From the NCBI GenBank assembly GCA_027533425.1, contig JAPZUD010000006.1, forward strand, positions 186,001 through 250,000: a DNA stretch of 64,000 bases, read 5' to 3'. Positions 1 to 64,000 of the stretch are shown here, piece by piece; positions within the stretch are counted from its first letter, which is position 1, and every line of letters begins with the position of its first letter. The notes beneath the pieces are model-generated. The model saw only the letters and a list, made by a program, of their open reading frames with translations. It made no database searches and had not been told where the DNA came from. The stretch comes from Beijerinckiaceae bacterium. GTDB taxonomy: Bacteria; Pseudomonadota; Alphaproteobacteria; Rhizobiales; Beijerinckiaceae. The position numbers were made by a program, and so were the translations under genes.

Positions 1-1131
1 ATTGCAGTTCTGGACGAATCCAAGGCCGGCGAACCGCGCGTTGCGGTCACCCCGGAAACCATCGGCAAAATGAAGGCCTTCGGTGGCCAGGTCGTGGTTG
101 AGAAGGGTGCGGGCGCTGCGTCGTCCATCCCCGATGCGGCTTTCGAGGCGGCCGGCGCCACGCTCGCCAAGAATGCAAACGAAGCGCTGAAGGATGCCGA
201 TATCATTCTCGCCGTGCGCCGTCCGAAAGGCGAGCTGGCCGGCAAGATGAAATCCGGTGCCGTGCTGCTGGCCATCATGGATCCCTATGGCAATGGCGAG
301 GCCATCCAGCCCTTCGCCGACAAGGGCGTGGCCAGCTTCTCGATGGAACTCATGCCGCGCATCACCCGTGCCCAGGTGATGGACGTGCTTTCGTCGCAGG
401 CAAACCTCGCCGGCTACCGCTCGGTGCTCGATGCCTGCGAGGTCTATGGCCGCGCCTTCCCGATGATGATGACGGCGGCCGGCACGATCCCGGCTGCCAA
501 GGTCTTCGTCATGGGCGCCGGTGTGGCGGGCCTGCAGGCCATCGCCACCGCGCGCCGGCTCGGCGCAGTGGTCACCGCGACCGATGTCCGTCCGGCGGCG
601 AAGGAGCAGGTCCTCTCGCTCGGCGCGAAATTCATTGCCGTCGAGGATGACGAATTCAAGCAGGCCGAGACGGCAGCGGGCTATGCCAAGCCGATGTCGG
701 CCGAATACCAGGCCAAGCAGGCCGCCCTCGTGGCCGAACATATCGCCAAGCAGGATGTGGTCATCACCACGGCTCTCATTCCGGGCCGTCCCGCCCCGCG
801 CCTTGTCTCGAAGGCAATGGTCGAATCGATGCGGCCGGGCTCGGTCGTCGTCGATCTCGCCGTCGAGCGCGGCGGCAATTGCGAGCTTTCGGTTGCCGAC
901 AAGGTGACCGACCATAACGGCGTCCGGATCATTGCCTGGTCGAACACGCCGGGACGCCTTGCGCCCAGCGCCTCGGCGCTCTACGCCCGCAACCTGCTGT
1001 CCTTCCTCGACACGATGGTCGACAAGAAGGAAGGCAAGCTCGCCATCAACTGGGACGACGAACTCGTCAAGGCGACCTGCCTGACGAAGGACGGTGCCCT
1101 CGTCCACCCGATCTTCGCCCCCAAAGCCTGA
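1..1131 (+). CDS. pntAA: NAD(P) transhydrogenase subunit alpha part 1 (5'-truncated by window edge)
   Basis: This is the soluble NAD(H)-binding domain I of the proton-translocating transhydrogenase, which drives NADPH formation from NADH using the proton gradient. The frame is open from base 1 (first residues [19 protein letters not shown]), and family members usually start with Met-Lys just before this point, so probably only two or three codons are missing. The Rossmann nucleotide loop GAGVAGLQ is at bases 514-537 and is followed by the ATDVRP segment. It is the first gene of a three-gene operon with pntAB and pntB, the split-alpha arrangement typical of alphaproteobacteria. The protein ends at TGA 1129-1131, 35 bases before the next gene. 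Confidence 0.95.
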
Positions 1132-1166
1132 TTCGGACCCCCAGCCCAACGCCGGAGGAGGCGGTC

Positions 1167-1616
1167 ATGTCCACGCAGTCAGCCCAGCAACTCATTGAAC
1201 AGGCCAAGGCCGCCCAGGCAGCGGCCGATGCCGCCCTCGCCAAGGCCCAGGCCGCGCTTGCCGCCGCAGAGAAACTTGCCGATGCCGGCGGCGCTGCGGC
1301 AGCCGCGGCCACCGGCGGCGCCATTGACCCGACGGTCTTCCGCTTCGCGATCTTCGTGCTGGCAATCTTCGTCGGCTACTACGTGGTCTGGTCGGTCACC
1401 CCGGCCCTGCACACCCCGCTCATGTCCGTCACCAACGCGATTTCCTCGGTCATCGTGGTCGGCGCGCTGCTCTCGGTGGGCGTTCCGTTGCTTTCGGAAG
1501 GCACCACCGCCGCCCGCGGTTTCGGCTTCCTTGGCCTGGTCCTCGCCAGCGTGAACATTTTCGGCGGGTTCCTCGTCACCCAGCGCATGCTGGCCATGTA
1601 CAAGAAGAAGGGCTGA
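1167..1616 (+). CDS. pntAB: NAD(P) transhydrogenase subunit alpha part 2
   Basis: A 149-residue small membrane subunit carrying the first part of the proton-conducting domain II. Residues 1-50 are an Ala/Gln/Lys-rich, probably helical linker. From about residue 56 there are three or four hydrophobic helices (for example [16 protein letters not shown] and [19 protein letters not shown]). A ribosome-binding site (GGAGGAGG) lies about 8 bases upstream of the ATG. It sits between pntAA and pntB with only 4 bases before pntB, so the three subunits are clearly co-translated. The split of the alpha polypeptide into two genes matches the alphaproteobacterial (Rhodospirillum/rhizobial) form. Confidence 0.95.
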
Positions 1617-1620
1617 GCCG

Positions 1621-3024
1621 ATGAGCGCGAATATCGCCAACCTTCTCTACCTGGCCTCAGGCGTCCTCTTCATCCTCGCCCTGCGCGGGCTGTCGCATCC
1701 TTCCACATCACGCCAGGGCAATTTCTTCGGCATGGCCGGGATGGGCATTGCCGGCCTGACGACTTTGCTCCTCTCGCCGCCCGCCGGGTTCTCGGGCTGG
1801 CTGCTGACCCTCCTCGGCCTCGGCATCGGGGGCGGGATCGGCGCGGTCATGGCAAAGCGGGTCGAAATGACCAAGATGCCGCAACTCGTGGCCTTCTTCC
1901 ACGCGCTGGTCGGCCTCTCGGCCGTCTGCGTCGCGGCCGCGGCGCTCTATGCGCCGCAGGCTTTCGGAATCGGCACGATCGGCAACATCAAGGCTGCCTC
2001 GCTCTTTGAAATGGCGCTTGGCGTCGCGATCGGCGCAGTGACCTTCACCGGCTCGATCATCGCCTTCCTGAAGCTGGACGGCCGGATGAGCGGCAAGCCG
2101 ATCATGCTGCCGCAGCGCCATGTCATCAACATCGTGCTTGGCCTGCTGATCCTGTTCTTCCTCATCGGGCTGATCTCGACCGAAAGTCGCGTCAGCTTCT
2201 GGGCCGTGGTGGTGCTCAGCCTCGCCCTCGGCGTGCTCCTGATCATCCCGATCGGCGGCGCGGACATGCCGGTCGTCGTCTCGATGCTCAACTCCTATTC
2301 GGGCTGGGCAGCCGCAGGCATCGGCTTCACGCTCGGCAACCTCGCGCTGATCATTACCGGCGCGCTGGTTGGCTCTTCGGGCGCGATCCTGTCCTACATC
2401 ATGTGCAAGGGCATGAACCGCTCCTTCATCTCGGTGATCCTCGGCGGCTTCGGCGGCGATGCCGCTGCGGCGACGGGCGGCGCGAAGGAAAGCCGGCCGG
2501 TCAAGCAGGGCTCGGCCGACGATGCGGCTTTCATCATGAAGAACGCCTCGAAAGTCATTATCGTGCCGGGCTACGGCATGGCGCAGGCCCAGGCGCAACA
2601 CGCGCTGCGCGAAATGGCGGATACGCTCAAGAAGGAAGGCGTCGAGGTCAAATACGCCATCCATCCGGTGGCGGGGCGCATGCCGGGCCATATGAACGTG
2701 CTGCTGGCCGAAGCGAATGTGCCGTATGACGAGGTCTTCGAACTTGAGGACATCAACAACGAATTCGCCCAGGCCGATGTGGCCTTCGTCATCGGCGCGA
2801 ATGACGTGACCAACCCCGCCGCCAAGACCGATCCGCAATCGCCGATCTTCGGCATGCCGATCCTCGATGTCGAGAAGGCCAAGACTGTCCTCTTCATCAA
2901 GCGCGGCATGGGTTCGGGCTATGCCGGCGTCGAGAACGAACTGTTCTTCAAGGACAACACGATGATGCTCTTCGGCGACGCCAAGAAGGTCACCGAGGAA
3001 ATCGTCAAGGGGCTTGCCCACTGA
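1621..3024 (+). CDS. pntB: NAD(P) transhydrogenase subunit beta
   Basis: A 467-residue integral inner-membrane subunit. The N-terminal two thirds are hydrophobic, with many transmembrane helices forming the rest of the proton channel (domain II). The C-terminal roughly 150 residues are the soluble NADP(H)-binding domain III. The NADP loop GYGMAQAQAQ is at about residues 317-326, followed by VAGRMPGHMNVLLAEA, VIGANDVTNPAA and the IKRGMGSGYAGVEN loop, all family hallmarks. The ATG lies 4 bases after pntAB. It is the last gene of the operon, followed by a Rho-independent terminator at 3063-3086. Confidence 0.96.
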   Translation: MSANIANLLYLASGVLFILALRGLSHPSTSRQGNFFGMAGMGIAGLTTLLLSPPAGFSGWLLTLLGLGIGGGIGAVMAKRVEMTKMPQLVAFFHALVGLSAVCVAAAALYAPQAFGIGTIGNIKAASLFEMALGVAIGAVTFTGSIIAFLKLDGRMSGKPIMLPQRHVINIVLGLLILFFLIGLISTESRVSFWAVVVLSLALGVLLIIPIGGADMPVVVSMLNSYSGWAAAGIGFTLGNLALIITGALVGSSGAILSYIMCKGMNRSFISVILGGFGGDAAAATGGAKESRPVKQGSADDAAFIMKNASKVIIVPGYGMAQAQAQHALREMADTLKKEGVEVKYAIHPVAGRMPGHMNVLLAEANVPYDEVFELEDINNEFAQADVAFVIGANDVTNPAAKTDPQSPIFGMPILDVEKAKTVLFIKRGMGSGYAGVENELFFKDNTMMLFGDAKKVTEEIVKGLAH

Positions 3025-3062
3025 GCCTGGCTCATCGCGGCTGGCCCATCCCGACAGCAAGG

Positions 3063-3086
3063 AGCCGCGCCCTGCGCGGCTTTTTT
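3063..3086 (+). terminator. Rho-independent terminator of the pnt operon
   Basis: A perfect 8-bp stem AGCCGCGC / GCGCGGCT (3063-3070 with 3074-3081) with a 3-base CCT loop, followed directly by six T residues. It lies 38 bases after the pntB stop. Confidence 0.92.
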
Positions 3087-3124
3087 GCCTTGACGTGCCG
3101 GAGACCTGACTTACCTCGTCAGGC

Positions 3125-3988
3125 ATGGATACCGTTTCGACACCCCTTCGCCCCGCCGTCTCGGCTGTGCGCAAATGGCTCCGCCGCGGGCTTCTCACCC
3201 TGCTGGCCCTCGCGGCTGCCGCCTATCTCGCCGCGGCGGCCTATATGGCGCTCAACCAGCGGAGCTTCCTTTACAGGCCTGCCCCGGGCTGGATCGCGCC
3301 CGCCGATCACGGATTGCCCCAGGCGGAACGGCTGGAGATCCGCGCCACCGATGGAACGCTCCTCACCGGCTGGTTCATCCCCCCGAAACGGCCCGACGCG
3401 CTGACCTATCTCTATTTCCATGGCAATGCGAACGGGCTGCAACGGCGGGCGACGCGGTTTGGCCTGATGACGTCCACGGGCGACGGGCTGCTGGCCATGT
3501 CCTACCGCGGCTATGGCGGCAGCGAGGGCCAGCCGACAGAGGCGAACCTCCATGCCGATGCCGCCCTCATCCTCAGCGAGCTGGGCAAGCGGGTCCCGGC
3601 GGACCGGATCGTCCTGTTCGGCGAATCCCTCGGTTCCGGTGTTGCGTTGAACCTTGCCCGGCAACGCCCGGTGCGGGGCGTGATCCTCGACAGCCCCTAC
3701 CTCTCGGTCATGGCGCGCGGGCAGGCCGCCTATCCATGGCTGCCGGTCTCCTTGTTGCTGGTAGACCAGTTTCGCTCCGATCTCTGGATCCGCGAGGTCA
3801 CGGTACCGATCCTGATCCTCCATGGGACCGATGACCGGCTGATCCCTCCCTCGGATTCCGAAGCCCTCGCCGCACTTGGCCGCGCGGGCCTCGTCACCCG
3901 GAAGCTCTATCCCGGGCAAAGGCATGTGGTGCCCTTGGATCGCGGGCCGTGGCCGGATATGTCGGAGTTCCTCGCGCGCCTGCGATAA
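3125..3988 (+). CDS. alpha/beta-hydrolase (serine hydrolase) with N-terminal membrane anchor
   Basis: A 287-residue protein of the alpha/beta-hydrolase fold, similar in layout to the membrane-anchored BEM46/YfhR group. A hydrophobic helix at about residues 22-42 follows a basic N-terminus, giving an anchor or signal. The oxyanion motif YFHGNANG is at about 97-104. The nucleophile elbow GESLGS has Ser168, the acid is probably Asp236 or Asp237 in HGTDDRLIP, and the catalytic His267 is in GQRHVVP, so the triad looks complete. The substrate cannot be told from sequence. It follows the pnt terminator as an independent unit and is 19 bases from the next gene, so the two may be co-transcribed. No clear Shine-Dalgarno sequence precedes the start. 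Confidence 0.8.
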   Translation: MDTVSTPLRPAVSAVRKWLRRGLLTLLALAAAAYLAAAAYMALNQRSFLYRPAPGWIAPADHGLPQAERLEIRATDGTLLTGWFIPPKRPDALTYLYFHGNANGLQRRATRFGLMTSTGDGLLAMSYRGYGGSEGQPTEANLHADAALILSELGKRVPADRIVLFGESLGSGVALNLARQRPVRGVILDSPYLSVMARGQAAYPWLPVSLLLVDQFRSDLWIREVTVPILILHGTDDRLIPPSDSEALAALGRAGLVTRKLYPGQRHVVPLDRGPWPDMSEFLARLR

Positions 3989-4007
3989 GGCCATTCAGGA
4001 GCCATTG

Positions 4008-4508
4008 ATGGACAACCATGTCATCCGACCCCTTGCGGCCAAAGACCGCGAGGCCGTGATCGAACTGATCGACCAGTTGAACAATCACGAGGCCCAGATG
4101 GGCGCGCGTCGCCGCACCGATCGCCAGGCCGCCATGGACTGTTTCGAGGACGATTCATCGAAGGCAGCGCTCGAGGGAGGCCAGATCGTCCTGGAGGTCG
4201 AAGGGCGGGTTGTTGGCTATTCAGCCTATCGGCATACAGAAGCACCGCCCTTCCTGCCGGAAGCGTTCTCGCCGGGCATCTATGTCGAGAACCTGGTTGT
4301 TTGCTCATCGGCCCGTGGCCGCGGCTACGGGCAGGCATTGCTGGAGGCGATCGAGGAGATCGCGCGCAAGACAGGGGCCACGCGCGTGACGCTCGGCGTT
4401 GTCCCGGGCAATGCGCTGGCACTCAAAGCCTATGAACGGGCCGGCTTCAGCCCCATCGCCATCGAGATGGAACGGCTTGTCGGTCCGTCCTCAGAAGAGA
4501 CCGCCTGA
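4008..4508 (+). CDS. GNAT-family N-acetyltransferase
   Basis: A 166-residue protein of the GCN5-related acetyltransferase fold. The acetyl-CoA-binding region is ENLVVCSSARGRGYGQALL, in which RGRGYG matches the family's Q/RxxGxG/A loop. It is followed by the typical C-terminal segment VVPGNALALKAYERAGF. The start chosen is ATG 4008, preceded by CAGGAG 7 bases upstream; the open frame extends further 5' but only into the upstream hydrolase gene. The substrate is unknown. The 3' end overlaps by 18 bases the 3' end of the convergent TPR lipoprotein gene. Confidence 0.82.
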   Translation: MDNHVIRPLAAKDREAVIELIDQLNNHEAQMGARRRTDRQAAMDCFEDDSSKAALEGGQIVLEVEGRVVGYSAYRHTEAPPFLPEAFSPGIYVENLVVCSSARGRGYGQALLEAIEEIARKTGATRVTLGVVPGNALALKAYERAGFSPIAIEMERLVGPSSEETA

Positions 4509-5393
4509 CCGCCCGCCCGAAAGCCCCTGCTTGGCAATGGCGTTGCGGCTGTCGAGCGCAAGCGCGCGCTGGAAGCTTTCCTGCGCCTCGCTTTTCTTGC
4601 CGAGTTTATCCTCGGCAATGCCACGCAGGGCCCAGCTGTCGGCGTTCCGGTTGTCGACGCTGAGCGCCGCGTTGAAATCCTCGAGCGCCTGTTCGTATTT
4701 TCCAGTCGCGATCAGGCTTTGGCCACGCGCCTGATAGGGCGGCGCCACATAAGGGTTGCGGTCGATCGCGGCGTCGAAATCGCCGATCGCGAGCCCATGC
4801 TGGCCCTGCGCCTGATAGACGAGGCCGCGCCCGTGATAGGCCTCGGCGCCCGATGGGTTGAGCTGGATCACGCGGCCGAGATCGGCAATCGCCTCCCCGG
4901 CAGCACCCTGTGCCCGGTAGAGATTGCCACGGCCGAGATAGGCCTGATGGTAGTTCGGGTCTGCCGTCAACGCGCGGTTGAAATCCGCCAGAGCGGCATC
5001 GTTACGGCCCATCTGGCGGAAGGCGAGCGCGCGGTTGGTATAGGCTGCCGCATAATTCGGGTTGAGCTGGATTGCGCGGTTGAAATCGGCAATCGCCTCC
5101 TGGAACCGGCCCGACCGGGCATAGGCCACGCCGCGGGTATTATGCGCCTGCGGGTCATTGGGATTGGCGCGGATCACATCCGAGAGCGATGCGATGTTGG
5201 TCTGGGCCGCCTCCCGGCCCTGCGGATCATCCACCTCGGCGATGCCGGTCGGATTGATCCCCCCGACGGTCTCGCAAGCGGAAAGCGCGGTGGCCAATGC
5301 CCCGGCAAGCATCACGATTCGCAAGGACGGCCAGACGCAGGATCGGGCTGCGGTCGCGCTGGTCTGAGCGGTCATCGTCACTGCCTCGTGCAT
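4491..5393 (-). CDS. TPR-repeat lipoprotein
   Basis: A predicted lipoprotein of 300 residues, starting at ATG 5393, which has AGAGG and AGGAG motifs just upstream; a longer in-frame start at 5480 lacks such support. The N-terminal hydrophobic stretch ends in a lipobox (LATALSAC), so the mature protein would begin at Cys and be anchored in the envelope. It then carries six tandem 34-residue tetratricopeptide repeats, each with the pattern AYxxRGxxYxxxGxxxxAIxDFxxAIxLNP. TPR lipoproteins of this kind (NlpI-like) are scaffolds for envelope protein complexes; the partner here is unknown. It is the only gene of its transcript as far as can be seen. Confidence 0.85.
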   Translation of the reverse strand: MHEAVTMTAQTSATAARSCVWPSLRIVMLAGALATALSACETVGGINPTGIAEVDDPQGREAAQTNIASLSDVIRANPNDPQAHNTRGVAYARSGRFQEAIADFNRAIQLNPNYAAAYTNRALAFRQMGRNDAALADFNRALTADPNYHQAYLGRGNLYRAQGAAGEAIADLGRVIQLNPSGAEAYHGRGLVYQAQGQHGLAIGDFDAAIDRNPYVAPPYQARGQSLIATGKYEQALEDFNAALSVDNRNADSWALRGIAEDKLGKKSEAQESFQRALALDSRNAIAKQGLSGGRSGGLF

Positions 5394-5525
5394 GGCTCCT
5401 GCCTCTTGGCCCTTCATGCGGCCTCTTGTCTGCGCCGGTCCCCGGGACATCATTGGGTTGAACGTTGAGATGCGGGACAATTGCAGCGAAAAATTGCCGC
5501 AAGCTTACCAGACGATAACCAAAAT

Positions 5526-5554
5526 GAAAAAAGCGCCCGTTCTGCCGAGCGCTT
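5526..5554 (-). terminator. Rho-independent terminator downstream of rpsU (minus strand)
   Basis: On the minus strand the inverted repeat AAGCGC (5549-5554) / GCGCTT (5531-5536) is followed by a T-run (plus-strand A's at 5527-5532). It lies 30 bases after the rpsU stop. Confidence 0.75.
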
Positions 5555-5583
5555 TCCCGATCTCGCCGACTGCAGAACAGCCG

Positions 5584-5814
5584 TCACTTCACTTTCTTGA
5601 CCGGCATCGGAAGAAGGCCTTCGCGCTGCAGCTTCTTGCGGGCCAGCTTGCGGGCGCGGCGGACGGCCTCGGCCTTCTCGCGCGCCTTTTTCTCGGACGG
5701 CTTTTCGTAATGGCCGCGCAGTTTCATCTCACGGAAGATACCCTCGCGCTGCATCTTCTTCTTCAGGGCGCGCAAGGCTTGATCAACATTGTTATCGCGG
5801 ACGAGAACCTGCAC
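5584..5814 (-). CDS. rpsU: 30S ribosomal protein S21
   Basis: Small basic ribosomal protein S21, 76 residues. The sequence from the start reads (V)[19 protein letters not shown], then [20 protein letters not shown], followed by a long Arg/Lys-rich C-terminal helix, as in rhizobial S21. An ATG start at 5856 is possible, but the GTG at 5814 is preferred. It begins exactly where all S21 proteins begin (MQVLVRDNN) and has TTGGAG with 5 bases of spacing. The longer form would add 14 residues absent from the family. It is a monocistronic gene with its own terminator. Confidence 0.93.
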
Positions 5815-5945
5815 GGTAGCTCCAATCTGTGAGTGCATTTTCGGGCGACTAGCCACAAATATGGCTAATGGGAGCGGCGCCTATAGCAAAGCTTGTCTGC
5901 CTTGTCCACCACTGCACGCGCTGGATGCCGCAAAAAACAGGATCT

Positions 5946-7022
5946 TCAGCGGTCCAGCAGCCGGTTGACATGCCCCATCTTGCGGCCCTCGCGGATCTCG
6001 CGCTTGCCGTAGAGGTGAAGCCGCGCCTGCGGATCGCGCAGCGCATCCATCCAGCCCGCCGCATCCTGCCCGACCAGGTTGATCATCTCGGCCGGGCCAA
6101 GACTTGCAGTATCGCCCAGGGGCCAGCCGGCCACGGCGCGGATATGCTGCTCGAACTGGCAGGTCACCGCGCAATCCATCGTCCAATGCCCTGAATTATG
6201 GACGCGCGGGGCGATCTCGTTGACAACCACGCCCTCGCCGGCTGCTGTCTCGATGACGAAGAATTCGACCGCAAAGGTACCGACATAGTCAACGGCCTCG
6301 CCGATCCGCTGCGCGATCCGGATCGCATCCTCGGCGGCAGCCGGGGTAAGCGCAGCCGGCACGCAGGACCGGTGCAGGATATGGTTCCGATGCTCGTTCT
6401 CGGTCGGCGCGAAAGCCGTGAAGGCGCCGTCGCGACCACGCGTCGCCACCACAGAAACCTCGCAGCGGAACGGCACGAAGGCTTCAAGGATGCCGGTGGC
6501 ACCGTTCAGCATCCCGAACGCGCGCGGGAGGTCGGCCGCCCCGAGCAGCTTGGCCTGCCCCTTGCCGTCGTAACCCAGCCGGGTTGTCTTGAGGATCGAG
6601 GGAAAACCGATCGCCTCGACGCCTGCGGTCAGGTCGTCGAAACTCTGGACTTCGTGGAAATCAGCCGTGCGCGCACCGAGGGATCGCGCCAGCCGCTTCT
6701 CGGCCAGCCGGTCCTGCGCCACCTCGAGCGCGAGCGCACCCGGCCGCACCGTCATCGTCCGCTCGAGAAAGCGAACGCTCTCGACCGGGACATTCTCGAA
6801 TTCATACGTGACAACATCGACAACCGCCGCAAACCGAGAAAGCGCGTCGAGATCGGCGTAATCCGCGACGGTTGCCGCAGCGGCAACGTCGAAAGCAGGG
6901 CTGTCTGCCTCCGGCGCGAGAATATGCGTCCTCAAGCCGAGCCGCGCCGCCGCCAGCGCGAGCATCCGGCCGAGCTGGCCGCCGCCGAGAATGCCGATGG
7001 TGGAACCGGGCGCGAGGATCAT
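5946..7022 (-). CDS. purK: 5-(carboxyamino)imidazole ribonucleotide synthase (PurK)
   Basis: An ATP-grasp enzyme of 358 residues that makes N5-CAIR from AIR, ATP and bicarbonate in purine synthesis. The N-terminal loop GILGGGQLGRML is the family signature. ATP-grasp elements follow: FPSILKTTRLGYDGKGQ, which contains the ATP-contacting Lys, then the acidic FRCEVSVVATRG and the metal-binding NEIAPRVHNSGHWT near the C-terminus. It lies 9 bases downstream of purE, so purE-purK form an operon and the product is passed to PurE. Length and motifs are complete. Confidence 0.96.
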   Translation of the reverse strand: MILAPGSTIGILGGGQLGRMLALAAARLGLRTHILAPEADSPAFDVAAAATVADYADLDALSRFAAVVDVVTYEFENVPVESVRFLERTMTVRPGALALEVAQDRLAEKRLARSLGARTADFHEVQSFDDLTAGVEAIGFPSILKTTRLGYDGKGQAKLLGAADLPRAFGMLNGATGILEAFVPFRCEVSVVATRGRDGAFTAFAPTENEHRNHILHRSCVPAALTPAAAEDAIRIAQRIGEAVDYVGTFAVEFFVIETAAGEGVVVNEIAPRVHNSGHWTMDCAVTCQFEQHIRAVAGWPLGDTASLGPAEMINLVGQDAAGWMDALRDPQARLHLYGKREIREGRKMGHVNRLLDR

Positions 7023-7031
7023 GCCCGGCGC

Positions 7032-7520
7032 TCAGGCCCCGTCGACCGGAAACTCGGCGACGGATTCGGTCTGCTTGCGGCGCCAGGCCTCCAGCCGCGA
7101 GGCGAGGGCCTCGTCGGTCAGGGCCAGGATCGCAGCCGCCATCAGCCCGGCATTGATCGAGCCCGGCTTGCCGATCGCCAACGTCCCGACGGGGATGCCG
7201 CCCGGCATCTGGACGATGGACAGCAGCGAATCCTTCCCCGAAAGGGCCTTCGATTCAACCGGAACGCCGAGAACGGGCAAGGGCGTCATCGCCGCCGTCA
7301 TGCCCGGCAGGTGCGCGGCACCACCCGCTCCGGCGATGATCACCTTGAAACCGCTGGCCTTCGCGGATGTCGCGAAAGCCACCAGACGATCCGGCGTACG
7401 ATGGGCGGAAACGATGCGGGCCTCATAGGCCACACCAAGGGTATCGAGGATTTCGGCGGCATGCCGCATGGTCGGCCAGTCCGACTGGCTTCCCATGATG
7501 ATGGCAACGGCTGGCTTCAC
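7032..7520 (-). CDS. purE: 5-(carboxyamino)imidazole ribonucleotide mutase (PurE)
   Basis: A class I PurE, converting N5-CAIR to CAIR. Motifs are GSQSDWPTM at the N-terminus (substrate phosphate loop), SAHRTPDR (active-site His) and [11 protein letters not shown], with [12 protein letters not shown] further on. The preferred start is GTG 7520: it gives 162 residues, the normal length, and is preceded by GGGAGGGG at 5-6 bases. An upstream ATG at 7565 would add 15 residues with no family counterpart. It is translated with purK. Confidence 0.95.
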
Positions 7521-7646
7521 GTCCCGCCCCTCCCTGAGGCCGGTCGAAACACGCCATTCCGGCACGTTCGAGGCCCGAAGCTGAGCGCGATAGGGGGAAC
7601 GCCCGCCAAAGGCAAGCCCTATCGTGCGGCTGCCGGGAAAAACACC

Positions 7647-7865
7647 TCAGGCGATGATATCGGGCGTCAGACGGTCGGAGATGGCCGAAACGCGATCGCG
7701 CAATTGCAGTTTGCGCTTCTTGAGACGCTGGATCTGCAACTGGTCATAGCTGCCGAGCAATTCGAGCGCCGCGATCGCCGCGTCGAGGTCACGATGCTCG
7801 ATCTGGAGCCTGTGCCATTCTGCTTCCAGCGCCTGACGCTCCTCGTCCGACAACTGCATCCGCAT
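7647..7865 (-). CDS. YdcH/DUF465-family small coiled-coil protein
   Basis: A 72-residue, charged helical protein. It has the DUF465/YdcH pattern of two short helices: RLQIEHRDLDAAIAALE, then DQLQIQRLKKRKLQLRDRV, with the conserved LKKRKLxLRD motif. The start is taken as ATG 7865 after GGAAAG; the frame is open further upstream without support. The function of the family is unknown. It is divergent from a second member of the same family (8082-8276), an arrangement in which two paralogues share one intergenic promoter region. Confidence 0.75.
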   Translation of the reverse strand: MRMQLSDEERQALEAEWHRLQIEHRDLDAAIAALELLGSYDQLQIQRLKKRKLQLRDRVSAISDRLTPDIIA

Positions 7866-8081
7866 GGGGCTTTCCACTCTCGACACCAGGGAACAGAACG
7901 GATGCCGGCAAAAGGCCCGTCCGCTGCGGACCACACCGCACCATGACACTCGTTAACCCACCGCTAACGGCGTTGTCCACAGCCGACATGAAGGGCTTCA
8001 CCGACATGCGAATCCCCCTTGTGGATGATCGCTTTTGTGACAGACTGATGATCCCCGACATCAGGAACGGAGGTTCTGCAC

Positions 8082-8276
8082 ATGTCGATGACGGCACACA
8101 TTGCCGAACTGGAGCGCAAGCATCAGGCGCTCGACAAGAAAATCGCTGATGAGCAGGCGCATCCCAACAAGGACACGGTGAGGATCGCCGCCCTGAAGCG
8201 CCAGAAACTGGTCCTGAAGGACGAGATTTCCCGGCTCCGAACCGGCTCTCCACGACCCACGCCATCCTTGCACTGA
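8082..8276 (+). CDS. YdcH/DUF465-family small coiled-coil protein (second copy)
   Basis: A 64-residue helical protein with the family motif IAALKRQKLVLKDEISRL near the C-terminus and LERKHQALDKKIADE near the N-terminus. The start is supported by GGAGG about 8 bases before ATG 8082. It is a paralogue of the divergent gene at 7647-7865. The 216-base region between them holds a near-match to a CtrA box (TTAA at 7953-7956, seven bases, then CTAAC at 7964-7968; one mismatch). The family's role is unknown. Confidence 0.78.
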   Translation: MSMTAHIAELERKHQALDKKIADEQAHPNKDTVRIAALKRQKLVLKDEISRLRTGSPRPTPSLH

Positions 8277-8296
8277 GACGCGCATCCCGGCCCGTC

Positions 8297-8327
8297 AAAA
8301 AGGCGCCATCCCGATGGGATGACGCCT
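8297..8327 (-). terminator. Terminator for the small secreted protein gene (minus strand)
   Basis: Stem AGGCGTCATCCC / GGGATGGCGCCT read on the minus strand (8316-8327 with 8301-8312, one internal mismatch) around a 3-base loop. It is followed on the minus strand by TTTTT (plus A's 8297-8301). It may also block read-through from the plus-strand gene ending at 8276. Confidence 0.8.
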
Positions 8328-8373
8328 GATTGGTCGGCCTGTCTGGCTGGTCTGGCATCTCTGCCGGTATGCG

Positions 8374-8598
8374 TCAGTTGTTGTCAGCACCGCGGGCCGG
8401 ATCGTGAGCAATCACGCCATTGGCCTGGCCGGCCTGACGCTGGACCGAGAGGCCACCGAACCCGGTGTTCTGGCCCTGTTCGGCCGGCTGGATCGCGGTC
8501 GAGCGGACCTGCACGCCGCCATGGGTGGCTTCGGCGGCATGGGCGGCACCGGCAACAAGCGTGGCAGCGGCGAAAGCGGCAGCAAGAACAGTCTTCAT
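8374..8598 (-). CDS. small secreted protein of unknown function
   Basis: A 74-residue protein starting at ATG 8598, which has an excellent ribosome-binding site (AAAGGAG, 7 bases upstream). Residues 1 to about 21 (MKTVLAAAFAAATLVAGAAHA) form a clear Sec signal peptide with an AHA-A type cleavage site. The mature part of about 53 residues is Gly/Gln/Ala-rich and polar, without cysteines or recognised domain. It is probably a periplasmic or secreted small protein. Its own terminator follows at 8297-8327. The function is not known. Confidence 0.72.
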   Translation of the reverse strand: MKTVLAAAFAAATLVAGAAHAAEATHGGVQVRSTAIQPAEQGQNTGFGGLSVQRQAGQANGVIAHDPARGADNN

Positions 8599-8882
8599 GG
8601 GTCTTCTCCTTTGAAGGGGGCGCCGGCAATCCCGGAGGCCTTGGCAGCGCCCTGTTGATGCCCTGAAGCTAGGCCGTTGCCGCGTCACTGGCCAATCAAC
8701 AGCCGGTGTCGTTTCGCTCACGAAACCGGCAGGTTTTGTGAGCCAGCATCACACAGCCGTGAACCCCTGCGTCTGGCAAAGACCGCATTGCTGCCTAAGG
8801 GGAAGGCCGCCACGCCGCGGGCAGGACACATTTGCCCTGATTGCGCCGCGCGAACCGGCACCGCCGCCCCTGCCCCCCTGCC

Positions 8883-10526
8883 TCAGAGCTGCCGCGCCCG
8901 TTCGCGGAGGATGAATTTCTGGATCTTGCCGGTCGAGGTCTTCGGAAGATCGCCGAACACCACCGTCCGCGGCGCCTTGAACGCCGCCAGATGCTCCCGG
9001 GCGAAGGCGATGATCGTGGCGGCATCTGCCGAGGCACCCGGGCGCAGCTCGATGAAGGCGCAGGGATGCTCGCCCCATTTCTCGTCCGGGCGGGCCACGA
9101 CCGCCACCAGCATCACGGCCGGATGCTTGAACAGCACATCCTCCACCTCGATCGACGAGATATTCTCGCCCCCGGAAATGATGATGTCCTTCGACCGGTC
9201 CTTGAGCTGGATATAGCCGTCCGGATGCATCACCGCGAGATCGCCGGAATGGAACCAGCCGCCGGCAAAGGCCTCCTCGCTGGCCTTCGGGTTCTTGAGA
9301 TAGCCTTTCATGACGATATTGCCGCGGAACATCACCTCCCCGAGGGTCTGGCCATCGGCCGGCACCGGCTGCATCGTCTCCGGATCCAGCACGGTCAGAT
9401 CCTCGAGACCGGGATAATTGACGCCCTGCCGCGCCATGAGCGGCGCCCGGCTGGCTTCCGGCAGCGCATCCCATTCGGCCTTCCATTCATTGACCACGGC
9501 GGGGCCATAGGTCTCGGTCAGTCCATAGACATGGACCACGTCGAAGCCGGCACCCTTCATGGCAGCGAGCACGGATTCCGGCGGCGGCGCCGCAGCCGTG
9601 ATGAATTTCACGCGGTGGGTGAAGGCGGTCTTCTCCTCCGGCTTCGCATTGAGCAATGTCGACATCACGATCGGTGCGCCGCAGAGATGCGTGACGCCAT
9701 GGCGGCGGATCGCTTCGAAGATGGCCCGGGCGCGCACATGCCGCAGGCAGACATGCGTGCCGATCACGGCGGAGAGCGTCCAGGGGAAGCACCAGCCGTT
9801 GCAATGGAACATCGGCAACGTCCAGAGATAGATCGGGTGGCGGCCGATATCGGCCGCCAGGCTGTTCGCGAAGCACATCAGGTAGGCGCTGCGATGGGAA
9901 TAGACGACACCTTTGGGGTTCCCCGTCGTGCCGGAGGTGTAGTTGAGCGTGATCGCATCCCATTCATCGGCCGGACGCGGAAAGGCGGCATCGGCATTGC
10001 CCGCTGCGCGGAAGGCTTCGGCCTCTTCGGCAAAGAGACACGGCGGCGCCATCTCGTGCCCGTCCTCCCGCCATTCCGGATCACGGAATTCGATGACGCG
10101 GGGCGGATCGGCCATCCCGGCCAGGGCATCCCGGAGCAGGGCCGAGAATTCCGTATCGACAAAGACGATCCGGGCCTCGCCATGCTCGAGGATGAAGCGC
10201 ACCATCGGCGCATCGAGACGCGTATTGATCGTGTTCAGGACGCCACCCGTCATCGGAACGGCATAGTGGAGGTCCAGCATGAGCGGGATGTTCGGCAGCA
10301 GCGCCGCCACCGTATCGCCCTTGCCGATTCCCGCCTTGGCCAGCGCGGAGGCCATCCGGCGCGCCCGCTCCCGGAATTGCGCATAGGAAATGCGCATCTC
10401 GCCATGGAGAATCGCGGGGTAATCGGGAAAGACCTTCGCGGCGCGTTCGAGGAAGGTGACAGGCGTGAGCGGCTGGAAATTCGCGGCGCATCGGTCGAGA
10501 TCACGACCATAGGATTGTGCGGACAT
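8883..10526 (-). CDS. AMP-binding acyl-CoA synthetase (FadD/DmdB-like)
   Basis: A 547-residue adenylate-forming enzyme that activates a carboxylic acid to its CoA thioester. The core motifs are the P-loop-like TLNYTSGTTGNPKGVVYSH, VYGLTETYG, GWFHSGDLAVMHPDGYI with DRSKDIIISGGENISS, and the C-terminal PKTSTGKIQKF with the catalytic Lys. The pattern fits medium/long-chain acyl-CoA ligases, including 3-methylthiopropionyl-CoA ligase-like members; the substrate is not determined. The start is ATG 10526, which has GGGAGGA just upstream; the frame is open upstream of it only through non-coding sequence. It is divergent from tkt across a 163-base promoter region. Confidence 0.88.
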   Translation of the reverse strand: MSAQSYGRDLDRCAANFQPLTPVTFLERAAKVFPDYPAILHGEMRISYAQFRERARRMASALAKAGIGKGDTVAALLPNIPLMLDLHYAVPMTGGVLNTINTRLDAPMVRFILEHGEARIVFVDTEFSALLRDALAGMADPPRVIEFRDPEWREDGHEMAPPCLFAEEAEAFRAAGNADAAFPRPADEWDAITLNYTSGTTGNPKGVVYSHRSAYLMCFANSLAADIGRHPIYLWTLPMFHCNGWCFPWTLSAVIGTHVCLRHVRARAIFEAIRRHGVTHLCGAPIVMSTLLNAKPEEKTAFTHRVKFITAAAPPPESVLAAMKGAGFDVVHVYGLTETYGPAVVNEWKAEWDALPEASRAPLMARQGVNYPGLEDLTVLDPETMQPVPADGQTLGEVMFRGNIVMKGYLKNPKASEEAFAGGWFHSGDLAVMHPDGYIQLKDRSKDIIISGGENISSIEVEDVLFKHPAVMLVAVVARPDEKWGEHPCAFIELRPGASADAATIIAFAREHLAAFKAPRTVVFGDLPKTSTGKIQKFILRERARQL

Positions 10527-10689
10527 TGATCCTCCCTGCCCGCTTGTCGGGCCATTCTTGTCCTGATCCTGTCCCAGCGCCCGGGGAAGCACAAGCCGTG
10601 CCCGGAAATCGGCGCGAACGCATTGACTCGTCGCTTTTGCCTGATAACGAGGGCGCCGAAAGCCTCCGTTTTGTTTTCGAAGGACGACC

Positions 10690-12678
10690 ATGATCAATCG
10701 CGCCCAGCACAACGCGATGGCCAACGCCATTCGCGCCCTCTCGATGGATGCTGTCGCGGCGGCCAAATCGGGCCATTCCGGCCTGCCGCTCGGCGCGGCC
10801 GACATCGCGACGGTGCTCTTCCGCGATTTCCTGAATTTCGACCCGGCCGACCCGGCCTGGCCTGACCGTGACCGTTTCGTGCTCTCCGCCGGGCATGGCT
10901 CCATGCTGGTCTATTCGCTCCTGCACCTGATCGGGGTGAAGGAGGCCAGCATGGCCGAGCTCAAGGCCTTCCGGCAGCTTGGTTCGAAGACGGCCGGCCA
11001 TCCGGAATTCGGCCATCTCGCCGGCGTCGAGGTGACGACCGGCCCGCTCGGCCAGGGCCTGGCCACAGCGGTGGGCATGGCGCTGTCGGAACGCGTGCTC
11101 AATGCCCGTTTCGGCAAGTCGGTCGTCGACCACTACACCTATGTGCTCGCGGGCGATGGCTGCCTGATGGAAGGCATCAGCCAGGAAGCGATCACGCTGG
11201 CCGGGCATCTGAAGCTCTCGCGCCTCGTCGTTCTCTGGGACGACAATGGCATTTCGATCGACGGGCCGGTCTCGATCACCGATTCGACCGACCAGTTGGC
11301 GCGTTTCGCGGCCTCCGGCTGGGCGACCATCGCAATTGACGGCCATGATCCCGATGCGATTGCCGGCGCGATCACCATGGCCCGCGCCTCGGACAAGCCG
11401 ACGCTGATCGCCTGCAAGACCACGATCGGCTACGGTTTCCCGACCAAGGCCGGCACCTCGACTGCCCATGGCGCGATCACCGATGCCAAGGAACTCGAGG
11501 CGGCGAAGGAAAAGCTCGGCTGGGCGCATGCGCCCTTCGTTGTGCCGGACGAGGTCTATGCCCTCTGGAAGGCAACCGGCACGCGCGGCGCCGCCGCCCA
11601 TGCCGCCTGGAAGGAACGGCTCGGCAAGGCAAAGCCCAAGGCGCGCGAGGAATTCCTCCGCGTCACCGCCGGAGCCCTGCCGAAGACGCTCGGCAAGGCG
11701 ATCCGGCAGGTCAAGGCCGCGGCCGTTGCCAACCCTCAGGAGATGGCGACGCGCAAGGCCGGGGAGATCGTTCTTGACGCGCTGACTCCTGTCCTCCCGG
11801 AACTCGTCTCCGGCTCGGCCGACCTGACCGGCTCCAACAACACCAAGACCAAGGCGATGGCCACGATCAAGGCCGGCAGCTTTGCGGGTCAGTTCGTCCA
11901 TTACGGCATCCGCGAACATGCGATGGCGGCGGCCATGAACGGGCTGGCGCTGCATGGCGGCACGATCCCGGTCGGTGGCACCTTCCTTGTCTTCGCCGAT
12001 TATTGCCGCCCGGCCATCCGCCTGTCGGCGCTGATGAACCAGCGCGTCATCTATGTCTTCACGCATGATTCCATCGGCGTGGGCGAGGACGGCCCAACGC
12101 ATCAGCCGGTCGAGCATATCGCTTCGCTCCGCGCCATGCCGAACCTCGATGTGTTCCGCCCCTGCGACCTGACCGAGACGGCCGAGGCCTGGGAATGCGC
12201 GCTCGGCAATGCCGGCCGCCCGACCGTGCTCGCCCTGACGCGCCAGAACCTTCCGCAGTTGCGAGAGGATGCCGGGGCGAAGAACCTTTCGGCTCTGGGC
12301 GCCTATGAACTGGCCGGTGCCGATGGCCGCGCCGAGGTGACGCTCTTTGCCTCGGGCTCGGAAGTCGCGCTGGCCATCGCTGCCCGGAAGACGCTGCTGG
12401 AATCCGGCATTCTTGCACGGGTTGTTTCTGTTCCCTGCCTCGACCGGTTCCTCGCCCAGCCGGAAGCCTACCGCCGCAAGGTGATCGGCCGCGCGAAGGT
12501 GAAGATCGCCGTCGAGGCCGCAGTCCGGCAGGGCTGGGATGCGGTGATCGGCGCCGATGGCACCTTCATCGGCATGGACGGCTTCGGCGCCTCCGGCCCG
12601 GCCGGCAAGGTGTTCGAGCATTTCGGCATTACCGCCGCAGCCATTGTTTCTGCGGCAAGGGCAAAATTGAAGCGCTGA
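10690..12678 (+). CDS. tkt: transketolase
   Basis: A 662-residue thiamine-diphosphate enzyme transferring two-carbon units between sugar phosphates in the pentose phosphate (and Calvin) pathways. The N-terminal SGHSGLPLG-type segment, the ThDP/Mg motif [13 protein letters not shown], the pyrimidine-domain signature [13 protein letters not shown] and [18 protein letters not shown] are all present. AAGGA precedes the ATG. It heads a gene set tkt-gap-(small membrane protein)-pgk-fba, a common lower-glycolysis/Calvin-type cluster in Hyphomicrobiales. No RuBisCO or phosphoribulokinase gene is in the window, so the cluster is read as central carbon metabolism. Confidence 0.96.
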
Positions 12679-12745
12679 GCTTCAGGCAATATTCAGGTCT
12701 GCCACCGCATGGGGACCGCGCGAATTTTCGATCGAGGAGAAAGAC

Positions 12746-13753
12746 ATGGCTGTGAAGGTTGCGATCAACGGTTTCGGGCGTATCGGGCGGAATGTCCTGC
12801 GCGCCATCGTGGAATCGGGCCGCAAGGATATCCAGGTGGTTGCGATCAACGATCTGGGCCCGGTGGAAACCAACGCGCATCTCTTCCGCTATGACAGCGT
12901 CCACGGCAAGTTCAACGGCACGGTGACGGTCGATGGCGATACGATCGATGTCGGCACCGGCCCGATCAAGGTGACGGCCATCCGCAACCCCGCCGAATTG
13001 CCGCATGGCGCCCTCGGCGTCGACATCGCAATGGAATGCACTGGCATCTTCACCTCGAAGGACAAGGCCGCCGCCCATCTGCAGGCCGGCGCCAAGCGCG
13101 TCCTCGTCTCCGCCCCCTGCGACGGCGCCGATCTGACCGTCGTGTTCGGCGTGAACCATGGCAAGCTGTCGAAGGACCATCTCGTCGTCTCGAACGCCTC
13201 CTGCACCACCAATTGCCTCGCCCCGGTGGCGAAGGTCCTGCACGAGGCTGTCGGCATCGAGCGCGGCATGATGACGACGATCCATTCCTATACCGGCGAC
13301 CAGCCGACCCTCGACACGATGCACAAGGACCTCTACCGCGCCCGTGCCGCGAGCCTGTCGATGATCCCGACCACGACCGGCGCCGCCAAGGCCGTCGGCC
13401 TCGTCCTGCCGGAACTCAACGGCAAGCTCGATGGCTCGTCGATCCGCGTGCCGACACCGAATGTCTCCGTCGTCGACCTGAAATTTGTCGCCAAGCGCGA
13501 GACCTCGAAGGACGAGATCAACGCGGCGATCAAGGCGGCGGCCGATGGCCCGCTCAAGGGCATTCTCGGCTACACCAACGCCCCGAATGTCTCGATCGAT
13601 TTCAACCATGATCCGCATTCCTCGGTCTTCCACATGGATCAGACCAAGGTCATGGGCGGCACGCTTGTCTCGATCCTGTCGTGGTATGACAACGAATGGG
13701 GCTTCTCGAACCGCATGTCGGATACCGCCGTGGCCATGGCCAAGCTGATCTGA
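12746..13753 (+). CDS. gap: glyceraldehyde-3-phosphate dehydrogenase
   Basis: A type I GAPDH of 335 residues. It has the Rossmann motif [14 protein letters not shown], the active-site [12 protein letters not shown] with Cys153, and His180 in [10 protein letters not shown]. The loop that in NAD-specific enzymes carries Gly-Pro-Ser reads [20 protein letters not shown] here. This resembles the anabolic or NADP-tolerant forms, so dual cofactor use is possible (inference). GGAG lies 6 bases before the ATG. It is 67 bases after tkt and 49 bases before the next gene. Confidence 0.96.
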
Positions 13754-13802
13754 CCGCCTCGGAAAGAAGGAACGCCACGCCAAACCCTGACGGGAGCAGA
13801 GA

Positions 13803-14183
13803 ATGACCGATCGCATTGAACCGACTGTCGATCCGACTGCCGAACCGGCACCCGCTCCCGCCAGCAAGGCGCCACCGCGCTCCGCTCTCGACCAGCTCTC
13901 CCGCATCGAGGAGAAGGCCGCGCGCATCGAGGAGAAATTCGCCCGTTACGAAGCCCTGTTCGGGCGGGTGGAAAACCGCCTCGATGCCGCCGCCCATCGG
14001 GTGGAGGAAGCCGCCCGCTCGGTCGATGCGGTCGAGCTGTCCACGGAAGTCTCCGCGTTGAAAGCGCGGGTCGAGAAGGTGCCGCGCTTCGGCGCCCTCA
14101 TCGTCACCGCCCTCGTGACGGCCGTTGCCACCACGCTCCTCCTCGTCCTCCTGCTCCGCTTCGCCCCCGGCCTCGTGAAATGA
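13803..14183 (+). CDS. small coiled-coil membrane protein of unknown function, between gap and pgk
   Basis: A 126-residue protein. Residues 1-28 are Pro/Ala-rich, about 29-90 form a charged amphipathic helix likely to be a coiled coil, and about 96-120 is one strong transmembrane helix ([21 protein letters not shown]), leaving a short tail. GGGAG precedes the ATG. The stop overlaps the pgk start (ATGA at 14180-14183), so pgk translation is coupled to it. Small proteins at this position are seen in related genomes, but no function is recognised. A tail-anchored topology is inferred. Confidence 0.72.
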
Positions 14184-15388
14184 CTGCCTTCAAGACCCTC
14201 GACGATCTCGCGCCCAAGGGCAAACGCATCCTCGTCCGCGTCGATCTCAATGTCCCGATGGAAAACGGGCAGGTCACGGATGCGACCCGCCTTGAACGCA
14301 TCCTGCCGACGATCCGCGATCTCGCCGGGCGCGGTGGCCGGGTGATCCTGCTGGCGCATTTCGGCCGGCCCAAGGGAGAGACCTTCGAGGAGCGTTCCAG
14401 TCCCGGCGAGAGCCTGCGCCCCGTTGCGGCGGCGTTGGCAGGCCTGCTCGGCCAGCCGATCGCCTTTGCCGGCAATTGTATCGGCCCGGACGCGGAAAAG
14501 GCCGTTGCGGCCCTGGCCGATGGCGAGGTGCTCTGCCTTGAGAATACGCGCTTTCACAAGGCCGAGGAGAAGAACGGTGCCGAGTTCACCGCCGCCCTCG
14601 CCGCATTGGGCGATGCCTATGTGAACGATGCCTTCTCCGCCGCCCATCGCGCCCATGCCTCGACCGAGGGCCTCGCCCGCCGGCTCCCGGCCTATGCCGG
14701 CCGTACCATGGAGGCGGAACTGAAGGCCCTTGATGCGGCGCTCGGTACGCCGACGCGCCCCGTCATGGCGATTGTCGGCGGGGCCAAGGTCTCGACCAAG
14801 CTCGATCTGCTCGGCAATCTCGTCAGCAAGGTTGATTGCCTCGTTATCGGCGGCGGCATGGCCAATACCTTCCTCGCTGCGCGCGGGGTCAATGTCGGCA
14901 AGAGCCTCTGCGAACATGACCTTGCCGCCACCGCCCGCGAGATCGAGGCCAAGGCCAAGGCCGCCGGCTGCGAGATCCTGCTGCCGACCGATGCCTTGCT
15001 CGCCAAGGAATTCAAGGCCAACCCGCCCCATCGGGCGGCGCCGGTCACCTCGGTCGGCCCGGAGGAGATGATCCTCGATGCGGGCCCGACCGCCACCGAG
15101 ATCGTCATCGCGAAGCTCGACAGCATGAAGACGCTGGTCTGGAACGGCCCGCTCGGCGCCTTCGAGCTGCAGCCGTTCGACACCGCCACCGTCGCTGTGG
15201 CCCGCGCGGCCGCCGCGCTGACCAAAGCCGGCAAGCTCGTCTCCGTGGCGGGCGGCGGCGATACGGTCGCGGCAGTCAACCATGCCGGCGTCGGCGAGGC
15301 CCTGTCCTACGTCTCCACCGCCGGCGGCGCCTTCCTCGAATGGATGGAAGGCAAGGAATTGCCGGGCGTCAAGGCGCTTTCGGCCTGA
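14180..15388 (+). CDS. pgk: phosphoglycerate kinase
   Basis: A 402-residue glycolytic kinase interconverting 1,3-bisphosphoglycerate and 3-phosphoglycerate with ADP/ATP. The substrate-binding segments RVDLNVPM and AHFGRPKG are near the N-terminus. VGGAKVSTK and the C-terminal nucleotide loop GGGDTVAAV are present. It starts within the stop codon of the preceding small membrane-protein gene (4-base overlap). It is followed after 24 bases by fba. All hallmarks and the length are normal. Confidence 0.96.
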
Positions 15389-15412
15389 TTTTTTCTCCCA
15401 GGGAGCTCAACA

Positions 15413-16480
15413 ATGGCCCGCATCACGCTTCGCCAACTTCTCGACCACGCCGCCGAGCACGAATACGGCGTGCCGGCCTTCAACATCAACAACATGGAGC
15501 AGGCCCTCGCCATCATGGCGGCCGCCGATGCCACCGATGCGCCGGTGATCATCCAGGCCAGCCGCGGCGCACGGTCCTATGCCAATGACATCATGCTCAA
15601 GCACATGATGGATGCCGTGACCGAGATCTACCCGCATATCCCGGTCTGCGTGCATCTCGACCATGGCAACGAGCCCGCGACCTGCATGACGGCGATCCAG
15701 GCCGGCTTCACCTCGGTGATGATGGATGGCTCGCTCAAGGCCGACGGCAAGACGCCGGGTGACTGGGATTACAATGTCGGCGTCACCAAGGCCGTGACCG
15801 ACATGGCCCATCTCGGCGGCATCTCGGTGGAAGGCGAGCTCGGCGTACTCGGCAGCCTCGAGACCGGCGAGGGCGAGAAGGAGGATGGCCACGGCTTCGA
15901 GGGCAAGCTCAGCCATGACCAGCTCCTGACGAACCCGGACGAGGCTGTGAAATTCGTCAAGGAAACCAAGGTTGATGCGCTCGCCATCGCCATGGGCACC
16001 AGCCACGGCGCCTACAAGTTCACCCGCAAGCCGGATGGCAAGGTGCTGGCGATGCATGTGATCGAGGAGATCCACCGGAAGCTCCCGAACACGCATCTTG
16101 TCATGCATGGCTCCTCCTCGGTGCCGCAGGAATTGCAGGACATCATCAACAAGTTCGGCGGCAAGATGAAGCCGACCTGGGGCGTGCCGGTGGAGGAAAT
16201 CCAGCGCGGCATCAAGCACGGCGTCCGCAAGATCAACATCGACACCGACAACCGCATGGCGATGACGGGCCAGATCCGCCGCATCCTCGCCGAGGAGCCG
16301 GGCGAATTCGATCCGCGCAAATATCTCAAGCCGGCCATGGAGGCGATGACGAAGCTCTGCCGCCAGCGGCTCGAGGAATTCAACACCGCCGGCCAGGCCT
16401 CGAAGATCAAGAAGGTGCTGCCGCTCTCCGAAATGGCGAAGCTCTACGCCAAGGGCGCGCTCGATCCGAAGATCGCCTGA
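15413..16480 (+). CDS. fba: class II fructose-bisphosphate aldolase
   Basis: A zinc-dependent aldolase of 355 residues, splitting fructose-1,6-bisphosphate (and able to act on sedoheptulose bisphosphate in CbbA-type members). It shows [11 protein letters not shown], the zinc site [19 protein letters not shown] and MHGSSSVPQ, followed by [14 protein letters not shown]. The long insert and the C-terminal extension match the Calvin-cycle/CbbA subtype (family knowledge). GGGAG lies 7 bases before the ATG. It is the last gene of the tkt-gap-pgk-fba set, followed by a terminator. Confidence 0.95.
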
Positions 16481-16502
16481 TTTTACGCATCACTGCAGAC
16501 AG

Positions 16503-16534
16503 GGGCGGATGCCATAACCGGCATTCGCCCTTTT
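16503..16534 (+). terminator. Rho-independent terminator after fba
   Basis: An 11-bp stem GGGCGGATGCC / GGCATTCGCCC (16503-16513 with 16520-16530, one G-T pair) with a six-base loop, followed by TTTT. Confidence 0.9.
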
Positions 16535-16548
16535 CGTCGTTTTATGGC

Positions 16549-17202
16549 ATGGATACCGGCATGATCCCGCAATTCTACCTCCTGACCCCGCCGATCACGG
16601 ATGTCATGGCCTTCCGGGCGAAACTGGAACCGGTGCTCGCCACCGGCGCCGTAGCGGTGCTGCGCGCGGTTTTCGCCGCCGGCAACGACACTGAACTCAA
16701 GGGCCCGGCTTCGGCTTTGTGCCGCCTCGTTCAGGAGGCAGGCGCGGCCATGCTGATCGACATGCCTGCCGATGCCCGCCTTGTCGCCCGGCTCGGCATT
16801 GATGGCGTGCATGTCGCAACCCCCGGGCCCCGCCTCGACGAAGCCGTGGAAGCCCTCAAGCCGGATCGGATCGTCGGCATCGGCGGCCTCAAGGCCCGGC
16901 ATGACGCGATGGAGGCCGGCGAGCGCGATATCGACTATGTCATGTTCGGCGAGCCCCGGCCGGACGGCACCCTGCCCGCCTTCAGCCAGACGGTCGAACG
17001 GGCGGAATGGTGGGCCTCGATCTTCACGGTCCCCTGTGTCGCATATGCGCCCGATCTCGACAGGGTCGAGGCCCTCGCCCTGACCGGCGCGGAGTTCATC
17101 GCCCTTGGCCCGTGGCTTTTCGAAGCGGAGGATCCTGCCGCCCTGCTGGCGGAAGCCCGCCGCAAGGTCAAGGAACGGAGCCTCCGCACCGCGGGTGCCT
17201 GA
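16549..17202 (+). CDS. thiamine-phosphate synthase-like (ThiE superfamily) protein
   Basis: A 217-residue TIM-barrel protein of the ThiE/TenI superfamily. The pattern FYLLTPP at the N-terminus, MLIDMPADARLVARLGIDGVH (split here as MLIDMPADARLVA and RLGIDGVHV), IVGIGGL and the phosphate-binding FIALGPWLF near the C-terminus resemble ThiE. The diphosphate-binding Lys/Arg residues of true ThiE are not all obvious, so the product may have another substrate. No thiamine riboswitch or other thi gene is nearby. ATG 16561 is an alternative start (no clear ribosome-binding site at either). It begins just after the fba terminator and precedes the inositol monophosphatase-family gene. Confidence 0.65.
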   Translation: MDTGMIPQFYLLTPPITDVMAFRAKLEPVLATGAVAVLRAVFAAGNDTELKGPASALCRLVQEAGAAMLIDMPADARLVARLGIDGVHVATPGPRLDEAVEALKPDRIVGIGGLKARHDAMEAGERDIDYVMFGEPRPDGTLPAFSQTVERAEWWASIFTVPCVAYAPDLDRVEALALTGAEFIALGPWLFEAEDPAALLAEARRKVKERSLRTAGA

Positions 17203-17291
17203 ACCGCGAGCCCTCCCGCTTTCCTGCCCCTTGCCTTCCCGCCCGTAATCGCGCAACCAAGCGCAACGCTGTTTCCCAGGACCATCCGACC

Positions 17292-18104
17292 ATGCTTCGC
17301 TCACCGCTGATGAACGTGATGACGGCCGCCGCCATCAAGGCCGGCAAGTCGCTCCGCCGCGATTTCCTCGAATTGCCGTCGCTGACCATCTCGCGCAAGG
17401 GGCCGGGCGATTTCGTCTCGGAAGCCGACAAGCGGGCCGAGAAGATCCTGTTCCAGGAACTCTCCCGCGCGCGGCCGGGCTATGGCTTCCTCATGGAAGA
17501 GGAAGGCTCGGTCGAGGGCACGGACAAGACCCACCGCTTCATCATCGACCCGCTCGACGGCACGACGAACTTCCTCCACGCCATCCCGCAATTCGCCATC
17601 TCGATCGGGCTGGAGCGCGATGACGAGATCGTCGCCGGCTTGATCTACAACCCGGTCAGCGAGGAAATGTTCATCGCGGAGAAGGGCCAGGGCGCCTTCG
17701 TCGTCGGGGCAACCCCGCGCGACAATTACCGCCTCCGTGTCTCGCCGCGCACCGATTTCGCCGATTCCGTGATCGGCTGCGGCATCCCGCATGCCGGCCG
17801 GGGCGATCATGGCCTCTTCATCCGCGAACTGGCGGGCATCATGCCGCGCTGCTCGGGCATCCGCCGCATGGGTGCAGCCGCGCTCGACCTCGCCTTCGTG
17901 GCAGCGGGGCGCATGGAGGGCTTCTGGGAGCGGAACCTTTCGCCCTGGGATATGGCCGCCGGCATCCTGCTGGTGCGCGAGGCTGGCGGCTTCGTGAGCG
18001 CGCTGGACGGCTCGGCCCGGATCTTCGAGAACCGGAACATCGTTGCCGGCAACGAAGTGGCGCATCAGTCACTCGTGCGGCTTCTCGGCCAGGCAACCGC
18101 CTGA
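17292..18104 (+). CDS. inositol monophosphatase family protein
   Basis: A 270-residue magnesium-dependent phosphatase of the IMPase/SuhB family. The metal-binding motifs are FLMEEEGS (acidic ligands), DPLDGTTNF, and WDMAAGILLVREAGG near the C-terminus. ATG 17292 is chosen because it begins the typical N-terminus (LMNVMTAAAIKAGKSLRRDF); the frame is open further upstream only through the end of the preceding gene. Family members dephosphorylate inositol phosphates, histidinol phosphate or PAP, and the substrate cannot be settled here. It stands upstream of the ExbB/OmpA-like pair. Confidence 0.9.
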   Translation: MLRSPLMNVMTAAAIKAGKSLRRDFLELPSLTISRKGPGDFVSEADKRAEKILFQELSRARPGYGFLMEEEGSVEGTDKTHRFIIDPLDGTTNFLHAIPQFAISIGLERDDEIVAGLIYNPVSEEMFIAEKGQGAFVVGATPRDNYRLRVSPRTDFADSVIGCGIPHAGRGDHGLFIRELAGIMPRCSGIRRMGAAALDLAFVAAGRMEGFWERNLSPWDMAAGILLVREAGGFVSALDGSARIFENRNIVAGNEVAHQSLVRLLGQATA

Positions 18105-18191
18105 CCGGGGTGCGGAACGGGTTGCCAAGCGGCGCCGAACCGGCTTGACTGCCCGCGCGACAGGTTGGGCGTACAAGATCGGGATCGTGGG

Positions 18192-19178
18192 ATGGCGAAA
18201 ACGCGTTCGGGCCGACGGTTGACATCACCCGGGCTTTTTCTGTTCCGGATGATCGTTTTCCTCGTACTGGGCGGCTTGCTGCTCGCGGTCATGCAGAAGC
18301 AGATCCAGGTCGCCTTCTGGGCCAATCCCGGGCTGAACGGCGTGATCGGGCTCGTCCTGTTCCTGGGCATCGTCTTTTCCTTCGCGCAGGTCGGCCGGCT
18401 TTTTCGCGAGATCCGCTGGGTCAACAGCCGGATCGAGCCCGATGAGACACGTCCGCCGCCGCCAGAACCGATCCTGCTGGCGCCGATGGCCGCCCTGCTG
18501 GGCGATCGGATCGGCCGCACCGGCATCTCCACGATGACCCTGCGATCCGTGCTCGACTCGATTGGCGGCCGGCTCGACGAGAGCCGCGAGCTTGCGCGCT
18601 ACCTCACCGGCCTGCTGGTCTTTCTGGGGCTGCTCGGCACCTTCTGGGGCCTGATCGAGACGGTGTCGTCCATCGGCACGGTGATCGAGAAGCTCCCGAG
18701 CGCCGGCGAGAACAACGCCCTTTTCGATGAGTTGAAGCGCAATCTCGCCGCCCCGCTTTCCGGCATGGGCATCGCGTTTTCCTCCTCGCTGTTCGGGCTT
18801 GGCGGGTCGCTCACCCTCGGCTTCCTCGATCTGCAGGCCGGGCAGGCGCAGAGCCGCTTCTTCTACGAGGTCGAGGAATGGCTCTCCTCGGCCGTGCAGG
18901 ACCAACCCGCGGCGATCGGCGCCAATGCCGATCTGCGCCAGACGCTGGACGGGATTTCCCGGGCCGTCAGCGATGCCGGGGCGGGGCGGAATGCCTCGCA
19001 ATCCATCGCCAATCTGGCCGAGGGCATCCAGGCCATGGTCCAGCATATGCGCAACGAACAGCAGATGATCCGAAACTGGGTGGAAGCCCAGGCCGCCCAG
19101 CAGGCGGACGTGAAGCGCCTCCTCGAGAAACTCACGCAGGAATCCTCCACACCCCCGGCAGACAAGAAGGCCGAGTAA
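18192..19178 (+). CDS. MotA/TolQ/ExbB proton-channel family protein
   Basis: A 328-residue inner-membrane protein. Two hydrophobic helices at about 15-35 and 48-67 are followed by a cytoplasmic stretch, then two more at about 136-158 (LTGLLVFLGLLGTFWGLI, the family signature) and about 190-208 (GMGIAFSSSLFGLGGSLTLG). A C-terminal helical tail of about 100 residues is probably a coiled coil. The stop overlaps the start of an OmpA/MotB-like partner, so the two probably form a proton-driven stator-like complex; they are distinct from the TolQ/TolR pair at 34.8-36 kb. ATG 18192 is preferred over an upstream TTG at 18165. Confidence 0.82.
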   Translation: MAKTRSGRRLTSPGLFLFRMIVFLVLGGLLLAVMQKQIQVAFWANPGLNGVIGLVLFLGIVFSFAQVGRLFREIRWVNSRIEPDETRPPPPEPILLAPMAALLGDRIGRTGISTMTLRSVLDSIGGRLDESRELARYLTGLLVFLGLLGTFWGLIETVSSIGTVIEKLPSAGENNALFDELKRNLAAPLSGMGIAFSSSLFGLGGSLTLGFLDLQAGQAQSRFFYEVEEWLSSAVQDQPAAIGANADLRQTLDGISRAVSDAGAGRNASQSIANLAEGIQAMVQHMRNEQQMIRNWVEAQAAQQADVKRLLEKLTQESSTPPADKKAE

Positions 19179-20197
19179 TGGCACTGGGTCGGGGCCGGCA
19201 CCGCGAGCGCGGGATCGATTACTGGCCGGGTTTCGTCGATGCCCTGTCGACCCTGCTGCTCGTTTTCATCTTCCTGCTGGCGGTTTTCATGCTTGGCCAG
19301 TTCTTCATCAGCCGTGAGATTGCCGGCAAGGATGACTTCCTCCAGCAACTCAACCAGCGGCTCGCCACGCTGACCGATCTCCTCGCCCTCGAGAAGGATG
19401 CCAAGGATACCGCCGAGCAGCGCCTGCTCGGTCTCCAGGCCACATTGGCGACCGAGAAGGCCGAACGGGAGCGTCTGGAAGGGCTGCTCGGCAGCGCGGG
19501 CGTCGACCAGGCGCGGATCGGTGCGCTCAACCGCGCGGTCGAGGACGAGCGCAATGCCGCTGCCCGTGCCTTCCGCGAGGTCGCGCTGCTGAACCAGCAG
19601 GTCACCGCCATGCGCCAGCAATTGCAGGCGCTGGAAAGCGCCCTCGCCCAGACCGAGACGCGCGAGAAGGATGCCCAGCTCCGCATCGCCGATCTTGGCT
19701 CCCGCCTCAACCTGGCGCTGGCCCAGCGCGTGCAGGAACTGAACCGCTATCGTTCTGACTTTTTCGGCCGCCTGCGCACGGTGCTTGGCAACCGCCCCGA
19801 TATCCGGATCGTCGGCGACCGGTTCGTCTTCCAGTCGGAGATCTTCTTCGGATCAGGGGCGGCGGAGATGGCGGCAACGGGCCGCGAGGAACTCGACAAG
19901 CTCGCCGCCGCGCTGATCGAGCTGGAGCAGACCATTCCGCCCGATATCGGCTGGGTGGCGCGCATCGACGGCCATACGGACAAGCGCCCGCTTTCCGGGG
20001 CCGGCCAGTTCAAGGACAACTGGGATCTTTCCTCTGCCCGCGCCATCGCGGTCGTGCGTTACCTTCAATCGAAAGGCGTCTCGCCGCAACGGCTGGTCGC
20101 GGCCGGTTTCGGCGAATACGCGCCGCTCGATTTCGGTGACACGCCGGAAGCGCTCGCCCGGAACCGGCGGCTCGAACTGAAGCTGACCGAGCGCTGA
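19178..20197 (+). CDS. OmpA/MotB-like peptidoglycan-binding membrane protein
   Basis: A 339-residue protein. It has one N-terminal membrane helix (FVDALSTLLLVFIFLLAVFML, about residues 20-40), with the Asp in the position where MotB-type proteins have theirs. A long coiled coil (about 50-185) follows, and then a C-terminal OmpA-like domain (about 205-339) with IDGHTDKRPL, LSSARAIAVVRYL and NRRLELKL. This is the MotB/OmpA architecture: anchored in the inner membrane, spanning the periplasm and gripping peptidoglycan. The start ATG overlaps the stop of the ExbB/MotA-like gene (TAATG), which argues for a stoichiometric complex. Its physiological role is unknown. Confidence 0.85.
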   Translation: MALGRGRHRERGIDYWPGFVDALSTLLLVFIFLLAVFMLGQFFISREIAGKDDFLQQLNQRLATLTDLLALEKDAKDTAEQRLLGLQATLATEKAERERLEGLLGSAGVDQARIGALNRAVEDERNAAARAFREVALLNQQVTAMRQQLQALESALAQTETREKDAQLRIADLGSRLNLALAQRVQELNRYRSDFFGRLRTVLGNRPDIRIVGDRFVFQSEIFFGSGAAEMAATGREELDKLAAALIELEQTIPPDIGWVARIDGHTDKRPLSGAGQFKDNWDLSSARAIAVVRYLQSKGVSPQRLVAAGFGEYAPLDFGDTPEALARNRRLELKLTER

Positions 20198-20212
20198 GGC
20201 GCGGAAGCCAGG

Positions 20213-22030
20213 TCAGGCAGGGCTGCCCTCCGGGGTCTCGCTGCCGGAGAATTGCAGCTTCGCCAGCCCGGCATAGAGACCGCCGCGCGCCACCAGCGCA
20301 TCATGCGTACCATCCTCGACGATACGGCCCTGATCGATCACGAGGATCCGGTCGGCATGACGGATCGTGGCCAGCCGATGTGCGATGACCAGAGCCGTCC
20401 GCCCCGCCATGGCCCGCTCCAGCGCTTCCTGAACGGCGCGCTCGTTCTCGGCATCGAGCGCCGAGGTTGCCTCGTCGAGCAGCAGGATCGGCGCATCGCG
20501 GAGGATCGCCCGGGCAATGGCAATCCGCTGGCGTTCGCCACCGGACAGGGTGACACCCCTCTCGCCGACCATCGTGTCGAGCCCCGCCTCGAGCCGGGCA
20601 GCAAAACGCATCACGGCGGCCTTCTCGGCCGCCGCCTCGACCTCGGCATCCGTCGCCTCGGGGCGGGCAATGCGGATATTCTCACGGATCGTCTCGGCAA
20701 AGATCACCGGTTCCTGCGGCACGCTGGCCATCAGGCCGCGCAGCGCAACAAGGTGCATCCGCTCGATCGGCACGCCGTCGATCCGGATCTGCCCCGCCTG
20801 CGGGTCATAGAAGCGCATCAAGAGTTGCATCAGGCTGGATTTGCCGGCACCGGACGGGCCGACAATCGCCACCCGCTCACCGGGGCGCATGGTGAAGCGG
20901 ATCGGCCCGATGACGCGGCGTTCCGGCGCGGTCGGATAGGCGAAGCTGACATCCTCGAAGGTGATCTCGCCACGGGCCGGACGCAACGGCGCCACGGGCT
21001 CGGCGGGCTCGACCACGGCTGGCTGCGTCGCCAGCAGGTCCGACAGGCGCTGCGCCGCGCCGGCCGCCTGGCTGAGCTGGCCGAATACTTCCGAGAGCTG
21101 GCCGAGCGCCGAGGCGGCAAAGACCGCGTAGAGTACGAATTGCGACAGCCGGCCGGCGGTCATCTCGCCGGCGATCACGGCCTTGGCTCCGGTCCAGAGC
21201 ACGAAGGTGATGCTTGCAAAGGCGATGAAGATGATCACCGAGGTCAGCACGGCACGCGCACCGGTCGCGGCACGGGCGGCCTCATAGGCGCTGTCAACCG
21301 CCGCGGAGAAGCGCCGGATGGCGGCCTGCTCGCCGGCAAAGGCCTGGACGATGCGGACGGCCCCGATCCGCTCGGTTGCGAAGGAAGCCGCCTCGGCCAG
21401 CGTATCCTGCGCCGCCTGCGACCGGCGGCGCACACCCCGCCCCGCCGCGACGAGCGGCAGGACGATGGCCGGAATGGCCAGCAACACAAGGATGGAAAGG
21501 CTGGGCGAGGTCACGACCATCATCGTGATCGCCCCGACCAGCAGGATCGCGTTCCGCAAGGCGATCGAGGCCGAGGCCCCGAAGGTGGACTTCAGCTCGG
21601 TCGTGTCGGCGGTCAGCCGCGAGACGATCTCGCCCGACCGCGCCTGGTCATAAAAGGCGCCGTCCAGCAGCATCACCCGGCTGAACACGGCGCTGCGGAT
21701 CCGGGCGACCACCCGCTCGCCGATGGTCATGACCATGTAGTAGCGGATGCCGGCCGCCATCGCGAGGCCGATCGTCAGCACGAGGATCATGCCAAAATAG
21801 GCGTCGACGAGGCCCCGGTTCTCGGCCGAGAACCCGAAATCGACCATCCGCCGCACAGCCAGCGGTACGGCCAGTGTCAACAAGGCCGCCGCACAGAGCG
21901 CCAGCAGCGCGATAGCAATCCGCTTCCCCTCTGCCCTGGCGAAGGGCAGCATGACACGCAACGCGGAAAGGTCGAGGCGGGAGAAGCGGCCACCGCCCTG
22001 CGCCTTGGCTTCGCCCTTGGGATCACTCAT
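20213..22030 (-). CDS. ABC exporter, fused permease and ATPase (MsbA-like)
   Basis: A half-transporter of 605 residues, expected to act as a homodimer. The N-terminal part holds six membrane helices. The nucleotide-binding domain has Walker A GPSGAGKSS, Q-loop SVPQEP, signature LSGGERQRIAIARA, Walker B ILLLDEATSALD and switch His in VIAHRLATIRHADR. Such proteins export lipids, lipid A, peptides or drugs. The substrate is not resolved, although the ABCB/MsbA type is common in this lineage. ATG 22030 is preferred (GGAGGAAA upstream); the frame is open to 22120. It is divergent from rpmE. Confidence 0.88.
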   Translation of the reverse strand: MSDPKGEAKAQGGGRFSRLDLSALRVMLPFARAEGKRIAIALLALCAAALLTLAVPLAVRRMVDFGFSAENRGLVDAYFGMILVLTIGLAMAAGIRYYMVMTIGERVVARIRSAVFSRVMLLDGAFYDQARSGEIVSRLTADTTELKSTFGASASIALRNAILLVGAITMMVVTSPSLSILVLLAIPAIVLPLVAAGRGVRRRSQAAQDTLAEAASFATERIGAVRIVQAFAGEQAAIRRFSAAVDSAYEAARAATGARAVLTSVIIFIAFASITFVLWTGAKAVIAGEMTAGRLSQFVLYAVFAASALGQLSEVFGQLSQAAGAAQRLSDLLATQPAVVEPAEPVAPLRPARGEITFEDVSFAYPTAPERRVIGPIRFTMRPGERVAIVGPSGAGKSSLMQLLMRFYDPQAGQIRIDGVPIERMHLVALRGLMASVPQEPVIFAETIRENIRIARPEATDAEVEAAAEKAAVMRFAARLEAGLDTMVGERGVTLSGGERQRIAIARAILRDAPILLLDEATSALDAENERAVQEALERAMAGRTALVIAHRLATIRHADRILVIDQGRIVEDGTHDALVARGGLYAGLAKLQFSGSETPEGSPA

Positions 22031-22215
22031 CGTCGACGGTTTCCTCCGCCGGCCCGGGCCGCCTCGCAACCCCGCCGGATGTTTCATGCGTCTTTGGCCG
22101 CGAGACGCTTGTCGCGTCAAGCGCTCTCATGTATAGGGGCGCTCTCGCGAAGGATTTTGGCGTTTGGGCGGCCAGCGGAAGCGGCCGGCAAGCGGAGTTT
22201 TGAAAGGCTGGTCCC

Positions 22216-22446
22216 ATGAAGGCGGATATTCATCCCGACTATCACTACATCAAGGTCGTGATGACCGACGGTACCGAATTCGTGACCCGTTCGACCTATG
22301 GCAAGGCGAACGACACGATGAACCTCGATATCGACCCGACCTCCCACCCGGCCTGGACCGGCGGCTCGCAGCAGCTGATGGATCGCGGTGGTCGCGTGTC
22401 GAAGTTCAATTCCCGCTTCAGCGGCCTGTCCTTCGGCAAGAAGTAA
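22216..22446 (+). CDS. rpmE: 50S ribosomal protein L31
   Basis: A 76-residue ribosomal protein L31 with the typical [19 protein letters not shown] start, [13 protein letters not shown] and the C-terminal [11 protein letters not shown] signature. There is no cysteine at all, so this is the zinc-independent (C-minus) form normal in rhizobia. It is transcribed alone from the region divergent to the ABC exporter and ends at a strong terminator (22493-22517). Confidence 0.96.
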
Positions 22447-22492
22447 GGCGGTCCTGCGTCCAGCGGCGCGGTCGATCCCGGAAAAAGACCAG

Positions 22493-22517
22493 AGCCCGCG
22501 CCCCGCGCGGGCTTCTT
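22493..22517 (+). terminator. Rho-independent terminator of rpmE
   Basis: An 8-bp stem AGCCCGCG / CGCGGGCT (22493-22500 with 22506-22513) with a 5-base loop, then TCTT. Confidence 0.82.
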
Positions 22518-22526
22518 GTTGTGTAC

Positions 22527-23075
22527 TCAGGCCAGCTTGGCGCCGAAAGCAGCCGCGAGATGTCCGAGCTGACCGGCAACCGGGTTGCTGGCGGGCGGCG
22601 GCGTCTGCCCCTTGAGATCGTTGTCGATGCGCTGGATACGCGCCTGAAGCACGAGTGACCGGTCGATCAGCCGCCGCAAGGTTTCCGGCAGCTGCGACAG
22701 GACGGCATCGCCCAGTGTCGTATCCTGCATGGCCACCACAACGCGGCGATGCTCACGCTCGGCATCGTCCCGCGACAATTCGCCCTCGTTCACCGCCCGC
22801 TGGAGCAGGAGCCACGAGGTCATCTGCATGAGGCGCGTGGTCAGGCGCATGCTCTCGCTGGCATAGGCCAGCGCGACATTGCGTTCGAGGCCCTTGGATT
22901 CCTCGCGGCCACCGCCATCGAGATAGGCGGCCGTTGCCTCGACGAGTGCCATGCCCTCGCGGAACAGTGCCATGAAGGCATCGGAAGCCAGCATCCTCTC
23001 GGTGAAGGAAACCGTGCCTTCGAGGCCGGCCTTGTCCAGGCCGTGGGGTGTCGGTTCGCGTGTCATATCCTGCAT
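22527..23075 (-). CDS. rcdA: RcdA-like (DUF1465) ClpXP adaptor / regulator of CtrA degradation
   Basis: A 182-residue helical protein of the DUF1465 family, whose Caulobacter member RcdA is an adaptor that helps ClpXP destroy the cell-cycle regulator CtrA. Recognisable segments are FMALFREGMALVEATAAYLDG, ALAYASESMRLTTRLMQMTSWLLLQRAV and a polar C-terminal tail. GGAG lies 6 bases before the ATG. A CtrA-type TTAA-N7-TTAA box (23339-23353) lies about 270 bases upstream, with a terminator and possible small RNA in between. The neighbours DUF1192 and trcR are also alphaproteobacterial cell-cycle-type genes. Confidence 0.85.
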   Translation of the reverse strand: MQDMTREPTPHGLDKAGLEGTVSFTERMLASDAFMALFREGMALVEATAAYLDGGGREESKGLERNVALAYASESMRLTTRLMQMTSWLLLQRAVNEGELSRDDAEREHRRVVVAMQDTTLGDAVLSQLPETLRRLIDRSLVLQARIQRIDNDLKGQTPPPASNPVAGQLGHLAAAFGAKLA

Positions 23076-23220
23076 GTCCGTCTCCGCATCCTCTGTGCCG
23101 CGATGGGACGCGGCCGGTTGATACGGAAGGTTTCTGCAAGACTAACACCAAGCAGGGCGTTCGACAGAACCCCGATGGTCGAATGGTTAACGCCGGCCAC
23201 CCGCAAAAGGCCGTCGGACC

Positions 23221-23247
23221 AAAAAAAAGGATCGCCGGAGCGATCCT
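23221..23247 (-). terminator. Strong Rho-independent terminator in the rcdA upstream gap (minus strand)
   Basis: Read on the minus strand: stem AGGATCGC / GCGATCCT (23240-23247 with 23228-23235), a TCCG tetraloop, then a run of eight T's. It ends a transcript between the DUF1192 gene and rcdA. Confidence 0.9.
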
Positions 23248-23317
23248 GGAATGAGTCCAACAGGGAGGCGTCAAACAGAGTAGCAGGAGCCACTCGGGAT
23301 CCGGCGAACCGGAACGC
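23221..23317 (-). ncRNA. candidate small RNA of about 97 nt (minus strand)
   Basis: Inferred from three signals in order on the minus strand: a CtrA-type box TTTAACAGCTCCTTAAG (about 23339-23354), a -10-like CATAAC (23324-23329) just downstream of it, and the strong terminator at 23228-23247. A transcript from about 23317 would be about 97 nt. No open reading frame of note lies in it. The alternative is that this is just the 3' UTR of the DUF1192 gene, whose stop is 190 bases upstream of the terminator. The promoter is only a weak match. Confidence 0.35.
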
Positions 23318-23338
23318 TCGAAGGTTATGCGAAAGAGC

Positions 23339-23353
23339 TTAAGGAGCTGTTAA
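23339..23353. promoter_or_regulatory. CtrA-type binding box (TTAA-N7-TTAA)
   Basis: TTAA at 23339-23342, seven bases, then TTAA at 23350-23353. It matches the CtrA consensus TTAA-N7-TTAAC on either strand except for the last base. It is in the 362-base gap between rcdA and DUF1192, about 270 bases upstream of rcdA. CtrA control of rcdA is known in Caulobacter; here it is inferred. Confidence 0.5.
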
Positions 23354-23437
23354 ATTCGGACAATTTTCATCAAATGCGTCACATATTTTGATAACCCTAT
23401 GATTTCACGAATTTTTCCGAGCGCTGTGGCTTTCCGG

Positions 23438-23626
23438 CTACCGTTTGAACAAGGCATCGGCCGCCGCCTGGCTGCTCTGCTTTCGCGCATGGGCCTCCTT
23501 CAGCCGCAGGATTTCGGCCTCGAGCTGCGTGATTCGTTCGGTGATCTCGGTCAGCGAGAGCGGCGAGAGGTCCTGACCGATCTCGTGCACCGGCTTCTTC
23601 TTCGGCTTGGCATCATCGTCGAACAT
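23438..23626 (-). CDS. DUF1192-family small protein
   Basis: A 62-residue acidic/basic helical protein. It has an N-terminal MFDDDAKPKKKPVHEIG, then LSLTEITERITQLEAEILRLKEA, the DUF1192 hallmark and a short coiled coil. The start is ATG 23626 after GGGGAAA; the open frame continues 800 bases upstream but that is antisense to trcR and not coding. The function is unknown. The family is confined largely to alphaproteobacteria, and it lies here between rcdA and trcR. Confidence 0.8.
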   Translation of the reverse strand: MFDDDAKPKKKPVHEIGQDLSPLSLTEITERITQLEAEILRLKEAHARKQSSQAAADALFKR

Positions 23627-23806
23627 CGGCGTGTTTCCCCGGATTGGCCTTCTGGGCTGTTGCATGCACCAAATCCGGACAGTATAAGGGCGCATTCCCA
23701 AATTGGCATCGAGACTTGCTCGCTGCGGGCCGCCCCGGGGAAGGCGGCGCGAACGGGAAGACGTATCTGCATGCCCCGGCGGATGGAAAAGCAGGAGATG
23801 TGATCG

Positions 23807-24484
23807 ATGGCAAGCTTGCTGATGCCCAAGGCGACGGCTGTCTGGCTGGTCGAGAATACTGCGCTCACGTTCGACCAGATTGCGGCCTTCTGCAGCCTGC
23901 ATCCGCTGGAAGTGAAGGGCATTGCCGACGGGGACGTGGCTGCCGGGATGAAGGGTCTGGACCCCGTCCAGGCCGGCCAGCTCTCGCGCGAGGAACTCGA
24001 GAAGGCCGAGGGCAATCCCGATTACCGCCTCAGGCTGCTCGAGCCGAAGGTGCGCCTGCCTGACCTGAAGCGCACCAAGGGCCCGCGCTATACGCCGGTC
24101 TCGAAGCGACAGGACCGCCCGAATGCGATCCAGTGGCTCATCAAGAACCATCCCGAGCTGAAGGATGCCCAGATCATCCGCCTCGTCGGTACCACCAAAT
24201 CGACGATCCAGTCGGTCCGCGAGCGGACGCACTGGAATTCCGGCAACCTGCAACCGCTTGATCCGGTGACGCTGGGCCTCTGCTCGCAGATCGATCTCGA
24301 TCTGGAAGTCAGCCGCGCCTCGAAGGATCGTCCGCCGGCCCCGGTGGTCGATACCGGCGCGACGCTCATCCCCGCCGAGCTGACCACAGCCGCCGAGGCC
24401 CCGAAGAAGAAGGTCGAGCTGGATGCCGAGCATGTCTTTGCCCGGCTGAAGGATCTGAAGCCGATCGATTCCGACGAGGAATGA
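23807..24484 (+). CDS. trcR: TrcR-like cell-cycle transcriptional regulator (DUF1013)
   Basis: A 225-residue protein of the DUF1013 family, named TrcR (cell cycle transcriptional regulator) in Caulobacter-type annotations. The N-terminal MPKATAVWLVENTALTFDQI is a helix-turn-helix-like segment. A second, NAIQWLIKNHPELKDAQIIR followed by LVGTTKSTIQSVRERTHWN, strongly resembles a DNA-binding HTH. AGGAG lies 9 bases upstream of the ATG. It is divergent from the DUF1192 gene. Targets are unknown. Confidence 0.85.
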   Translation: MASLLMPKATAVWLVENTALTFDQIAAFCSLHPLEVKGIADGDVAAGMKGLDPVQAGQLSREELEKAEGNPDYRLRLLEPKVRLPDLKRTKGPRYTPVSKRQDRPNAIQWLIKNHPELKDAQIIRLVGTTKSTIQSVRERTHWNSGNLQPLDPVTLGLCSQIDLDLEVSRASKDRPPAPVVDTGATLIPAELTTAAEAPKKKVELDAEHVFARLKDLKPIDSDEE

Positions 24485-24571
24485 TGCCGCCGCCCGCCGG
24501 ATCGACCGGCAGGAACGGAAGTCAGGCGGCCTCCTCCGGGAGCGCCGCCTTTTTCATGCCGGCAGGACCGC

Positions 24572-26476
24572 TCAGGCGATCGTCGTCGCCTTCAACGCCT
24601 CGGCGATCTCGTCAAGGATCGCCGGATCGTCGATCGTGGCCGGCATCGACCAGGCATCACCATCGGCGATCTTCTTCATCGTGCCACGCAGGATCTTGCC
24701 CGACCGCGTCTTAGGCAGACGGTTGACGACAAGCGCAGTCTTGAATGCCGCCACAGGGCCGATCTTGTCGCGCACAAGCGCAACGCATTCCTTGGCAATG
24801 GCTGCATGGGCCTGGTTGCTGCCTGCCTTGAGCACGACGAATCCCACCGGCACCTCGCCCTTGAGCGTATCGCGGGCGCCGATCACCGCGCATTCCGCCA
24901 CGGCCGGATGCGAGGCGAGCACTTCCTCCATGCCGCCGGTGGAGAGGCGATGCCCGGCCACATTGATGATGTCATCGGTGCGGCCCATGATGAAGAGATA
25001 GCCGTCGCCATCGCGATAGCCGGCATCGGCCGTCTTGTAGTAGCCAGGGAACTCCTCGAAATACGCCTCTCGGCAGCGCTCGTCCGCCTGCCAGAGCGTC
25101 GGCAGGGCGCCCGGCGGCAGCGGCAGTTTCACCACGATCGAGCCCATCAGCCCGGACGGAACCTCCTTCCCGGCCTCGTCAACGATATGGATGTCATAAC
25201 CCGGCATCGGCACGGTCGGCGAGCCATGCTTGACCGGCAGCAGGCCGAGGCCGAGCGGGTTGCCGGCAATGCACCAGCCGGTCTCGGTCTGCCACCAATG
25301 GTCGATGACCGGCACGCCGAGCACCTGCTCGGCCCATTTCACCGTATCCGGATCGGCGCGCTCGCCGGCAAGGAACAGCGCCTTGAAATGCGCGAGATCA
25401 TACCGCGCGAGGTGCTTTGCCTCCGGATCCTCCTTGCGGATGGCGCGGAAGGCGGTGGGAGCCGTGAACAGCACCTTGACCCCGTGATCGGAAATCACGC
25501 GCCAGAACGCGCCCGGATCGGGTGTGCCGACCGGCTTGCCTTCATAGAGAATGGTCGTGCAGCCCTTCAGCAGCGGCGCATAGACGATATAGGAATGGCC
25601 GACCACCCAGCCGACATCCGATGCGGCCCAGTAGACATCGCCGGCCTCGACGCCATAGAGCGCCCCCATCGACCAGTGCAAAGCCACCATGTGCCCGCCA
25701 TTGTCCCGGACCACGCCCTTGGGCTTGCCCGTCGTCCCGGATGTGTAGAGCACATAGAGCGGGTCCGTCGCCAGCATCGGCTCGGGCGCAAGCGGCCCCT
25801 TGGCTTCGGCCGCCTCGGTTTCCGCCTGCCAGTCGAAATCGCGGCCCGGCACCAGATCGGCCGCGGCCTGCGGTCTCTGCAGGATGATGCAGCCCTCCGG
25901 CTTGTGCCCGGCCTCCTCGATCGCACGGTCAAGAAGCGGCTTGTAGGCGACAATCCGGCCCGGCTCGAGCCCGCAGGAGGCCGCCAGGATCAGCTTCGGT
26001 CGCGCATCGTCGATGCGGGTCGCAAGTTCGCGCGCCGCGAAGCCGCCGAACACCACCGAATGGATGGCGCCGATCCGGGCGCAGGCCAGCATGGCGATCA
26101 CCGCTTCCGGGATCATCGGCATGTAGAGGATGACGCGGTCGCCCTTGGCGACGCCATGCCCCTTGAGCACATGCCCCAGCGTCTCGACCGCGCGGAGCAG
26201 CTCGGCATAGGTCAGGACACGCTTGGAATCGGTCATCGGGGAATCGTAGATCACCGCCGGCTGGTCGCCGCGGCCGGACGCGACATGCCGGTCCAGGCAG
26301 TTCTGCGAGGTGTTGCAGCGGGCATCCGGGAACCAGCGGCCATAGAGCCCCGAACCGGCGTCGAAAGCCGTCTGCGGCGGCTCGATCCAGTCCAGCGCGC
26401 GGGCCGCATCCAGCCAGAAGGACTCGGGCGCTTCGCGCCAGCTGGAATAGACATCGGAATATCGGCTCTGGAGCAT
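24572..26476 (-). CDS. prpE: propionyl-CoA synthetase (PrpE)
   Basis: A 634-residue acyl-CoA synthetase of the acetyl/propionyl-CoA synthetase group. It has YTSGTTGKPKGVVRDNGG, ALHWSMGALYGVEAGDVYWA, IDHWWQTETGW, the GDGYLFIMGRTDDIINVAGH hinge with LSTGG, and the C-terminal acetylation-site motif PKTRSGKILRGTM. The VVRDNGGHMVAL segment and the N-terminal YSSWREAPESFWLDAA favour propionate (PrpE) over acetate. The start is ATG 26476 with a perfect GGAGG at 5 bases; the frame is open upstream to 26560 without support. It is monocistronic. It is divergent from the DUF4164-zapA genes. Confidence 0.9.
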   Translation of the reverse strand: MLQSRYSDVYSSWREAPESFWLDAARALDWIEPPQTAFDAGSGLYGRWFPDARCNTSQNCLDRHVASGRGDQPAVIYDSPMTDSKRVLTYAELLRAVETLGHVLKGHGVAKGDRVILYMPMIPEAVIAMLACARIGAIHSVVFGGFAARELATRIDDARPKLILAASCGLEPGRIVAYKPLLDRAIEEAGHKPEGCIILQRPQAAADLVPGRDFDWQAETEAAEAKGPLAPEPMLATDPLYVLYTSGTTGKPKGVVRDNGGHMVALHWSMGALYGVEAGDVYWAASDVGWVVGHSYIVYAPLLKGCTTILYEGKPVGTPDPGAFWRVISDHGVKVLFTAPTAFRAIRKEDPEAKHLARYDLAHFKALFLAGERADPDTVKWAEQVLGVPVIDHWWQTETGWCIAGNPLGLGLLPVKHGSPTVPMPGYDIHIVDEAGKEVPSGLMGSIVVKLPLPPGALPTLWQADERCREAYFEEFPGYYKTADAGYRDGDGYLFIMGRTDDIINVAGHRLSTGGMEEVLASHPAVAECAVIGARDTLKGEVPVGFVVLKAGSNQAHAAIAKECVALVRDKIGPVAAFKTALVVNRLPKTRSGKILRGTMKKIADGDAWSMPATIDDPAILDEIAEALKATTIA

Positions 26477-26732
26477 GTTTTCCTCCGCAGGCTTCTTTTG
26501 AGAATATTGTTTCCCATAGCGCGTTCCTCGACCGAATTCTCTTGGCAATTTGTGGAACATGCCTGCCCCGGGAACCTTGCATTCAAGCGCTGAAAACCTT
26601 GCGCATCCGCGTTTCCTCGGTTGACCGGGCGCTCAGGCACTGCATAAGTTTCGCCGTCCAAGCGCCTGTTCGGGTTGGCGCCTCGGGCAGCGCGCATGCG
26701 GCACGGGCCGCGATGCAGAATGGAATGCACCG

Positions 26733-27002
26733 GTGAGCGAGCCGATACGCGAAGCCCTGGCGCGGATGTCCGCAGCCCTGGACCGTCTTGATGCGGCCTC
26801 GCTTCGCCATGCCGACGGGGACCGGGCCCGTCAGACGCTCGAAAGTGAATTGTCCCTCATGCGCGAGGATCGCCACCAGCTGGCTCGCGCCCTTGACGAG
26901 GAGACGGCCGCCCGGCTCCTCGCCGAGACCCACCTCGCTGATCTCGCCCCCCGCATCGACCGCGCCATCGCGGCCCTGCGGCAGAGCCTCGCCCAGGACT
27001 GA
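26733..27002 (+). CDS. DUF4164-family coiled-coil protein upstream of zapA
   Basis: An 89-residue, almost entirely helical protein starting at GTG 26733. It is a heptad-rich sequence (ALARMSAALDRLDAASL, then TLESELSLMREDRHQLARAL), fitting the DUF4164 family found just upstream of zapA in Hyphomicrobiales. The zapA start is 4 bases downstream, so the two are one operon, and a link to the division ring is inferred from that. No GTG alternative nearby looks better. Confidence 0.75.
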   Translation: MSEPIREALARMSAALDRLDAASLRHADGDRARQTLESELSLMREDRHQLARALDEETAARLLAETHLADLAPRIDRAIAALRQSLAQD

Positions 27003-27006
27003 CCGG

Positions 27007-27387
27007 ATGGCCCATGTCACCGTGACCATCGATGGCAAGCAGTTCCGCATGGCCTGCGAGGACGGGCAGGAGCGCCATCTCGAGCAGCTGGCACTCGACC
27101 TCGACAACCGCATCCGCATGGTGCGCGAATCCTTCGGGGAGATCGGCGATCTCCGGCTCACGGTGATGGCGGCGCTGATGGTGACGGACGAATTGTTCGA
27201 GGAGCGCCGCAAGGGCACGGAATTGCGGCAACTGGCCGAGCAGGACCGGCATTCGCGCCAGAACGTGCAGGAAGCGGCCCTCCAGCGCGACAATGCGATC
27301 GCCGCCAGTCTCGACGGCCTGACGCAGCGGATAGATCGCATCGCCCGCATGCTCTCGGCGCCGAAGACCGACACCCGCCACGAATGA
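27007..27387 (+). CDS. zapA: cell division protein ZapA
   Basis: A 126-residue FtsZ-ring-associated protein that bundles FtsZ filaments. The N-terminal globular part reads VTVTIDGKQFRMACEDGQE, with HLEQLALDLDNRIRMVRESF after it; the C-terminal part is a long coiled coil. ATG 27007 gives the canonical N-terminus, although the frame is open upstream to 26788. Directly downstream lies the 6S RNA, the gene order known across proteobacteria (zapA-ssrS). Confidence 0.93.
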   Translation: MAHVTVTIDGKQFRMACEDGQERHLEQLALDLDNRIRMVRESFGEIGDLRLTVMAALMVTDELFEERRKGTELRQLAEQDRHSRQNVQEAALQRDNAIAASLDGLTQRIDRIARMLSAPKTDTRHE

Positions 27388-27460
27388 TGCGCCCGGCATG
27401 AACCGCCACGCGCGGATGATGCCCCGCGCTGCACTTCGTTCCGGATCCTGTCCGAAACCT

Positions 27461-27489
27461 CTTTCCCTGACGCGTCGCAACGCCTACAT
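27461..27489 (+). promoter_or_regulatory. putative promoter of 6S RNA
   Basis: A -35-like CTTTCC (27461-27466), a 17-base spacer and a -10-like CTACAT (27484-27489). The predicted start, about 7 bases on, coincides with the 5' end of the 6S terminal stem at 27496. Confidence 0.5.
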
Positions 27490-27495
27490 TGTCGA

Positions 27496-27654
27496 TGCGG
27501 GGCTGCGGGATGCGGCAGGTTATACGTATTCCCCGGGGCCTTAACGATCCTTAGGGAGCTGTACCTATCCGGACTCGTGGGTCCGGGTACACGGCGCCCA
27601 CCTACTTATGTAGGTTCCCGGGATCGACACTCCACCGGTCTTCGCGGCTCCGCA
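27496..27654 (+). ncRNA. ssrS: 6S RNA
   Basis: 6S RNA binds the sigma-70 RNA polymerase holoenzyme and mimics an open promoter. The terminal stem pairs 27496-27507 (TGCGGGGCTGCG) with 27643-27654 (CGCGGCTCCGCA), all 12 pairs formed with two G-U. The central part has the typical alphaproteobacterial 6S blocks: ATTCCCCGGGGCCTTAACGA, CCTTAGGGAGCTG, GGGTACACGGCGCCC, and the hairpin ACCTACTTATGTAGGT followed by TCCCGGGATCGA. Length is about 159 nt. It lies directly after zapA, the usual place. The gene ygfA (fau), which often follows 6S, is absent; a YmdB-like gene follows instead. Confidence 0.88.
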
Positions 27655-27699
27655 CCTTCCCGCCGTCATGCGCGGCACGAGTTTCCGCAGGCGGTCTCC

Positions 27700-28515
27700 A
27701 TGCGTCTTCTCTTTCTCGGTGATGTCGTCGGCCGTCCCGGCCGCGAGGCCGTCCAGCGTTACCTCCCGGCCCTGCGCGCCCGGCTGAAGCCGGATTGCGT
27801 GGTCATCAACGGCGAGAATGCCGCCGGCGGCTTCGGAATCACAGAAGGCATCTACCAGGAATTGCTGGATGCCGGCGCCGACGCCATCACGCTCGGCAAC
27901 CATGCCTTCGACCAGCGCGAGACGCTGGTCTTCATCGAGCGCGCACCCCGCCTTGTCCGGCCCGCCAACCTGCCACCGGGCACGCCCGGCCGCGGGGCCG
28001 CTCTGGTCGAGCTGGCCGATGGCCGCCGCGTTCTCGTGATCAACGTGCTCGGACGCATCTCGATGGATGCCGTCGATTGCCCCTTCCGCGCCACCGAGCG
28101 CGAGATCGAGCTCTGCCCCCTGCGCGAGATGGCCGATGCCATCCTGCTCGATCTCCATGCCGAGGCCACAGCCGAGAAGCAGGCGCTCGCCTGGCATTTC
28201 GACGGCCGCGTGTCCGTGGCGGTCGGCACGCATACCCATGTGCCCACGGCCGATCACCGGCTCTTCCCGGGCGGCACCGCCTACCAGACCGATGCCGGCA
28301 TGTGCGGCGACTACCATTCCGTGATCGGGTTCGACTGGCGCGAGCCCACGCGCCGCCTGGTCGAGAAAATCCCCGGCTCGCGCTGGGAATCGGCAACAGG
28401 CGACGGCGCGGTCAGCGGCATCCTTGTCGAAACCGACGATCGCACCGGCCTTGCCCAGCGCATTGCCCCCGTCCGCCAGGGCGCCCATCTCGCCGAGACC
28501 CTGCCCGACTGGTAA
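27700..28515 (+). CDS. YmdB/TIGR00282-family metallophosphoesterase
   Basis: A 271-residue calcineurin-like phosphoesterase. It has the metal-site motifs MRLLFLGDVVGRPGR, VINGENAAGGFGIT, TLGNHAFDQ, ILLDLHAEAT and VAVGTHTHVPTAD, in the order of the YmdB family (2',3'-cyclic nucleotide phosphodiesterase activity is reported in Bacillus). ATG 27700 is chosen as it gives the family N-terminus; upstream in-frame codons run through the 6S RNA gene. It stands 103 bases upstream of yebC. Confidence 0.88.
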   Translation: MRLLFLGDVVGRPGREAVQRYLPALRARLKPDCVVINGENAAGGFGITEGIYQELLDAGADAITLGNHAFDQRETLVFIERAPRLVRPANLPPGTPGRGAALVELADGRRVLVINVLGRISMDAVDCPFRATEREIELCPLREMADAILLDLHAEATAEKQALAWHFDGRVSVAVGTHTHVPTADHRLFPGGTAYQTDAGMCGDYHSVIGFDWREPTRRLVEKIPGSRWESATGDGAVSGILVETDDRTGLAQRIAPVRQGAHLAETLPDW

Positions 28516-28617
28516 CGCACCCGGGCCGGGCTTCCCGCCACCCCGCTCTTTCCTTGGCCGGCGCATTTGCTATAAGCCGCGCCCATCTCGACCCTTTCCA
28601 GCGCCCGGAGGCTGACC

Positions 28618-29364
28618 ATGGCCGGTCATTCGCAATTCAAGAACATCATGCATCGCAAGGGCAAGCAGGATGCCGTGCGCTCGAAGGTGTTCGGCAAGCT
28701 GGCGCGCGAAATCACGGTGGCGGCCAAGCTCGGCCTGCCCGACCCGGCGATGAACCCGCGCCTGCGCATGGCCATTCTCGCCGCGCGCGCCGAAAACATG
28801 CCGAAGGACAATATCGAACGGGCGATCAAGAAGGCGACGGGCGGCGACGGCGAGAGCTACGAGGAAGTGCGCTACGAGGGCCGTGGCCCCGGCGGTGTGA
28901 TGCTGATTGTCGAGGCGCTGACCGACAACCGCAACCGCACCGGCGCAGCTGTCCGTTCCTACTTCACCAAGGCGGGCGGCGAACTCGGCGCCACCGGTTC
29001 GGCCACCTTCATGTTCGACCGCGTCGGCGAGATCACCTATCCCGCGAGCATCGGCGATGCCGACCGGGTGATGGAAGCCGCCATCGAGGCCGGCGCCGAC
29101 GACGTCGCCTCGGACGAGAACGGCCACACCATTCTCTGCGCCTTCTCCGACCTGTCGGATGTCTCGAAGGCACTCGAGGCCTCGCTCGGCGCGCCGGCCT
29201 CGGCCAAGGCGATCTGGAAGCCGCAGAACACCGTCGAGCTCGACGAGGAGAAGGCCCAGAGCATCATGAAGCTCATCGACAACCTCGATAATGATGATGA
29301 CGTCCAGAACGTCTTCTCGAATTTCGAGGTGTCGGAAGAGGTGATGGCGAAGCTGACGGCCTGA
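28618..29364 (+). CDS. yebC: YebC/PmpR family translation/transcription regulator
   Basis: A 248-residue protein with the canonical N-terminus [18 protein letters not shown] and [20 protein letters not shown], then [19 protein letters not shown] and [11 protein letters not shown]. YebC proteins act on DNA or, as shown recently for several members, help ribosomes pass proline stretches. It lies upstream of the ruv genes, an association seen in many bacteria. Here a TauE-type permease gene on the other strand intervenes, with stops only 5 bases apart. Confidence 0.95.
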
Positions 29365-29369
29365 AGCCC

Positions 29370-30125
29370 TCAGCGGATCCAGCCATCCAGCGCCGGCAGC
29401 GACAGGATCGCCGCCAGAGCGATCACGAGATAGGCGATCCGCCGGAACGTCGCCTCACTGGCGATGTGATAGCCCCGCGTGCCGAGATAGAGCATCGCGC
29501 CATAGGCCGGCATGACGCTGAGCGCGATCAGCAGGGTCTCGGCCGTCAGGATGCCCCGATAGGCGAGAATCGCCCCGGAAACGAAGGTCGAGAACAGGAA
29601 ATAGGTCTGCATGTCGGCCCGGATCTCGGCCGGCTGGCGGCTCTGGCTTGACAGCCAGAACAGGGCGAGCGGCAACCCGCTGAGGCTGGCAAGCCCGTTG
29701 AACAGCCCGGACAGGCTGCCGACGGAGAGGGTCAGCGCCAGGCCAGGCCGGCCGCGATAGCGCCAGCCACTGGCAAGGATCAAAACCGCCGCCATCACCA
29801 GGCCGGAAATGATCCAGCGGATCGCCAGCGCATCGACATGGATGAGCACATGGAGCCCGACCGGGAACATCAACGCAGCAGCAGCGAGCAAGGTCAGCAC
29901 GCCTTTCTTGTCCGCCGCCGGATAGGCCCGCATCCCCAGCACCAGCGCGAAGGGCGCATCGATGGCCCAGATCACAGCGAGCGCCACATGCGGCGGCAGG
30001 ACACTGGCCGCCAGCGGCATGAAGATCATCGCGAAACCGAAGCCGGTAAAGCCGCGCGTCAGTCCGCCCAGCGCGGCGCCCAGCGCGACGACCAGCCAGT
30101 CCTGGGGAGAAAGTGCGGCAAGCAT
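29370..30125 (-). CDS. TauE/SafE-family (sulfite exporter-like) permease
   Basis: A 251-residue, very hydrophobic protein with about eight membrane helices. The N-terminal [18 protein letters not shown] is the TauE/SafE (DUF81) family signature, and a second copy of the half-motif is [21 protein letters not shown]. The family exports organosulfonates, sulfite or other anions; the substrate here is unknown. ATG 30125 is chosen, but the in-frame ATG 30164 is possible (13 residues longer). It is divergent from ruvC and convergent with yebC. Confidence 0.82.
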
Positions 30126-30193
30126 CGGCAGATTTCCGGGGAGTCGTGCCCTCCCGGCTAGCATGCGGCGGCATCCGGCACTACCGATATCGC

Positions 30194-30682
30194 ATGAATA
30201 AATCCGTGCGAATCATCGGCATTGATCCCGGGCTGCGCCATACCGGCTGGGGCATCATCGAGAGCGAGGGGACACGCCTGTCCTACATCGCCTGCGGTGC
30301 CGTGGAGCCGACGCCTTCGGCGGACCTTGCGGACCGGCTGGCCGCCATCCACGAGGGCTTGCGCGTGGTGATCGCCGATCACGCCCCGCAGGAAGCGGCG
30401 GTGGAGGAGACCTTCCTCAACAAGGATCCCCGCTCCACCCTCAAGCTCGGCGCGGCGCGCGGCATCGCCATGCTCGTGCCGGCCCAGGCCGGGCTGAAAG
30501 TGGCCGAATATGCGCCGAACCAGGTGAAAAAGAGCGTGGTCGGGGCTGGCCATGCCGAGAAGGCGCAGATCCGGATGATGGTGAAGGTGCTGCTGCCGAA
30601 GGCCGAGTTTCGCACAGACGACATGGCCGATGCGCTCGCCATCGCCATCTGCCATGCCCATAACAGGGGCCGCGGAGGATGA
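30194..30682 (+). CDS. ruvC: crossover junction endodeoxyribonuclease RuvC
   Basis: A 162-residue Holliday-junction resolvase. The catalytic acids are visible in [12 protein letters not shown] (Asp near residue 11), [12 protein letters not shown] (Glu) and [14 protein letters not shown] (Asp pair). ATG 30194 gives the normal N-terminus; the frame is open earlier. It is first in an operon with ruvA and ruvB. The stop overlaps the start of a small secreted-protein gene (ATGA at 30679-30682), so the resolvase and branch-migration genes are linked through it. Confidence 0.96.
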
Positions 30683-31050
30683 AGATGCGTGCAGTCACCC
30701 TGCTGGCCCTGTTGCTGCCTGCCCCGGCCCTCGGCCAGAGCGCGCCTGCACCGCAACCCGGCCGCTATGCGATCACCCTCGCGGAATGCCGGTCCGGCGA
30801 GATCTTCCTGACCCTCGCGAAGGACCGGCTGGATCTCCCTGTTCTCTCATGCACCGGCCTCGCCTTCACGCCGGAAGCCCCCGGCGGCGGCGATCTGGCC
30901 CGTTGGTCCGTATCGGCAAGGACATGCACGGCGGAGGGCGAGGACAAGCCCGCGCCGAAACGATTCCGCATCGAGGCGCGCGGCACGGCCTTGCGCATTC
31001 TCTGGGCGGATGGAACGAAGAGCGCCTGGATGGCGCGTTGCGGCCGGTGA
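30679..31050 (+). CDS. small periplasmic/secreted protein inserted in the ruv operon
   Basis: A 123-residue protein with a signal peptide ([21 protein letters not shown], probable cleavage after ALG or GQS). The mature part has four Cys (positions about 37, 58, 82 and 121), which could form two disulfides, and a beta-rich pattern. No family is recognised. It overlaps ruvC by 4 bases and lies 19 bases before ruvA, so it must be co-transcribed with them. A secreted protein inside a DNA-repair operon is unusual, and no functional link is apparent. Confidence 0.7.
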
Positions 31051-31069
31051 GGCAGGGAACGAGGCAGGC

Positions 31070-31687
31070 ATGATCGGCAAGCTCAAGGGCGTGATCGACA
31101 GCTACGGCGAGGATACCGTGATCCTCGACGTCCATGGCGTCGGCTATCTCGTGCATTGCTCCAGCCGCACCCTGCAGGCCCTGCCGCAGGCCGGCGAGGC
31201 GGCGACGCTCTTCATCGAGACCATCGTCCGCGAGGACATGATCCGCCTGTTCGGCTTCGCCAGCGCGCTTGAACAGCAATGGTTCAACATCCTGCTCGGC
31301 GTGCAGGGCGTCGGCCAGAAAGTGGCGCTCGCCATCCTGTCCACGCTGAAGCCCGGCGAACTCGCCAATGCCATCGCCATGAAGGACAAGGCCGCCATCG
31401 CCCGCACCTCCGGCGTCGGGCCGAAACTGGCCGAACGCATCTGCGTCGAGCTGAAGGACAAGGCGCCCGCCTTCGGCACGGTCGATCCCGCCGTGGCGAA
31501 ACTCGCCGGCGAGGCGGATGAAGGCCGGGTGAAGGGCCCGCTGAAGGATGCGATCTCGGCCCTCGTCAATCTCGGCTATGGCCAGCCGCAGGCCGCTGCC
31601 GCCGTGGCTGCCGCCGCGAAAGCGTTGGGCGAGGGGGCGGAAACCGGCCAGCTCATCCGGCAGGGCCTGAAGGAGCTGGCGAAATGA
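31070..31687 (+). CDS. ruvA: Holliday junction branch migration protein RuvA
   Basis: A 205-residue DNA-binding subunit of the RuvAB helicase. It has the OB-fold domain ([21 protein letters not shown]), then helix-hairpin-helix motifs around [14 protein letters not shown] and [12 protein letters not shown], and the C-terminal domain III ([11 protein letters not shown]) that contacts RuvB. The start is ATG 31070 with GAGGCAGG upstream. Its stop overlaps the start of a GNAT gene (ATGA at 31684-31687), which in turn overlaps ruvB. Confidence 0.96.
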
Positions 31688-32151
31688 TCATCGCGCCCGC
31701 CAGCCACGAGGATCTGCTCGCCGGATGGCGCCAGCACTGGCGCGGCGAGGGGATCGTCACCCCCCGGCGCCGCTATGGCCCGGCGGAAGTGCACGCTTTC
31801 GCCGCGCGCGATGGCGCCGGCGCCATGGCCGGGCTCGTCTCCTTTTCCGTCCATGATGGCCTCGGCGAGCTGGTCAGCCTCAATACCGAGGCGCCGCAGC
31901 AGGGCGTCGGCACGGCCCTGATGGAGATGGCCGAGCGCGAGGCCCGCCAGCTCGGCGCCGCGCGGATGATCCTCGCCACGACGAACAACAATCTCGGCGC
32001 GCTCCGCTTTTTCCAGAAGCGCGGCTACCATCTCGTCGCGCTGCATCGCGATGCCGTGGCCGGGATCCGCCGCGAGAAACCCTCCATCCCGATGACGGAT
32101 GCGGAGGGCCTGCCCATCCGCGACCTGATCGACCTCGAGAAGACGCTATGA
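31684..32151 (+). CDS. GNAT-family N-acetyltransferase between ruvA and ruvB
   Basis: A 155-residue acetyltransferase with the motif A region [20 protein letters not shown] (Q-QGVG-A, acetyl-CoA loop) and the C-terminal [19 protein letters not shown]. It overlaps ruvA and ruvB each by 4 bases (ATGA), so it is translated as part of the ruv operon. The substrate is unknown. Whether it has a role in recombination or is simply embedded is open. Confidence 0.82.
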
Positions 32152-33188
32152 CCCGCCCCGGCCTCCTCAATCCCGAAAAGCGCGGCGATGATGTCGATCA
32201 GTCGATCCGCCCGCTCGCCCTCGGTGAATTCATCGGCCAGCAGCAGGCGCAGGAAAACCTCAAGGTCTTTATCCAGGCGGCCAAGGCGCGCGGCGAGGCG
32301 CTCGACCATGTGCTCTTCGTCGGCCCGCCCGGCCTCGGCAAGACGACGCTGGCGCAGATCGTCGCGCGCGAGCTCGGCGTGAATTTCCGCTCGACCTCCG
32401 GCCCCGTCATCGCCAAGGCCGGTGATCTCGCCGCGCAGCTGACGAACCTTGACGAGCGCGACGTGCTCTTCATCGACGAGATCCACCGCCTCAACCCGGC
32501 GGTCGAGGAAATCCTCTACCCCGCCATGGAGGATTACCAGCTCGACCTGATCATCGGCGAAGGCCCGGCCGCGCGCTCGGTGAAGATTGACCTGCCGAAA
32601 TTCACCCTTGTCGGCGCCACCACCCGCGCCGGCCTGCTGACGACGCCCCTGCGCGATCGCTTCGGCATCCCGATCCGGCTGAATTTCTACACCGTGGCGG
32701 AACTCGAGTTGATCGTGACGCGCGGCGCGCGGGTGCTCGGCATCGGCATGAGCGAGGATGGCGCGAACGAGATCGCCCGCCGCGCGCGCGGCACGCCGCG
32801 CATTGCCGGCCGGCTGCTCCGCCGCGTGCGCGATGTCGCCATCGTCGAGGGCGCGGACCGGGTGACGCGCGCTATCGCCGACAAGGCGCTGACCATGCTC
32901 GATGTCGATTCGATCGGCCTTGACCTGATGGACCGGCGCTATCTCACCACCATCGCCGAGAAATTCTCCGGCGGGCCGGTGGGGATCGAGACCATGGCCG
33001 CGGCCCTGTCCGAGCCACGCGATGCGATCGAGGACATTATCGAGCCCTATCTCCTCCAGCAGGGCTTCCTGCAGCGCACCCCGCGCGGCCGGCTGCTCAC
33101 CGATGCCGCCTTCCGCCATCTCGGGATGAACCCGCCGACGCGGCAGCCGGCCCAGTTCGGGCTGTTCGAGGGCGAAGAAGAAGGTTGA
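32148..33188 (+). CDS. ruvB: Holliday junction branch migration DNA helicase RuvB
   Basis: A 346-residue AAA+ motor of the RuvAB complex. It has the N-terminal [19 protein letters not shown], Walker [12 protein letters not shown], Walker [12 protein letters not shown], sensor [12 protein letters not shown], arginine finger LRDRFG, and a C-terminal winged helix with GVGIET-like [12 protein letters not shown] and RTPRGRLLT. The start overlaps the preceding GNAT gene. The stop lies at the head of a perfect hairpin (33187-33207). Confidence 0.97.
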
Positions 33189-33207
33189 TGCCGCGAAACG
33201 CGGCATC
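33187..33207. repeat. perfect inverted repeat at the ruvB stop codon
   Basis: GATGCCGCG / CGCGGCATC, 9 bp around an AAA loop. It overlaps the ruvB stop codon and has no T-run on either strand, so it is at most a weak or Rho-assisted terminator or an mRNA-stabilising hairpin. Confidence 0.6.
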
Positions 33208-33237
33208 GGTCCATGGCGTGTTTCAGCGCAACAACGC

Positions 33238-34158
33238 TCAGCTTCCGCGCTTCTTGCGCTCGCGGTCCAGTTCCTCGATCACAGCGACAACATCGAGATA
33301 ATCCTCATGTCTGGCCGGAGCATAACCCTGAACCTTGCCATCGGTCAGCGCCTTGAAGACATCCGGCGCCCGATCCTTCATGCTGACCATGGCATCGCGG
33401 ACCGCCTCCTGGAGCCCGACCGGGAGGTTCGACCGAACACAGAACGGGCTGTTCGGGATCAGCGGCGACGTCCAGATGATCCGGGTTGAACCCTTGGCAA
33501 TCATGCCGCGCCCTTCGAGGCGCTGCACCATGCCGCTCTCGGCATTCGTCCAGTGGGTGGCTGCAGCCTCATACTGGCCCTTGACCACGCCGATAACCGA
33601 ATTCTCATGGCTGCCGGAGAACGCCGTCGCAGAAAAATGTGTCGCCGGGTCGAAGCCCTGCTTCTTCATGAAGTATTGCGGAAAGGCATATCCGGATGTG
33701 GAATTCGGATCAGCGAAGAGGAAGGGCTTGCCCTTGAGATCAGCGAGCGACTGAATCGGGCTGTCCGCCCGGACAATGACTACCGAGTAATATCCTTCGG
33801 CACCATTGTTATCGATGTCGCGGAAGATCGGCTTCAGCTTGTCGCCCATGATGCGCCGGCCGAGGGAATAGACCGCCGGCCCGAACCGCGAGAACTCGAT
33901 CTGGTCGCCGCGCATGGCCTCGACCAGGCCCGCATAATCAGCCACGCGATAGGTCCGTGTCGGGACGCCGAGTTGATCGGTCAGGTACTTGGCCACCGGC
34001 TCCCAGCGTGACAGGGCTCCAGCTTCGTTTTCCGCTGAAGAAACGCCGACCCGCAATTCCTTGAACTGGCTCCGCCAGTCCTGTGCCTCTGCCCGGAGCG
34101 GGAGCGCGACCAGCGTGGATGTTGCCAGAAAGGCCCGGCGGTTGAGAATGATGCCCAT
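33238..34158 (-). CDS. phosphate/phosphonate-type ABC transporter substrate-binding protein (PhnD-like), orphan
   Basis: A 306-residue periplasmic binding protein. The signal is a twin-arginine-like or Sec type (MGIILNRRAFLATSTLVALP, cleavage near AEA-Q). The mature part has the PhnD-family fold: LRVGVSSAENEAGALSRWEP, VEAMRGDQIEFSRFGPAVY, the ligand segment FADPNSTSGYAFPQYF and ATHWTNAESG. The start is ATG 34158 with GGGAGG at 8 bases. No permease or ATPase gene is adjacent, so it is an orphan receptor in this window. The ligand is unknown. Confidence 0.82.
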   Translation of the reverse strand: MGIILNRRAFLATSTLVALPLRAEAQDWRSQFKELRVGVSSAENEAGALSRWEPVAKYLTDQLGVPTRTYRVADYAGLVEAMRGDQIEFSRFGPAVYSLGRRIMGDKLKPIFRDIDNNGAEGYYSVVIVRADSPIQSLADLKGKPFLFADPNSTSGYAFPQYFMKKQGFDPATHFSATAFSGSHENSVIGVVKGQYEAAATHWTNAESGMVQRLEGRGMIAKGSTRIIWTSPLIPNSPFCVRSNLPVGLQEAVRDAMVSMKDRAPDVFKALTDGKVQGYAPARHEDYLDVVAVIEELDRERKKRGS

Positions 34159-34226
34159 GGCTGCTACCTCCCGATCCGCCCGCTCGGCGGCTGGAGCGAA
34201 GCCAAACACGAAAGCATCACAGGGCC

Positions 34227-34643
34227 ATGACGGACTGCGCCTCGACCCTCCCCCTCCGCATCTATTACGAGGACACGGATTTCTCCGGCTTCGTCTACCA
34301 TGCCCGCTACCTGCATTTCTTCGAACGCGGCCGCACCGAGGCCCTGCGCGCGGCGGGCATCGACCAGCGCAGCCTGTTCGAGGCCGAGGGCGGGCCCTTC
34401 GCCTTCGTGGTCCGGCATCTCTCGATCGATTACCATCAGCCGGCGCGGATGGATGACGAGGTCACGGTGGAAACGCGGATCACGGAAATCGGTGGTGCCA
34501 GCCTGACGATGAACCAGCGCCTGTTGCGCTCGGGCACCTGCCTCGCCGAGGCCGGCGTCACCATCGCTTTCCTCGCGAAAGGGCGGCCGAAACGGCTCGA
34601 TCCCGTTCTCCGTGCACAGCTTGTTGCATTGCACAAGCTCTGA
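34227..34643 (+). CDS. ybgC: Tol-Pal-associated acyl-CoA thioesterase YbgC
   Basis: A 138-residue hotdog-fold thioesterase. It has IYYEDTDFSGFVYHARYLHFFERGR, with the catalytic Asp in EDTDFSG, and DYHQPARMDDEVTVET. YbgC is the usual first gene of tol-pal operons and acts on acyl-CoA or acyl-ACP at the inner membrane. It precedes tolQ by 168 bases, which leaves room for a separate promoter for tolQ. Confidence 0.92.
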   Translation: MTDCASTLPLRIYYEDTDFSGFVYHARYLHFFERGRTEALRAAGIDQRSLFEAEGGPFAFVVRHLSIDYHQPARMDDEVTVETRITEIGGASLTMNQRLLRSGTCLAEAGVTIAFLAKGRPKRLDPVLRAQLVALHKL

Positions 34644-34811
34644 ATATACCAAAGGTTAACCATAAAGGACCATGGATAGAACCGGCGGCCCCTGCGCGGT
34701 CCGGGCCGTGGCTTTTCCCGTGCCGCGCCTCAGTTTGGTCGCAAAACGGGGTCAAGAGCCGCGTTCTGTCGCTGTCGGAGCCCGCCCGGGCGCCGGAAAG
34801 AAGGAAGTCTC

Positions 34812-35528
34812 ATGCCAGGTGCCGATGCCACCCCCGATCTCTCGCTGATTGCCCTGTTCCTGCATGCCCATTTCATCGTGAAACTGGTCATGCTCGGGCT
34901 GATGGCGGCGTCGATCTGGTCCTGGGCGATCATCATAAACAAGGCGATGATGCTGCGCGCCATGAAGGCCCGCATGAACGAATTCGAGGATACGTTCTGG
35001 TCCGGCCAGAGCCTCGACGAACTGTATCGCTCGCTCCATCAGAAGACGACGGACGGGTTCGCCGCCCTGTTCGTCGCGGCCATGGGCGAATGGCGCCGCA
35101 CCTTCGAAGGGTCGGGCCGCGGTTTCGCCAGCCTGCAGACCCGCATTGACAAGGTGCTCGATGTCTCGATCTCGCGCGAGGTGGAACGGCTGGAATCAAA
35201 GCTGCTGGTGCTAGCCACCATCGCCTCGGTCGGCCCCTATATCGGCCTGTTCGGCACGGTTTTCGGCATCATGACGACCTTCCGCTCGATCGCCGCCTCG
35301 AAGAACACCTCGCTGGCCGTCGTCGCGCCGGGCATTGCCGAGGCGCTCTTCGCCACGGCAATCGCGCTGGTTGCCGCCATTCCGGCCAATATCTTCTACA
35401 ACAAGTTCGTCAAGGACGTGTCCCGCACGCAGGGCCGCCTCGAGAGCTTCGCGGATGAATTCTCAGCCATCCTCTCGCGCCAGATCGACGAGCGCGCCGG
35501 CCAGACCGCCGCGCGCGGCGCGGCGTAA
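34812..35528 (+). CDS. tolQ: Tol-Pal system protein TolQ
   Basis: A 238-residue inner-membrane proton-channel subunit. One membrane helix lies near the N-terminus (HFIVKLVMLGLMAASIWSWA) and two follow at the middle (LLVLATIASVGPYIGLFGTVFG, the family signature; and VAPGIAEALFATAIALVAAIP). It forms the motor with TolR and TolA. GGAAG precedes the ATG. It is 12 bases from tolR and is first in the tolQRAB run. Confidence 0.96.
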   Translation: MPGADATPDLSLIALFLHAHFIVKLVMLGLMAASIWSWAIIINKAMMLRAMKARMNEFEDTFWSGQSLDELYRSLHQKTTDGFAALFVAAMGEWRRTFEGSGRGFASLQTRIDKVLDVSISREVERLESKLLVLATIASVGPYIGLFGTVFGIMTTFRSIAASKNTSLAVVAPGIAEALFATAIALVAAIPANIFYNKFVKDVSRTQGRLESFADEFSAILSRQIDERAGQTAARGAA

Positions 35529-35540
35529 GGAGGCCCGGCC

Positions 35541-35987
35541 ATGGCCATGGCGATGAATGCAGGCGGAGGCGGCGGCAAGAGACGGCGGTCGCGCCGGGCC
35601 GCGCCGATGGCGGATCTCAACATGATCCCCTTCATCGACGTCATGCTCGTGCTGCTGGTGATCTTCATGGTCGCCGCGCCGCTGCTGACCACCGGCGTCC
35701 CGGTCGACCTGCCGAAGACCGGCGCTTCGCAGCTCAACATCGATCAGAAGCCGATCTCGGTCACGATCGACGAGCGCGGGCGCCTGTTCCTGCAGGACAA
35801 GGAAACCCGCATCGAGACGCTGGCCGCCGAGATCGGCGCCATTGCCAAGCAGGGCTATGACGAGCGGATCTATGTCCGCGGGGCCGCGCAGGTGAATTAC
35901 GGCCGTGTCGGCGAGGTGATGGGCGTGTTGCAGCGCGCCGGCTACACGAAAATCGGGCTGGTCAACGCACCGGCCGACACGAAGTAA
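35541..35987 (+). CDS. tolR: Tol-Pal system protein TolR
   Basis: A 148-residue ExbD/TolR-type protein. A short basic cytoplasmic tail (GGGGGKRRRSRRAAP) precedes one membrane helix with the key Asp in MADLNMIPFIDVMLVLLVIF. The remaining periplasmic domain (from about residue 50) is a normal TolR fold. An excellent ribosome-binding site, AAGGAGG, precedes the start. It works with TolQ as the proton-driven stator. Confidence 0.95.
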   Translation: MAMAMNAGGGGGKRRRSRRAAPMADLNMIPFIDVMLVLLVIFMVAAPLLTTGVPVDLPKTGASQLNIDQKPISVTIDERGRLFLQDKETRIETLAAEIGAIAKQGYDERIYVRGAAQVNYGRVGEVMGVLQRAGYTKIGLVNAPADTK

Positions 35988-36002
35988 CGGAGGTCAGGCA
36001 CG

Positions 36003-37187
36003 GTGCCGAAGGCGCTGGTCGAGAATCTGAGGGGCGTGATCTCCTGGCGCGAGCCGGGCACCCTTGTCTCGACCCTGGGCCATGCCCTCGTGCTCGGACT
36101 AGGTCTCTATTCCTTCAGTTCCGCCAAACCCTTTACTCCGGCGCAGGAAGCCATTGCGGTCGATGTCGTCAGCGACCAGCAATTCAGCGAGATGATGCGC
36201 GGCGACAAGGAATCGAAGGTCGTCGCCAAGACGCCGGAGCGCCGGATCGACCGCGTTGCCGAGACCAAGGAAGACAAGGATCCCGGCCAGGCGAAACGGG
36301 ACGTTCCCGCCCCGCCGAGCCGTTCCGAACCGCAGCAGGTCGAGACCAAACCCGAGCCGCCGCAACAGCAGCAGCTCGCCGCGATCATCCCGCCGACCCG
36401 CCCCCCCGAACTCCGCGTCGCCCCGCCGGTCCCGACCCCGCCTGTCAAGGCGGAGGAGGATGACCGCGAGGACGAGAAGGCCGAACTTTTGCGCCGCAAG
36501 AAGATCGAGGAGCAGCGCAAGCTCGAGGAAGCCAAAGCGGCCGCCGAGGCCAAGCGAAAGCTTGACGAGAAACTCAAGGCTGAAGCCGAGGCGCAGAAGC
36601 GCGCGGAGGATCTCAAGAAGGCCGAGGAGCTGAAAAAGGCCGAGGAACAGAAAAAGGCGGAAGAGCAGAAGAAAGCCGAGGAGCGCCGCAAGGCCGAGGC
36701 CGAGAAGAAGGCGCGCGAGGAAAAGGCACGCCGCGAGGCGGCCGAGGAACAGAAGCTCAACGACGCGATCCGCAATCGCCTGCTCGCTTCGCGCGAGGCG
36801 CCTTCATCCACCGGCTCGACCGGCGCCGCGGTGAACCCCCGCTCGACCGCCGGCACGACGCAGGCCACGGGCAACAAGCTCTCGCCGAGTGATCGTATGC
36901 AGCTGATCGGCATCCTTACCGAGCAGATGAACCGCTGCATCAATTATTCGGGCTCCGCGCCGAAGACCGGCCCTCAGATCACCTTCACGCTGGGTCGAGA
37001 TGGCGCGATCGTCAGCCAGGTTCAACTGGCCAACCGCTCCGGCGAGCCGAATTTCGTGCCCTTCGCCGAAGCCTCGATGCGGGCTCTGCGCAATTGCCAG
37101 CCCTACCGCATCCCGGCCCGCTTCATGGATACCTACGAAGACTGGAAGAACGTCCGGTTGAACATCGACACTTCGGAAATGCAATGA
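36003..37187 (+). CDS. tolA: Tol-Pal system protein TolA
   Basis: A 394-residue periplasmic linker of the Tol machine, starting at GTG 36003 after GGAGG. It has one N-terminal membrane helix (VSTLGHALVLGLGLYSF), then a Pro/Glu-rich stretch and a long Lys/Glu/Ala coiled coil (about residues 155-255) with repeats of KKAEE. A folded C-terminal domain (about 300-394) has a Cys pair (CINYSGSAP and ALRNCQPY) likely to form a disulfide. It couples the TolQR motor to Pal and TolB. Confidence 0.92.
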   Translation: MPKALVENLRGVISWREPGTLVSTLGHALVLGLGLYSFSSAKPFTPAQEAIAVDVVSDQQFSEMMRGDKESKVVAKTPERRIDRVAETKEDKDPGQAKRDVPAPPSRSEPQQVETKPEPPQQQQLAAIIPPTRPPELRVAPPVPTPPVKAEEDDREDEKAELLRRKKIEEQRKLEEAKAAAEAKRKLDEKLKAEAEAQKRAEDLKKAEELKKAEEQKKAEEQKKAEERRKAEAEKKAREEKARREAAEEQKLNDAIRNRLLASREAPSSTGSTGAAVNPRSTAGTTQATGNKLSPSDRMQLIGILTEQMNRCINYSGSAPKTGPQITFTLGRDGAIVSQVQLANRSGEPNFVPFAEASMRALRNCQPYRIPARFMDTYEDWKNVRLNIDTSEMQ

Positions 37188-37218
37188 GCCCGTTCGCCAG
37201 CCCCGCGAGACCGACGCC

Positions 37219-38568
37219 ATGAACCGTCCCTTCCAGCTCTTCCGCCCCGTTTTCTTCGCCTTCGGCCTGATCGCGGCCCTGGCGGCACCGCTCTATCTCA
37301 GCGGCGAGCTCCGCGCGCAGGATCGCGGCTGCCGGGCCGGGGAACTCTGCATCGACCTGAACCCGCGCAACTTCAAGCCGATGCCCATCGCCATCGTCGA
37401 TTTCTCCGGCGATCCGCAGGGCATCCAGCTGGCCGAGATCATGGCGGCCAATCTCAAGCGCTCCGGCGTGTTCGAGCCGATCGACAAGGCCCGCCACCCC
37501 GAACGCAGCCTCGGCTTCGACCAGGTGCCGAATTTCGCCGCCTGGCAGCAGGCCGGCGCGCAGGCCATCGTGAGCGGCCGCGTGGTCCGTGACGGCGCGC
37601 GCCTCGCCATCGAATACCGGCTCTGGGATGCAACGACGGGCAAGCAGGTGGTCGGTCAGAAGCATGCCATCGATCCCGCCAACTGGCGCCGCCTCGCCCA
37701 TCTCGCTTCCGATGCCGTGTTCGAACGCATGACCGGCGAGACCGGCTTCTTCGACACGCGGATCATCTTCGTCGACGAGACCGGCCCGAAGGAAAAGCGC
37801 CGCAAGCGCCTCGCCATCATCGATCAGGACGGCGCGAATTTCCGCGCGCTGTCGTCCGGCTCGGAACTGCTGATCACGCCGCGGTTCAGTCCGCGCGGCG
37901 ACCGCGTCGCCTTCATGTCGCTCGAGGAAAACGGTCGCGCCAATGTGCAGGTGCTCGATCTCGGCTCCGGGCGGCGGGCGGTGGTGGGCTCTGCCAACAC
38001 GACCAGCTTCGCGCCCCGTTTCGCGCCCAACGGCACGCAGATAGTGATGAGCGTCGAGAATGGCGGCAATACCAATCTCGCGCTCGCCGATATCGGCTCG
38101 GGCGGCGTACGCCCGCTCACCTCGGGTGGCGCGATCGATACCTCACCCTCCTTCTCGCCGGATGGCAGCCAGATCGCCTTCGAAAGCGATCGCGGCGGCG
38201 GCCAGCAGATCTACATCATGGGGGCCGATGGCTCCGGCGCGCGCCGGATTTCCTTCGGCGAGGGCCGCTATTCGACGCCGGTCTGGTCGCCCAAAGGTGA
38301 TTTCATCGCCTTCACCCGCCAGAAAGCCAACAGCTTCGCGATCGGCGTGATGAAACCGGATGGCTCGGGCGAGCGGATCCTCACCGAGGGCTATCATAAC
38401 GAAGGCCCGACCTGGGCGCCGAATGGCCGCTACATCATGTTTTTCCGCGACAGCGGTGCCGGCCCGAAGCTGCATATGGTCGATGTGAACGGCCGGATCG
38501 ACGTGCCGATCCCGACCCCGGCTTTCGCCTCGGACCCGGCCTGGTCCCCGCTGCTCTCAACCCGCTGA
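37219..38568 (+). CDS. tolB: Tol-Pal system beta-propeller protein TolB
   Basis: A 449-residue periplasmic protein. A signal peptide is at the N-terminus ([21 protein letters not shown]). The N-terminal alpha/beta domain covers about 35-180. A six-bladed beta-propeller follows, with repeated motifs such as [37 protein letters not shown] and [11 protein letters not shown]. It binds Pal and TolA at the outer-membrane side during cell division. It lies 31 bases after tolA; the usual next gene pal is displaced by queC and a VUT-family gene. Confidence 0.96.
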
Positions 38569-38581
38569 GGCAAGGCGCGCC

Positions 38582-39292
38582 ATGACCGCCCCGGCCGCGG
38601 ATTCCGCGCTCGTCCTGTTTTCCGGCGGGCAGGATTCCGCCACCTGCCTCGCCTGGGCGCTGGACCGGTTCGCCCAAGTCGAGACGCTCGGCTTCGACTA
38701 TGGCCAGCGCCATGCCGTCGAACTGGCCTGCCGCGCCGCGTTGCGGAAGGGCATGGCCGGGTTGAACCCGGCCTGGGCCACACGCCTCGGCGAGGACCAT
38801 ACACTCGACCTGCCGACGCTGGGGTCACTCTCGCAGACTGCGCTCACCCGCGATGTCGAGATCGCGATGGGTGCGGAAGGCCTGCCGAACACCTTCGTGC
38901 CCGGTCGGAACCTGCTCTTCCTCACCTTCGCCGCCGCCCTCGCCTATCGCCGGGGCATCCGCCATCTGGTCACGGGCGTGTGCGAAACGGACTACTCGGG
39001 GTATCCCGATTGCCGCGACGACACGATCAAGGCCCTGCAGGTCGCGCTCAATCTCGGCATGGAACGCCGTTTCGTGCTGCATACGCCCCTGATGTGGATC
39101 GACAAGGCCGCGACATGGCAGCTCGCGCAGGATCTCGGCGGGAATGCGCTCGTGTCCCTGATCCGCGAGGAAAGCCATTCCTGCTACCTGGGGCTGCGTG
39201 ACACGCGCCATGACTGGGGCTATGGCTGCGGCCGGTGCCCGGCCTGTGAATTGCGCGCGAAGGGTTATGCGCGCTACGCGGCGGGGTGCTGA
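38582..39292 (+). CDS. queC: 7-cyano-7-deazaguanine synthase QueC
   Basis: A 236-residue enzyme converting carboxydeazaguanine to preQ0 in queuosine synthesis. The PP-loop motif is [20 protein letters not shown]-terminal zinc site is at [20 protein letters not shown] with a further CEL. It sits 13 bases after tolB and is followed by the VUT-type transporter gene, inside an otherwise standard tol-pal locus. Both inserted genes concern queuosine precursors, so the block is a functional module. Confidence 0.95.
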
Positions 39293-39347
39293 GTTCGAAA
39301 CAGGGTGGCTGATCCCTCAAAGCCCAAGGGGCCAAAGCGAGTTTTCC

Positions 39348-39914
39348 ATGACCGACCATGATTCCCGGCGCCTGCGTGAAGGCGTGCTGTTCCTTGTCGC
39401 CTTCGCGGCCTGCGTGCCGCTGGCCAACTGGCTGATCCAGAATGTCGGCACATTCTGCGTGCCCAACGGGCCCTGCCTCGTGCCGGTTGCCCCCGGCATC
39501 ACCGCGCCGAGCGGCGTGCTGATGATCGGCGTCGCGCTCGTCCTGCGGGATCTCGTGCAGCGCCGCCTCGGCCTGGCCTGGGCAATCGGCGCCATTCTTG
39601 CCGGCGGCGTGCTTTCGGCGCTGTTTTCTCCGCCGGCGCTGGTGATTGCCTCGGTCGCGGCCTTCCTTCTGTCGGAACTGGCCGATCTCGCCGTCTTCAC
39701 GCCGCTGCAGAAGCGCGGGCTGGTCCTTGCAGCCCTGGCCAGCAGCGCCGTCGGCCTGGTGATCGACAGCCTCGTCTTCCTCTGGCTTGCGTTCGGCAGC
39801 CTGAAATACCTCGACGGCCAGATCATCGGGAAGGCCCTGATGGTGCTCGCGGCCCTGCCCCTGCTCCATTGGCTGCGCGAACGTGACCGCCGGATCGGTC
39901 TCGATCCGGCCTGA
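39348..39914 (+). CDS. VUT-family queuosine precursor transporter (YhhQ-like)
   Basis: A 188-residue membrane protein of about six helices. FLVAFAACVPLANWLIQNV at the N-terminus, PSGVLMIGVALVLRDLVQRR (the VUT-family signature) and ASSAVGLVIDSLVFLWLAF are recognisable. The family takes up queuine or preQ0/preQ1. It is directly downstream of queC, which both supports the assignment and gives a de novo plus salvage pairing. ATG 39348 is used; the frame is open upstream inside queC. Confidence 0.85.
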   Translation: MTDHDSRRLREGVLFLVAFAACVPLANWLIQNVGTFCVPNGPCLVPVAPGITAPSGVLMIGVALVLRDLVQRRLGLAWAIGAILAGGVLSALFSPPALVIASVAAFLLSELADLAVFTPLQKRGLVLAALASSAVGLVIDSLVFLWLAFGSLKYLDGQIIGKALMVLAALPLLHWLRERDRRIGLDPA

Positions 39915-40080
39915 GCCACGCGGAATTCCGCAAACGACAAGAATTCGTTCACCATTCGCCGCAAAGTCGCCATGCCCCGGCATTCAAAGAGCGGCTGAAC
40001 AGGCTTTACGGAAGCTTTCGTTAATCCAGCGGATTTTATCTGCTTGGAGGGGCGGCAGGCCCATTGAAGGAGTTTTGGGT

Positions 40081-40578
40081 ATGGAACCCGGGTTTTTGAT
40101 GTCGCGCGGCGCTCGTTTCGCCGCGGCTATTGTCGTTGCTTTGACGCTGGGCGCGTGCGCCTCCAAGACCAATGATGCCGATGCGCTCGGCCAGGGCGGC
40201 CCGCAGACGCCGGGCTCGATCCAGGATTTCGTGGTCAATGTGGGCGACCGCGTCTTCTTCGATTCCGATTCCTCGGAGATCAACGCCACCGGCCAGGCCA
40301 CGCTCGACAAGCAGGCACAGTGGCTGGCGCGCTATCCGCGCTATTCCTTCACCATCGAAGGGCATGCCGACGAGCGCGGCACCCGCGAATACAACTTCGC
40401 ACTCGGCGCCCGCCGGGCCGAATCCGCCAAGAATTATCTGATCGCCCGCGGGGTCGGCGCCAACCGCATCCGCACCGTCTCCTATGGCAAGGAGCGCCCG
40501 GTTGCGGTCTGCAACGACATATCCTGCTGGTCGCAGAACCGCCGTGCCGTGACCGTGCTGGGCGGGGCCGGCAGCTGA
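40081..40578 (+). CDS. pal: peptidoglycan-associated lipoprotein Pal
   Basis: A 165-residue outer-membrane lipoprotein. The signal ends in the lipobox LTLGAC (Cys26 lipidated). The mature part has the OmpA-like peptidoglycan-binding domain with FDSDSSEINATGQATLDKQ, EGHADERGTREYNFALGARR and SYGKERPV. The start is ATG 40081 with AAGGAG 8 bases upstream; an in-frame ATG lies 6 codons further in. It is separated from tolB by queC and the VUT gene, with a 166-base gap upstream that can hold its own promoter. Confidence 0.95.
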   Translation: MEPGFLMSRGARFAAAIVVALTLGACASKTNDADALGQGGPQTPGSIQDFVVNVGDRVFFDSDSSEINATGQATLDKQAQWLARYPRYSFTIEGHADERGTREYNFALGARRAESAKNYLIARGVGANRIRTVSYGKERPVAVCNDISCWSQNRRAVTVLGGAGS

Positions 40579-40630
40579 GAAGCCGGCACGCACCCTGTCG
40601 GGACGGCGAATCCTGCGCTAAGGTAGTCTC

Positions 40631-41557
40631 ATGCTCGGAATGATGCGTTTCCTGCCGGTCTTCCTTGTCGCGCTGGCTCTCCCGGCGATGCCGGGAACCC
40701 TGCGCGCACAGGATGCCGCCGATTTCGTGCTGCGGCTCGACCGGCTGGAAAACGAGAACCGCCGCCTGACCGGCCAGGTCGAGGAATTGCGGTTCCAGCT
40801 CCGGCGGGTCGAGGACCAGCTGAAGCGCTTCCAGACCGACGCCGATACCCGCTTCCGCGATCTGGAAACGGGTCGGCCCGGCGGCGCCCGCCCCCCGGCC
40901 AGCCCGGCCACGCCGCCCGCCACGACGACACCACAGCGGCGCTCGGACGCTTTTGATCCGGCAACGACAACGAATGCCCCCGGCGCGCCGCGACCGCTTG
41001 GCCAGAGTGGCGGCGTCGCGACGGCGCCAGGCGTGCCGCTCCCTGGCGCCAACCTCCCGGCCGGTGCCCTGCCACCCGGCGGCACCGCAGTCGCCAATGA
41101 CGATCTTGGCGCCCCGCTCGACGTGACCGGCCAGCGCCGCCCGCCGGCGCCAGCACCGGCGCCGGTGGCGCGGGGCGATGCTGCCTCCGATTTCGCCTTT
41201 GCGAAATCCCTTGTCGATCGGGGAGATTTTGAGCTCGCCGAAGGCGCGTTCCGGGACTTTCTCCGGACCTATGGTCGGGACCGACGCGTCCCGGAAGCCA
41301 CCTTCTGGCTGGGCGAGAGCTATCTCCGCCGGACGCGCTATCGCGAGGCCGCCGAACAGTTTCTCAATGTCACCAGCAAGCATGCCAATGCACCACGCGC
41401 ACCGGAGGCCATGCTGAAACTGGGCATTTCCCTGCGCGGCCTCGGCGCCACTGCAGAGGCTTGCGGGATTTTTAACAAGGTTACAGCCAAATATCCCAAT
41501 ACCGCACAACCGATCCGTGCGGCCGTGGAACGGGAAAAGGCGCGCGCGCAATGTTAG
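40631..41557 (+). CDS. cpoB: Tol-Pal system protein CpoB (YbgF)
   Basis: A 308-residue periplasmic protein coordinating the Tol machine with peptidoglycan synthesis. A signal peptide is at 1-26 (ends LRAQD). An N-terminal coiled coil (about 28-75; RLDRLENENRRLTGQVEELR) is followed by a Pro/Ala/Gly-rich linker (about 80-180), then C-terminal TPR repeats from DAASDFAFAKSLVDRGDFE to the end. The linker is longer than in E. coli. It overlaps tilS by 7 bases. Confidence 0.92.
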   Translation: MLGMMRFLPVFLVALALPAMPGTLRAQDAADFVLRLDRLENENRRLTGQVEELRFQLRRVEDQLKRFQTDADTRFRDLETGRPGGARPPASPATPPATTTPQRRSDAFDPATTTNAPGAPRPLGQSGGVATAPGVPLPGANLPAGALPPGGTAVANDDLGAPLDVTGQRRPPAPAPAPVARGDAASDFAFAKSLVDRGDFELAEGAFRDFLRTYGRDRRVPEATFWLGESYLRRTRYREAAEQFLNVTSKHANAPRAPEAMLKLGISLRGLGATAEACGIFNKVTAKYPNTAQPIRAAVEREKARAQC

Positions 41558-42639
41558 AGGACGATCTCGAAGGCAATCCGATCGACCAGCTTCCCCTGAC
41601 GCCGGAGGAGGCCCTGGCCCTGTTCAGGAGCGCCCTCGGGAGCGACGAATGCACCGGGATCCTGCTGGCGGTGTCCGGCGGGCCCGATTCGATGGCCCTG
41701 CTGGGTCTCGCGGTCGCTGCCCGCGCCTATCTGCCACCGATCGCCGTGGCAACCGTCGACCACCGGCTCCGGCGCGAATCCGCCGAGGAGGCCCGCTTCG
41801 TGGCCGAATTCTGCAAGGATCTGAAGGTCGCCCACTGCACCCTTCCCTGGCTGGATGCACCAGGCCCCGGAACCAGCCAGGAGGCCGCACGGAAGGGCCG
41901 CTACGCGCTGCTCGTCGGGCATGCGCGCGCCATCGAGGCTACCCATCTCTTCACCGCCCACACGCTGGATGACCAGGCCGAAACCGTGCTGATGCGGATG
42001 GCCTCCGGGACCGGGCTGGGCGGACTCGGCGCCATGCGCCCGAATGTCGCGCGCGGCGCGATCCGGCATGTCCGGCCGTTCCTCGAAGTCGCGAAGAGCC
42101 GGCTTGTCGCAACCTGCGAGCAGAATCACTGGGTCTTCTCGAAGGACCCGACCAATGACGATGAACGCTACGCCCGGACGCGGTTCCGCGCGCTGATGCC
42201 AATCCTTGCCGATGAAGGGCTGACCCCCGAACGCCTCGGGACGCTTGCCGCCCGCGCCCGTCGGACCGAGGATGCGATGGAGCAGATCGCACGGCGCACG
42301 CTGGACAGCGTCATGGTCCGCCGCGCGCCGGATGGTGGCGCCATCCGCATGAAGGCCGAGCCGTTCTTCACCGAACCCTTCGAGATGGCCTTGCGGATGC
42401 TGAAGAAATCCATGCTCGCCATTGGCGGCGAGGCACCGCAGGAAACCCAGATCTCGCTCGCCAAGCTCGAGCGCCTCCTCAAGAACCTCCGCATGGCGAT
42501 CCGTGACCAGCGCCCCTTCCGCCAGACCCTTGCCTGGACGGTGATCGCCCATGGCGGCGGCTTCCTGGAGGTCCGCACGGCCCCGCCACGGCGCACCCAG
42601 CGGGAGAGCAGCCGCACCGCGCAGGGGCGTGGCGGGTAA
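41551..42639 (+). CDS. tilS: tRNA(Ile)-lysidine synthase TilS
   Basis: A 362-residue ATP-dependent tRNA-modifying enzyme that makes lysidine at position 34 of tRNA-Ile(CAU), switching it to AUA reading. The N-terminal PP-loop is LLAVSGGPDSMALLGL, followed by VDHRLR and HTLDDQAETVLMRMA, then RPFLEVAKSRL and KDPTNDDERYARTRFR. It is the short type lacking much of the C-terminal substrate domain. It overlaps the cpoB 3' end by 7 bases, so it is translated with it, and ftsH is 126 bases downstream, its usual neighbour. Confidence 0.94.
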   Translation: MLEDDLEGNPIDQLPLTPEEALALFRSALGSDECTGILLAVSGGPDSMALLGLAVAARAYLPPIAVATVDHRLRRESAEEARFVAEFCKDLKVAHCTLPWLDAPGPGTSQEAARKGRYALLVGHARAIEATHLFTAHTLDDQAETVLMRMASGTGLGGLGAMRPNVARGAIRHVRPFLEVAKSRLVATCEQNHWVFSKDPTNDDERYARTRFRALMPILADEGLTPERLGTLAARARRTEDAMEQIARRTLDSVMVRRAPDGGAIRMKAEPFFTEPFEMALRMLKKSMLAIGGEAPQETQISLAKLERLLKNLRMAIRDQRPFRQTLAWTVIAHGGGFLEVRTAPPRRTQRESSRTAQGRGG

Positions 42640-42678
42640 CCTTCTGCCTTCACAAAACGTGACGATTTACCGCGAGCG

Positions 42679-42707
42679 CTTGGCAAGCCAGTCCGGCATG
42701 CCTAAAT
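42679..42707 (+). promoter_or_regulatory. putative RpoH/sigma-70 promoter of ftsH
   Basis: CTTGGC (42679-42684), 17 bases, CTAAAT (42702-42707). It fits the alphaproteobacterial heat-shock (CTTG-N17-CYTAT) and housekeeping (CTTGAC-N17-CTATAT) types. It lies about 60 bases before ftsH. Confidence 0.45.
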
Positions 42708-42765
42708 ATCCATGTGAGGTTTTCCGGCAGGGCCGGCGCAACCGTCACTGTGAGAAGTGTCAGAG

Positions 42766-44691
42766 ATGAATCAGAATTTCCGGAATATCGCGCTCTGGGC
42801 CATCATCCTCCTGCTGGTCCTTGCGCTTGTCTCCGTCTTCCAGAGCCCGTCGGGCCGAACCGGGGGACAGGAAATTCCCTTCTCCAGCTTCGTCGAGTCG
42901 CTCGACAAGGGCCGCGTCGACAAGGTTGTCGTATCCGGCTGGGATGTGCAGGGTTCCTTCAACGATGGCAGCGGCAATTTCGTCACCTTCGGACCGGTTG
43001 ACGACAAGATCCGCGAGAAGCTCCGCGAAAAGAACACCAATGTGACGTTCCGTTCGCCCAATGCCGACACGCCCTGGTACATGTCGCTGATCGTCAACTG
43101 GCTGCCGATCATCTTCTTCCTCGGCGTCTGGATCTTCATGTCGCGGCAGATGCAGAACGGCGCGGGCCGCGCCATGGGCTTCGGAAAATCCAAGGCCAAG
43201 CTTCTGACCGAGGCGCATGGCCGCGTGACCTTCGAGGATGTCGCCGGCATCGACGAGGCCAAGGAAGATCTGTCGGAAATCGTCGAGTTCCTGCGCGATC
43301 CGCAGAAATTCCAGCGCCTTGGCGGCCGGATTCCGCGGGGCGTTCTGCTCGTCGGCCCGCCCGGCACCGGCAAGACGCTGACGGCCCGCGCCGTTGCGGG
43401 CGAAGCCAACGTACCCTTCTTCACCATTTCCGGCTCGGATTTCGTGGAAATGTTCGTCGGTGTCGGCGCCAGCCGCGTCCGCGACATGTTCGCCGAAGCC
43501 AAGAAGAACGCGCCCTGCATCATCTTCATTGACGAAATCGACGCGGTCGGCCGCCATCGCGGTGCCGGCCTCGGCGGCGGCAATGACGAGCGCGAGCAGA
43601 CGCTGAACCAGCTCCTTGTCGAAATGGATGGTTTCGAGGCGAATGAGGGCATCATCATCATCGCGGCCACCAACCGGCCGGACGTGCTCGACCCCGCCTT
43701 GCTGCGCCCGGGCCGTTTCGACCGCCAGATCGTGGTGCCGCTGCCGGATGTGAACGGCCGCGAGCGCATCCTGCGGGTCCATTGCCGCAAGGTGCCGATG
43801 GCACCGGATGTCGACCTGAAGACGCTGGCTCGCGGCACCCCGGGTTTCTCGGGTGCCGACCTGATGAACCTCGTCAACGAGGCTGCCCTGCTGGCTGCCC
43901 GCCGCAACCGTCGCCTTGTCACGCATCTCGAATTCGAAGATGCGAAGGACAAGGTCATGATGGGGGCCGAGCGCAAGTCGATGGCGATGTCGATCGAGGA
44001 GAAGCGGAACACCGCCTATCACGAGGCCGGCCATGCGATCATCGCACTCAAGGTGGCCGGCATCGACCCGATCCACAAGGCGACGATCATTCCGCGCGGC
44101 CGCGCGCTCGGCATGGTGATGACGCTCCCGGAAAGCGATCGCTACTCGATGTCGCGCGAGAAGAGCCTGGCCCGCCTGGTGATGCTCTTCGGCGGCCGCG
44201 AGGCCGAGATCATCACCTTCGGCCCGGAAAAGGTGACCAACGGCGCCACCGGCGATATCCAGATGGCGACGCAGCTCGCCCGCGCGATGGTCATGGAATG
44301 GGGCATGAGCGAGCGGCTTGGCCGCGTCCGTTATGCCTCGAACCAGCAGGAAATCTTCCTCGGCCATTCGGTCAGCCAGTCGACGAACATGTCGGACGAG
44401 ACGGCGAAGCTGATCGACGAGGAGGTCCGGCGGCTGATCGAGGAGGGCGAGACGGCCGCCCGCAAGATCATCACCGAAAACAAGGAACAGTTCGTGGCCA
44501 TCGCCGAGGCGCTGCTCGAATTCGAGACGCTGACCGGCGACGAGCTCCGGGCGCTCATGGAGGGCAAGCGCCCGACCCGCGAGGATCCGGACCAGCAGCC
44601 GCCGTCGCGTGGATCGGCCGTCCCCTCGGCCGGCAAGCCGCGCCCGCCGGAAGCTGAAGGCGGCGGGCTGGAACCCCAGCCGCAGGGGTAA
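42766..44691 (+). CDS. ftsH: ATP-dependent zinc metalloprotease FtsH
   Basis: A 641-residue membrane AAA+ protease degrading short-lived and misfolded membrane and cytosolic proteins. Two membrane helices lie at about 5-23 and 104-125. The AAA domain has Walker A GPPGTGKT, Walker [12 protein letters not shown] and the SRH around [19 protein letters not shown]. The zinc site is HEAGH, with the third ligand further on. ATG 42766 is chosen over GTG 42757 because [11 protein letters not shown] is the family start. A heat-shock-type promoter lies upstream, and ftsH is often under RpoH. Confidence 0.97.
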
Positions 44692-44704
44692 GTTGCCAAA
44701 CCCG

Positions 44705-44730
44705 GCCTGCCGAATCCGAAGGCGGCAGGC
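44705..44730 (+). terminator. hairpin after ftsH, possible terminator
   Basis: Stem GCCTGCCG / CGGCAGGC (44705-44712 with 44723-44730), 10-base loop, then TTCAGG; there is no T-run. It is a candidate terminator or 3' stabiliser of the ftsH transcript. Confidence 0.45.
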
Positions 44731-44804
44731 TTCAGGACCGGCACCTGCGATAAGCTGTTAACCCCCGGACAGGGCAAGACTTGCCTTTGCAGGGCATTTG
44801 AGGC

Positions 44805-44834
44805 ACCCCTAGCCGGCTTGGTCAGGGGTGTTTT
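44805..44834 (+). promoter_or_regulatory. hairpin covering the glmM ribosome-binding site
   Basis: ACCCCT (44805-44810) pairs with AGGGGT (44824-44829) around a 13-base loop. The right arm holds AGGGG, the likely Shine-Dalgarno sequence of glmM, whose ATG is at 44838. TTTT follows at 44831-44834. It could mask the ribosome-binding site or act as a terminator-like element; regulation is inferred only. Confidence 0.4.
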
Positions 44835-44837
44835 CAC

Positions 44838-46178
44838 ATGAGCAGGAAGTTTTTCGGCACGGATGGCATTCGCGGACGCGCCAACGGCAAGATCACGCCG
44901 GAACTGGCCCTGCGGGTCGGGCAGGCCGCCGGAATGGTGTTCCACCGCGGCGAACACCGCCATCGTGTCGTGATCGGCAAGGACACGCGTCTCTCGGGCT
45001 ACATGATCGAGAATGCGCTGACCGCCGGCTTCCTGTCGGTCGGGATGGATGTGCTGCTGCTCGGCCCGATGCCGACGCCGGCCATCGCCATGCTCTCGCG
45101 TTCGATGCGGGCCGATCTCGGCGTGATGATCTCGGCCTCGCATAACCCCTACGAGGATAACGGGATCAAACTGTTCGGCCCGGATGGCTACAAGCTTTCC
45201 GACGAGATCGAAACGGAGATCGAACGGCTGATCGACCCCGCGGCGTCGATCCGCCTTTCCGGCTCGCGGGATATCGGCCGCGCCCGCCGCCTCGAGGGCG
45301 TCCATGCCCGCTATATCGAATTCGCCAAGCGCACCCTGCCCCGCGCCCTCGATCTCGATGGCATGCGAATCGTCGTCGATTGCGCCAACGGGGCCGGCTA
45401 TCGTGTCGCGCCGGAGGCCCTGTGGGAACTGGGCGCGGAAGTGATTGCCATCGGCGCCGAGCCGGACGGCTTCAACATCAACCGCGATGTCGGCTCCACC
45501 GCACCGCATGCGCTCCAGCAGAAGGTGCGCGAGATGCGTGCCGATATCGGCATCGCGCTCGATGGCGATGCTGATCGTGTGATGATCATCGACGAGAAGG
45601 GCCATATGGTCGATGGCGACCAGCTCATGGCCGTGATCGCCGAGAGCTGGCACCAGGACGGGCGCCTCGCCAAACCCGGCATCGTCGCGACGATCATGTC
45701 GAATCTCGGCCTCGAGCGCCATCTCGGCAGCCTTGGCCTCGCCCTTGCCCGGACGGCTGTCGGCGACCGGTACGTCCTCGAGCACATGCGCGAGCATGGC
45801 TTCAATGTCGGCGGCGAGCAGAGCGGCCACATCATCCTGTCGGATTACTCGACCACCGGAGACGGCCTGATCGCCGCCTTGCAGGTCCTGGCCGTGGTGC
45901 GGCGGGAGGGGCGCCCTGTCAGCGAGATCTGCCACCGCTTCGAACCCCTGCCGCAGATCCTCAAGAACGTCCAGACCCGGGGTGGCCAACCCCTCAAGGA
46001 CCAGGCCGTCAACCGGGCTATCGACCAGCTGCGCGCGCAGCTCGGTGCCGCCGGCCGGCTCGTGATCCGCCCGTCAGGCACGGAGCCGGTGATCCGCGTC
46101 ATGGCGGAGGGCGATGATCGCGATCTTGTCGAGAAGGTCGTCGACGATGTGGTCGAGGTTATCTCCAAAGCCGCCTGA
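44838..46178 (+). CDS. glmM: phosphoglucosamine mutase
   Basis: A 446-residue enzyme turning glucosamine-6-phosphate into glucosamine-1-phosphate for peptidoglycan and lipopolysaccharide. The phosphorylated serine is in [14 protein letters not shown], the Mg site in [13 protein letters not shown], and the sugar loop in [10 protein letters not shown] with the phosphate loop [12 protein letters not shown]. It follows ftsH, as in many alphaproteobacteria. The leader carries a hairpin over the ribosome-binding site. Confidence 0.96.
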
Positions 46179-46276
46179 CAGCCTGCCCGCCTGACAGCGT
46201 GACGCCTCCTCGGGCCGGACGAACGATCAGCCATCGGATCGCGTATTTCACCCCCGGTTAGGGATAATTTTTAAGG

Positions 46277-46292
46277 TTAAGTGCCTCTTAAC
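46277..46292. promoter_or_regulatory. CtrA-type binding box upstream of the outer-membrane protein gene
   Basis: TTAA (46277-46280), seven bases, TTAAC (46288-46292): an exact match to the CtrA consensus, and also the core of a perfect 7-bp inverted repeat GGTTAAG / CTTAACC (46275-46281 with 46287-46293). It is 74 bases before the start of the gene. Confidence 0.55.
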
Positions 46293-46365
46293 CAAGCTCT
46301 GCGATGCTTTCTCCCATCGATTCTGGCGGCTGCGATGCCGCGCGATAGGCTTGAAGGGAAATCAC

Positions 46366-47208
46366 ATGCGTCGCTCGACATGGCTCCGCACCGCACAAAT
46401 GGCGGCCCTCGTCGCAGGAACCCAGTCACTTCCGGCTTCCGCGGCGGATATGCTCTCCGCTCCTCCGCCGCCGCCCATGATGGCGCCGGCGCCCCATATC
46501 GATGCCGGCGGCGGCTTCTATCTCCGCGGCGATATCGGGGTCAGCAACCATGACAATGGCGGCGTCTTCCTGGCACCGGGGGGGGCGAACTTCCAGACCA
46601 TGTCCTCCAGCCTCGGCAATTCGGTCTTCCTCGGCGTCGGCGCCGGGTATGCTTACAATTCCTGGCTGCGCGGCGATGCGACGATCGAGTATCGCAGTGC
46701 GGCCAAATTCCGTATCTCCGAACTCGACACCCGCGGTACTGCCGGCACGGGCGATGACGGCATCAACGTCACGACCGGCAAGGTCAGCGCCGTGGTCGGC
46801 CTGCTGAACGGCTATGTCGATCTCGGGACCTGGCACCGAATCACCCCGTTCATCGGCGCGGGTGCAGGTTTCGCGACAATCTTTACCAATGATGTCCGCG
46901 ATGTCGGCTATGCGGCCTTTGCCGGTGGCACCGGTTCAGCGCCCAGCAAGACCGATACGCGATTCGCCTGGGCCATCCATGCCGGTCTTGGCTATGATCT
47001 GAGCACAAATCTCAAAGCAGAAGTCGGATACCGCTACCTCAATATGGGCACGATCAACACGGCCAACGTGGTTTGCACGATCCCCTGCACGACTTTCAAT
47101 GCTCGCATCAAAGATCTCAGCTCGCATGATATCAAATTCGGCATGCGTTACATCTTTGCCGATGCCGCGCCAGCTTTTGCCCCAGGCCCTCTGGTCCGCA
47201 AATACTGA
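46366..47208 (+). CDS. outer membrane beta-barrel protein (Omp25/RopB-like)
   Basis: A 280-residue outer-membrane protein of the rhizobial Omp25/RopB/Omp31 type. The signal peptide runs to about residue 27 (SLPASAADM). After a Pro-rich stretch, alternating beta-strands follow: GFYLRGDIGVSNHD, FLGVGAGYAYNSWLRGDATIEY, SAVVGLLNGYVDLG and WAIHAGLGYDLSTNLKAEVG, with RYLNMG after it. Near the end, HDIKFGMRYIF is the last strand, with the tail PGPLVRKY. The start is ATG 46366 after AAGGGAAA. It is transcribed alone and ends at a strong terminator. CtrA control is suggested by the box upstream. Confidence 0.85.
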   Translation: MRRSTWLRTAQMAALVAGTQSLPASAADMLSAPPPPPMMAPAPHIDAGGGFYLRGDIGVSNHDNGGVFLAPGGANFQTMSSSLGNSVFLGVGAGYAYNSWLRGDATIEYRSAAKFRISELDTRGTAGTGDDGINVTTGKVSAVVGLLNGYVDLGTWHRITPFIGAGAGFATIFTNDVRDVGYAAFAGGTGSAPSKTDTRFAWAIHAGLGYDLSTNLKAEVGYRYLNMGTINTANVVCTIPCTTFNARIKDLSSHDIKFGMRYIFADAAPAFAPGPLVRKY

Positions 47209-47234
47209 TCATTTGATTCTTCTTGCTTGAAGCA

Positions 47235-47260
47235 GGGGCGCAGGAAACTGCGCCCCTTTT
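47235..47260 (+). terminator. Rho-independent terminator after the Omp25-like gene
   Basis: Stem GGGGCGCAG / CTGCGCCCC (47235-47243 with 47248-47256), GAAA tetraloop, then TTTT. Confidence 0.92.
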
Positions 47261-47452
47261 GCTGTCGATCTTCTCTTGCCCACAAGGCAAAAATAGCAGC
47301 GCATCCCCAGCGAATATTGTTTTCCTCATTTGTTTCAGCGTTGAGGGTTTTGACCTGCCGCCCAAATCTCCTAAAAGTTAATATTGATTAGAGATTCGCG
47401 ATGCCCGGTTCCGGTTCCGGTGTGCCGCGGGGGCGGATATGGGAAGCCGAGA

Positions 47453-48514
47453 GTGAAGCCTGAAAGTGCCACGCGCACCGATCGAGAGGCTGTTCCCCGT
47501 CCGGGAAACGATCTGACGCGTTTCCTCTCCGGCCCGGAAAAGGCCGCGATCATCCTGCTGGTCCTTGGTGAACGCTATGGCGGCGAGATCTGGTCCGCCC
47601 TCGACGAGGAGGAGATCCGCATCGTCTCGCGCGCCATGTCACGGCTGGGCTCGGTCACGGCGGAGGCCGTCGAGGCCCTGGTTGCCGAGTTCCTCTCGCT
47701 GATGTCTCAGGGCGGGGCGGTGACGGGCGACTTCGACCGCACCGAAGCCCTGCTTTCAAAAATCCTCCCGCGGGACCGCGTCTCGATTTTGATGGAGGAT
47801 ATCCGTGGTCCGGCCGGCCGCAACATGTGGCAGAAGCTCGGCAATGTGCAGGAAAACATCCTAGCCAACTGGTTGAAGGGCGAGTATCCGCAGACGATCG
47901 CCATCATCCTCTCGAAGATCCATCCCGAACATGCCGCCCGCGTGCTTTCTCTGCTGCCACAGGAACTGGCGCTCGAAGCCATCAACCGGATGATCACGAT
48001 GGAGCCAGTGCAGAAGGCTATCCTCAATCAGATCGAGGACACGCTCCGCACCGAATTCATCTCGAACCTGCATCAGGCCAACCGCCGCGACAACCATGAG
48101 CTGATTGCCGAGATCTTCAACTCGTTCGACCGCCAGACCGAAATGACCTTCATGGGCCTGCTGGAAGAGCGGCATCGCGAAGCCGCCAACAAGATCCGCT
48201 CGCTGATGTTTACCTTCGAGGACCTGATGAAGCTGGACCCGGCCTCGACCCAGACGCTGATCCGCTTCTCGGACCGCGACCAGCTGGCCATGGCGCTCAA
48301 GGGGGCCACCCCGGCGGTGAAGAAATTCTTCATCACCCAGATGTCCACCCGCGCCGCCAAGAATTTCGAGGACCAGATGGCCGGCCTCGGCCCGATCCGC
48401 CTCAAGGAGGTCGAGACGGCGCAGACGAAAATTGTCAATCTTGCCAAGGAACTCGCTGCCAAGGGCGAAATCACCATCGGCAAGAATCGCTCCGAGGACG
48501 AGCTGATCTACTGA
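47453..48514 (+). CDS. fliG: flagellar motor switch protein FliG
   Basis: A 353-residue rotor protein coupling stator torque to flagellar rotation. The N-terminal domain starts at FLSGPEKAAIILLVLGERYG, the middle domain includes EYPQTIAIILSKI with HPEHAARVL, and the C-terminal domain has MFTFEDLMKLDP and ALKGATPAVKKFF. The conserved charges are mostly present (Lys in ALKG, Arg in STRAAK, Asp in NFEDQ, Arg in GPIRL); the second acidic residue of the usual DD pair is Gln. GTG 47453 is chosen (GGGAAG upstream); TTG 47384 is less likely. There are no other flagellar genes here. Confidence 0.9.
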   Translation: MKPESATRTDREAVPRPGNDLTRFLSGPEKAAIILLVLGERYGGEIWSALDEEEIRIVSRAMSRLGSVTAEAVEALVAEFLSLMSQGGAVTGDFDRTEALLSKILPRDRVSILMEDIRGPAGRNMWQKLGNVQENILANWLKGEYPQTIAIILSKIHPEHAARVLSLLPQELALEAINRMITMEPVQKAILNQIEDTLRTEFISNLHQANRRDNHELIAEIFNSFDRQTEMTFMGLLEERHREAANKIRSLMFTFEDLMKLDPASTQTLIRFSDRDQLAMALKGATPAVKKFFITQMSTRAAKNFEDQMAGLGPIRLKEVETAQTKIVNLAKELAAKGEITIGKNRSEDELIY

Positions 48515-48544
48515 GGGGTGGGCTGCCCCTCCCCCCAAAGTCTC

Positions 48545-48572
48545 CTTGACGCGCCGCGGCAAACCACATACC
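48545..48572 (+). promoter_or_regulatory. putative promoter of serC-serA
   Basis: CTTGAC (48545-48550), 16 bases, CATACC (48567-48572). The predicted start near 48580 would put the leader hairpin at the very 5' end of the mRNA. Confidence 0.4.
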
Positions 48573-48579
48573 CCTCGAC

Positions 48580-48633
48580 GCGGGTCATCTCCCCCCAACG
48601 GGAGACACCCATCTGGAAGGATGGAGACAACAG
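48580..48633 (+). promoter_or_regulatory. serC leader-type RNA element upstream of serC-serA
   Basis: A hairpin with lower stem GGGT/ACCC (48582-48585 with 48607-48610), a CA/C internal loop, upper stem TCTCCC/GGGAGA (48588-48593 with 48600-48605) and a CCCAAC loop. It lies just before the serC ribosome-binding site (GGAG, about 7 bases from ATG 48634). Position and operon match the serC leader motif described in alphaproteobacterial serC-serA operons. Assignment is by recall; a covariance-model search is needed. Confidence 0.5.
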
Positions 48634-49794
48634 ATGACGACTGCGCCTGCCGCACGCCCGCGCGTGCCCAATTTCTCTTCCGGCCCCTGCGCCAAGCGCC
48701 CCGGCTGGTCCCTCAAAGCCCTCGCTGACGCCCCGCTCGGCCGCTCGCATCGCGCGAAGATCGGCAAGGCGAAGCTCAAGCTCGCGATCGACCTGACGCG
48801 CGAGGTGCTGCAGGTTCCCGCCGATTACCGGATTGGCATCGTGCCGGCCTCGGATACCGGCGCGGTCGAAATGGCGATGTGGTCGCTGCTCGGCGCCCGC
48901 CCCTCCACGATGCTGGCCTGGGAATCCTTCGGCGAAGGCTGGGTGACGGATGCCGTCAAGCAGCTGAAGCTGACCGATTGCGCCGTCGTCACCGCCCCCT
49001 ACGGCGAGTTGCCGAACCTCAACAAGATCGACACGAAGACACGCGACATCGTCTTCACCTGGAACGGCACGACCTCGGGCGTGCGCGTGCCGGACGCGAA
49101 CTGGATCGCGGCCGACCGCCAGGGCCTCACCATCTGTGACGCCACCTCGGCCGCCTTTGCGCAGCGCCTCGATTGGCCGAAGCTGGATGTCGTCACCTTC
49201 TCCTGGCAGAAGGTGCTCGGCGGCGAGGCAGCGCATGGCATGCTGATCCTCAGCCCGCGCGCCGTCGAACGGCTCGAGACCTACAAGCCGGCCTGGCCGA
49301 TGCCGAAGATATTCCGCATGACCAAGGGCGGCAAGCTGATCGAGGGCATTTTCGAGGGCGAGACGATCAACACCCCGTCCATGCTCTGCGTCGAGGATTA
49401 CATTGACGCCCTGCAATGGGCGAAGAAGGTCGGCGGTCTCGACGGCCTGGTGAAGCGGGCCGATGCCAATGCCCGCGCGATTGCCGGTTGGGTCAAGAAG
49501 ACCGACTGGGTCGACTTCCTCGCCGTCAGGCCGAAAACGCGGTCGAACACCTCGGTCTGCCTGAAATTCACCCATCCCAAGGTTGCCGCCCTGCCGGCCG
49601 ACCAGCAGGCGGCCTTTGCCAAGGGTGTGGTCTCCACGCTCGAGAAGGAAGGCGCAGGGCTCGATCTCGGCCATTACCGCGACGCGCCTCCGGGCCTCCG
49701 GATCTGGTGCGGCGCCACTGTCCAGACGCGCGATATCAAGGCGCTGATCCCCTGGATCGAATACGCCTTCGCCAGGGAACTCGCGAAGCTCTGA
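48634..49794 (+). CDS. serC: phosphoserine aminotransferase
   Basis: A 386-residue class V aminotransferase, converting 3-phosphohydroxypyruvate and glutamate to phosphoserine. The N-terminus [41 protein letters not shown] and the PLP-lysine segment [16 protein letters not shown] are seen. It is of the alphaproteobacterial/archaeal-like SerC group (length near 390). It lies upstream of serA in the same direction, under a shared leader element, so serC-serA form the first two steps of serine synthesis in reverse order. Confidence 0.95.
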
Positions 49795-49823
49795 GACGCG
49801 GCCTCCGGTCGCGTCCGGCAATC

Positions 49824-49889
49824 GGCACTCGGGAATCGGCAGCCGCAAGGCCCCGCTCTCCGACTGCCGGCTGCCCAGTCCCCACTGCC
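49824..49889. repeat. long imperfect extragenic palindrome between serC and serA
   Basis: Nested arms: GGCA (49824-49827), GGG (49831-49833) and GGCAGCCG (49838-49845) mirrored by CGGCTGCC (49868-49875), CCC (49880-49882) and TGCC (49886-49889). Internal loops separate the stems. Sequence of the form ATCGGCA recurs in it. It fills the 132-base gap between serC and serA and is not a terminator (no T-run). Confidence 0.6.
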
Positions 49890-49926
49890 TCCCCCATTCC
49901 CGCTGCCCCTCCGCAGGAGCCATGCC

Positions 49927-51519
49927 ATGACCAGGAAACCCCGCGTCCTGATTTCCGACGCCCTCTCCCCCGCCGCCGTCCAGATCTTCAAGGATCGCGG
50001 CATCGACGTGACCTTCGATGCCAGCCTCGGCAAGGACAAGGACAAGCTCGCCGCCGTCATCGGCGAGTATGACGGCCTTGCCATCCGCTCGGCCACCAAG
50101 GCCACGGCCAAGCTGCTCGAAAGCGCCCCGAACCTGAAGGTGATCGGCCGTGCCGGTATCGGTGTCGACAATGTCGATATCCCCGCCGCCACGGCCAGGG
50201 GCATCATCGTGATGAATACGCCCTTCGGCAATTCGATCACCACGGCCGAGCATGCGATCGCGCTGATGTTTGCCCTCGCCCGCCAGATCCCGGCGGCGGA
50301 TGTCTCGACGCAAGCCGGCAAGTGGGAAAAGAACCGCTTCATGGGCGTCGAGCTCGAAGCCAAGACATTGGGCCTGATCGGCGCCGGCAATATCGGCTCG
50401 ATCGTCGCCCGCAAGGCGATCGGCATCGGCATGAAGGTCATCGCCTATGATCCCTATCTCTCGGCCGACCGCGCCGTGCAGATGGGCGTCGAGAAGGTCG
50501 AGCTCGATGCGCTCCTCGCCCGCGCCGATGTCATCACGCTCCATGTGCCGATGACCGAGCAGACGAAGAACATCCTCTCGGCCGAGGCGCTGGCGAAGAC
50601 CAAGAAGGGCGTGCGCATCATCAACTGCGCCCGTGGCGGGCTGGTCGACGAGGAAGCCCTCGCCGCCGCGCTTAAATCCGGCCATGTCGCCGGCGCGGCC
50701 TTCGACGTTTTCTCGGTCGAGCCGGCCGAGACCAACCCGCTTTTCGGCCTCGACAATGTGATCTGCACCCCGCATCTCGGCGCCTCGACCAACGAGGCGC
50801 AGGAGAATGTGGCCCTCCAGGTGGCCGAGCAGATGGCCGATTACCTGCTCAACGGCGCGATCAGCAACGCGGTCAATTTCCCGTCGATCACGGCGGAGGA
50901 AGCCCCGAAGCTGAAGCCCTTCGTTGCGCTCGGCGAGAAGCTCGGCTCGTTCCTCGGCCAACTGACCGAAGCCCCGGTCAAGGCGATCCGCATCCGCTAC
51001 GAGGGTGAGGTCGGCACGCTCAACGTCAGGCCGATCACGGCCGCCGCCATTACCGGCGTGCTCCGGCCCTTCCTGCCGGAAATCAACATGGTCAATGCCC
51101 CGATGACCGCCAAGGAAAAGGGCATCTCGGTCGACGAGGTCAAGCGATCGGCGGAGGGTGATTACGAAAGCCGCATCTATATCGAGGTTGTGGCCGAGGA
51201 TATGCCGCGCCACGCGGCCGGCACCGTCTACCAGGATGGCAAGCCGCGTATCATCGAGATCCGCCAGATCCAGATGGATGCCGAATTCGCCCCGCACATG
51301 CTCTATGTCCGCAACGACGACAAGCCCGGCTTCATCGGGCGGTTCGGCTCGCTGCTCGGCGAGAAGGGCATCAATATCGCGACCTTCAATCTCGGCCGCG
51401 ACAAGCCAGGCGGCGATGCGATCTGCTTCGTGGCCGTCGACGAGGCGATCCCGGATGACGTGCTGAACGCCATCCACGCCATTCCGCATGTGAAGCGCGC
51501 CCGCCGCCTGAAATTCTGA
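49927..51519 (+). CDS. serA: D-3-phosphoglycerate dehydrogenase
   Basis: A 530-residue long-type PGDH, first step of serine synthesis. The substrate domain includes AIRSATKATAKLLESA and RAGIGVDNVDIPAAT. The NAD domain GLIGAGNIGSIVARKA is near residue 150. The catalytic residues are in NCARGGLVDE and CTPHLGASTNEAQENV. The C-terminal part has an intervening ASB domain and an ACT domain (MLYVRNDDKPGFIGRFGSLL), where serine feedback acts. It is transcribed with serC. Confidence 0.96.
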   Translation: MTRKPRVLISDALSPAAVQIFKDRGIDVTFDASLGKDKDKLAAVIGEYDGLAIRSATKATAKLLESAPNLKVIGRAGIGVDNVDIPAATARGIIVMNTPFGNSITTAEHAIALMFALARQIPAADVSTQAGKWEKNRFMGVELEAKTLGLIGAGNIGSIVARKAIGIGMKVIAYDPYLSADRAVQMGVEKVELDALLARADVITLHVPMTEQTKNILSAEALAKTKKGVRIINCARGGLVDEEALAAALKSGHVAGAAFDVFSVEPAETNPLFGLDNVICTPHLGASTNEAQENVALQVAEQMADYLLNGAISNAVNFPSITAEEAPKLKPFVALGEKLGSFLGQLTEAPVKAIRIRYEGEVGTLNVRPITAAAITGVLRPFLPEINMVNAPMTAKEKGISVDEVKRSAEGDYESRIYIEVVAEDMPRHAAGTVYQDGKPRIIEIRQIQMDAEFAPHMLYVRNDDKPGFIGRFGSLLGEKGINIATFNLGRDKPGGDAICFVAVDEAIPDDVLNAIHAIPHVKRARRLKF

Positions 51520-51564
51520 GGCAGACCGGCACTTGCGGCCTTGTCGTCATGCCCGCCCGTTCAT

Positions 51565-51654
51565 GCGTCATGCCCGCCCTCGGGGCGGGCATCCACGACT
51601 TGATGCCGGGTCAAGTGAAGTCGTGGATGGCCGGGCCAAGCCCGGCCATGACGC
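51565..51654. repeat. REP-like extragenic palindromic element after serA
   Basis: An outer inverted repeat GCGTCATG (51565-51572) / CATGACGC (51647-51654), an inner one CCACGACTT (51593-51601) / AAGTCGTGG (51618-51626), and two hairpins inside (GCCCGCCC.GGGGCGGGC and GGCCGGGC.GCCCGGCC). This class of element (CATGCCCGCC...CATCCACGAC) is frequent between genes in Bradyrhizobium-like genomes. A partial copy (GTCATGCCCGCCC) lies just before it at about 51546-51558. Confidence 0.7.
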
Positions 51655-51683
51655 AGAGAGGCGTGCCGCGACAATGACAGCGG

Positions 51684-52655
51684 TCACGACTTGACCGGCA
51701 TGGCTCCACCCCGCCCGCGCTCGGCAATGGCGATGCCGCCGAGAACCAGCGCCATCGAGACGGCATGGTGCCAGCCGAACGGTTCGTTGAGGATCAGCAC
51801 CGCCAGCACGGCCCCGATCACCGGCACGAGATTGGCGAAAAGCCCCGCCCGGCCGGGCCCGATCAGCTCCACGGCCCGCATGAAGAAGACCTGCGCCAGG
51901 AAGCTTGGCCCGATCGCCACATAGGTCAGGATGGCGAGCCCCTTGGCCCCGGGCCAGACCGCCTTGCCCATGGCGATTTCCGCGGCAAGGAACGGAATCG
52001 AGACGAGAGCCGCCGCGAAGGCCATGCCGGAAAAGAAGGCAAGGCCCGAAATGGCCGGCCGTTTCTTCAGCGCCACCGTGTAACCGGCATAGAGCGCGCA
52101 GGCGGCAACCATCAGCACATCGCCGAAATTGATCGCCAGGGCTGCGAGCCGCTCGAGCGAACCGCCGCTCGCCGTCAGCGCGACGCCCATCATCGTCACG
52201 ATGATGCCGATGATCTGGACGCCGCGCACGGCGGTGCCGTAGGCGAGGAAGGCACCGATCAGCGTGAAGATCGGGATGGCCCCCTGCAGCAGCGTGATGT
52301 TGACGGCGCTGGTGTAATGCCCGGCGACATACATCATCGCGTTGAAGAAGGTGTAGCCGAACATCCCCATCAGCAGTGCGAAGAGCCAGCGCTCCTTCAG
52401 CACCGGCAGCACCTCGCGCACTTCCTTGCGCAGGAAGAGCGCGATGAAGATGACGACGACGAACCACCGCCCGGCCGTCAGCACCATGGGCGAGATCTCG
52501 CCCACAGCCAGCCGGGCCGCGATGGCATTGCCGCCCCAGAACAGCATGGTCAGGGCGAGCAGGAGATAGGCATTGGAATAGAGCTTGCGCGCGGGCACGT
52601 CAGGATCCGCCTGATTGCGCGCCGGCCCGGGCGGATGTATCCGGGGAGGCGGCAT
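51684..52655 (-). CDS. DMT-superfamily (EamA) transporter
   Basis: A 323-residue inner-membrane exporter with ten predicted helices in two EamA repeats. LLLALTMLFWGGNAIAARLAVG and VLTAGRWFVVVIFIALFL are in the first; ILTYVAIGPSFLAQVFFM and FANLVPVIGAVLAVLILNEPF in the second. The family exports metabolites such as amino acids. The substrate is unknown. The start at 52655 has no clear ribosome-binding site; the gene diverges from the amidotransferase gene only 15 bases away, so the two starts share the same few bases. The frame is open further upstream, antisense to that gene. Confidence 0.85.
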   Translation of the reverse strand: MPPPRIHPPGPARNQADPDVPARKLYSNAYLLLALTMLFWGGNAIAARLAVGEISPMVLTAGRWFVVVIFIALFLRKEVREVLPVLKERWLFALLMGMFGYTFFNAMMYVAGHYTSAVNITLLQGAIPIFTLIGAFLAYGTAVRGVQIIGIIVTMMGVALTASGGSLERLAALAINFGDVLMVAACALYAGYTVALKKRPAISGLAFFSGMAFAAALVSIPFLAAEIAMGKAVWPGAKGLAILTYVAIGPSFLAQVFFMRAVELIGPGRAGLFANLVPVIGAVLAVLILNEPFGWHHAVSMALVLGGIAIAERGRGGAMPVKS

Positions 52656-52670
52656 GATGGAGAGTTGTGA

Positions 52671-53534
52671 ATGTCTCTGCGCTTCCTGATCATCGAAGGC
52701 AATACCCGTGAGGTTCGCGAGGGTTACCGCGCGGGGCAGGGCGTCACGCCGGCCGAGGGCTATGGCAATGTCATGGCCGGGCTGGCTGGCGAAGCGCATT
52801 ACGACATCCTCCACGCCACCGATGCCGATGCCGCGCTTCCCGCCGGCACGGGCTTCACCGATTATGACGCCGCGATCATCACCGGCTCGGCGCTGCATCT
52901 CTGGCAGCGCGCGCCGGAAGCCCTGCGCCAGATCGAGGTCGCCCGGGCCATCTATCGCGCCGGCATTCCCTTTTTCGGCTCCTGCTGGGGCCTGCAGGTC
53001 GCGGCGGTGGCAGCGGGCGGTGATGTCCAGCGCAATCCACGCGGCCGTGAGGTCGGCTTCGCCCGCAAGATCACCCGCAACGCGGCCGGGCAGTCCCATC
53101 CGCTGCTCGATGGCCGGCCGGACGTGTTCGACGCACCCTGCTCGCATCTCGACGAGGTGGCCGTGCCGCCGCCCGGCGCCACGATCCTGGCCTCGAATGC
53201 CGTCTCATACGTCCAGGCGGCGGAATTCCGCTTCGAAGGCGGCAGCTTCTGGGGCGTGCAATATCACCCGGAATACACATTGGCCGACCTTGCCTTCCTG
53301 ATCGACCGCCGCATGGCCACGCTGATCGAGGAAGGCTTCTTCGCCGACGAGGCCGGGAAATCCGCCTATGTCGAGGATCTGCGCGCCCTCGCCGGGCAGC
53401 CGGGGGCCCGCCATCTCTGCTGGCGCCATGGCCTTGGCCCCGATGTCACGGACCCGCATCTCCGCGTGACGGAATTGCGCAACTTCATCGAATCGCGCGT
53501 GAAGCCCTTCGCCTATGCGCGGCAGGCAGCCTGA
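52671..53534 (+). CDS. class I glutamine amidotransferase family protein
   Basis: A 287-residue protein of the GATase1 fold. The nucleophile motif is FFGSCWGLQVAA with Cys near residue 105. The catalytic His-Glu is in GVQYHPEYT; IITGSALHL precedes the nucleophile. A C-terminal tail of about 60 residues follows the domain. It resembles GMP-synthase-like stand-alone amidotransferases of unknown acceptor (for example gamma-glutamyl hydrolase-like members). There is no synthetase partner nearby. Confidence 0.85.
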   Translation: MSLRFLIIEGNTREVREGYRAGQGVTPAEGYGNVMAGLAGEAHYDILHATDADAALPAGTGFTDYDAAIITGSALHLWQRAPEALRQIEVARAIYRAGIPFFGSCWGLQVAAVAAGGDVQRNPRGREVGFARKITRNAAGQSHPLLDGRPDVFDAPCSHLDEVAVPPPGATILASNAVSYVQAAEFRFEGGSFWGVQYHPEYTLADLAFLIDRRMATLIEEGFFADEAGKSAYVEDLRALAGQPGARHLCWRHGLGPDVTDPHLRVTELRNFIESRVKPFAYARQAA

Positions 53535-53612
53535 TTTCGGCCCGGTAGCGGCCTCAACTTCGCCGCGCCCGGACCGATGATCCGGATTTCCCGCCCCTCC
53601 GGAGATCCCCGC

Positions 53613-55286
53613 ATGACCCCGTTTCCCCGCCTGGCCCTGTTGCTGGCCGGCATCGCCCCGGCCGCGCTTGCGGCATCGGCCGCCCTTGCTGCCACGATCG
53701 ACGCGCCCTCCCGCCTCCAGGATGTCACCGTCTATCCCGATGCCGCCACCGTGAAGCGCGCGCTGGAAATCGACATCCCCGCCGGCGAGCATGAATTGCG
53801 GATCGACGACCTGCCCGCCACGATCGACCCGGCCTCGCTCCGCGTCGAGGGCGAGGGCAGCGACCGGCTGGTGATCGGGAATGTCGACCTGTCGAGCCGC
53901 GCCACGACGGGCGAAACGGGCAAGCCGGAAACGCGGCAGAAACTTGCCGCCCTGCGCCGGGAACGCGACCGGCTCCAGGACCGGATCGATGCCGCCGAGG
54001 GCAAGAAGCAGATGATCCAGCGCGCCGGGTCCGGCGAGGGCAATCCGGGCAAGCCGCTCGACCCGGACCAGTGGATGAAGGCCTGGGACCTTGTCGGCAA
54101 GGGCCTGCAGGCCGTGAACGAGGAGATGCGCGGCCTGCGCGAATCCCTCGAGAAGGTCGAGGCGGACATGGCCGCGCTCGAGCAGGATTCGGCCCGGACA
54201 GCCCCGCGCCATGACACGGCACGCGTGGCCATGATCGCCGTTCAGGCCGCTGCGCCGCTCCGGGCGAAACTCACGTTGACCTATCGCGTCAATGCCGCCG
54301 GCTGGCGGCCGGTCTATGATGCCCGGCTGTCCACCCAATCCGGGCAGCCGCACTTCGAATGGGTGCGCCGCGCCATGATCCGCCAGCAGACCGGCGAGGA
54401 TTGGGCCAATGCGCGCGTCACCCTGTCGACCGTGATGGTCCGGCGCGGTACGCAGGCACCGGACCTTCGCGGCGAGAAGATCGCCTTCTGGGAACGCCCC
54501 GTCCCGCGTTCCGCACCGATGCCGATGAGTGCTGCCCCCGCGCCGGAGGCGATGATGGCCGGACAGCTGCGGATGGAGGCCGCCCGCAAGGAAACCGATG
54601 GCGACCGCCGCGTCGCAGCCGAAGAAGCGCAGGCCCGGCTGGAGACCGGCGGCTTCCAGACCGAGTTCCGCCTGCCCGGCACGGTCACGCTGGCCTCGGG
54701 AGCCGGCGAACGTTCGGTCCGGCTCGGCGCGGACAGGCCGGAAATCAAACTCGCCCTGCGTGCTGCGCCCCTCCTTGATCCGACCGCCTATCTCGATGTC
54801 AGCTTCAAGGCTGCCGGCGAGGCGCCGATCCTGCCGGGCGAGGTTCTTCTGACGCGCGACGGCGCCTTTGTCGGCAAGGGCCGCGTGCCGTTGATCGCGC
54901 CGGGTGATCAGGCCCGCCTCGGCTTCGGTGCCGATGACCGCGTCACCCTCCGCCGTGTCCCGGTCAGCCGGCAGGCGCGCGAACCCGGCCTGCTCGGCTC
55001 GACCCGCACCGAAGACAGCCAGTTCCGGACGACGGTGAAAAACCTGCATGCCTTCCCGGTCGAGATCCTCATCGAGGATCGCATCCCTGTCAGCGAGGAC
55101 CAGGCCATCGTGGTCGAGCGCCTGCCCGACATGACGAAGCCCGATCTCGAGGCGCCGGACGATCGCCGCGGCGTCGTGGCCTGGACCCTGGCCCTGAAGC
55201 CGCAGGAGGAGCGCAGCCTCGTGACCGCCTATCGCTTGCGCTGGCCGGCCGCGAAGGAGATCCGCCCGGTCCCGCTGCCGCGCTGA
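53613..55286 (+). CDS. MuiA-like (mucoidy inhibitor, DUF4139) protein
   Basis: A 557-residue secreted or periplasmic protein. The signal peptide is at about 1-28 (LLLAGIAPAALAASAALA). A coiled coil at about 85-180 (KLAALRRERDRLQDRIDAAE) follows an N-terminal beta domain (DVTVYPDAATVKRALEIDIP). The C-terminal DUF4139 part has LTYRVNAAGWRPVYDARL, the TIGR02231 signature, and VKNLHAFPVEILIEDRIPVS. The start is ATG 53613 with GGAG at 8 bases; an upstream in-frame ATG at 53577 is possible. The function of the family is unclear. Confidence 0.85.
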   Translation: MTPFPRLALLLAGIAPAALAASAALAATIDAPSRLQDVTVYPDAATVKRALEIDIPAGEHELRIDDLPATIDPASLRVEGEGSDRLVIGNVDLSSRATTGETGKPETRQKLAALRRERDRLQDRIDAAEGKKQMIQRAGSGEGNPGKPLDPDQWMKAWDLVGKGLQAVNEEMRGLRESLEKVEADMAALEQDSARTAPRHDTARVAMIAVQAAAPLRAKLTLTYRVNAAGWRPVYDARLSTQSGQPHFEWVRRAMIRQQTGEDWANARVTLSTVMVRRGTQAPDLRGEKIAFWERPVPRSAPMPMSAAPAPEAMMAGQLRMEAARKETDGDRRVAAEEAQARLETGGFQTEFRLPGTVTLASGAGERSVRLGADRPEIKLALRAAPLLDPTAYLDVSFKAAGEAPILPGEVLLTRDGAFVGKGRVPLIAPGDQARLGFGADDRVTLRRVPVSRQAREPGLLGSTRTEDSQFRTTVKNLHAFPVEILIEDRIPVSEDQAIVVERLPDMTKPDLEAPDDRRGVVAWTLALKPQEERSLVTAYRLRWPAAKEIRPVPLPR

Positions 55287-55311
55287 GCCGCCTCGCCCGA
55301 CCGGACCGCAT

Positions 55312-55340
55312 CCGCCAGCTCCCGTTTCGCGGGCTGGCGG
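55312..55340 (+). terminator. hairpin after the MuiA-like gene, possible terminator
   Basis: CCGCCAG-CT-CCCG / CGGG-CTGGCGG (55312-55324 with 55330-55340), a two-base bulge on the left, loop TTTCG. There is no T-run after it, so Rho-independent termination is uncertain. Confidence 0.5.
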
Positions 55341-55366
55341 AAATACGACAATGGATGGAAAAGGTT

Positions 55367-55386
55367 CCGGGGTGGCTTTACCCCGG
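55367..55386 (+). promoter_or_regulatory. 7-bp hairpin in the purA leader
   Basis: Perfect stem CCGGGGT / ACCCCGG (55367-55373 with 55380-55386), loop GGCTTT, 83 bases before purA. The purpose is unknown; no purine riboswitch consensus was recognised around it. Confidence 0.4.
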
Positions 55387-55468
55387 GCAGGGCATTGGTT
55401 ATCGGAAACCTTTAACGGCGGGTTGGGTGGCTGCGGCCGCCGCGGCTCCAGAACCGGGATGGTTTCAC

Positions 55469-56761
55469 ATGGCCAATGTGGTCGTAGTCGGCGCCCAATG
55501 GGGCGACTAGGGCAAGGGCAAGATTGTCGACTGGCTGTCGGAGCAGGCCGATATCGTTGTCCGCTACCAGGGCGGCCACAATGCCGGCCATACGCTGGTC
55601 ATTGACGGGATCACCTACAAGCTCAGCCTGCTGCCCTCGGGCATCGTGCGCGGAGGCAAGCTGTCCGTCATCGGCAACGGCGTCGTGATCGACCCGTCCG
55701 CCCTCTGTGACGAGATCGACCGCCTCGCGAGCCAGGGCGTGAAGGTATCCCCGGAAGGATTGCGCATCGCCGACAATGCCACGTTGATCCTGCCGCTCCA
55801 CCGCGAACTCGACGCCTTCCGCGAGAGCGGCAATTCCGGGACCAAGATCGGCACCACGAAGCGAGGCATCGGCCCCGCCTACGAGGACAAGGTCGGCCGC
55901 CGCGCGATCCGCGTCCGCGACCTCGCGGAGCCGGAAGCGCTGCCACCCAAGATCGACCGCCTGCTCGCCCATCACAACGCGTTGCGGCGTGGCATGGGCC
56001 TCGATGAGGTCGATGGCGGCGCACTGCTCGCGCTGCTGACAGCCATCGCCCCGCGCATCCTGCCCTATATGGACCGTGTCTGGGAAACGCTCGACCAGGC
56101 CCGCCGCGACGGCAAGCGCATCCTGTTCGAAGGGGCCCAGGGTGCCCTGCTCGATGTCGATCACGGCACCTATCCCTATGTCACCTCCTCGAACACGGTG
56201 GCCGGCCAGGCCTCGACCGGGTCCGGCCTTGGCCCGGGTGCGATCGGCTATGTGCTCGGCATCGTGAAGGCCTACACCACCCGCGTCGGCGAAGGCCCCT
56301 TCCCCTCCGAGCTGTTCGACGAAACCGGCCGCCTGATCGGTGAGCGCGGCCGTGAATTCGGCACCGTCACCGGGCGCGCCCGCCGCTGCGGCTGGTTCGA
56401 TGCCGTGCTGGTCCGCCAGACGATCAAGACCTCCGGCATTGACGGCATCGCGCTGACCAAGCTCGACATTCTGGACGGCTTCTCCGAGATCAAGGTCTGC
56501 ACCGGCTATCGGCTCGATGGCGAGATCATCGACTATCTCCCGGCCAGCGAATCAGCCCAGAAGCGCCTCGAGCCGGTCTACGAAACGATCCCCGGCTGGG
56601 CGGATTCGACCGCCGGCGCCCGCTCCTGGGCACAATTGCCGGCCGAGGCGATCAAATATGTCCGCCGGATCGAGGAATTGATCGGTGCGCCGGTCGCCCT
56701 GCTCTCGACCAGCCCGGAACGGGATGACACGATCCTCGTCAAGAATCCCTTCGAGGCCTGA
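55469..56761 (+). pseudogene. purA: adenylosuccinate synthetase purA with in-frame TAG at codon 14
   Basis: PurA joins IMP and aspartate with GTP, the first committed step to AMP. The frame from ATG 55469 reads MANVVVVGAQWGD, then TAG (55508-55510), then [20 protein letters not shown] and on without further stops to TGA 56761. Total length read through is 430 residues, the normal size. The TAG replaces the Glu of the GDEGKG loop and needs only one base change from GAG. All later motifs are intact ([42 protein letters not shown]). Without the N-terminus no active enzyme is expected. The options are sequencing or assembly error, a real null mutation, or amber suppression; the next in-frame ATG is 55646. 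Confidence 0.85.
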
Positions 56762-56767
56762 TCCCGC

Positions 56768-58006
56768 ATGGTGGATTATCATTCGCTCCTCAACCGTGCG
56801 ATCGCGAGCCTGGGCAACCCCGATGCGGAGGCCCGGGCATCGATCTACGGTCGGGCGCGCGATGCGCTGCAGCGGCAATTGCGCAGCTTCGATCCACCGC
56901 TCGACGAGGAAGAGATCCGCGTCCAGCTCGATGCGCTGGAGGCCGTGATTGTCCGGGTTGAGGCCGAACAGGCCGCTCCGGCAATGGCCGACGCCCCCGA
57001 AACAACGGAACCGCCTGAAGCCCCGGCACCCGCCCCGGCGGACTTGCCGCCTCGGGAGCCCCCGGTCATGGACGAGCCGGCGGTCCTGCTGCCTTCCGAT
57101 CCGGTGATCGAGCCGATCCTTCGCCCGCGCATGCCCAACCGGGGCGAAGCGGCCGGTCTTCCCCGGAAGCGGCTTTCGGTCTTCGTGGGCATCGGCATTG
57201 TCGCCATGCTGGCCATGGGACTTCTGGCCCTGACGCGGAACAGCAGGCCGGTCGCGCCCGCCGGTCCGCCTGTTGTCACGGCCCCGGCGGAGTCCGGGTC
57301 AGACCCGGCCAAGACCGAGGGCCGGCTGTCCGGCGCGGAACCCGCTCCGGCTGAACCCGCCCCGACACGGCCCGCTGCCCCGGCCCAGAGCCAGGCCGCC
57401 AACCCGCCAGCAGCCAACCCGCCTGCAGCCAACCCGCCGGCTGCGAACCCGCCGGCTGCGAACGGCGCGGTCGTCACCACACCGACAACCGGCCGCGCCT
57501 TCATGGTGCTCGAACCGGCACCGGGTGCGCCGAACCAGTTCGAGGGCCGTGTCAACTGGTCCTACCTGCCGGATAGTACTCTGGGCGGTCAGAAGAGCCT
57601 GCGGGCGTTGATTGAATTCGCCGGATCAACCCTGTCGATCGACTTCTCGATCGCCCGGAATGCCGACGCGGCACTGAGCGCATCGCATACGGTGATGGTG
57701 ATCTTCGACAGCCGGAACGGCCTCGGCAATGTGCTGGAAATGAGCGCTGTCGAATGGCGCGAACGCGAGGATCAGGTCGGCGGCGTGCTTGCCGGCATCG
57801 TCGTACCGATCCAGACCAATGTCTTCATGATCGGGCTTGACAAGGCCGAGGCCACCGTCACCCGCAATCTTGACCTGCTGCGGACGCAGAAATGGATGGT
57901 CTTCGAGTTCCGGCTGGAAACGGGCCGTCGCGGCGCGGTTCTCGTCGAGAAATCGGCAGCAGGCGAGCGGGCGATCGCCGAGGCCCTGCGCGACTGGCGC
58001 CAGTAA
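56768..58006 (+). CDS. membrane protein of unknown function with Ala-Asn-Pro-Pro repeats
   Basis: A 412-residue protein. Residues 1-70 form a helical cytoplasmic domain (LLNRAIASLGNPDAEARASI, LDEEEIRVQLDALEAVI). A Pro/Ala/Glu linker follows, then one membrane helix (about 138-156, SVFVGIGIVAMLAMGLLAL). A second low-complexity linker contains four tandem 5-residue units Ala-Asn-Pro-Pro-Ala (57398-57457). A periplasmic domain of about 150 residues makes up the rest, with VMVIFDSRNGLGNVLEM and WMVFEFRLETGRRGA. It lies 6 bases after purA, so the two are probably one transcript. Homologues in this position occur in related genomes; no function is known. Confidence 0.75.
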   Translation: MVDYHSLLNRAIASLGNPDAEARASIYGRARDALQRQLRSFDPPLDEEEIRVQLDALEAVIVRVEAEQAAPAMADAPETTEPPEAPAPAPADLPPREPPVMDEPAVLLPSDPVIEPILRPRMPNRGEAAGLPRKRLSVFVGIGIVAMLAMGLLALTRNSRPVAPAGPPVVTAPAESGSDPAKTEGRLSGAEPAPAEPAPTRPAAPAQSQAANPPAANPPAANPPAANPPAANGAVVTTPTTGRAFMVLEPAPGAPNQFEGRVNWSYLPDSTLGGQKSLRALIEFAGSTLSIDFSIARNADAALSASHTVMVIFDSRNGLGNVLEMSAVEWREREDQVGGVLAGIVVPIQTNVFMIGLDKAEATVTRNLDLLRTQKWMVFEFRLETGRRGAVLVEKSAAGERAIAEALRDWRQ

Positions 58007-58020
58007 GCGCGAAACAGAAA

Positions 58021-58040
58021 GGGCGCCCGGAGGCGCCCTT
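58021..58040. terminator. bidirectional terminator between the purA-linked gene and rpoH
   Basis: Stem GGGCGCC / GGCGCCC (58021-58027 with 58032-58038), loop CGGA, with TT on the plus side and TTTCTGTTT on the minus side. It stops both convergent transcripts. Confidence 0.8.
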
Positions 58041-58064
58041 CATCGATGATCATGCATCCGGAAC

Positions 58065-58946
58065 TCAGGCAGCGAGAGCTTCGATCTCGGCAAGGTTGCG
58101 TCGGACCGCCCCCTGCACCTTCTCGAACGCCCGGGCCTCGATCTGCCGGACACGCTCGCGCGAAACGCCGAATTCCTCGGACAGCTCCTCCAGCGTCAGC
58201 GGATCTTCCAGCAGGCGGCGGGCCTCGAAGATCCGCCGCTCGCGCGGGTTGAGGATCTCCAGCGCCTTTCCGAGCGCCTCATGGCGGTTCGCCGCCTCTT
58301 CGGTCCGGGTCAGGATGGCTTCCTGATTGTCCGTATCGTCGACCAGCATGTCCTGCCATTCGGCCGTGCCGTCATCGCGCATCATCACATTGAGCGAGGA
58401 ATCCCCGCCGAGACGACGGTTCATCTCGATGACTTCCTGCTCCTCGACACCGAGCTTGGTCGCGATCGCCCTCACCTGGTCGGGGCGCAGATCACCCTCT
58501 TCCAGCGCGGAAATCTTGCCCTTCGCCTTGCGCAGGTTGAAGAACAGTTTCTTCTGGTTGGCGGTGGTACCCATTTTCACGAGGCTCCACGACCGCAGGA
58601 TGTATTCCTGGATCGACGCCTTGATCCACCAGATCGCGTAGGTCGCGAGGCGGAAACCCTTGTCGGGATCGAAGCGCTTCACGGCCTGCATCAGGCCGAT
58701 ATTGCCCTCGGACACGACATCACCGACCGGCAGGCCGTAACCGCGATAGCCCATGGCGATCTTCGCCACCAGCCGCAGATGCGACGTGACGAGACGATGA
58801 GCGGCCTGCGCATCCTCATATTGCTGGTAGCGCTTGGCGAGCATGAACTCTTCGTCGGCGCTGAGAACCGGAAACCGGCGAATTTCAGCCAGGTACCGGG
58901 AAAGTCCCCCCTCACCCGAGAAAACGGGCATCGTGGCGATTGACAT
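58065..58946 (-). CDS. rpoH: RNA polymerase sigma factor RpoH (sigma-32)
   Basis: A 293-residue heat-shock sigma factor. Region 2 includes LVTSHLRLVAKIAMGYRGYG, EGNIGLMQAVKRFDPDKGFR and YAIWWIKASIQEYILRSWSL. The RpoH box NQKKLFFNLRKAKGK comes next, then region 4 with FGVSRERVRQIEARAFEKVQ. The start is ATG 58946, which has an exceptionally strong AAAGGAGG at 5 bases; the frame is open upstream to 59162, across the rluD 3' end. It follows rluD, the order common in alphaproteobacteria, and probably drives ftsH. Confidence 0.96.
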   Translation of the reverse strand: MSIATMPVFSGEGGLSRYLAEIRRFPVLSADEEFMLAKRYQQYEDAQAAHRLVTSHLRLVAKIAMGYRGYGLPVGDVVSEGNIGLMQAVKRFDPDKGFRLATYAIWWIKASIQEYILRSWSLVKMGTTANQKKLFFNLRKAKGKISALEEGDLRPDQVRAIATKLGVEEQEVIEMNRRLGGDSSLNVMMRDDGTAEWQDMLVDDTDNQEAILTRTEEAANRHEALGKALEILNPRERRIFEARRLLEDPLTLEELSEEFGVSRERVRQIEARAFEKVQGAVRRNLAEIEALAA

Positions 58947-59059
58947 CCTTACCTCCTTTGAGCCCCCGAACGCGGCAGGCTCGTCCGTCGCGGTGAAACA
59001 CCCATCGACGCTGTTGACGCTTATACCACATCGAATCCGTGGCGAAAAAGCGGCAATCA

Positions 59060-60058
59060 TCACAGTTTGGCGAGGGCGACGCGCAAACGCTCGAAATCGG
59101 CCGGCGGCGCGGTCTCGAAGCGCATGACCTCGCGCGTGCGCGGATGCTCGAACGCCAGCCATTCGGCGTGCAGCGCCTGGCGGTCGAGCGCGGCAAGGGC
59201 CGACTGCGCCTCCTCCGGCAACCGGGCAATCCGTGTCCGGAAGCCGCTGCCATAGAGGGAATCACCCAGCAGCGGATGGCCGATATGGGCAAGATGCACG
59301 CGGATCTGGTGGGTGCGCCCCGTCTCCAGCGTGCAGCGGATCAGGCTCGCCAGCGCCCCCTCGCCGGCCGGGTAGCTCGCACTCACGGCATAATGGGTGA
59401 TGGCGAAGCGCGCCCGTTCACTGCTGGAAACGACCATCCGCTCGCGATTGGCGGTCGAGCGGGCAATGCCTGCCTCGATCGTCCCGCTCTGCCGCGGCAA
59501 CCGGCCCCAGACCAGTGCCTGGTAGCGCCGCTCCAGCGCGCCGGTCCTGCCATGATCGGCGAATTGCGCCGCGAGATGGCGATGCGCCCGGTCATGCTTG
59601 GCCACAACGAGGATGCCGGACGTATCCTTGTCGAGCCGGTGCACGATCCCCGGCCGGAGAATGCCATTGATGCCGGAAAGGCTGTCGCCGCAATGGGCGA
59701 GCAGGGCATGCACCAGCGTTCCGCGTTCATGCCCGTTCGACGGGTGGACGACCATACCCGCCGCCTTGTTGACAACGATCAGGTCCGTATCCTCGTACAG
59801 GATATCCAGCGGCAGGGCTTCGGGCAGCGGCCCTGCCGGCTCGGGCGCCGGCAGGTTCAGGGTCACGGCCTCGCCGCCCCTGAGCTTTCGCGCAGCGTTG
59901 GTCTCGAGGGCGCCGTCGATCCAGACCTGGCCATCGGCGATCAGTGTCTGGAGGCGCGCCCGGGAGAAGTCGGGCAGGTGGTCGGCAAGGCAGCGATCGA
60001 GCCGTTTCGCCTTGTCCTCCGGGGGCAGCACGAGCTGCATCGGCGGGCTGGCGGTCAT
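59060..60058 (-). CDS. rluD: 23S rRNA pseudouridine synthase, RluA family (RluD-like)
   Basis: A 332-residue pseudouridine synthase. An N-terminal S4-like domain (RLDRCLADHLPDFSRARLQT) is followed by the catalytic domain with ILYEDTDLIVVNKAAGMVVH, the signature PGIVHRLDKDTSGILVVAK with the catalytic Asp, and LETGRTHQIRVHLAHIGHPL. This fits RluD (positions 1911/1915/1917 of 23S rRNA in E. coli), although other RluA members have the same layout. GGAG precedes the ATG. It is upstream of rpoH on the same strand. Confidence 0.9.
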   Translation of the reverse strand: MTASPPMQLVLPPEDKAKRLDRCLADHLPDFSRARLQTLIADGQVWIDGALETNAARKLRGGEAVTLNLPAPEPAGPLPEALPLDILYEDTDLIVVNKAAGMVVHPSNGHERGTLVHALLAHCGDSLSGINGILRPGIVHRLDKDTSGILVVAKHDRAHRHLAAQFADHGRTGALERRYQALVWGRLPRQSGTIEAGIARSTANRERMVVSSSERARFAITHYAVSASYPAGEGALASLIRCTLETGRTHQIRVHLAHIGHPLLGDSLYGSGFRTRIARLPEEAQSALAALDRQALHAEWLAFEHPRTREVMRFETAPPADFERLRVALAKL

Positions 60059-60136
60059 GAGGGCTCCGATCTGCCGGGAAAAGCGGGACGGCCCGGTGTG
60101 CCGGGCCGGAACCGCCGCGTCAAGTCAGGCCGCCGG

Positions 60137-60811
60137 TCAGGTGGTATAGCCCGGGCAAGTCCCGGTCGGCGGCGGGTTGAACTGCACCTTGTTGGCCTGA
60201 CGCGGCCGCATGTAGAGATTGTCACCCATCTTCACCTTGCCGCCGGCAAAGGCACCGCCGAACAATTCGTTGACGACCTGGGTTGCAACCGAGGCGGCAT
60301 AATTCATCTCGACTTCCGCAAGGACCACGAAGGTGCGCGGAATCTTGAGGCCGGCCGGCAATGTCTTGAATTCGGTGCAGCGGGCAACGGTCGAGAACGA
60401 CCCCTTGAGCGAAGAATCCGAGGGCACAACAGACCAGTCGACAAAGGCCTTTCCGGCGCCGTCAATATCGATCGCGATCACGCGCATGCCGAGCCCGGTC
60501 GAGGGATGCGGCCAGAGGACGGCCTCCGTGGCCTTGAAGATACTGTCCATGTCAGCCTGGCTGACAGCCACCATCTGGGTGGTCATGTCCGCGAGGGTCC
60601 GGGCCAGCAAGGTTACCTTCTTCTCGGCATTCAGGGCATCGGTGGAAACGACCATCCCGACCCAGACCGTCATCATGACGGGGACCATCAGCGCGAATTC
60701 GACGGCCGCGACACCGCTCTGCGACAGGTTGAACCGCCGGATCAGCGCTCGGGTCCGAAGCCGGGAATGGCGGAGAAAACGCTGGCTGCGGCGAAGCATG
60801 GAGTCCTTCAT
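60137..60811 (-). CDS. TadE/TadG-like pilus assembly (pseudopilin-like) protein
   Basis: A 224-residue protein. A basic N-terminus precedes the TadE-type segment SGVAAVEFALMVPVMMTVWV with the conserved Glu after the cleavage-like Gly/Ala region. An extracellular or periplasmic domain with two Cys makes up the rest. Start choice: ATG 60811 has AGGAG 8 bases upstream; ATG 60817 and GTG 60820 are also in frame. It is the second gene of a pair with 60824-61399. TadE/TadG proteins belong to the Flp (tight adherence) pilus machine. Confidence 0.78.
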   Translation of the reverse strand: MKDSMLRRSQRFLRHSRLRTRALIRRFNLSQSGVAAVEFALMVPVMMTVWVGMVVSTDALNAEKKVTLLARTLADMTTQMVAVSQADMDSIFKATEAVLWPHPSTGLGMRVIAIDIDGAGKAFVDWSVVPSDSSLKGSFSTVARCTEFKTLPAGLKIPRTFVVLAEVEMNYAASVATQVVNELFGGAFAGGKVKMGDNLYMRPRQANKVQFNPPPTGTCPGYTT

Positions 60812-60823
60812 CGTCATCACTCC

Positions 60824-61399
60824 TCAGCACGCGCCGTAGGGTTCGTTCTTGAAGGCTGCCGATCCGACCAGCAGGACCTTCCCGTTCGAAAGTTGCGAAA
60901 CATCGTTCCGGATCAGGGCTGTGATCGACGAAACCTCGTAATAGGCCCGGATCACCACGATCTGGCAGGGCTTTCCGGGATCGAATTTCAGCTTCGACGG
61001 ATCGAAGACCCCGCCACTGACCGGATTGGGCATCGCGGCATCACCGAACACCGTGAAGGCCCGCACGTCGAACTGCACCTCGCCGCAGCTGATGAGCCAG
61101 CTGATCCGCTCGCAGAAGGCGGTCTTGAAGGCCGTAAGCTGCTGCGGCGAACCGCCGGCAGCGGCAACCTGCCCGGTCAGGGTCACACGCTTGGCATCCT
61201 CGACCCCGGTCTCCAGCGCTGTGACGCGCAGGTAAAGCGTGCCCGTCTCCATGATCGCGAAGAGCGAACCGAAGAACATCGGGGCGATCATCGCGAACTC
61301 GACAGCGGTCGCACCGCGGCGATCTCGCCGGAAACACCGGAGGAGGCGGCCCAGCAGCGAAACCTTGGGTTTCGTGCAATCGGCCTTGGCAACAGACAT
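60824..61399 (-). CDS. TadE-like pilus assembly protein
   Basis: A 191-residue protein with FRRDRRGATAVEFAMIAPMF, the TadE motif (Gly-Ala-Thr-Ala-Val-Glu-Phe), then one membrane helix and a periplasmic part with four Cys (in FCERISWLISCGEVQ, GKPCQIVV and the C-terminal YGAC). The start is ATG 61399 with GGGAG at 7 bases; the frame is open upstream. It overlaps nothing and is 12 bases upstream of the second TadE/TadG-like gene, so the two form an operon. A CtrA box lies about 120 bases upstream of its start. Confidence 0.82.
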   Translation of the reverse strand: MSVAKADCTKPKVSLLGRLLRCFRRDRRGATAVEFAMIAPMFFGSLFAIMETGTLYLRVTALETGVEDAKRVTLTGQVAAAGGSPQQLTAFKTAFCERISWLISCGEVQFDVRAFTVFGDAAMPNPVSGGVFDPSKLKFDPGKPCQIVVIRAYYEVSSITALIRNDVSQLSNGKVLLVGSAAFKNEPYGAC

Positions 61400-61518
61400 G
61401 GGCAACTCCCGAAAACTGGGTCGGCCGGCGCCGCAGGGCGAACGGCTTCCTGTTTCGGGTATACACAAGAGAGCTTGCTGTTCTGTTTCGCTTTTTTCCA
61501 CAAATCCGACACGCGGGC

Positions 61519-61534
61519 TTAACCGGCCCTTAAC
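61519..61534. promoter_or_regulatory. CtrA-type binding box upstream of the TadE-like operon
   Basis: TTAA (61519-61522), seven bases, TTAAC (61530-61534): an exact consensus match on the plus strand. It lies between the CpaC N-domain gene (ends at 61640) and the TadE-like operon (starts at 61399), about 120 bases upstream of the latter. CtrA control of Flp pili is known in Caulobacter. Confidence 0.55.
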
Positions 61535-61639
61535 CCTGTCCGGGCTGGCAGGCGGCGCCTCGCGCGCCCGCGCACGGGCTGTAACATCGGAACCAAGCCC
61601 CGGCTGGGGGGCTGCGCTGCGTGGTGGATCGTGGCGCGC

Positions 61640-62155
61640 TTACTTCTTGACGCCCGGCGCGGTTGCCGACTGGTTGGCCATGCCGTCACGCCGTTGCGCC
61701 TGGTCGATCGAGCGATTGAAGTGTTTTTCCTCGTCGCCAAGCGCCACGGTAGGCAGGCACAGCGGCGCGCAATCGTAGCTGCTCGGCTCGAGACCGCGCT
61801 GGACCAGCACCCGCCCGGCGGTCGGCACGGTCACCGTGACCATGGATTCCGAGATGATGCTGCCGGACGAATTCAGGGCGATGAAGTTGGTGCGACCGGC
61901 CGCGCGCCCCGTCAGGACCAGCACGCCGTTCCTCTGGACCGTGACATCCGCGATCGCCGGGTTCCCGATCACGATCGTGTCCGCCCCCCCCGGGAGCTTC
62001 ACGAGCTTGGCCTGGTCCATCACGAGGCTGATCGTCTCGACGGCCGGCTGCTCGGCCCGCGCCGGCAGGCCGGCCAGGGTAACAGGGACAAGGCCTGCCG
62101 CGAGAAACGCGATGGCCCGAACTTGCCGAGAGGTCGAACGCACAAAACCGAACAT
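61640..62155 (-). CDS. pilus assembly protein, CpaC N-terminal-domain type
   Basis: A 171-residue secreted protein. The signal peptide is at about 1-34 (AIAFLAAGLVPVTLAGLPARA). The mature part matches the N-terminal domain of RcpA/CpaC secretins: ISLVMDQAKLVKLPGGADTI, VIGNPAIADVTVQRNGVLVL and TGRAAGRTNFIALN. The secretin domain itself is missing, and the protein ends in a polar tail with two Cys. Such stand-alone N-domain proteins are common in alphaproteobacterial Tad loci. The start is ATG 62155 with GGGAAAG upstream. Confidence 0.82.
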   Translation of the reverse strand: MFGFVRSTSRQVRAIAFLAAGLVPVTLAGLPARAEQPAVETISLVMDQAKLVKLPGGADTIVIGNPAIADVTVQRNGVLVLTGRAAGRTNFIALNSSGSIISESMVTVTVPTAGRVLVQRGLEPSSYDCAPLCLPTVALGDEEKHFNRSIDQAQRRDGMANQSATAPGVKK

Positions 62156-62688
62156 CACTGTCTTTCCCGCAAGACCGGAGGGCACAAGGCCCTGCCCGGA
62201 TTCCTTTCAGTCTGCCCCAACAGGGTGAATGTTCGGTAAATTTCGATGAAGCCCCGGGACGTTGCCCGGAGGTCGTTCAAATTTGATAGAAATGAATCCG
62301 GGCTTGCACCGGCAAAACCCTTGCGATCGGCGGGCCCGGAAACCGGCTTCCGTGAAGAGTGCAGCACCAGAACCAGAATAAGACTGGACCTAGCCGGCCT
62401 GCATTTCGTAAGTCTATCTTGATATTTGGAAATCATTTTGATGATAACATTCAGTATTTGAATTCTTTCATTCGAAATTAACCAACATATTGAGGCTCCA
62501 ATATTCAGTATTGGTTGAATTTTATCATTTTTAATTATATCGGACACCCAGATGATTACATGATGGAATCATTTTCTGAATTAACCCAGGCGAAAGAATC
62601 GGCGGCTAATGTCGGCTTCGGTTCAGACGCACTGGTTCGGAAAGAGCAGGCGATCAGAAACCTGGAGCAACAGAGTAAGGAGCCTACC
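62156..62688. promoter_or_regulatory. long AT-rich regulatory region upstream of flp1
   Basis: A 533-base gap between divergent pilus genes. The stretch about 62400-62560 is markedly AT-rich compared with all the rest of the window. It holds a perfect palindrome CCAATA-TTCAG-TATTGG (62498-62514) and the sequence ATTCAGTATT twice, at about 62449-62458 and 62503-62512, each followed by a TTGAATT (7-8 bp direct repeat). No coding region was seen. An open frame runs from 62515 into flp1 but without a ribosome-binding site. Confidence 0.55.
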
Positions 62689-62862
62689 ATGTCGATTTTC
62701 AACCGTTTCGTGAAAGACGAGTCCGGCGCCACCGCGATCGAGTACAGCCTCATCGCCGCCCTGATGGCCGCCGCGATCATCACCGCCCTCGGCACGTTCG
62801 GCGGCGATCTGAAGACCGCCTTCACCAACATCGGCAACACGCTGAAGAACAACACCAAGTAA
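62689..62862 (+). CDS. flp: Flp-family type IVb pilin (copy 1)
   Basis: A 57-residue pilin. A short leader is followed by the Flp cleavage region and motif DESGATAIEYSLIAALMAAA (Gly before Ala, Glu at +5, Tyr at +6) and a hydrophobic helix; the C-terminus is NIGNTLKNNTK. The start is ATG 62689 with AAGGAG at 6 bases. It is processed by the TadV/CpaA prepilin peptidase, which is not in the window. It is followed by a strong terminator, then by a decayed copy and a second intact copy. Confidence 0.93.
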   Translation: MSIFNRFVKDESGATAIEYSLIAALMAAAIITALGTFGGDLKTAFTNIGNTLKNNTK

Positions 62863-62889
62863 GTTCTTCCGGTGCCAACCGGTTCCGAA

Positions 62890-62915
62890 AGGCAGGGCTC
62901 GCGCCCTGCCTTTTT
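62890..62915 (+). terminator. terminator of flp copy 1
   Basis: Stem AGGCAGGGC / GCCCTGCCT (62890-62898 with 62903-62911), loop TCGC, then TTTTT. Confidence 0.93.
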
Positions 62916-63110
62916 CGTTTCAGCCGAACATCAATTCGAAGAAAATCACTGATCGCCGATCCTTTAACGAAGCGAAAACGCTGCCGGCAGGCCAGTCGTA
63001 GACTTTTGACCGCTTGCCGATCGAACCAGGGAATTGGCCGGAACGCTGCCCGATGGGTGACCCCGACTCGGGGCCCGGGGGGCTTCTCATCAGGAAACCG
63101 GGTTTCCATC

Positions 63111-63295
63111 ATGTGGATCGCCCATCGTCTTCTTCGCGATCGTTCCGGTGCCACGGCCATTGAAGAGAGAGCCTGATCGCGGCCCTCATGGTCGCCACGA
63201 TCATCACGGCTCTCGACACTTTCGGGGGTGACCGGAAGGCTGCCTTTGCCGATATCGGCAACACGCCGAAGCAGAACAGCAGCACCGTCAGGTAA
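63111..63295 (+). pseudogene. decayed flp pilin copy (frameshifted)
   Basis: Reading from ATG 63111 gives MWIAHRLLRDRSGATAIE, which aligns residue for residue with the first 18 residues of the intact pilin. Two extra bases then occur near 63167-63171 (GAAGAGAGAGCC against GAGTACAGCC). The frame that continues reads SLIAALMVATIITALDTFGG and ends GNTPKQNSSTVR at TAA 63295. The copy therefore cannot make a pilin. Its ribosome-binding site is also poor. The downstream terminator is a homologue of the one after copy 1. Confidence 0.85.
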
Positions 63296-63325
63296 GGCAT
63301 TCCGGCGCTCGCCGGTGAGGAAAGA

Positions 63326-63348
63326 CAGGGCTTGCGCCCTGCTTTTTT
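63326..63348 (+). terminator. terminator after the decayed flp copy
   Basis: Stem CAGGGC / GCCCTG (63326-63331 with 63336-63341), loop TTGC, then C and six T's. Its sequence matches the copy-1 terminator except for the outer bases, so pilin and terminator were duplicated together. Confidence 0.85.
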
Positions 63349-63541
63349 GTTGGCCCGGTCTTCAAACGTGATCTTCATCAAGCGGAAACCCTGATGGAAC
63401 AGTCCCGTCGCAATTCTGGCTTTCTCCGATCCTGTTAAGAATTTCAGACAAGTCGAATGTTATGAAAGATGCATCTTCCTTGGAGCGGAAGAAGCCTTCT
63501 GGAGAACAGAAGGATCGTCAAACAAGATCTGGAGCACAACA

Positions 63542-63715
63542 ATGTCAGTTTTCAAGCGTTTCGCCGCCGATGAATCCGGCGCCACGGCGATCGAATACAG
63601 CCTCATCGCCGCCCTTATGGCCGCAGCGATCATCACGGCTCTCGGCGCTTTCGGCGGCGATCTGAAGACCGCCTTCACCAATATCGGCAACACGCTGAAG
63701 ACCAAGACCAAGTAA
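63542..63715 (+). CDS. flp: Flp-family type IVb pilin (copy 2)
   Basis: A 57-residue pilin (too short for a 60-residue cut-off) starting at ATG 63542 with GGAG 7 bases upstream. It begins MSVFKRFAADESGATAIEYS and is nearly identical to copy 1 from residue 9 on (differences at about residues 6, 8-9, 44 and the last five). It has its own terminator. The upstream 246 bases are not similar to the copy 1 promoter region by eye, so the two pilins may be expressed differently. Confidence 0.93.
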   Translation: MSVFKRFAADESGATAIEYSLIAALMAAAIITALGAFGGDLKTAFTNIGNTLKTKTK

Positions 63716-63755
63716 GCGGAAGCCTGTCAAAATTGCCGATTGACGGCAACAGAGG

Positions 63756-63780
63756 AGCGGCCCGAAGCGGCCGCTTTTTT
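63756..63780 (+). terminator. terminator of flp copy 2
   Basis: Stem AGCGGCC / GGCCGCT (63756-63762 with 63769-63775), loop CGAAGC, then TTTTTT. Confidence 0.93.
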
Positions 63781-63878
63781 GTTGCCGGTCACCCTTTGGC
63801 GGATCCGAATGGCTTTCCTTTCGCAAGGCGCCATGGCATGGCCTCGCCGGACGCCAGACCGAGAGGGGGAAGCCGGAC

Positions 63879-64000
63879 ATGCAGCACGAACCCGGATTTC
63901 TCGAGCGTCTCGTGCCGGTCATCGAGACCTATCTCGTCCAGACCGCCGAACCCGGTGAGCATCTCTCGCTGTTGCGATGGCAGGTCGCCGAGCGGCACCG
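63879..64000 (+). CDS. unidentified protein, 3'-truncated by window end
   Basis: A frame open from ATG 63879 to the window end, 40 full codons (start MQHEPGFLERLVPVIETYLV, then QTAEPGEHLSLLRWQVAERH). GAGGGGGAAG lies just upstream. It appears to be soluble. No family is recognised from this fragment. It follows the flp copy 2 terminator. Confidence 0.5.
   Translation, partial: MQHEPGFLERLVPVIETYLVQTAEPGEHLSLLRWQVAERH

Follow-up and report, generated by a model that had tools for sequence, protein, structure and literature searches.

The only adenylosuccinate synthetase gene (purA) found in this genome is interrupted at codon 14 by an in-frame TAG, which stands in place of the glutamate of the GDEGKG loop, and the rest of the frame is intact to its end. 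The balance tips slightly towards the TAG reflecting a miscall or a minority variant in the consensus of an assembly that looks metagenomic; a real and very recent null allele is ranked below it as a serious candidate with somewhat less than an even chance. A lone stop of this sort in purA is an ordinary finding of an already known kind.

The interrupted purA frame

The window, a stretch of 64,000 nucleotides, corresponds to C10:186001-250000 of assembly G000, which holds 3,746,729 bases in 12 contigs and is 99.74% complete by the tool's estimate. The purA frame lies on the forward strand, from the ATG at 55469-55471 to a TGA ending at 56761. It encodes MANVVVVGAQWGD up to the TAG at 55508-55510 (codon 14) and then stays open for 416 codons, beginning GKGKIVDWL..., so that this TAG is the sole interruption between the start and the terminal TGA. 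The sequence-only reading had placed an amber codon at the Glu of GDEGKG and 416 open codons beyond it; both were borne out when the frame was re-read and followed with PF00709 to the end of the profile. The features are as follows.

55469..56761, + strand: purA (adenylosuccinate synthetase), broken at codon 14; identified from the frame and as the sole PF00709 match in the genome
55508..55510, + strand: in-frame TAG replacing the Glu of GDEGKG; a Glu codon in 110 of 110 distinct relatives
55511..56758, + strand: intact remainder of purA, 416 codons; PF00709 positions 11-416, 557 bits
55646..56761, + strand: first in-frame ATG/GTG/TTG restart after the stop, a GTG at residue 60; product without the N-terminal loop

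In the whole-genome search the full gene matched PF00709 over profile positions 1-416 with 582.5 bits and one TAG inside, and the part following the TAG, taken alone, matched positions 11-416 of 416 with 557.2 bits. Set against the PF00709 family, for which structures have been solved (e.g. 1ade), everything after codon 14 fits the profile to its end and the 13 residues before the TAG are the same as in relatives; the difference is a stop where the family has the Glu of GDEGKG, which breaks the N-terminal loop. We take this residue, Glu14, to be the Glu of a catalytic loop. A literature search pairing Glu14 with adenylosuccinate synthetase returned no paper, and among the matches listed for P-loop and mutagenesis none concerned the loop of this enzyme.

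PurA condenses aspartate and IMP with GTP, and Asp13 of the E. coli enzyme is called essential, according to the accessible part of PMC12884076. The aspartate just before the TAG is the counterpart of E. coli Asp13 and carries the same number here. These residues bear on whether PurA could restart after the stop and work without its N-terminus. An in-frame GTG is available at 55646, but its product would be without residues 1-59, including the loop with the essential aspartate and the QGGHNAGHT stretch. Because the GDEGKG loop is missing, the restarted form is not expected to be active, and we regard a functional restart as scarcely credible.

Conservation of codon 14

The corresponding codon was read in 115 purA loci, five of which were second fetches of the same gene, leaving 110 distinct relatives; all 110 encode Glu, with GAG in 67 and GAA in 43. 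A comparison with the nearest relatives, which the sequence-only reading had proposed, gave GAG in each of the four closest (G002, G015, G013 and G012), whose PurA proteins are 98.1, 97.8, 97.6 and 95.7% identical to that of G000, respectively. Apparent stops in five relatives, seen with a fixed-length window, were discarded as normal gene ends at residue 429.

A purA match was obtained in 61 of 61 genomes (G000 and 60 relatives, 16 of them of the same genus), with an internal stop only in G000; the genus-wide search gave the same picture (a match in 17 of 17, an internal stop only in G000). In G011 and G018 purA is present as pieces on two contigs. Across the order a match was found in 391 of 397 genomes, and none of the matches listed, which do not include G000, has an internal stop. 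Among the matches listed, the best named relatives, both at about 80-81% identity, are a Methylobacterium and a Bosea. Five of the six genomes of the order without a purA match have 120 to 1250 contigs, and gaps may explain them; the other, G142, has about 20 contigs and 94% completeness.

Age of the stop

Codons altered in one genome only were counted among five close species. Private changes in the G000 gene comprise 20 synonymous changes, one missense change (V48I) and the stop; in each of the other four species the private synonymous changes number 13-25 and the missense ones 0-6. The Ka/Ks of G000 purA against the four closest is 0.028-0.064. Back-calculation gives about 2.85 nonsynonymous sites for each synonymous one, so that 20 synonymous changes would be accompanied by about 57 missense changes in a gene free of constraint. 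One was observed (upper limit 4.7), and for this reason purA can have been unconstrained for no more than some 8% of the branch, its latest part, which is a rough bound. The pattern of changes indicates strong constraint on purA until very recently, and a stop that is either very young or not real.

These counts bear directly on an older loss, in which purA would have become a pseudogene in this lineage some time ago. The stop does lie in the only copy found, but private changes are 20 synonymous to one missense, there is no second lesion, and the gene is 1293 bases long, as in the four closest species. The pattern of private changes and the intact length contradict an old pseudogene, to which we give almost no weight, and the earlier argument that the gene is too intact for old decay agrees with the counts.

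Copy number and the assembly

The PF00709 search of the whole genome gave one match, the interrupted gene itself, and neither this profile search nor a DNA search found a second purA in the 3.75-Mb assembly. The statement of the sequence-only reading that the window has no second purA therefore holds, and extends to the whole assembly as available. No 16S match was obtained in G000, which is weak evidence alone as the control was positive in only 9 of 14 genomes. Among the 42 tRNAs of G000, tRNA-Ile(GAT) and tRNA-Ala(TGC) are absent. These two tRNAs are usually located in the rRNA operon, and since neither they nor a 16S were found, the operon is probably missing from the assembly. On the same grounds the assembly looks metagenome-derived.

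Other broken genes

Two parts of the assembly were screened for further interrupted genes by comparison with syntenic regions of sister species: C10:60001-430000 (370 kb) against G002 and G015 (DNA identity 90.9 and 89.7%), and C11:280001-680000 (400 kb) against G013 and G015 (89.1 and 87.7%). Together these 770 kb make up about a fifth of the assembly, and some of the predicted genes counted are spurious ORFs. In the first sample, an initial screen flagged 11 of 266 predicted genes of G000 with G002 as donor and 11 of 254 with G015. The screens took the first possible start codon, so that stops upstream of the true start were counted, which explains most flags. A stricter screen of the first sample, with G002 as the only donor, flagged 3 of 280 genes, namely purA and two others in which the break was judged by eye to precede the evident start. 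In the second sample the strict screen flagged 1 of 305 genes when G013 was the donor and 5 of 302 when G015 was.

Ten candidates were read in alignment, and 37 raw stops were partly sifted. In h13-43, h15-37, h15-310, g2-118, g2-228 and g2-31 the Pfam domain begins after the break, and g2-31, a MAPEG gene, starts after its TAG. Candidates g2-216 and g2-252 have no Pfam match in frame and match on the opposite strand, h15-70 has no Pfam match and was set aside by eye, h15-308 was likewise set aside by eye, and h15-283 is the same gene as h13-43. With some flags dismissed by eye in this way, and with the first-screen flags g15-157 and g15-303 left out of the tally, purA is the only accepted break among 280 + 305 predicted genes. 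No other nonsense or frameshift change was accepted in 584 other predicted genes, some of them spurious, which puts the upper 95% limit at about 0.5%. The sampled 770 kb showed no excess of internal stops, and because purA is the only accepted break in the 370 and 400 kb, this is not a decaying genome.

The strict screen was also applied to the sisters, where it flagged 12 of 282 genes in G002 and 6 of 290 in G015; sorting by eye only, one frame change was accepted in G002 and none in G015. In G002 a frame change near residue 181 splits a conserved gene of 547 residues (L192 near 12741, equivalent to G002:C17 near 352741) that is unsplit in both G000 and G015. The part of the G000 assembly sampled, a fifth, is clean, but single breaks, real or not, do occur in assemblies of this genus.

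Decoding of UAG

The perfectly preserved frame past the stop would be expected if UAG were decoded as a residue, with a suppressor tRNA or a reassigned code allowing full-length PurA to be made. An Rfam search of G000 gave 42 tRNA matches, with anticodons assigned by ARAGORN on those loci; no CUA anticodon is among them, and the sole tRNA-Glu found has the anticodon TTC. A tRNA in the rRNA operon, which appears to be unassembled, would escape this search. Release factor 1 (prfA) scores over the cut-off (TIGR00019, 484.3 bits) and has no internal stop. The share of predicted genes that end in TAG is similar to that in sister species: 24 of 310 in the first sample, where each of two sisters has 29 of 336, and 36 of 329 in the second, where the sister counts are 36 of 334 and 32 of 326. 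TAG is not favoured among the 37 raw in-frame stops of the loosest screen (7 TAG, 4 TAA and 26 TGA), and within the sampled 770 kb no other conserved gene with an in-frame TAG was accepted, that of purA being the only one judged to fall inside a real gene. A changed code or recoding in G000 has no support, and we hold such decoding to be very improbable. A leakier variant, in which a genuine UAG in the active-site loop of this key enzyme is decoded often enough to be useful, whether by near-cognate decoding or with a suppressor tRNA from the unassembled part, and the readthrough throttles AMP synthesis, is more improbable still. With no CUA tRNA among the 42 and RF1 free of internal stops, the earlier placing of suppression or recoding as the least likely of three causes is well founded.

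Base error or fresh null allele

The two readings that carry nearly all the weight are a wrong base and a recent mutation. In the former, a wrong or minority base would have entered the consensus at codon 14 of the sole purA; the TAG would then not be true of the organism, and the main population would have a working gene. According to Cooley and Wright 2024 (PMC11017572), many of the pseudogenes with internal stops in public bacterial genomes stem from errors of assembly. The spurious pseudogenes described there resemble the present case in resting on a single base in a conserved intact gene with intact relatives, and differ in that the sampled part here is without an excess of internal stops. 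This missing sign in an otherwise clean assembly counts against a base error, and the clean sequence speaks for a fresh null allele. The small target also counts against a base error: of 3870 possible single-base changes of the G002 purA, just 105 make a stop, so that in a given genome a single error is unlikely to land as a purA stop.

If the TAG is real, the organism would have lost the de novo step from IMP to AMP very recently and would live on external adenine, via Apt, or on adenosine, supplied by neighbours or the medium. Matches to apt and purB both score over the cut-off and have no internal stop, which in principle would let adenine from outside stand in for the PurA step. A partial precedent comes from laboratory E. 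coli, in which PMC13131326 describes a real but unstable premature stop that arose under selection in purB, whose product acts next in the AMP branch. That stop affects the same branch of purine synthesis. No literature on evolved purA nonsense mutants was found. Against a fresh null, no PF00860 purine permease was found in G000 in a search of this family alone, whose control was positive in 11 of 14, and life as an adenine auxotroph would be harder without it; there is no sign of relaxed selection, any neutral period being confined to about the last 8% of the branch; and an internal purA stop occurs in none of the 60 other genomes of the 61-genome search. The permease not being found and the 60 genomes without an internal purA stop also favour a base error.

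Taken together, the codon kept in relatives, the lack of any sign of relaxed selection, the metagenomic look of the assembly, the failure to find a PF00860 permease and the commonness of spurious stops in public genomes (PMC11017572) lead us to lean, with modest confidence, to an erroneous or minority base. We place it above the fresh null allele, which is plausible but the less probable of the two. The causes proposed from the letters alone (a base error, a fresh null mutation or, least likely, suppression) are supported as a set, and error and fresh mutation are separable only by reads.

Should the base be wrong, automated annotation would list the species as incapable of AMP synthesis, and metabolic models would falsely predict adenine dependence; a true TAG would add a recent instance of purine dependence. 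In both cases the matter is one for reads and not for a new mechanism.

Neighbouring genes

Six bases past the purA stop, at 56768-58006 on the + strand, begins a gene for a 412-residue protein with a stretch of NPPAA repeats, for which no Pfam match was obtained at E 0.001. Further downstream on the + strand lies a gene at 62515-62862, presumably Flp-pilin-like, and two more stretches on that strand, at 63170-63280 and 63488-63712, match the copy of this gene in the sister species. The region 62515-63712 apparently holds three pilin-like copies in a row.
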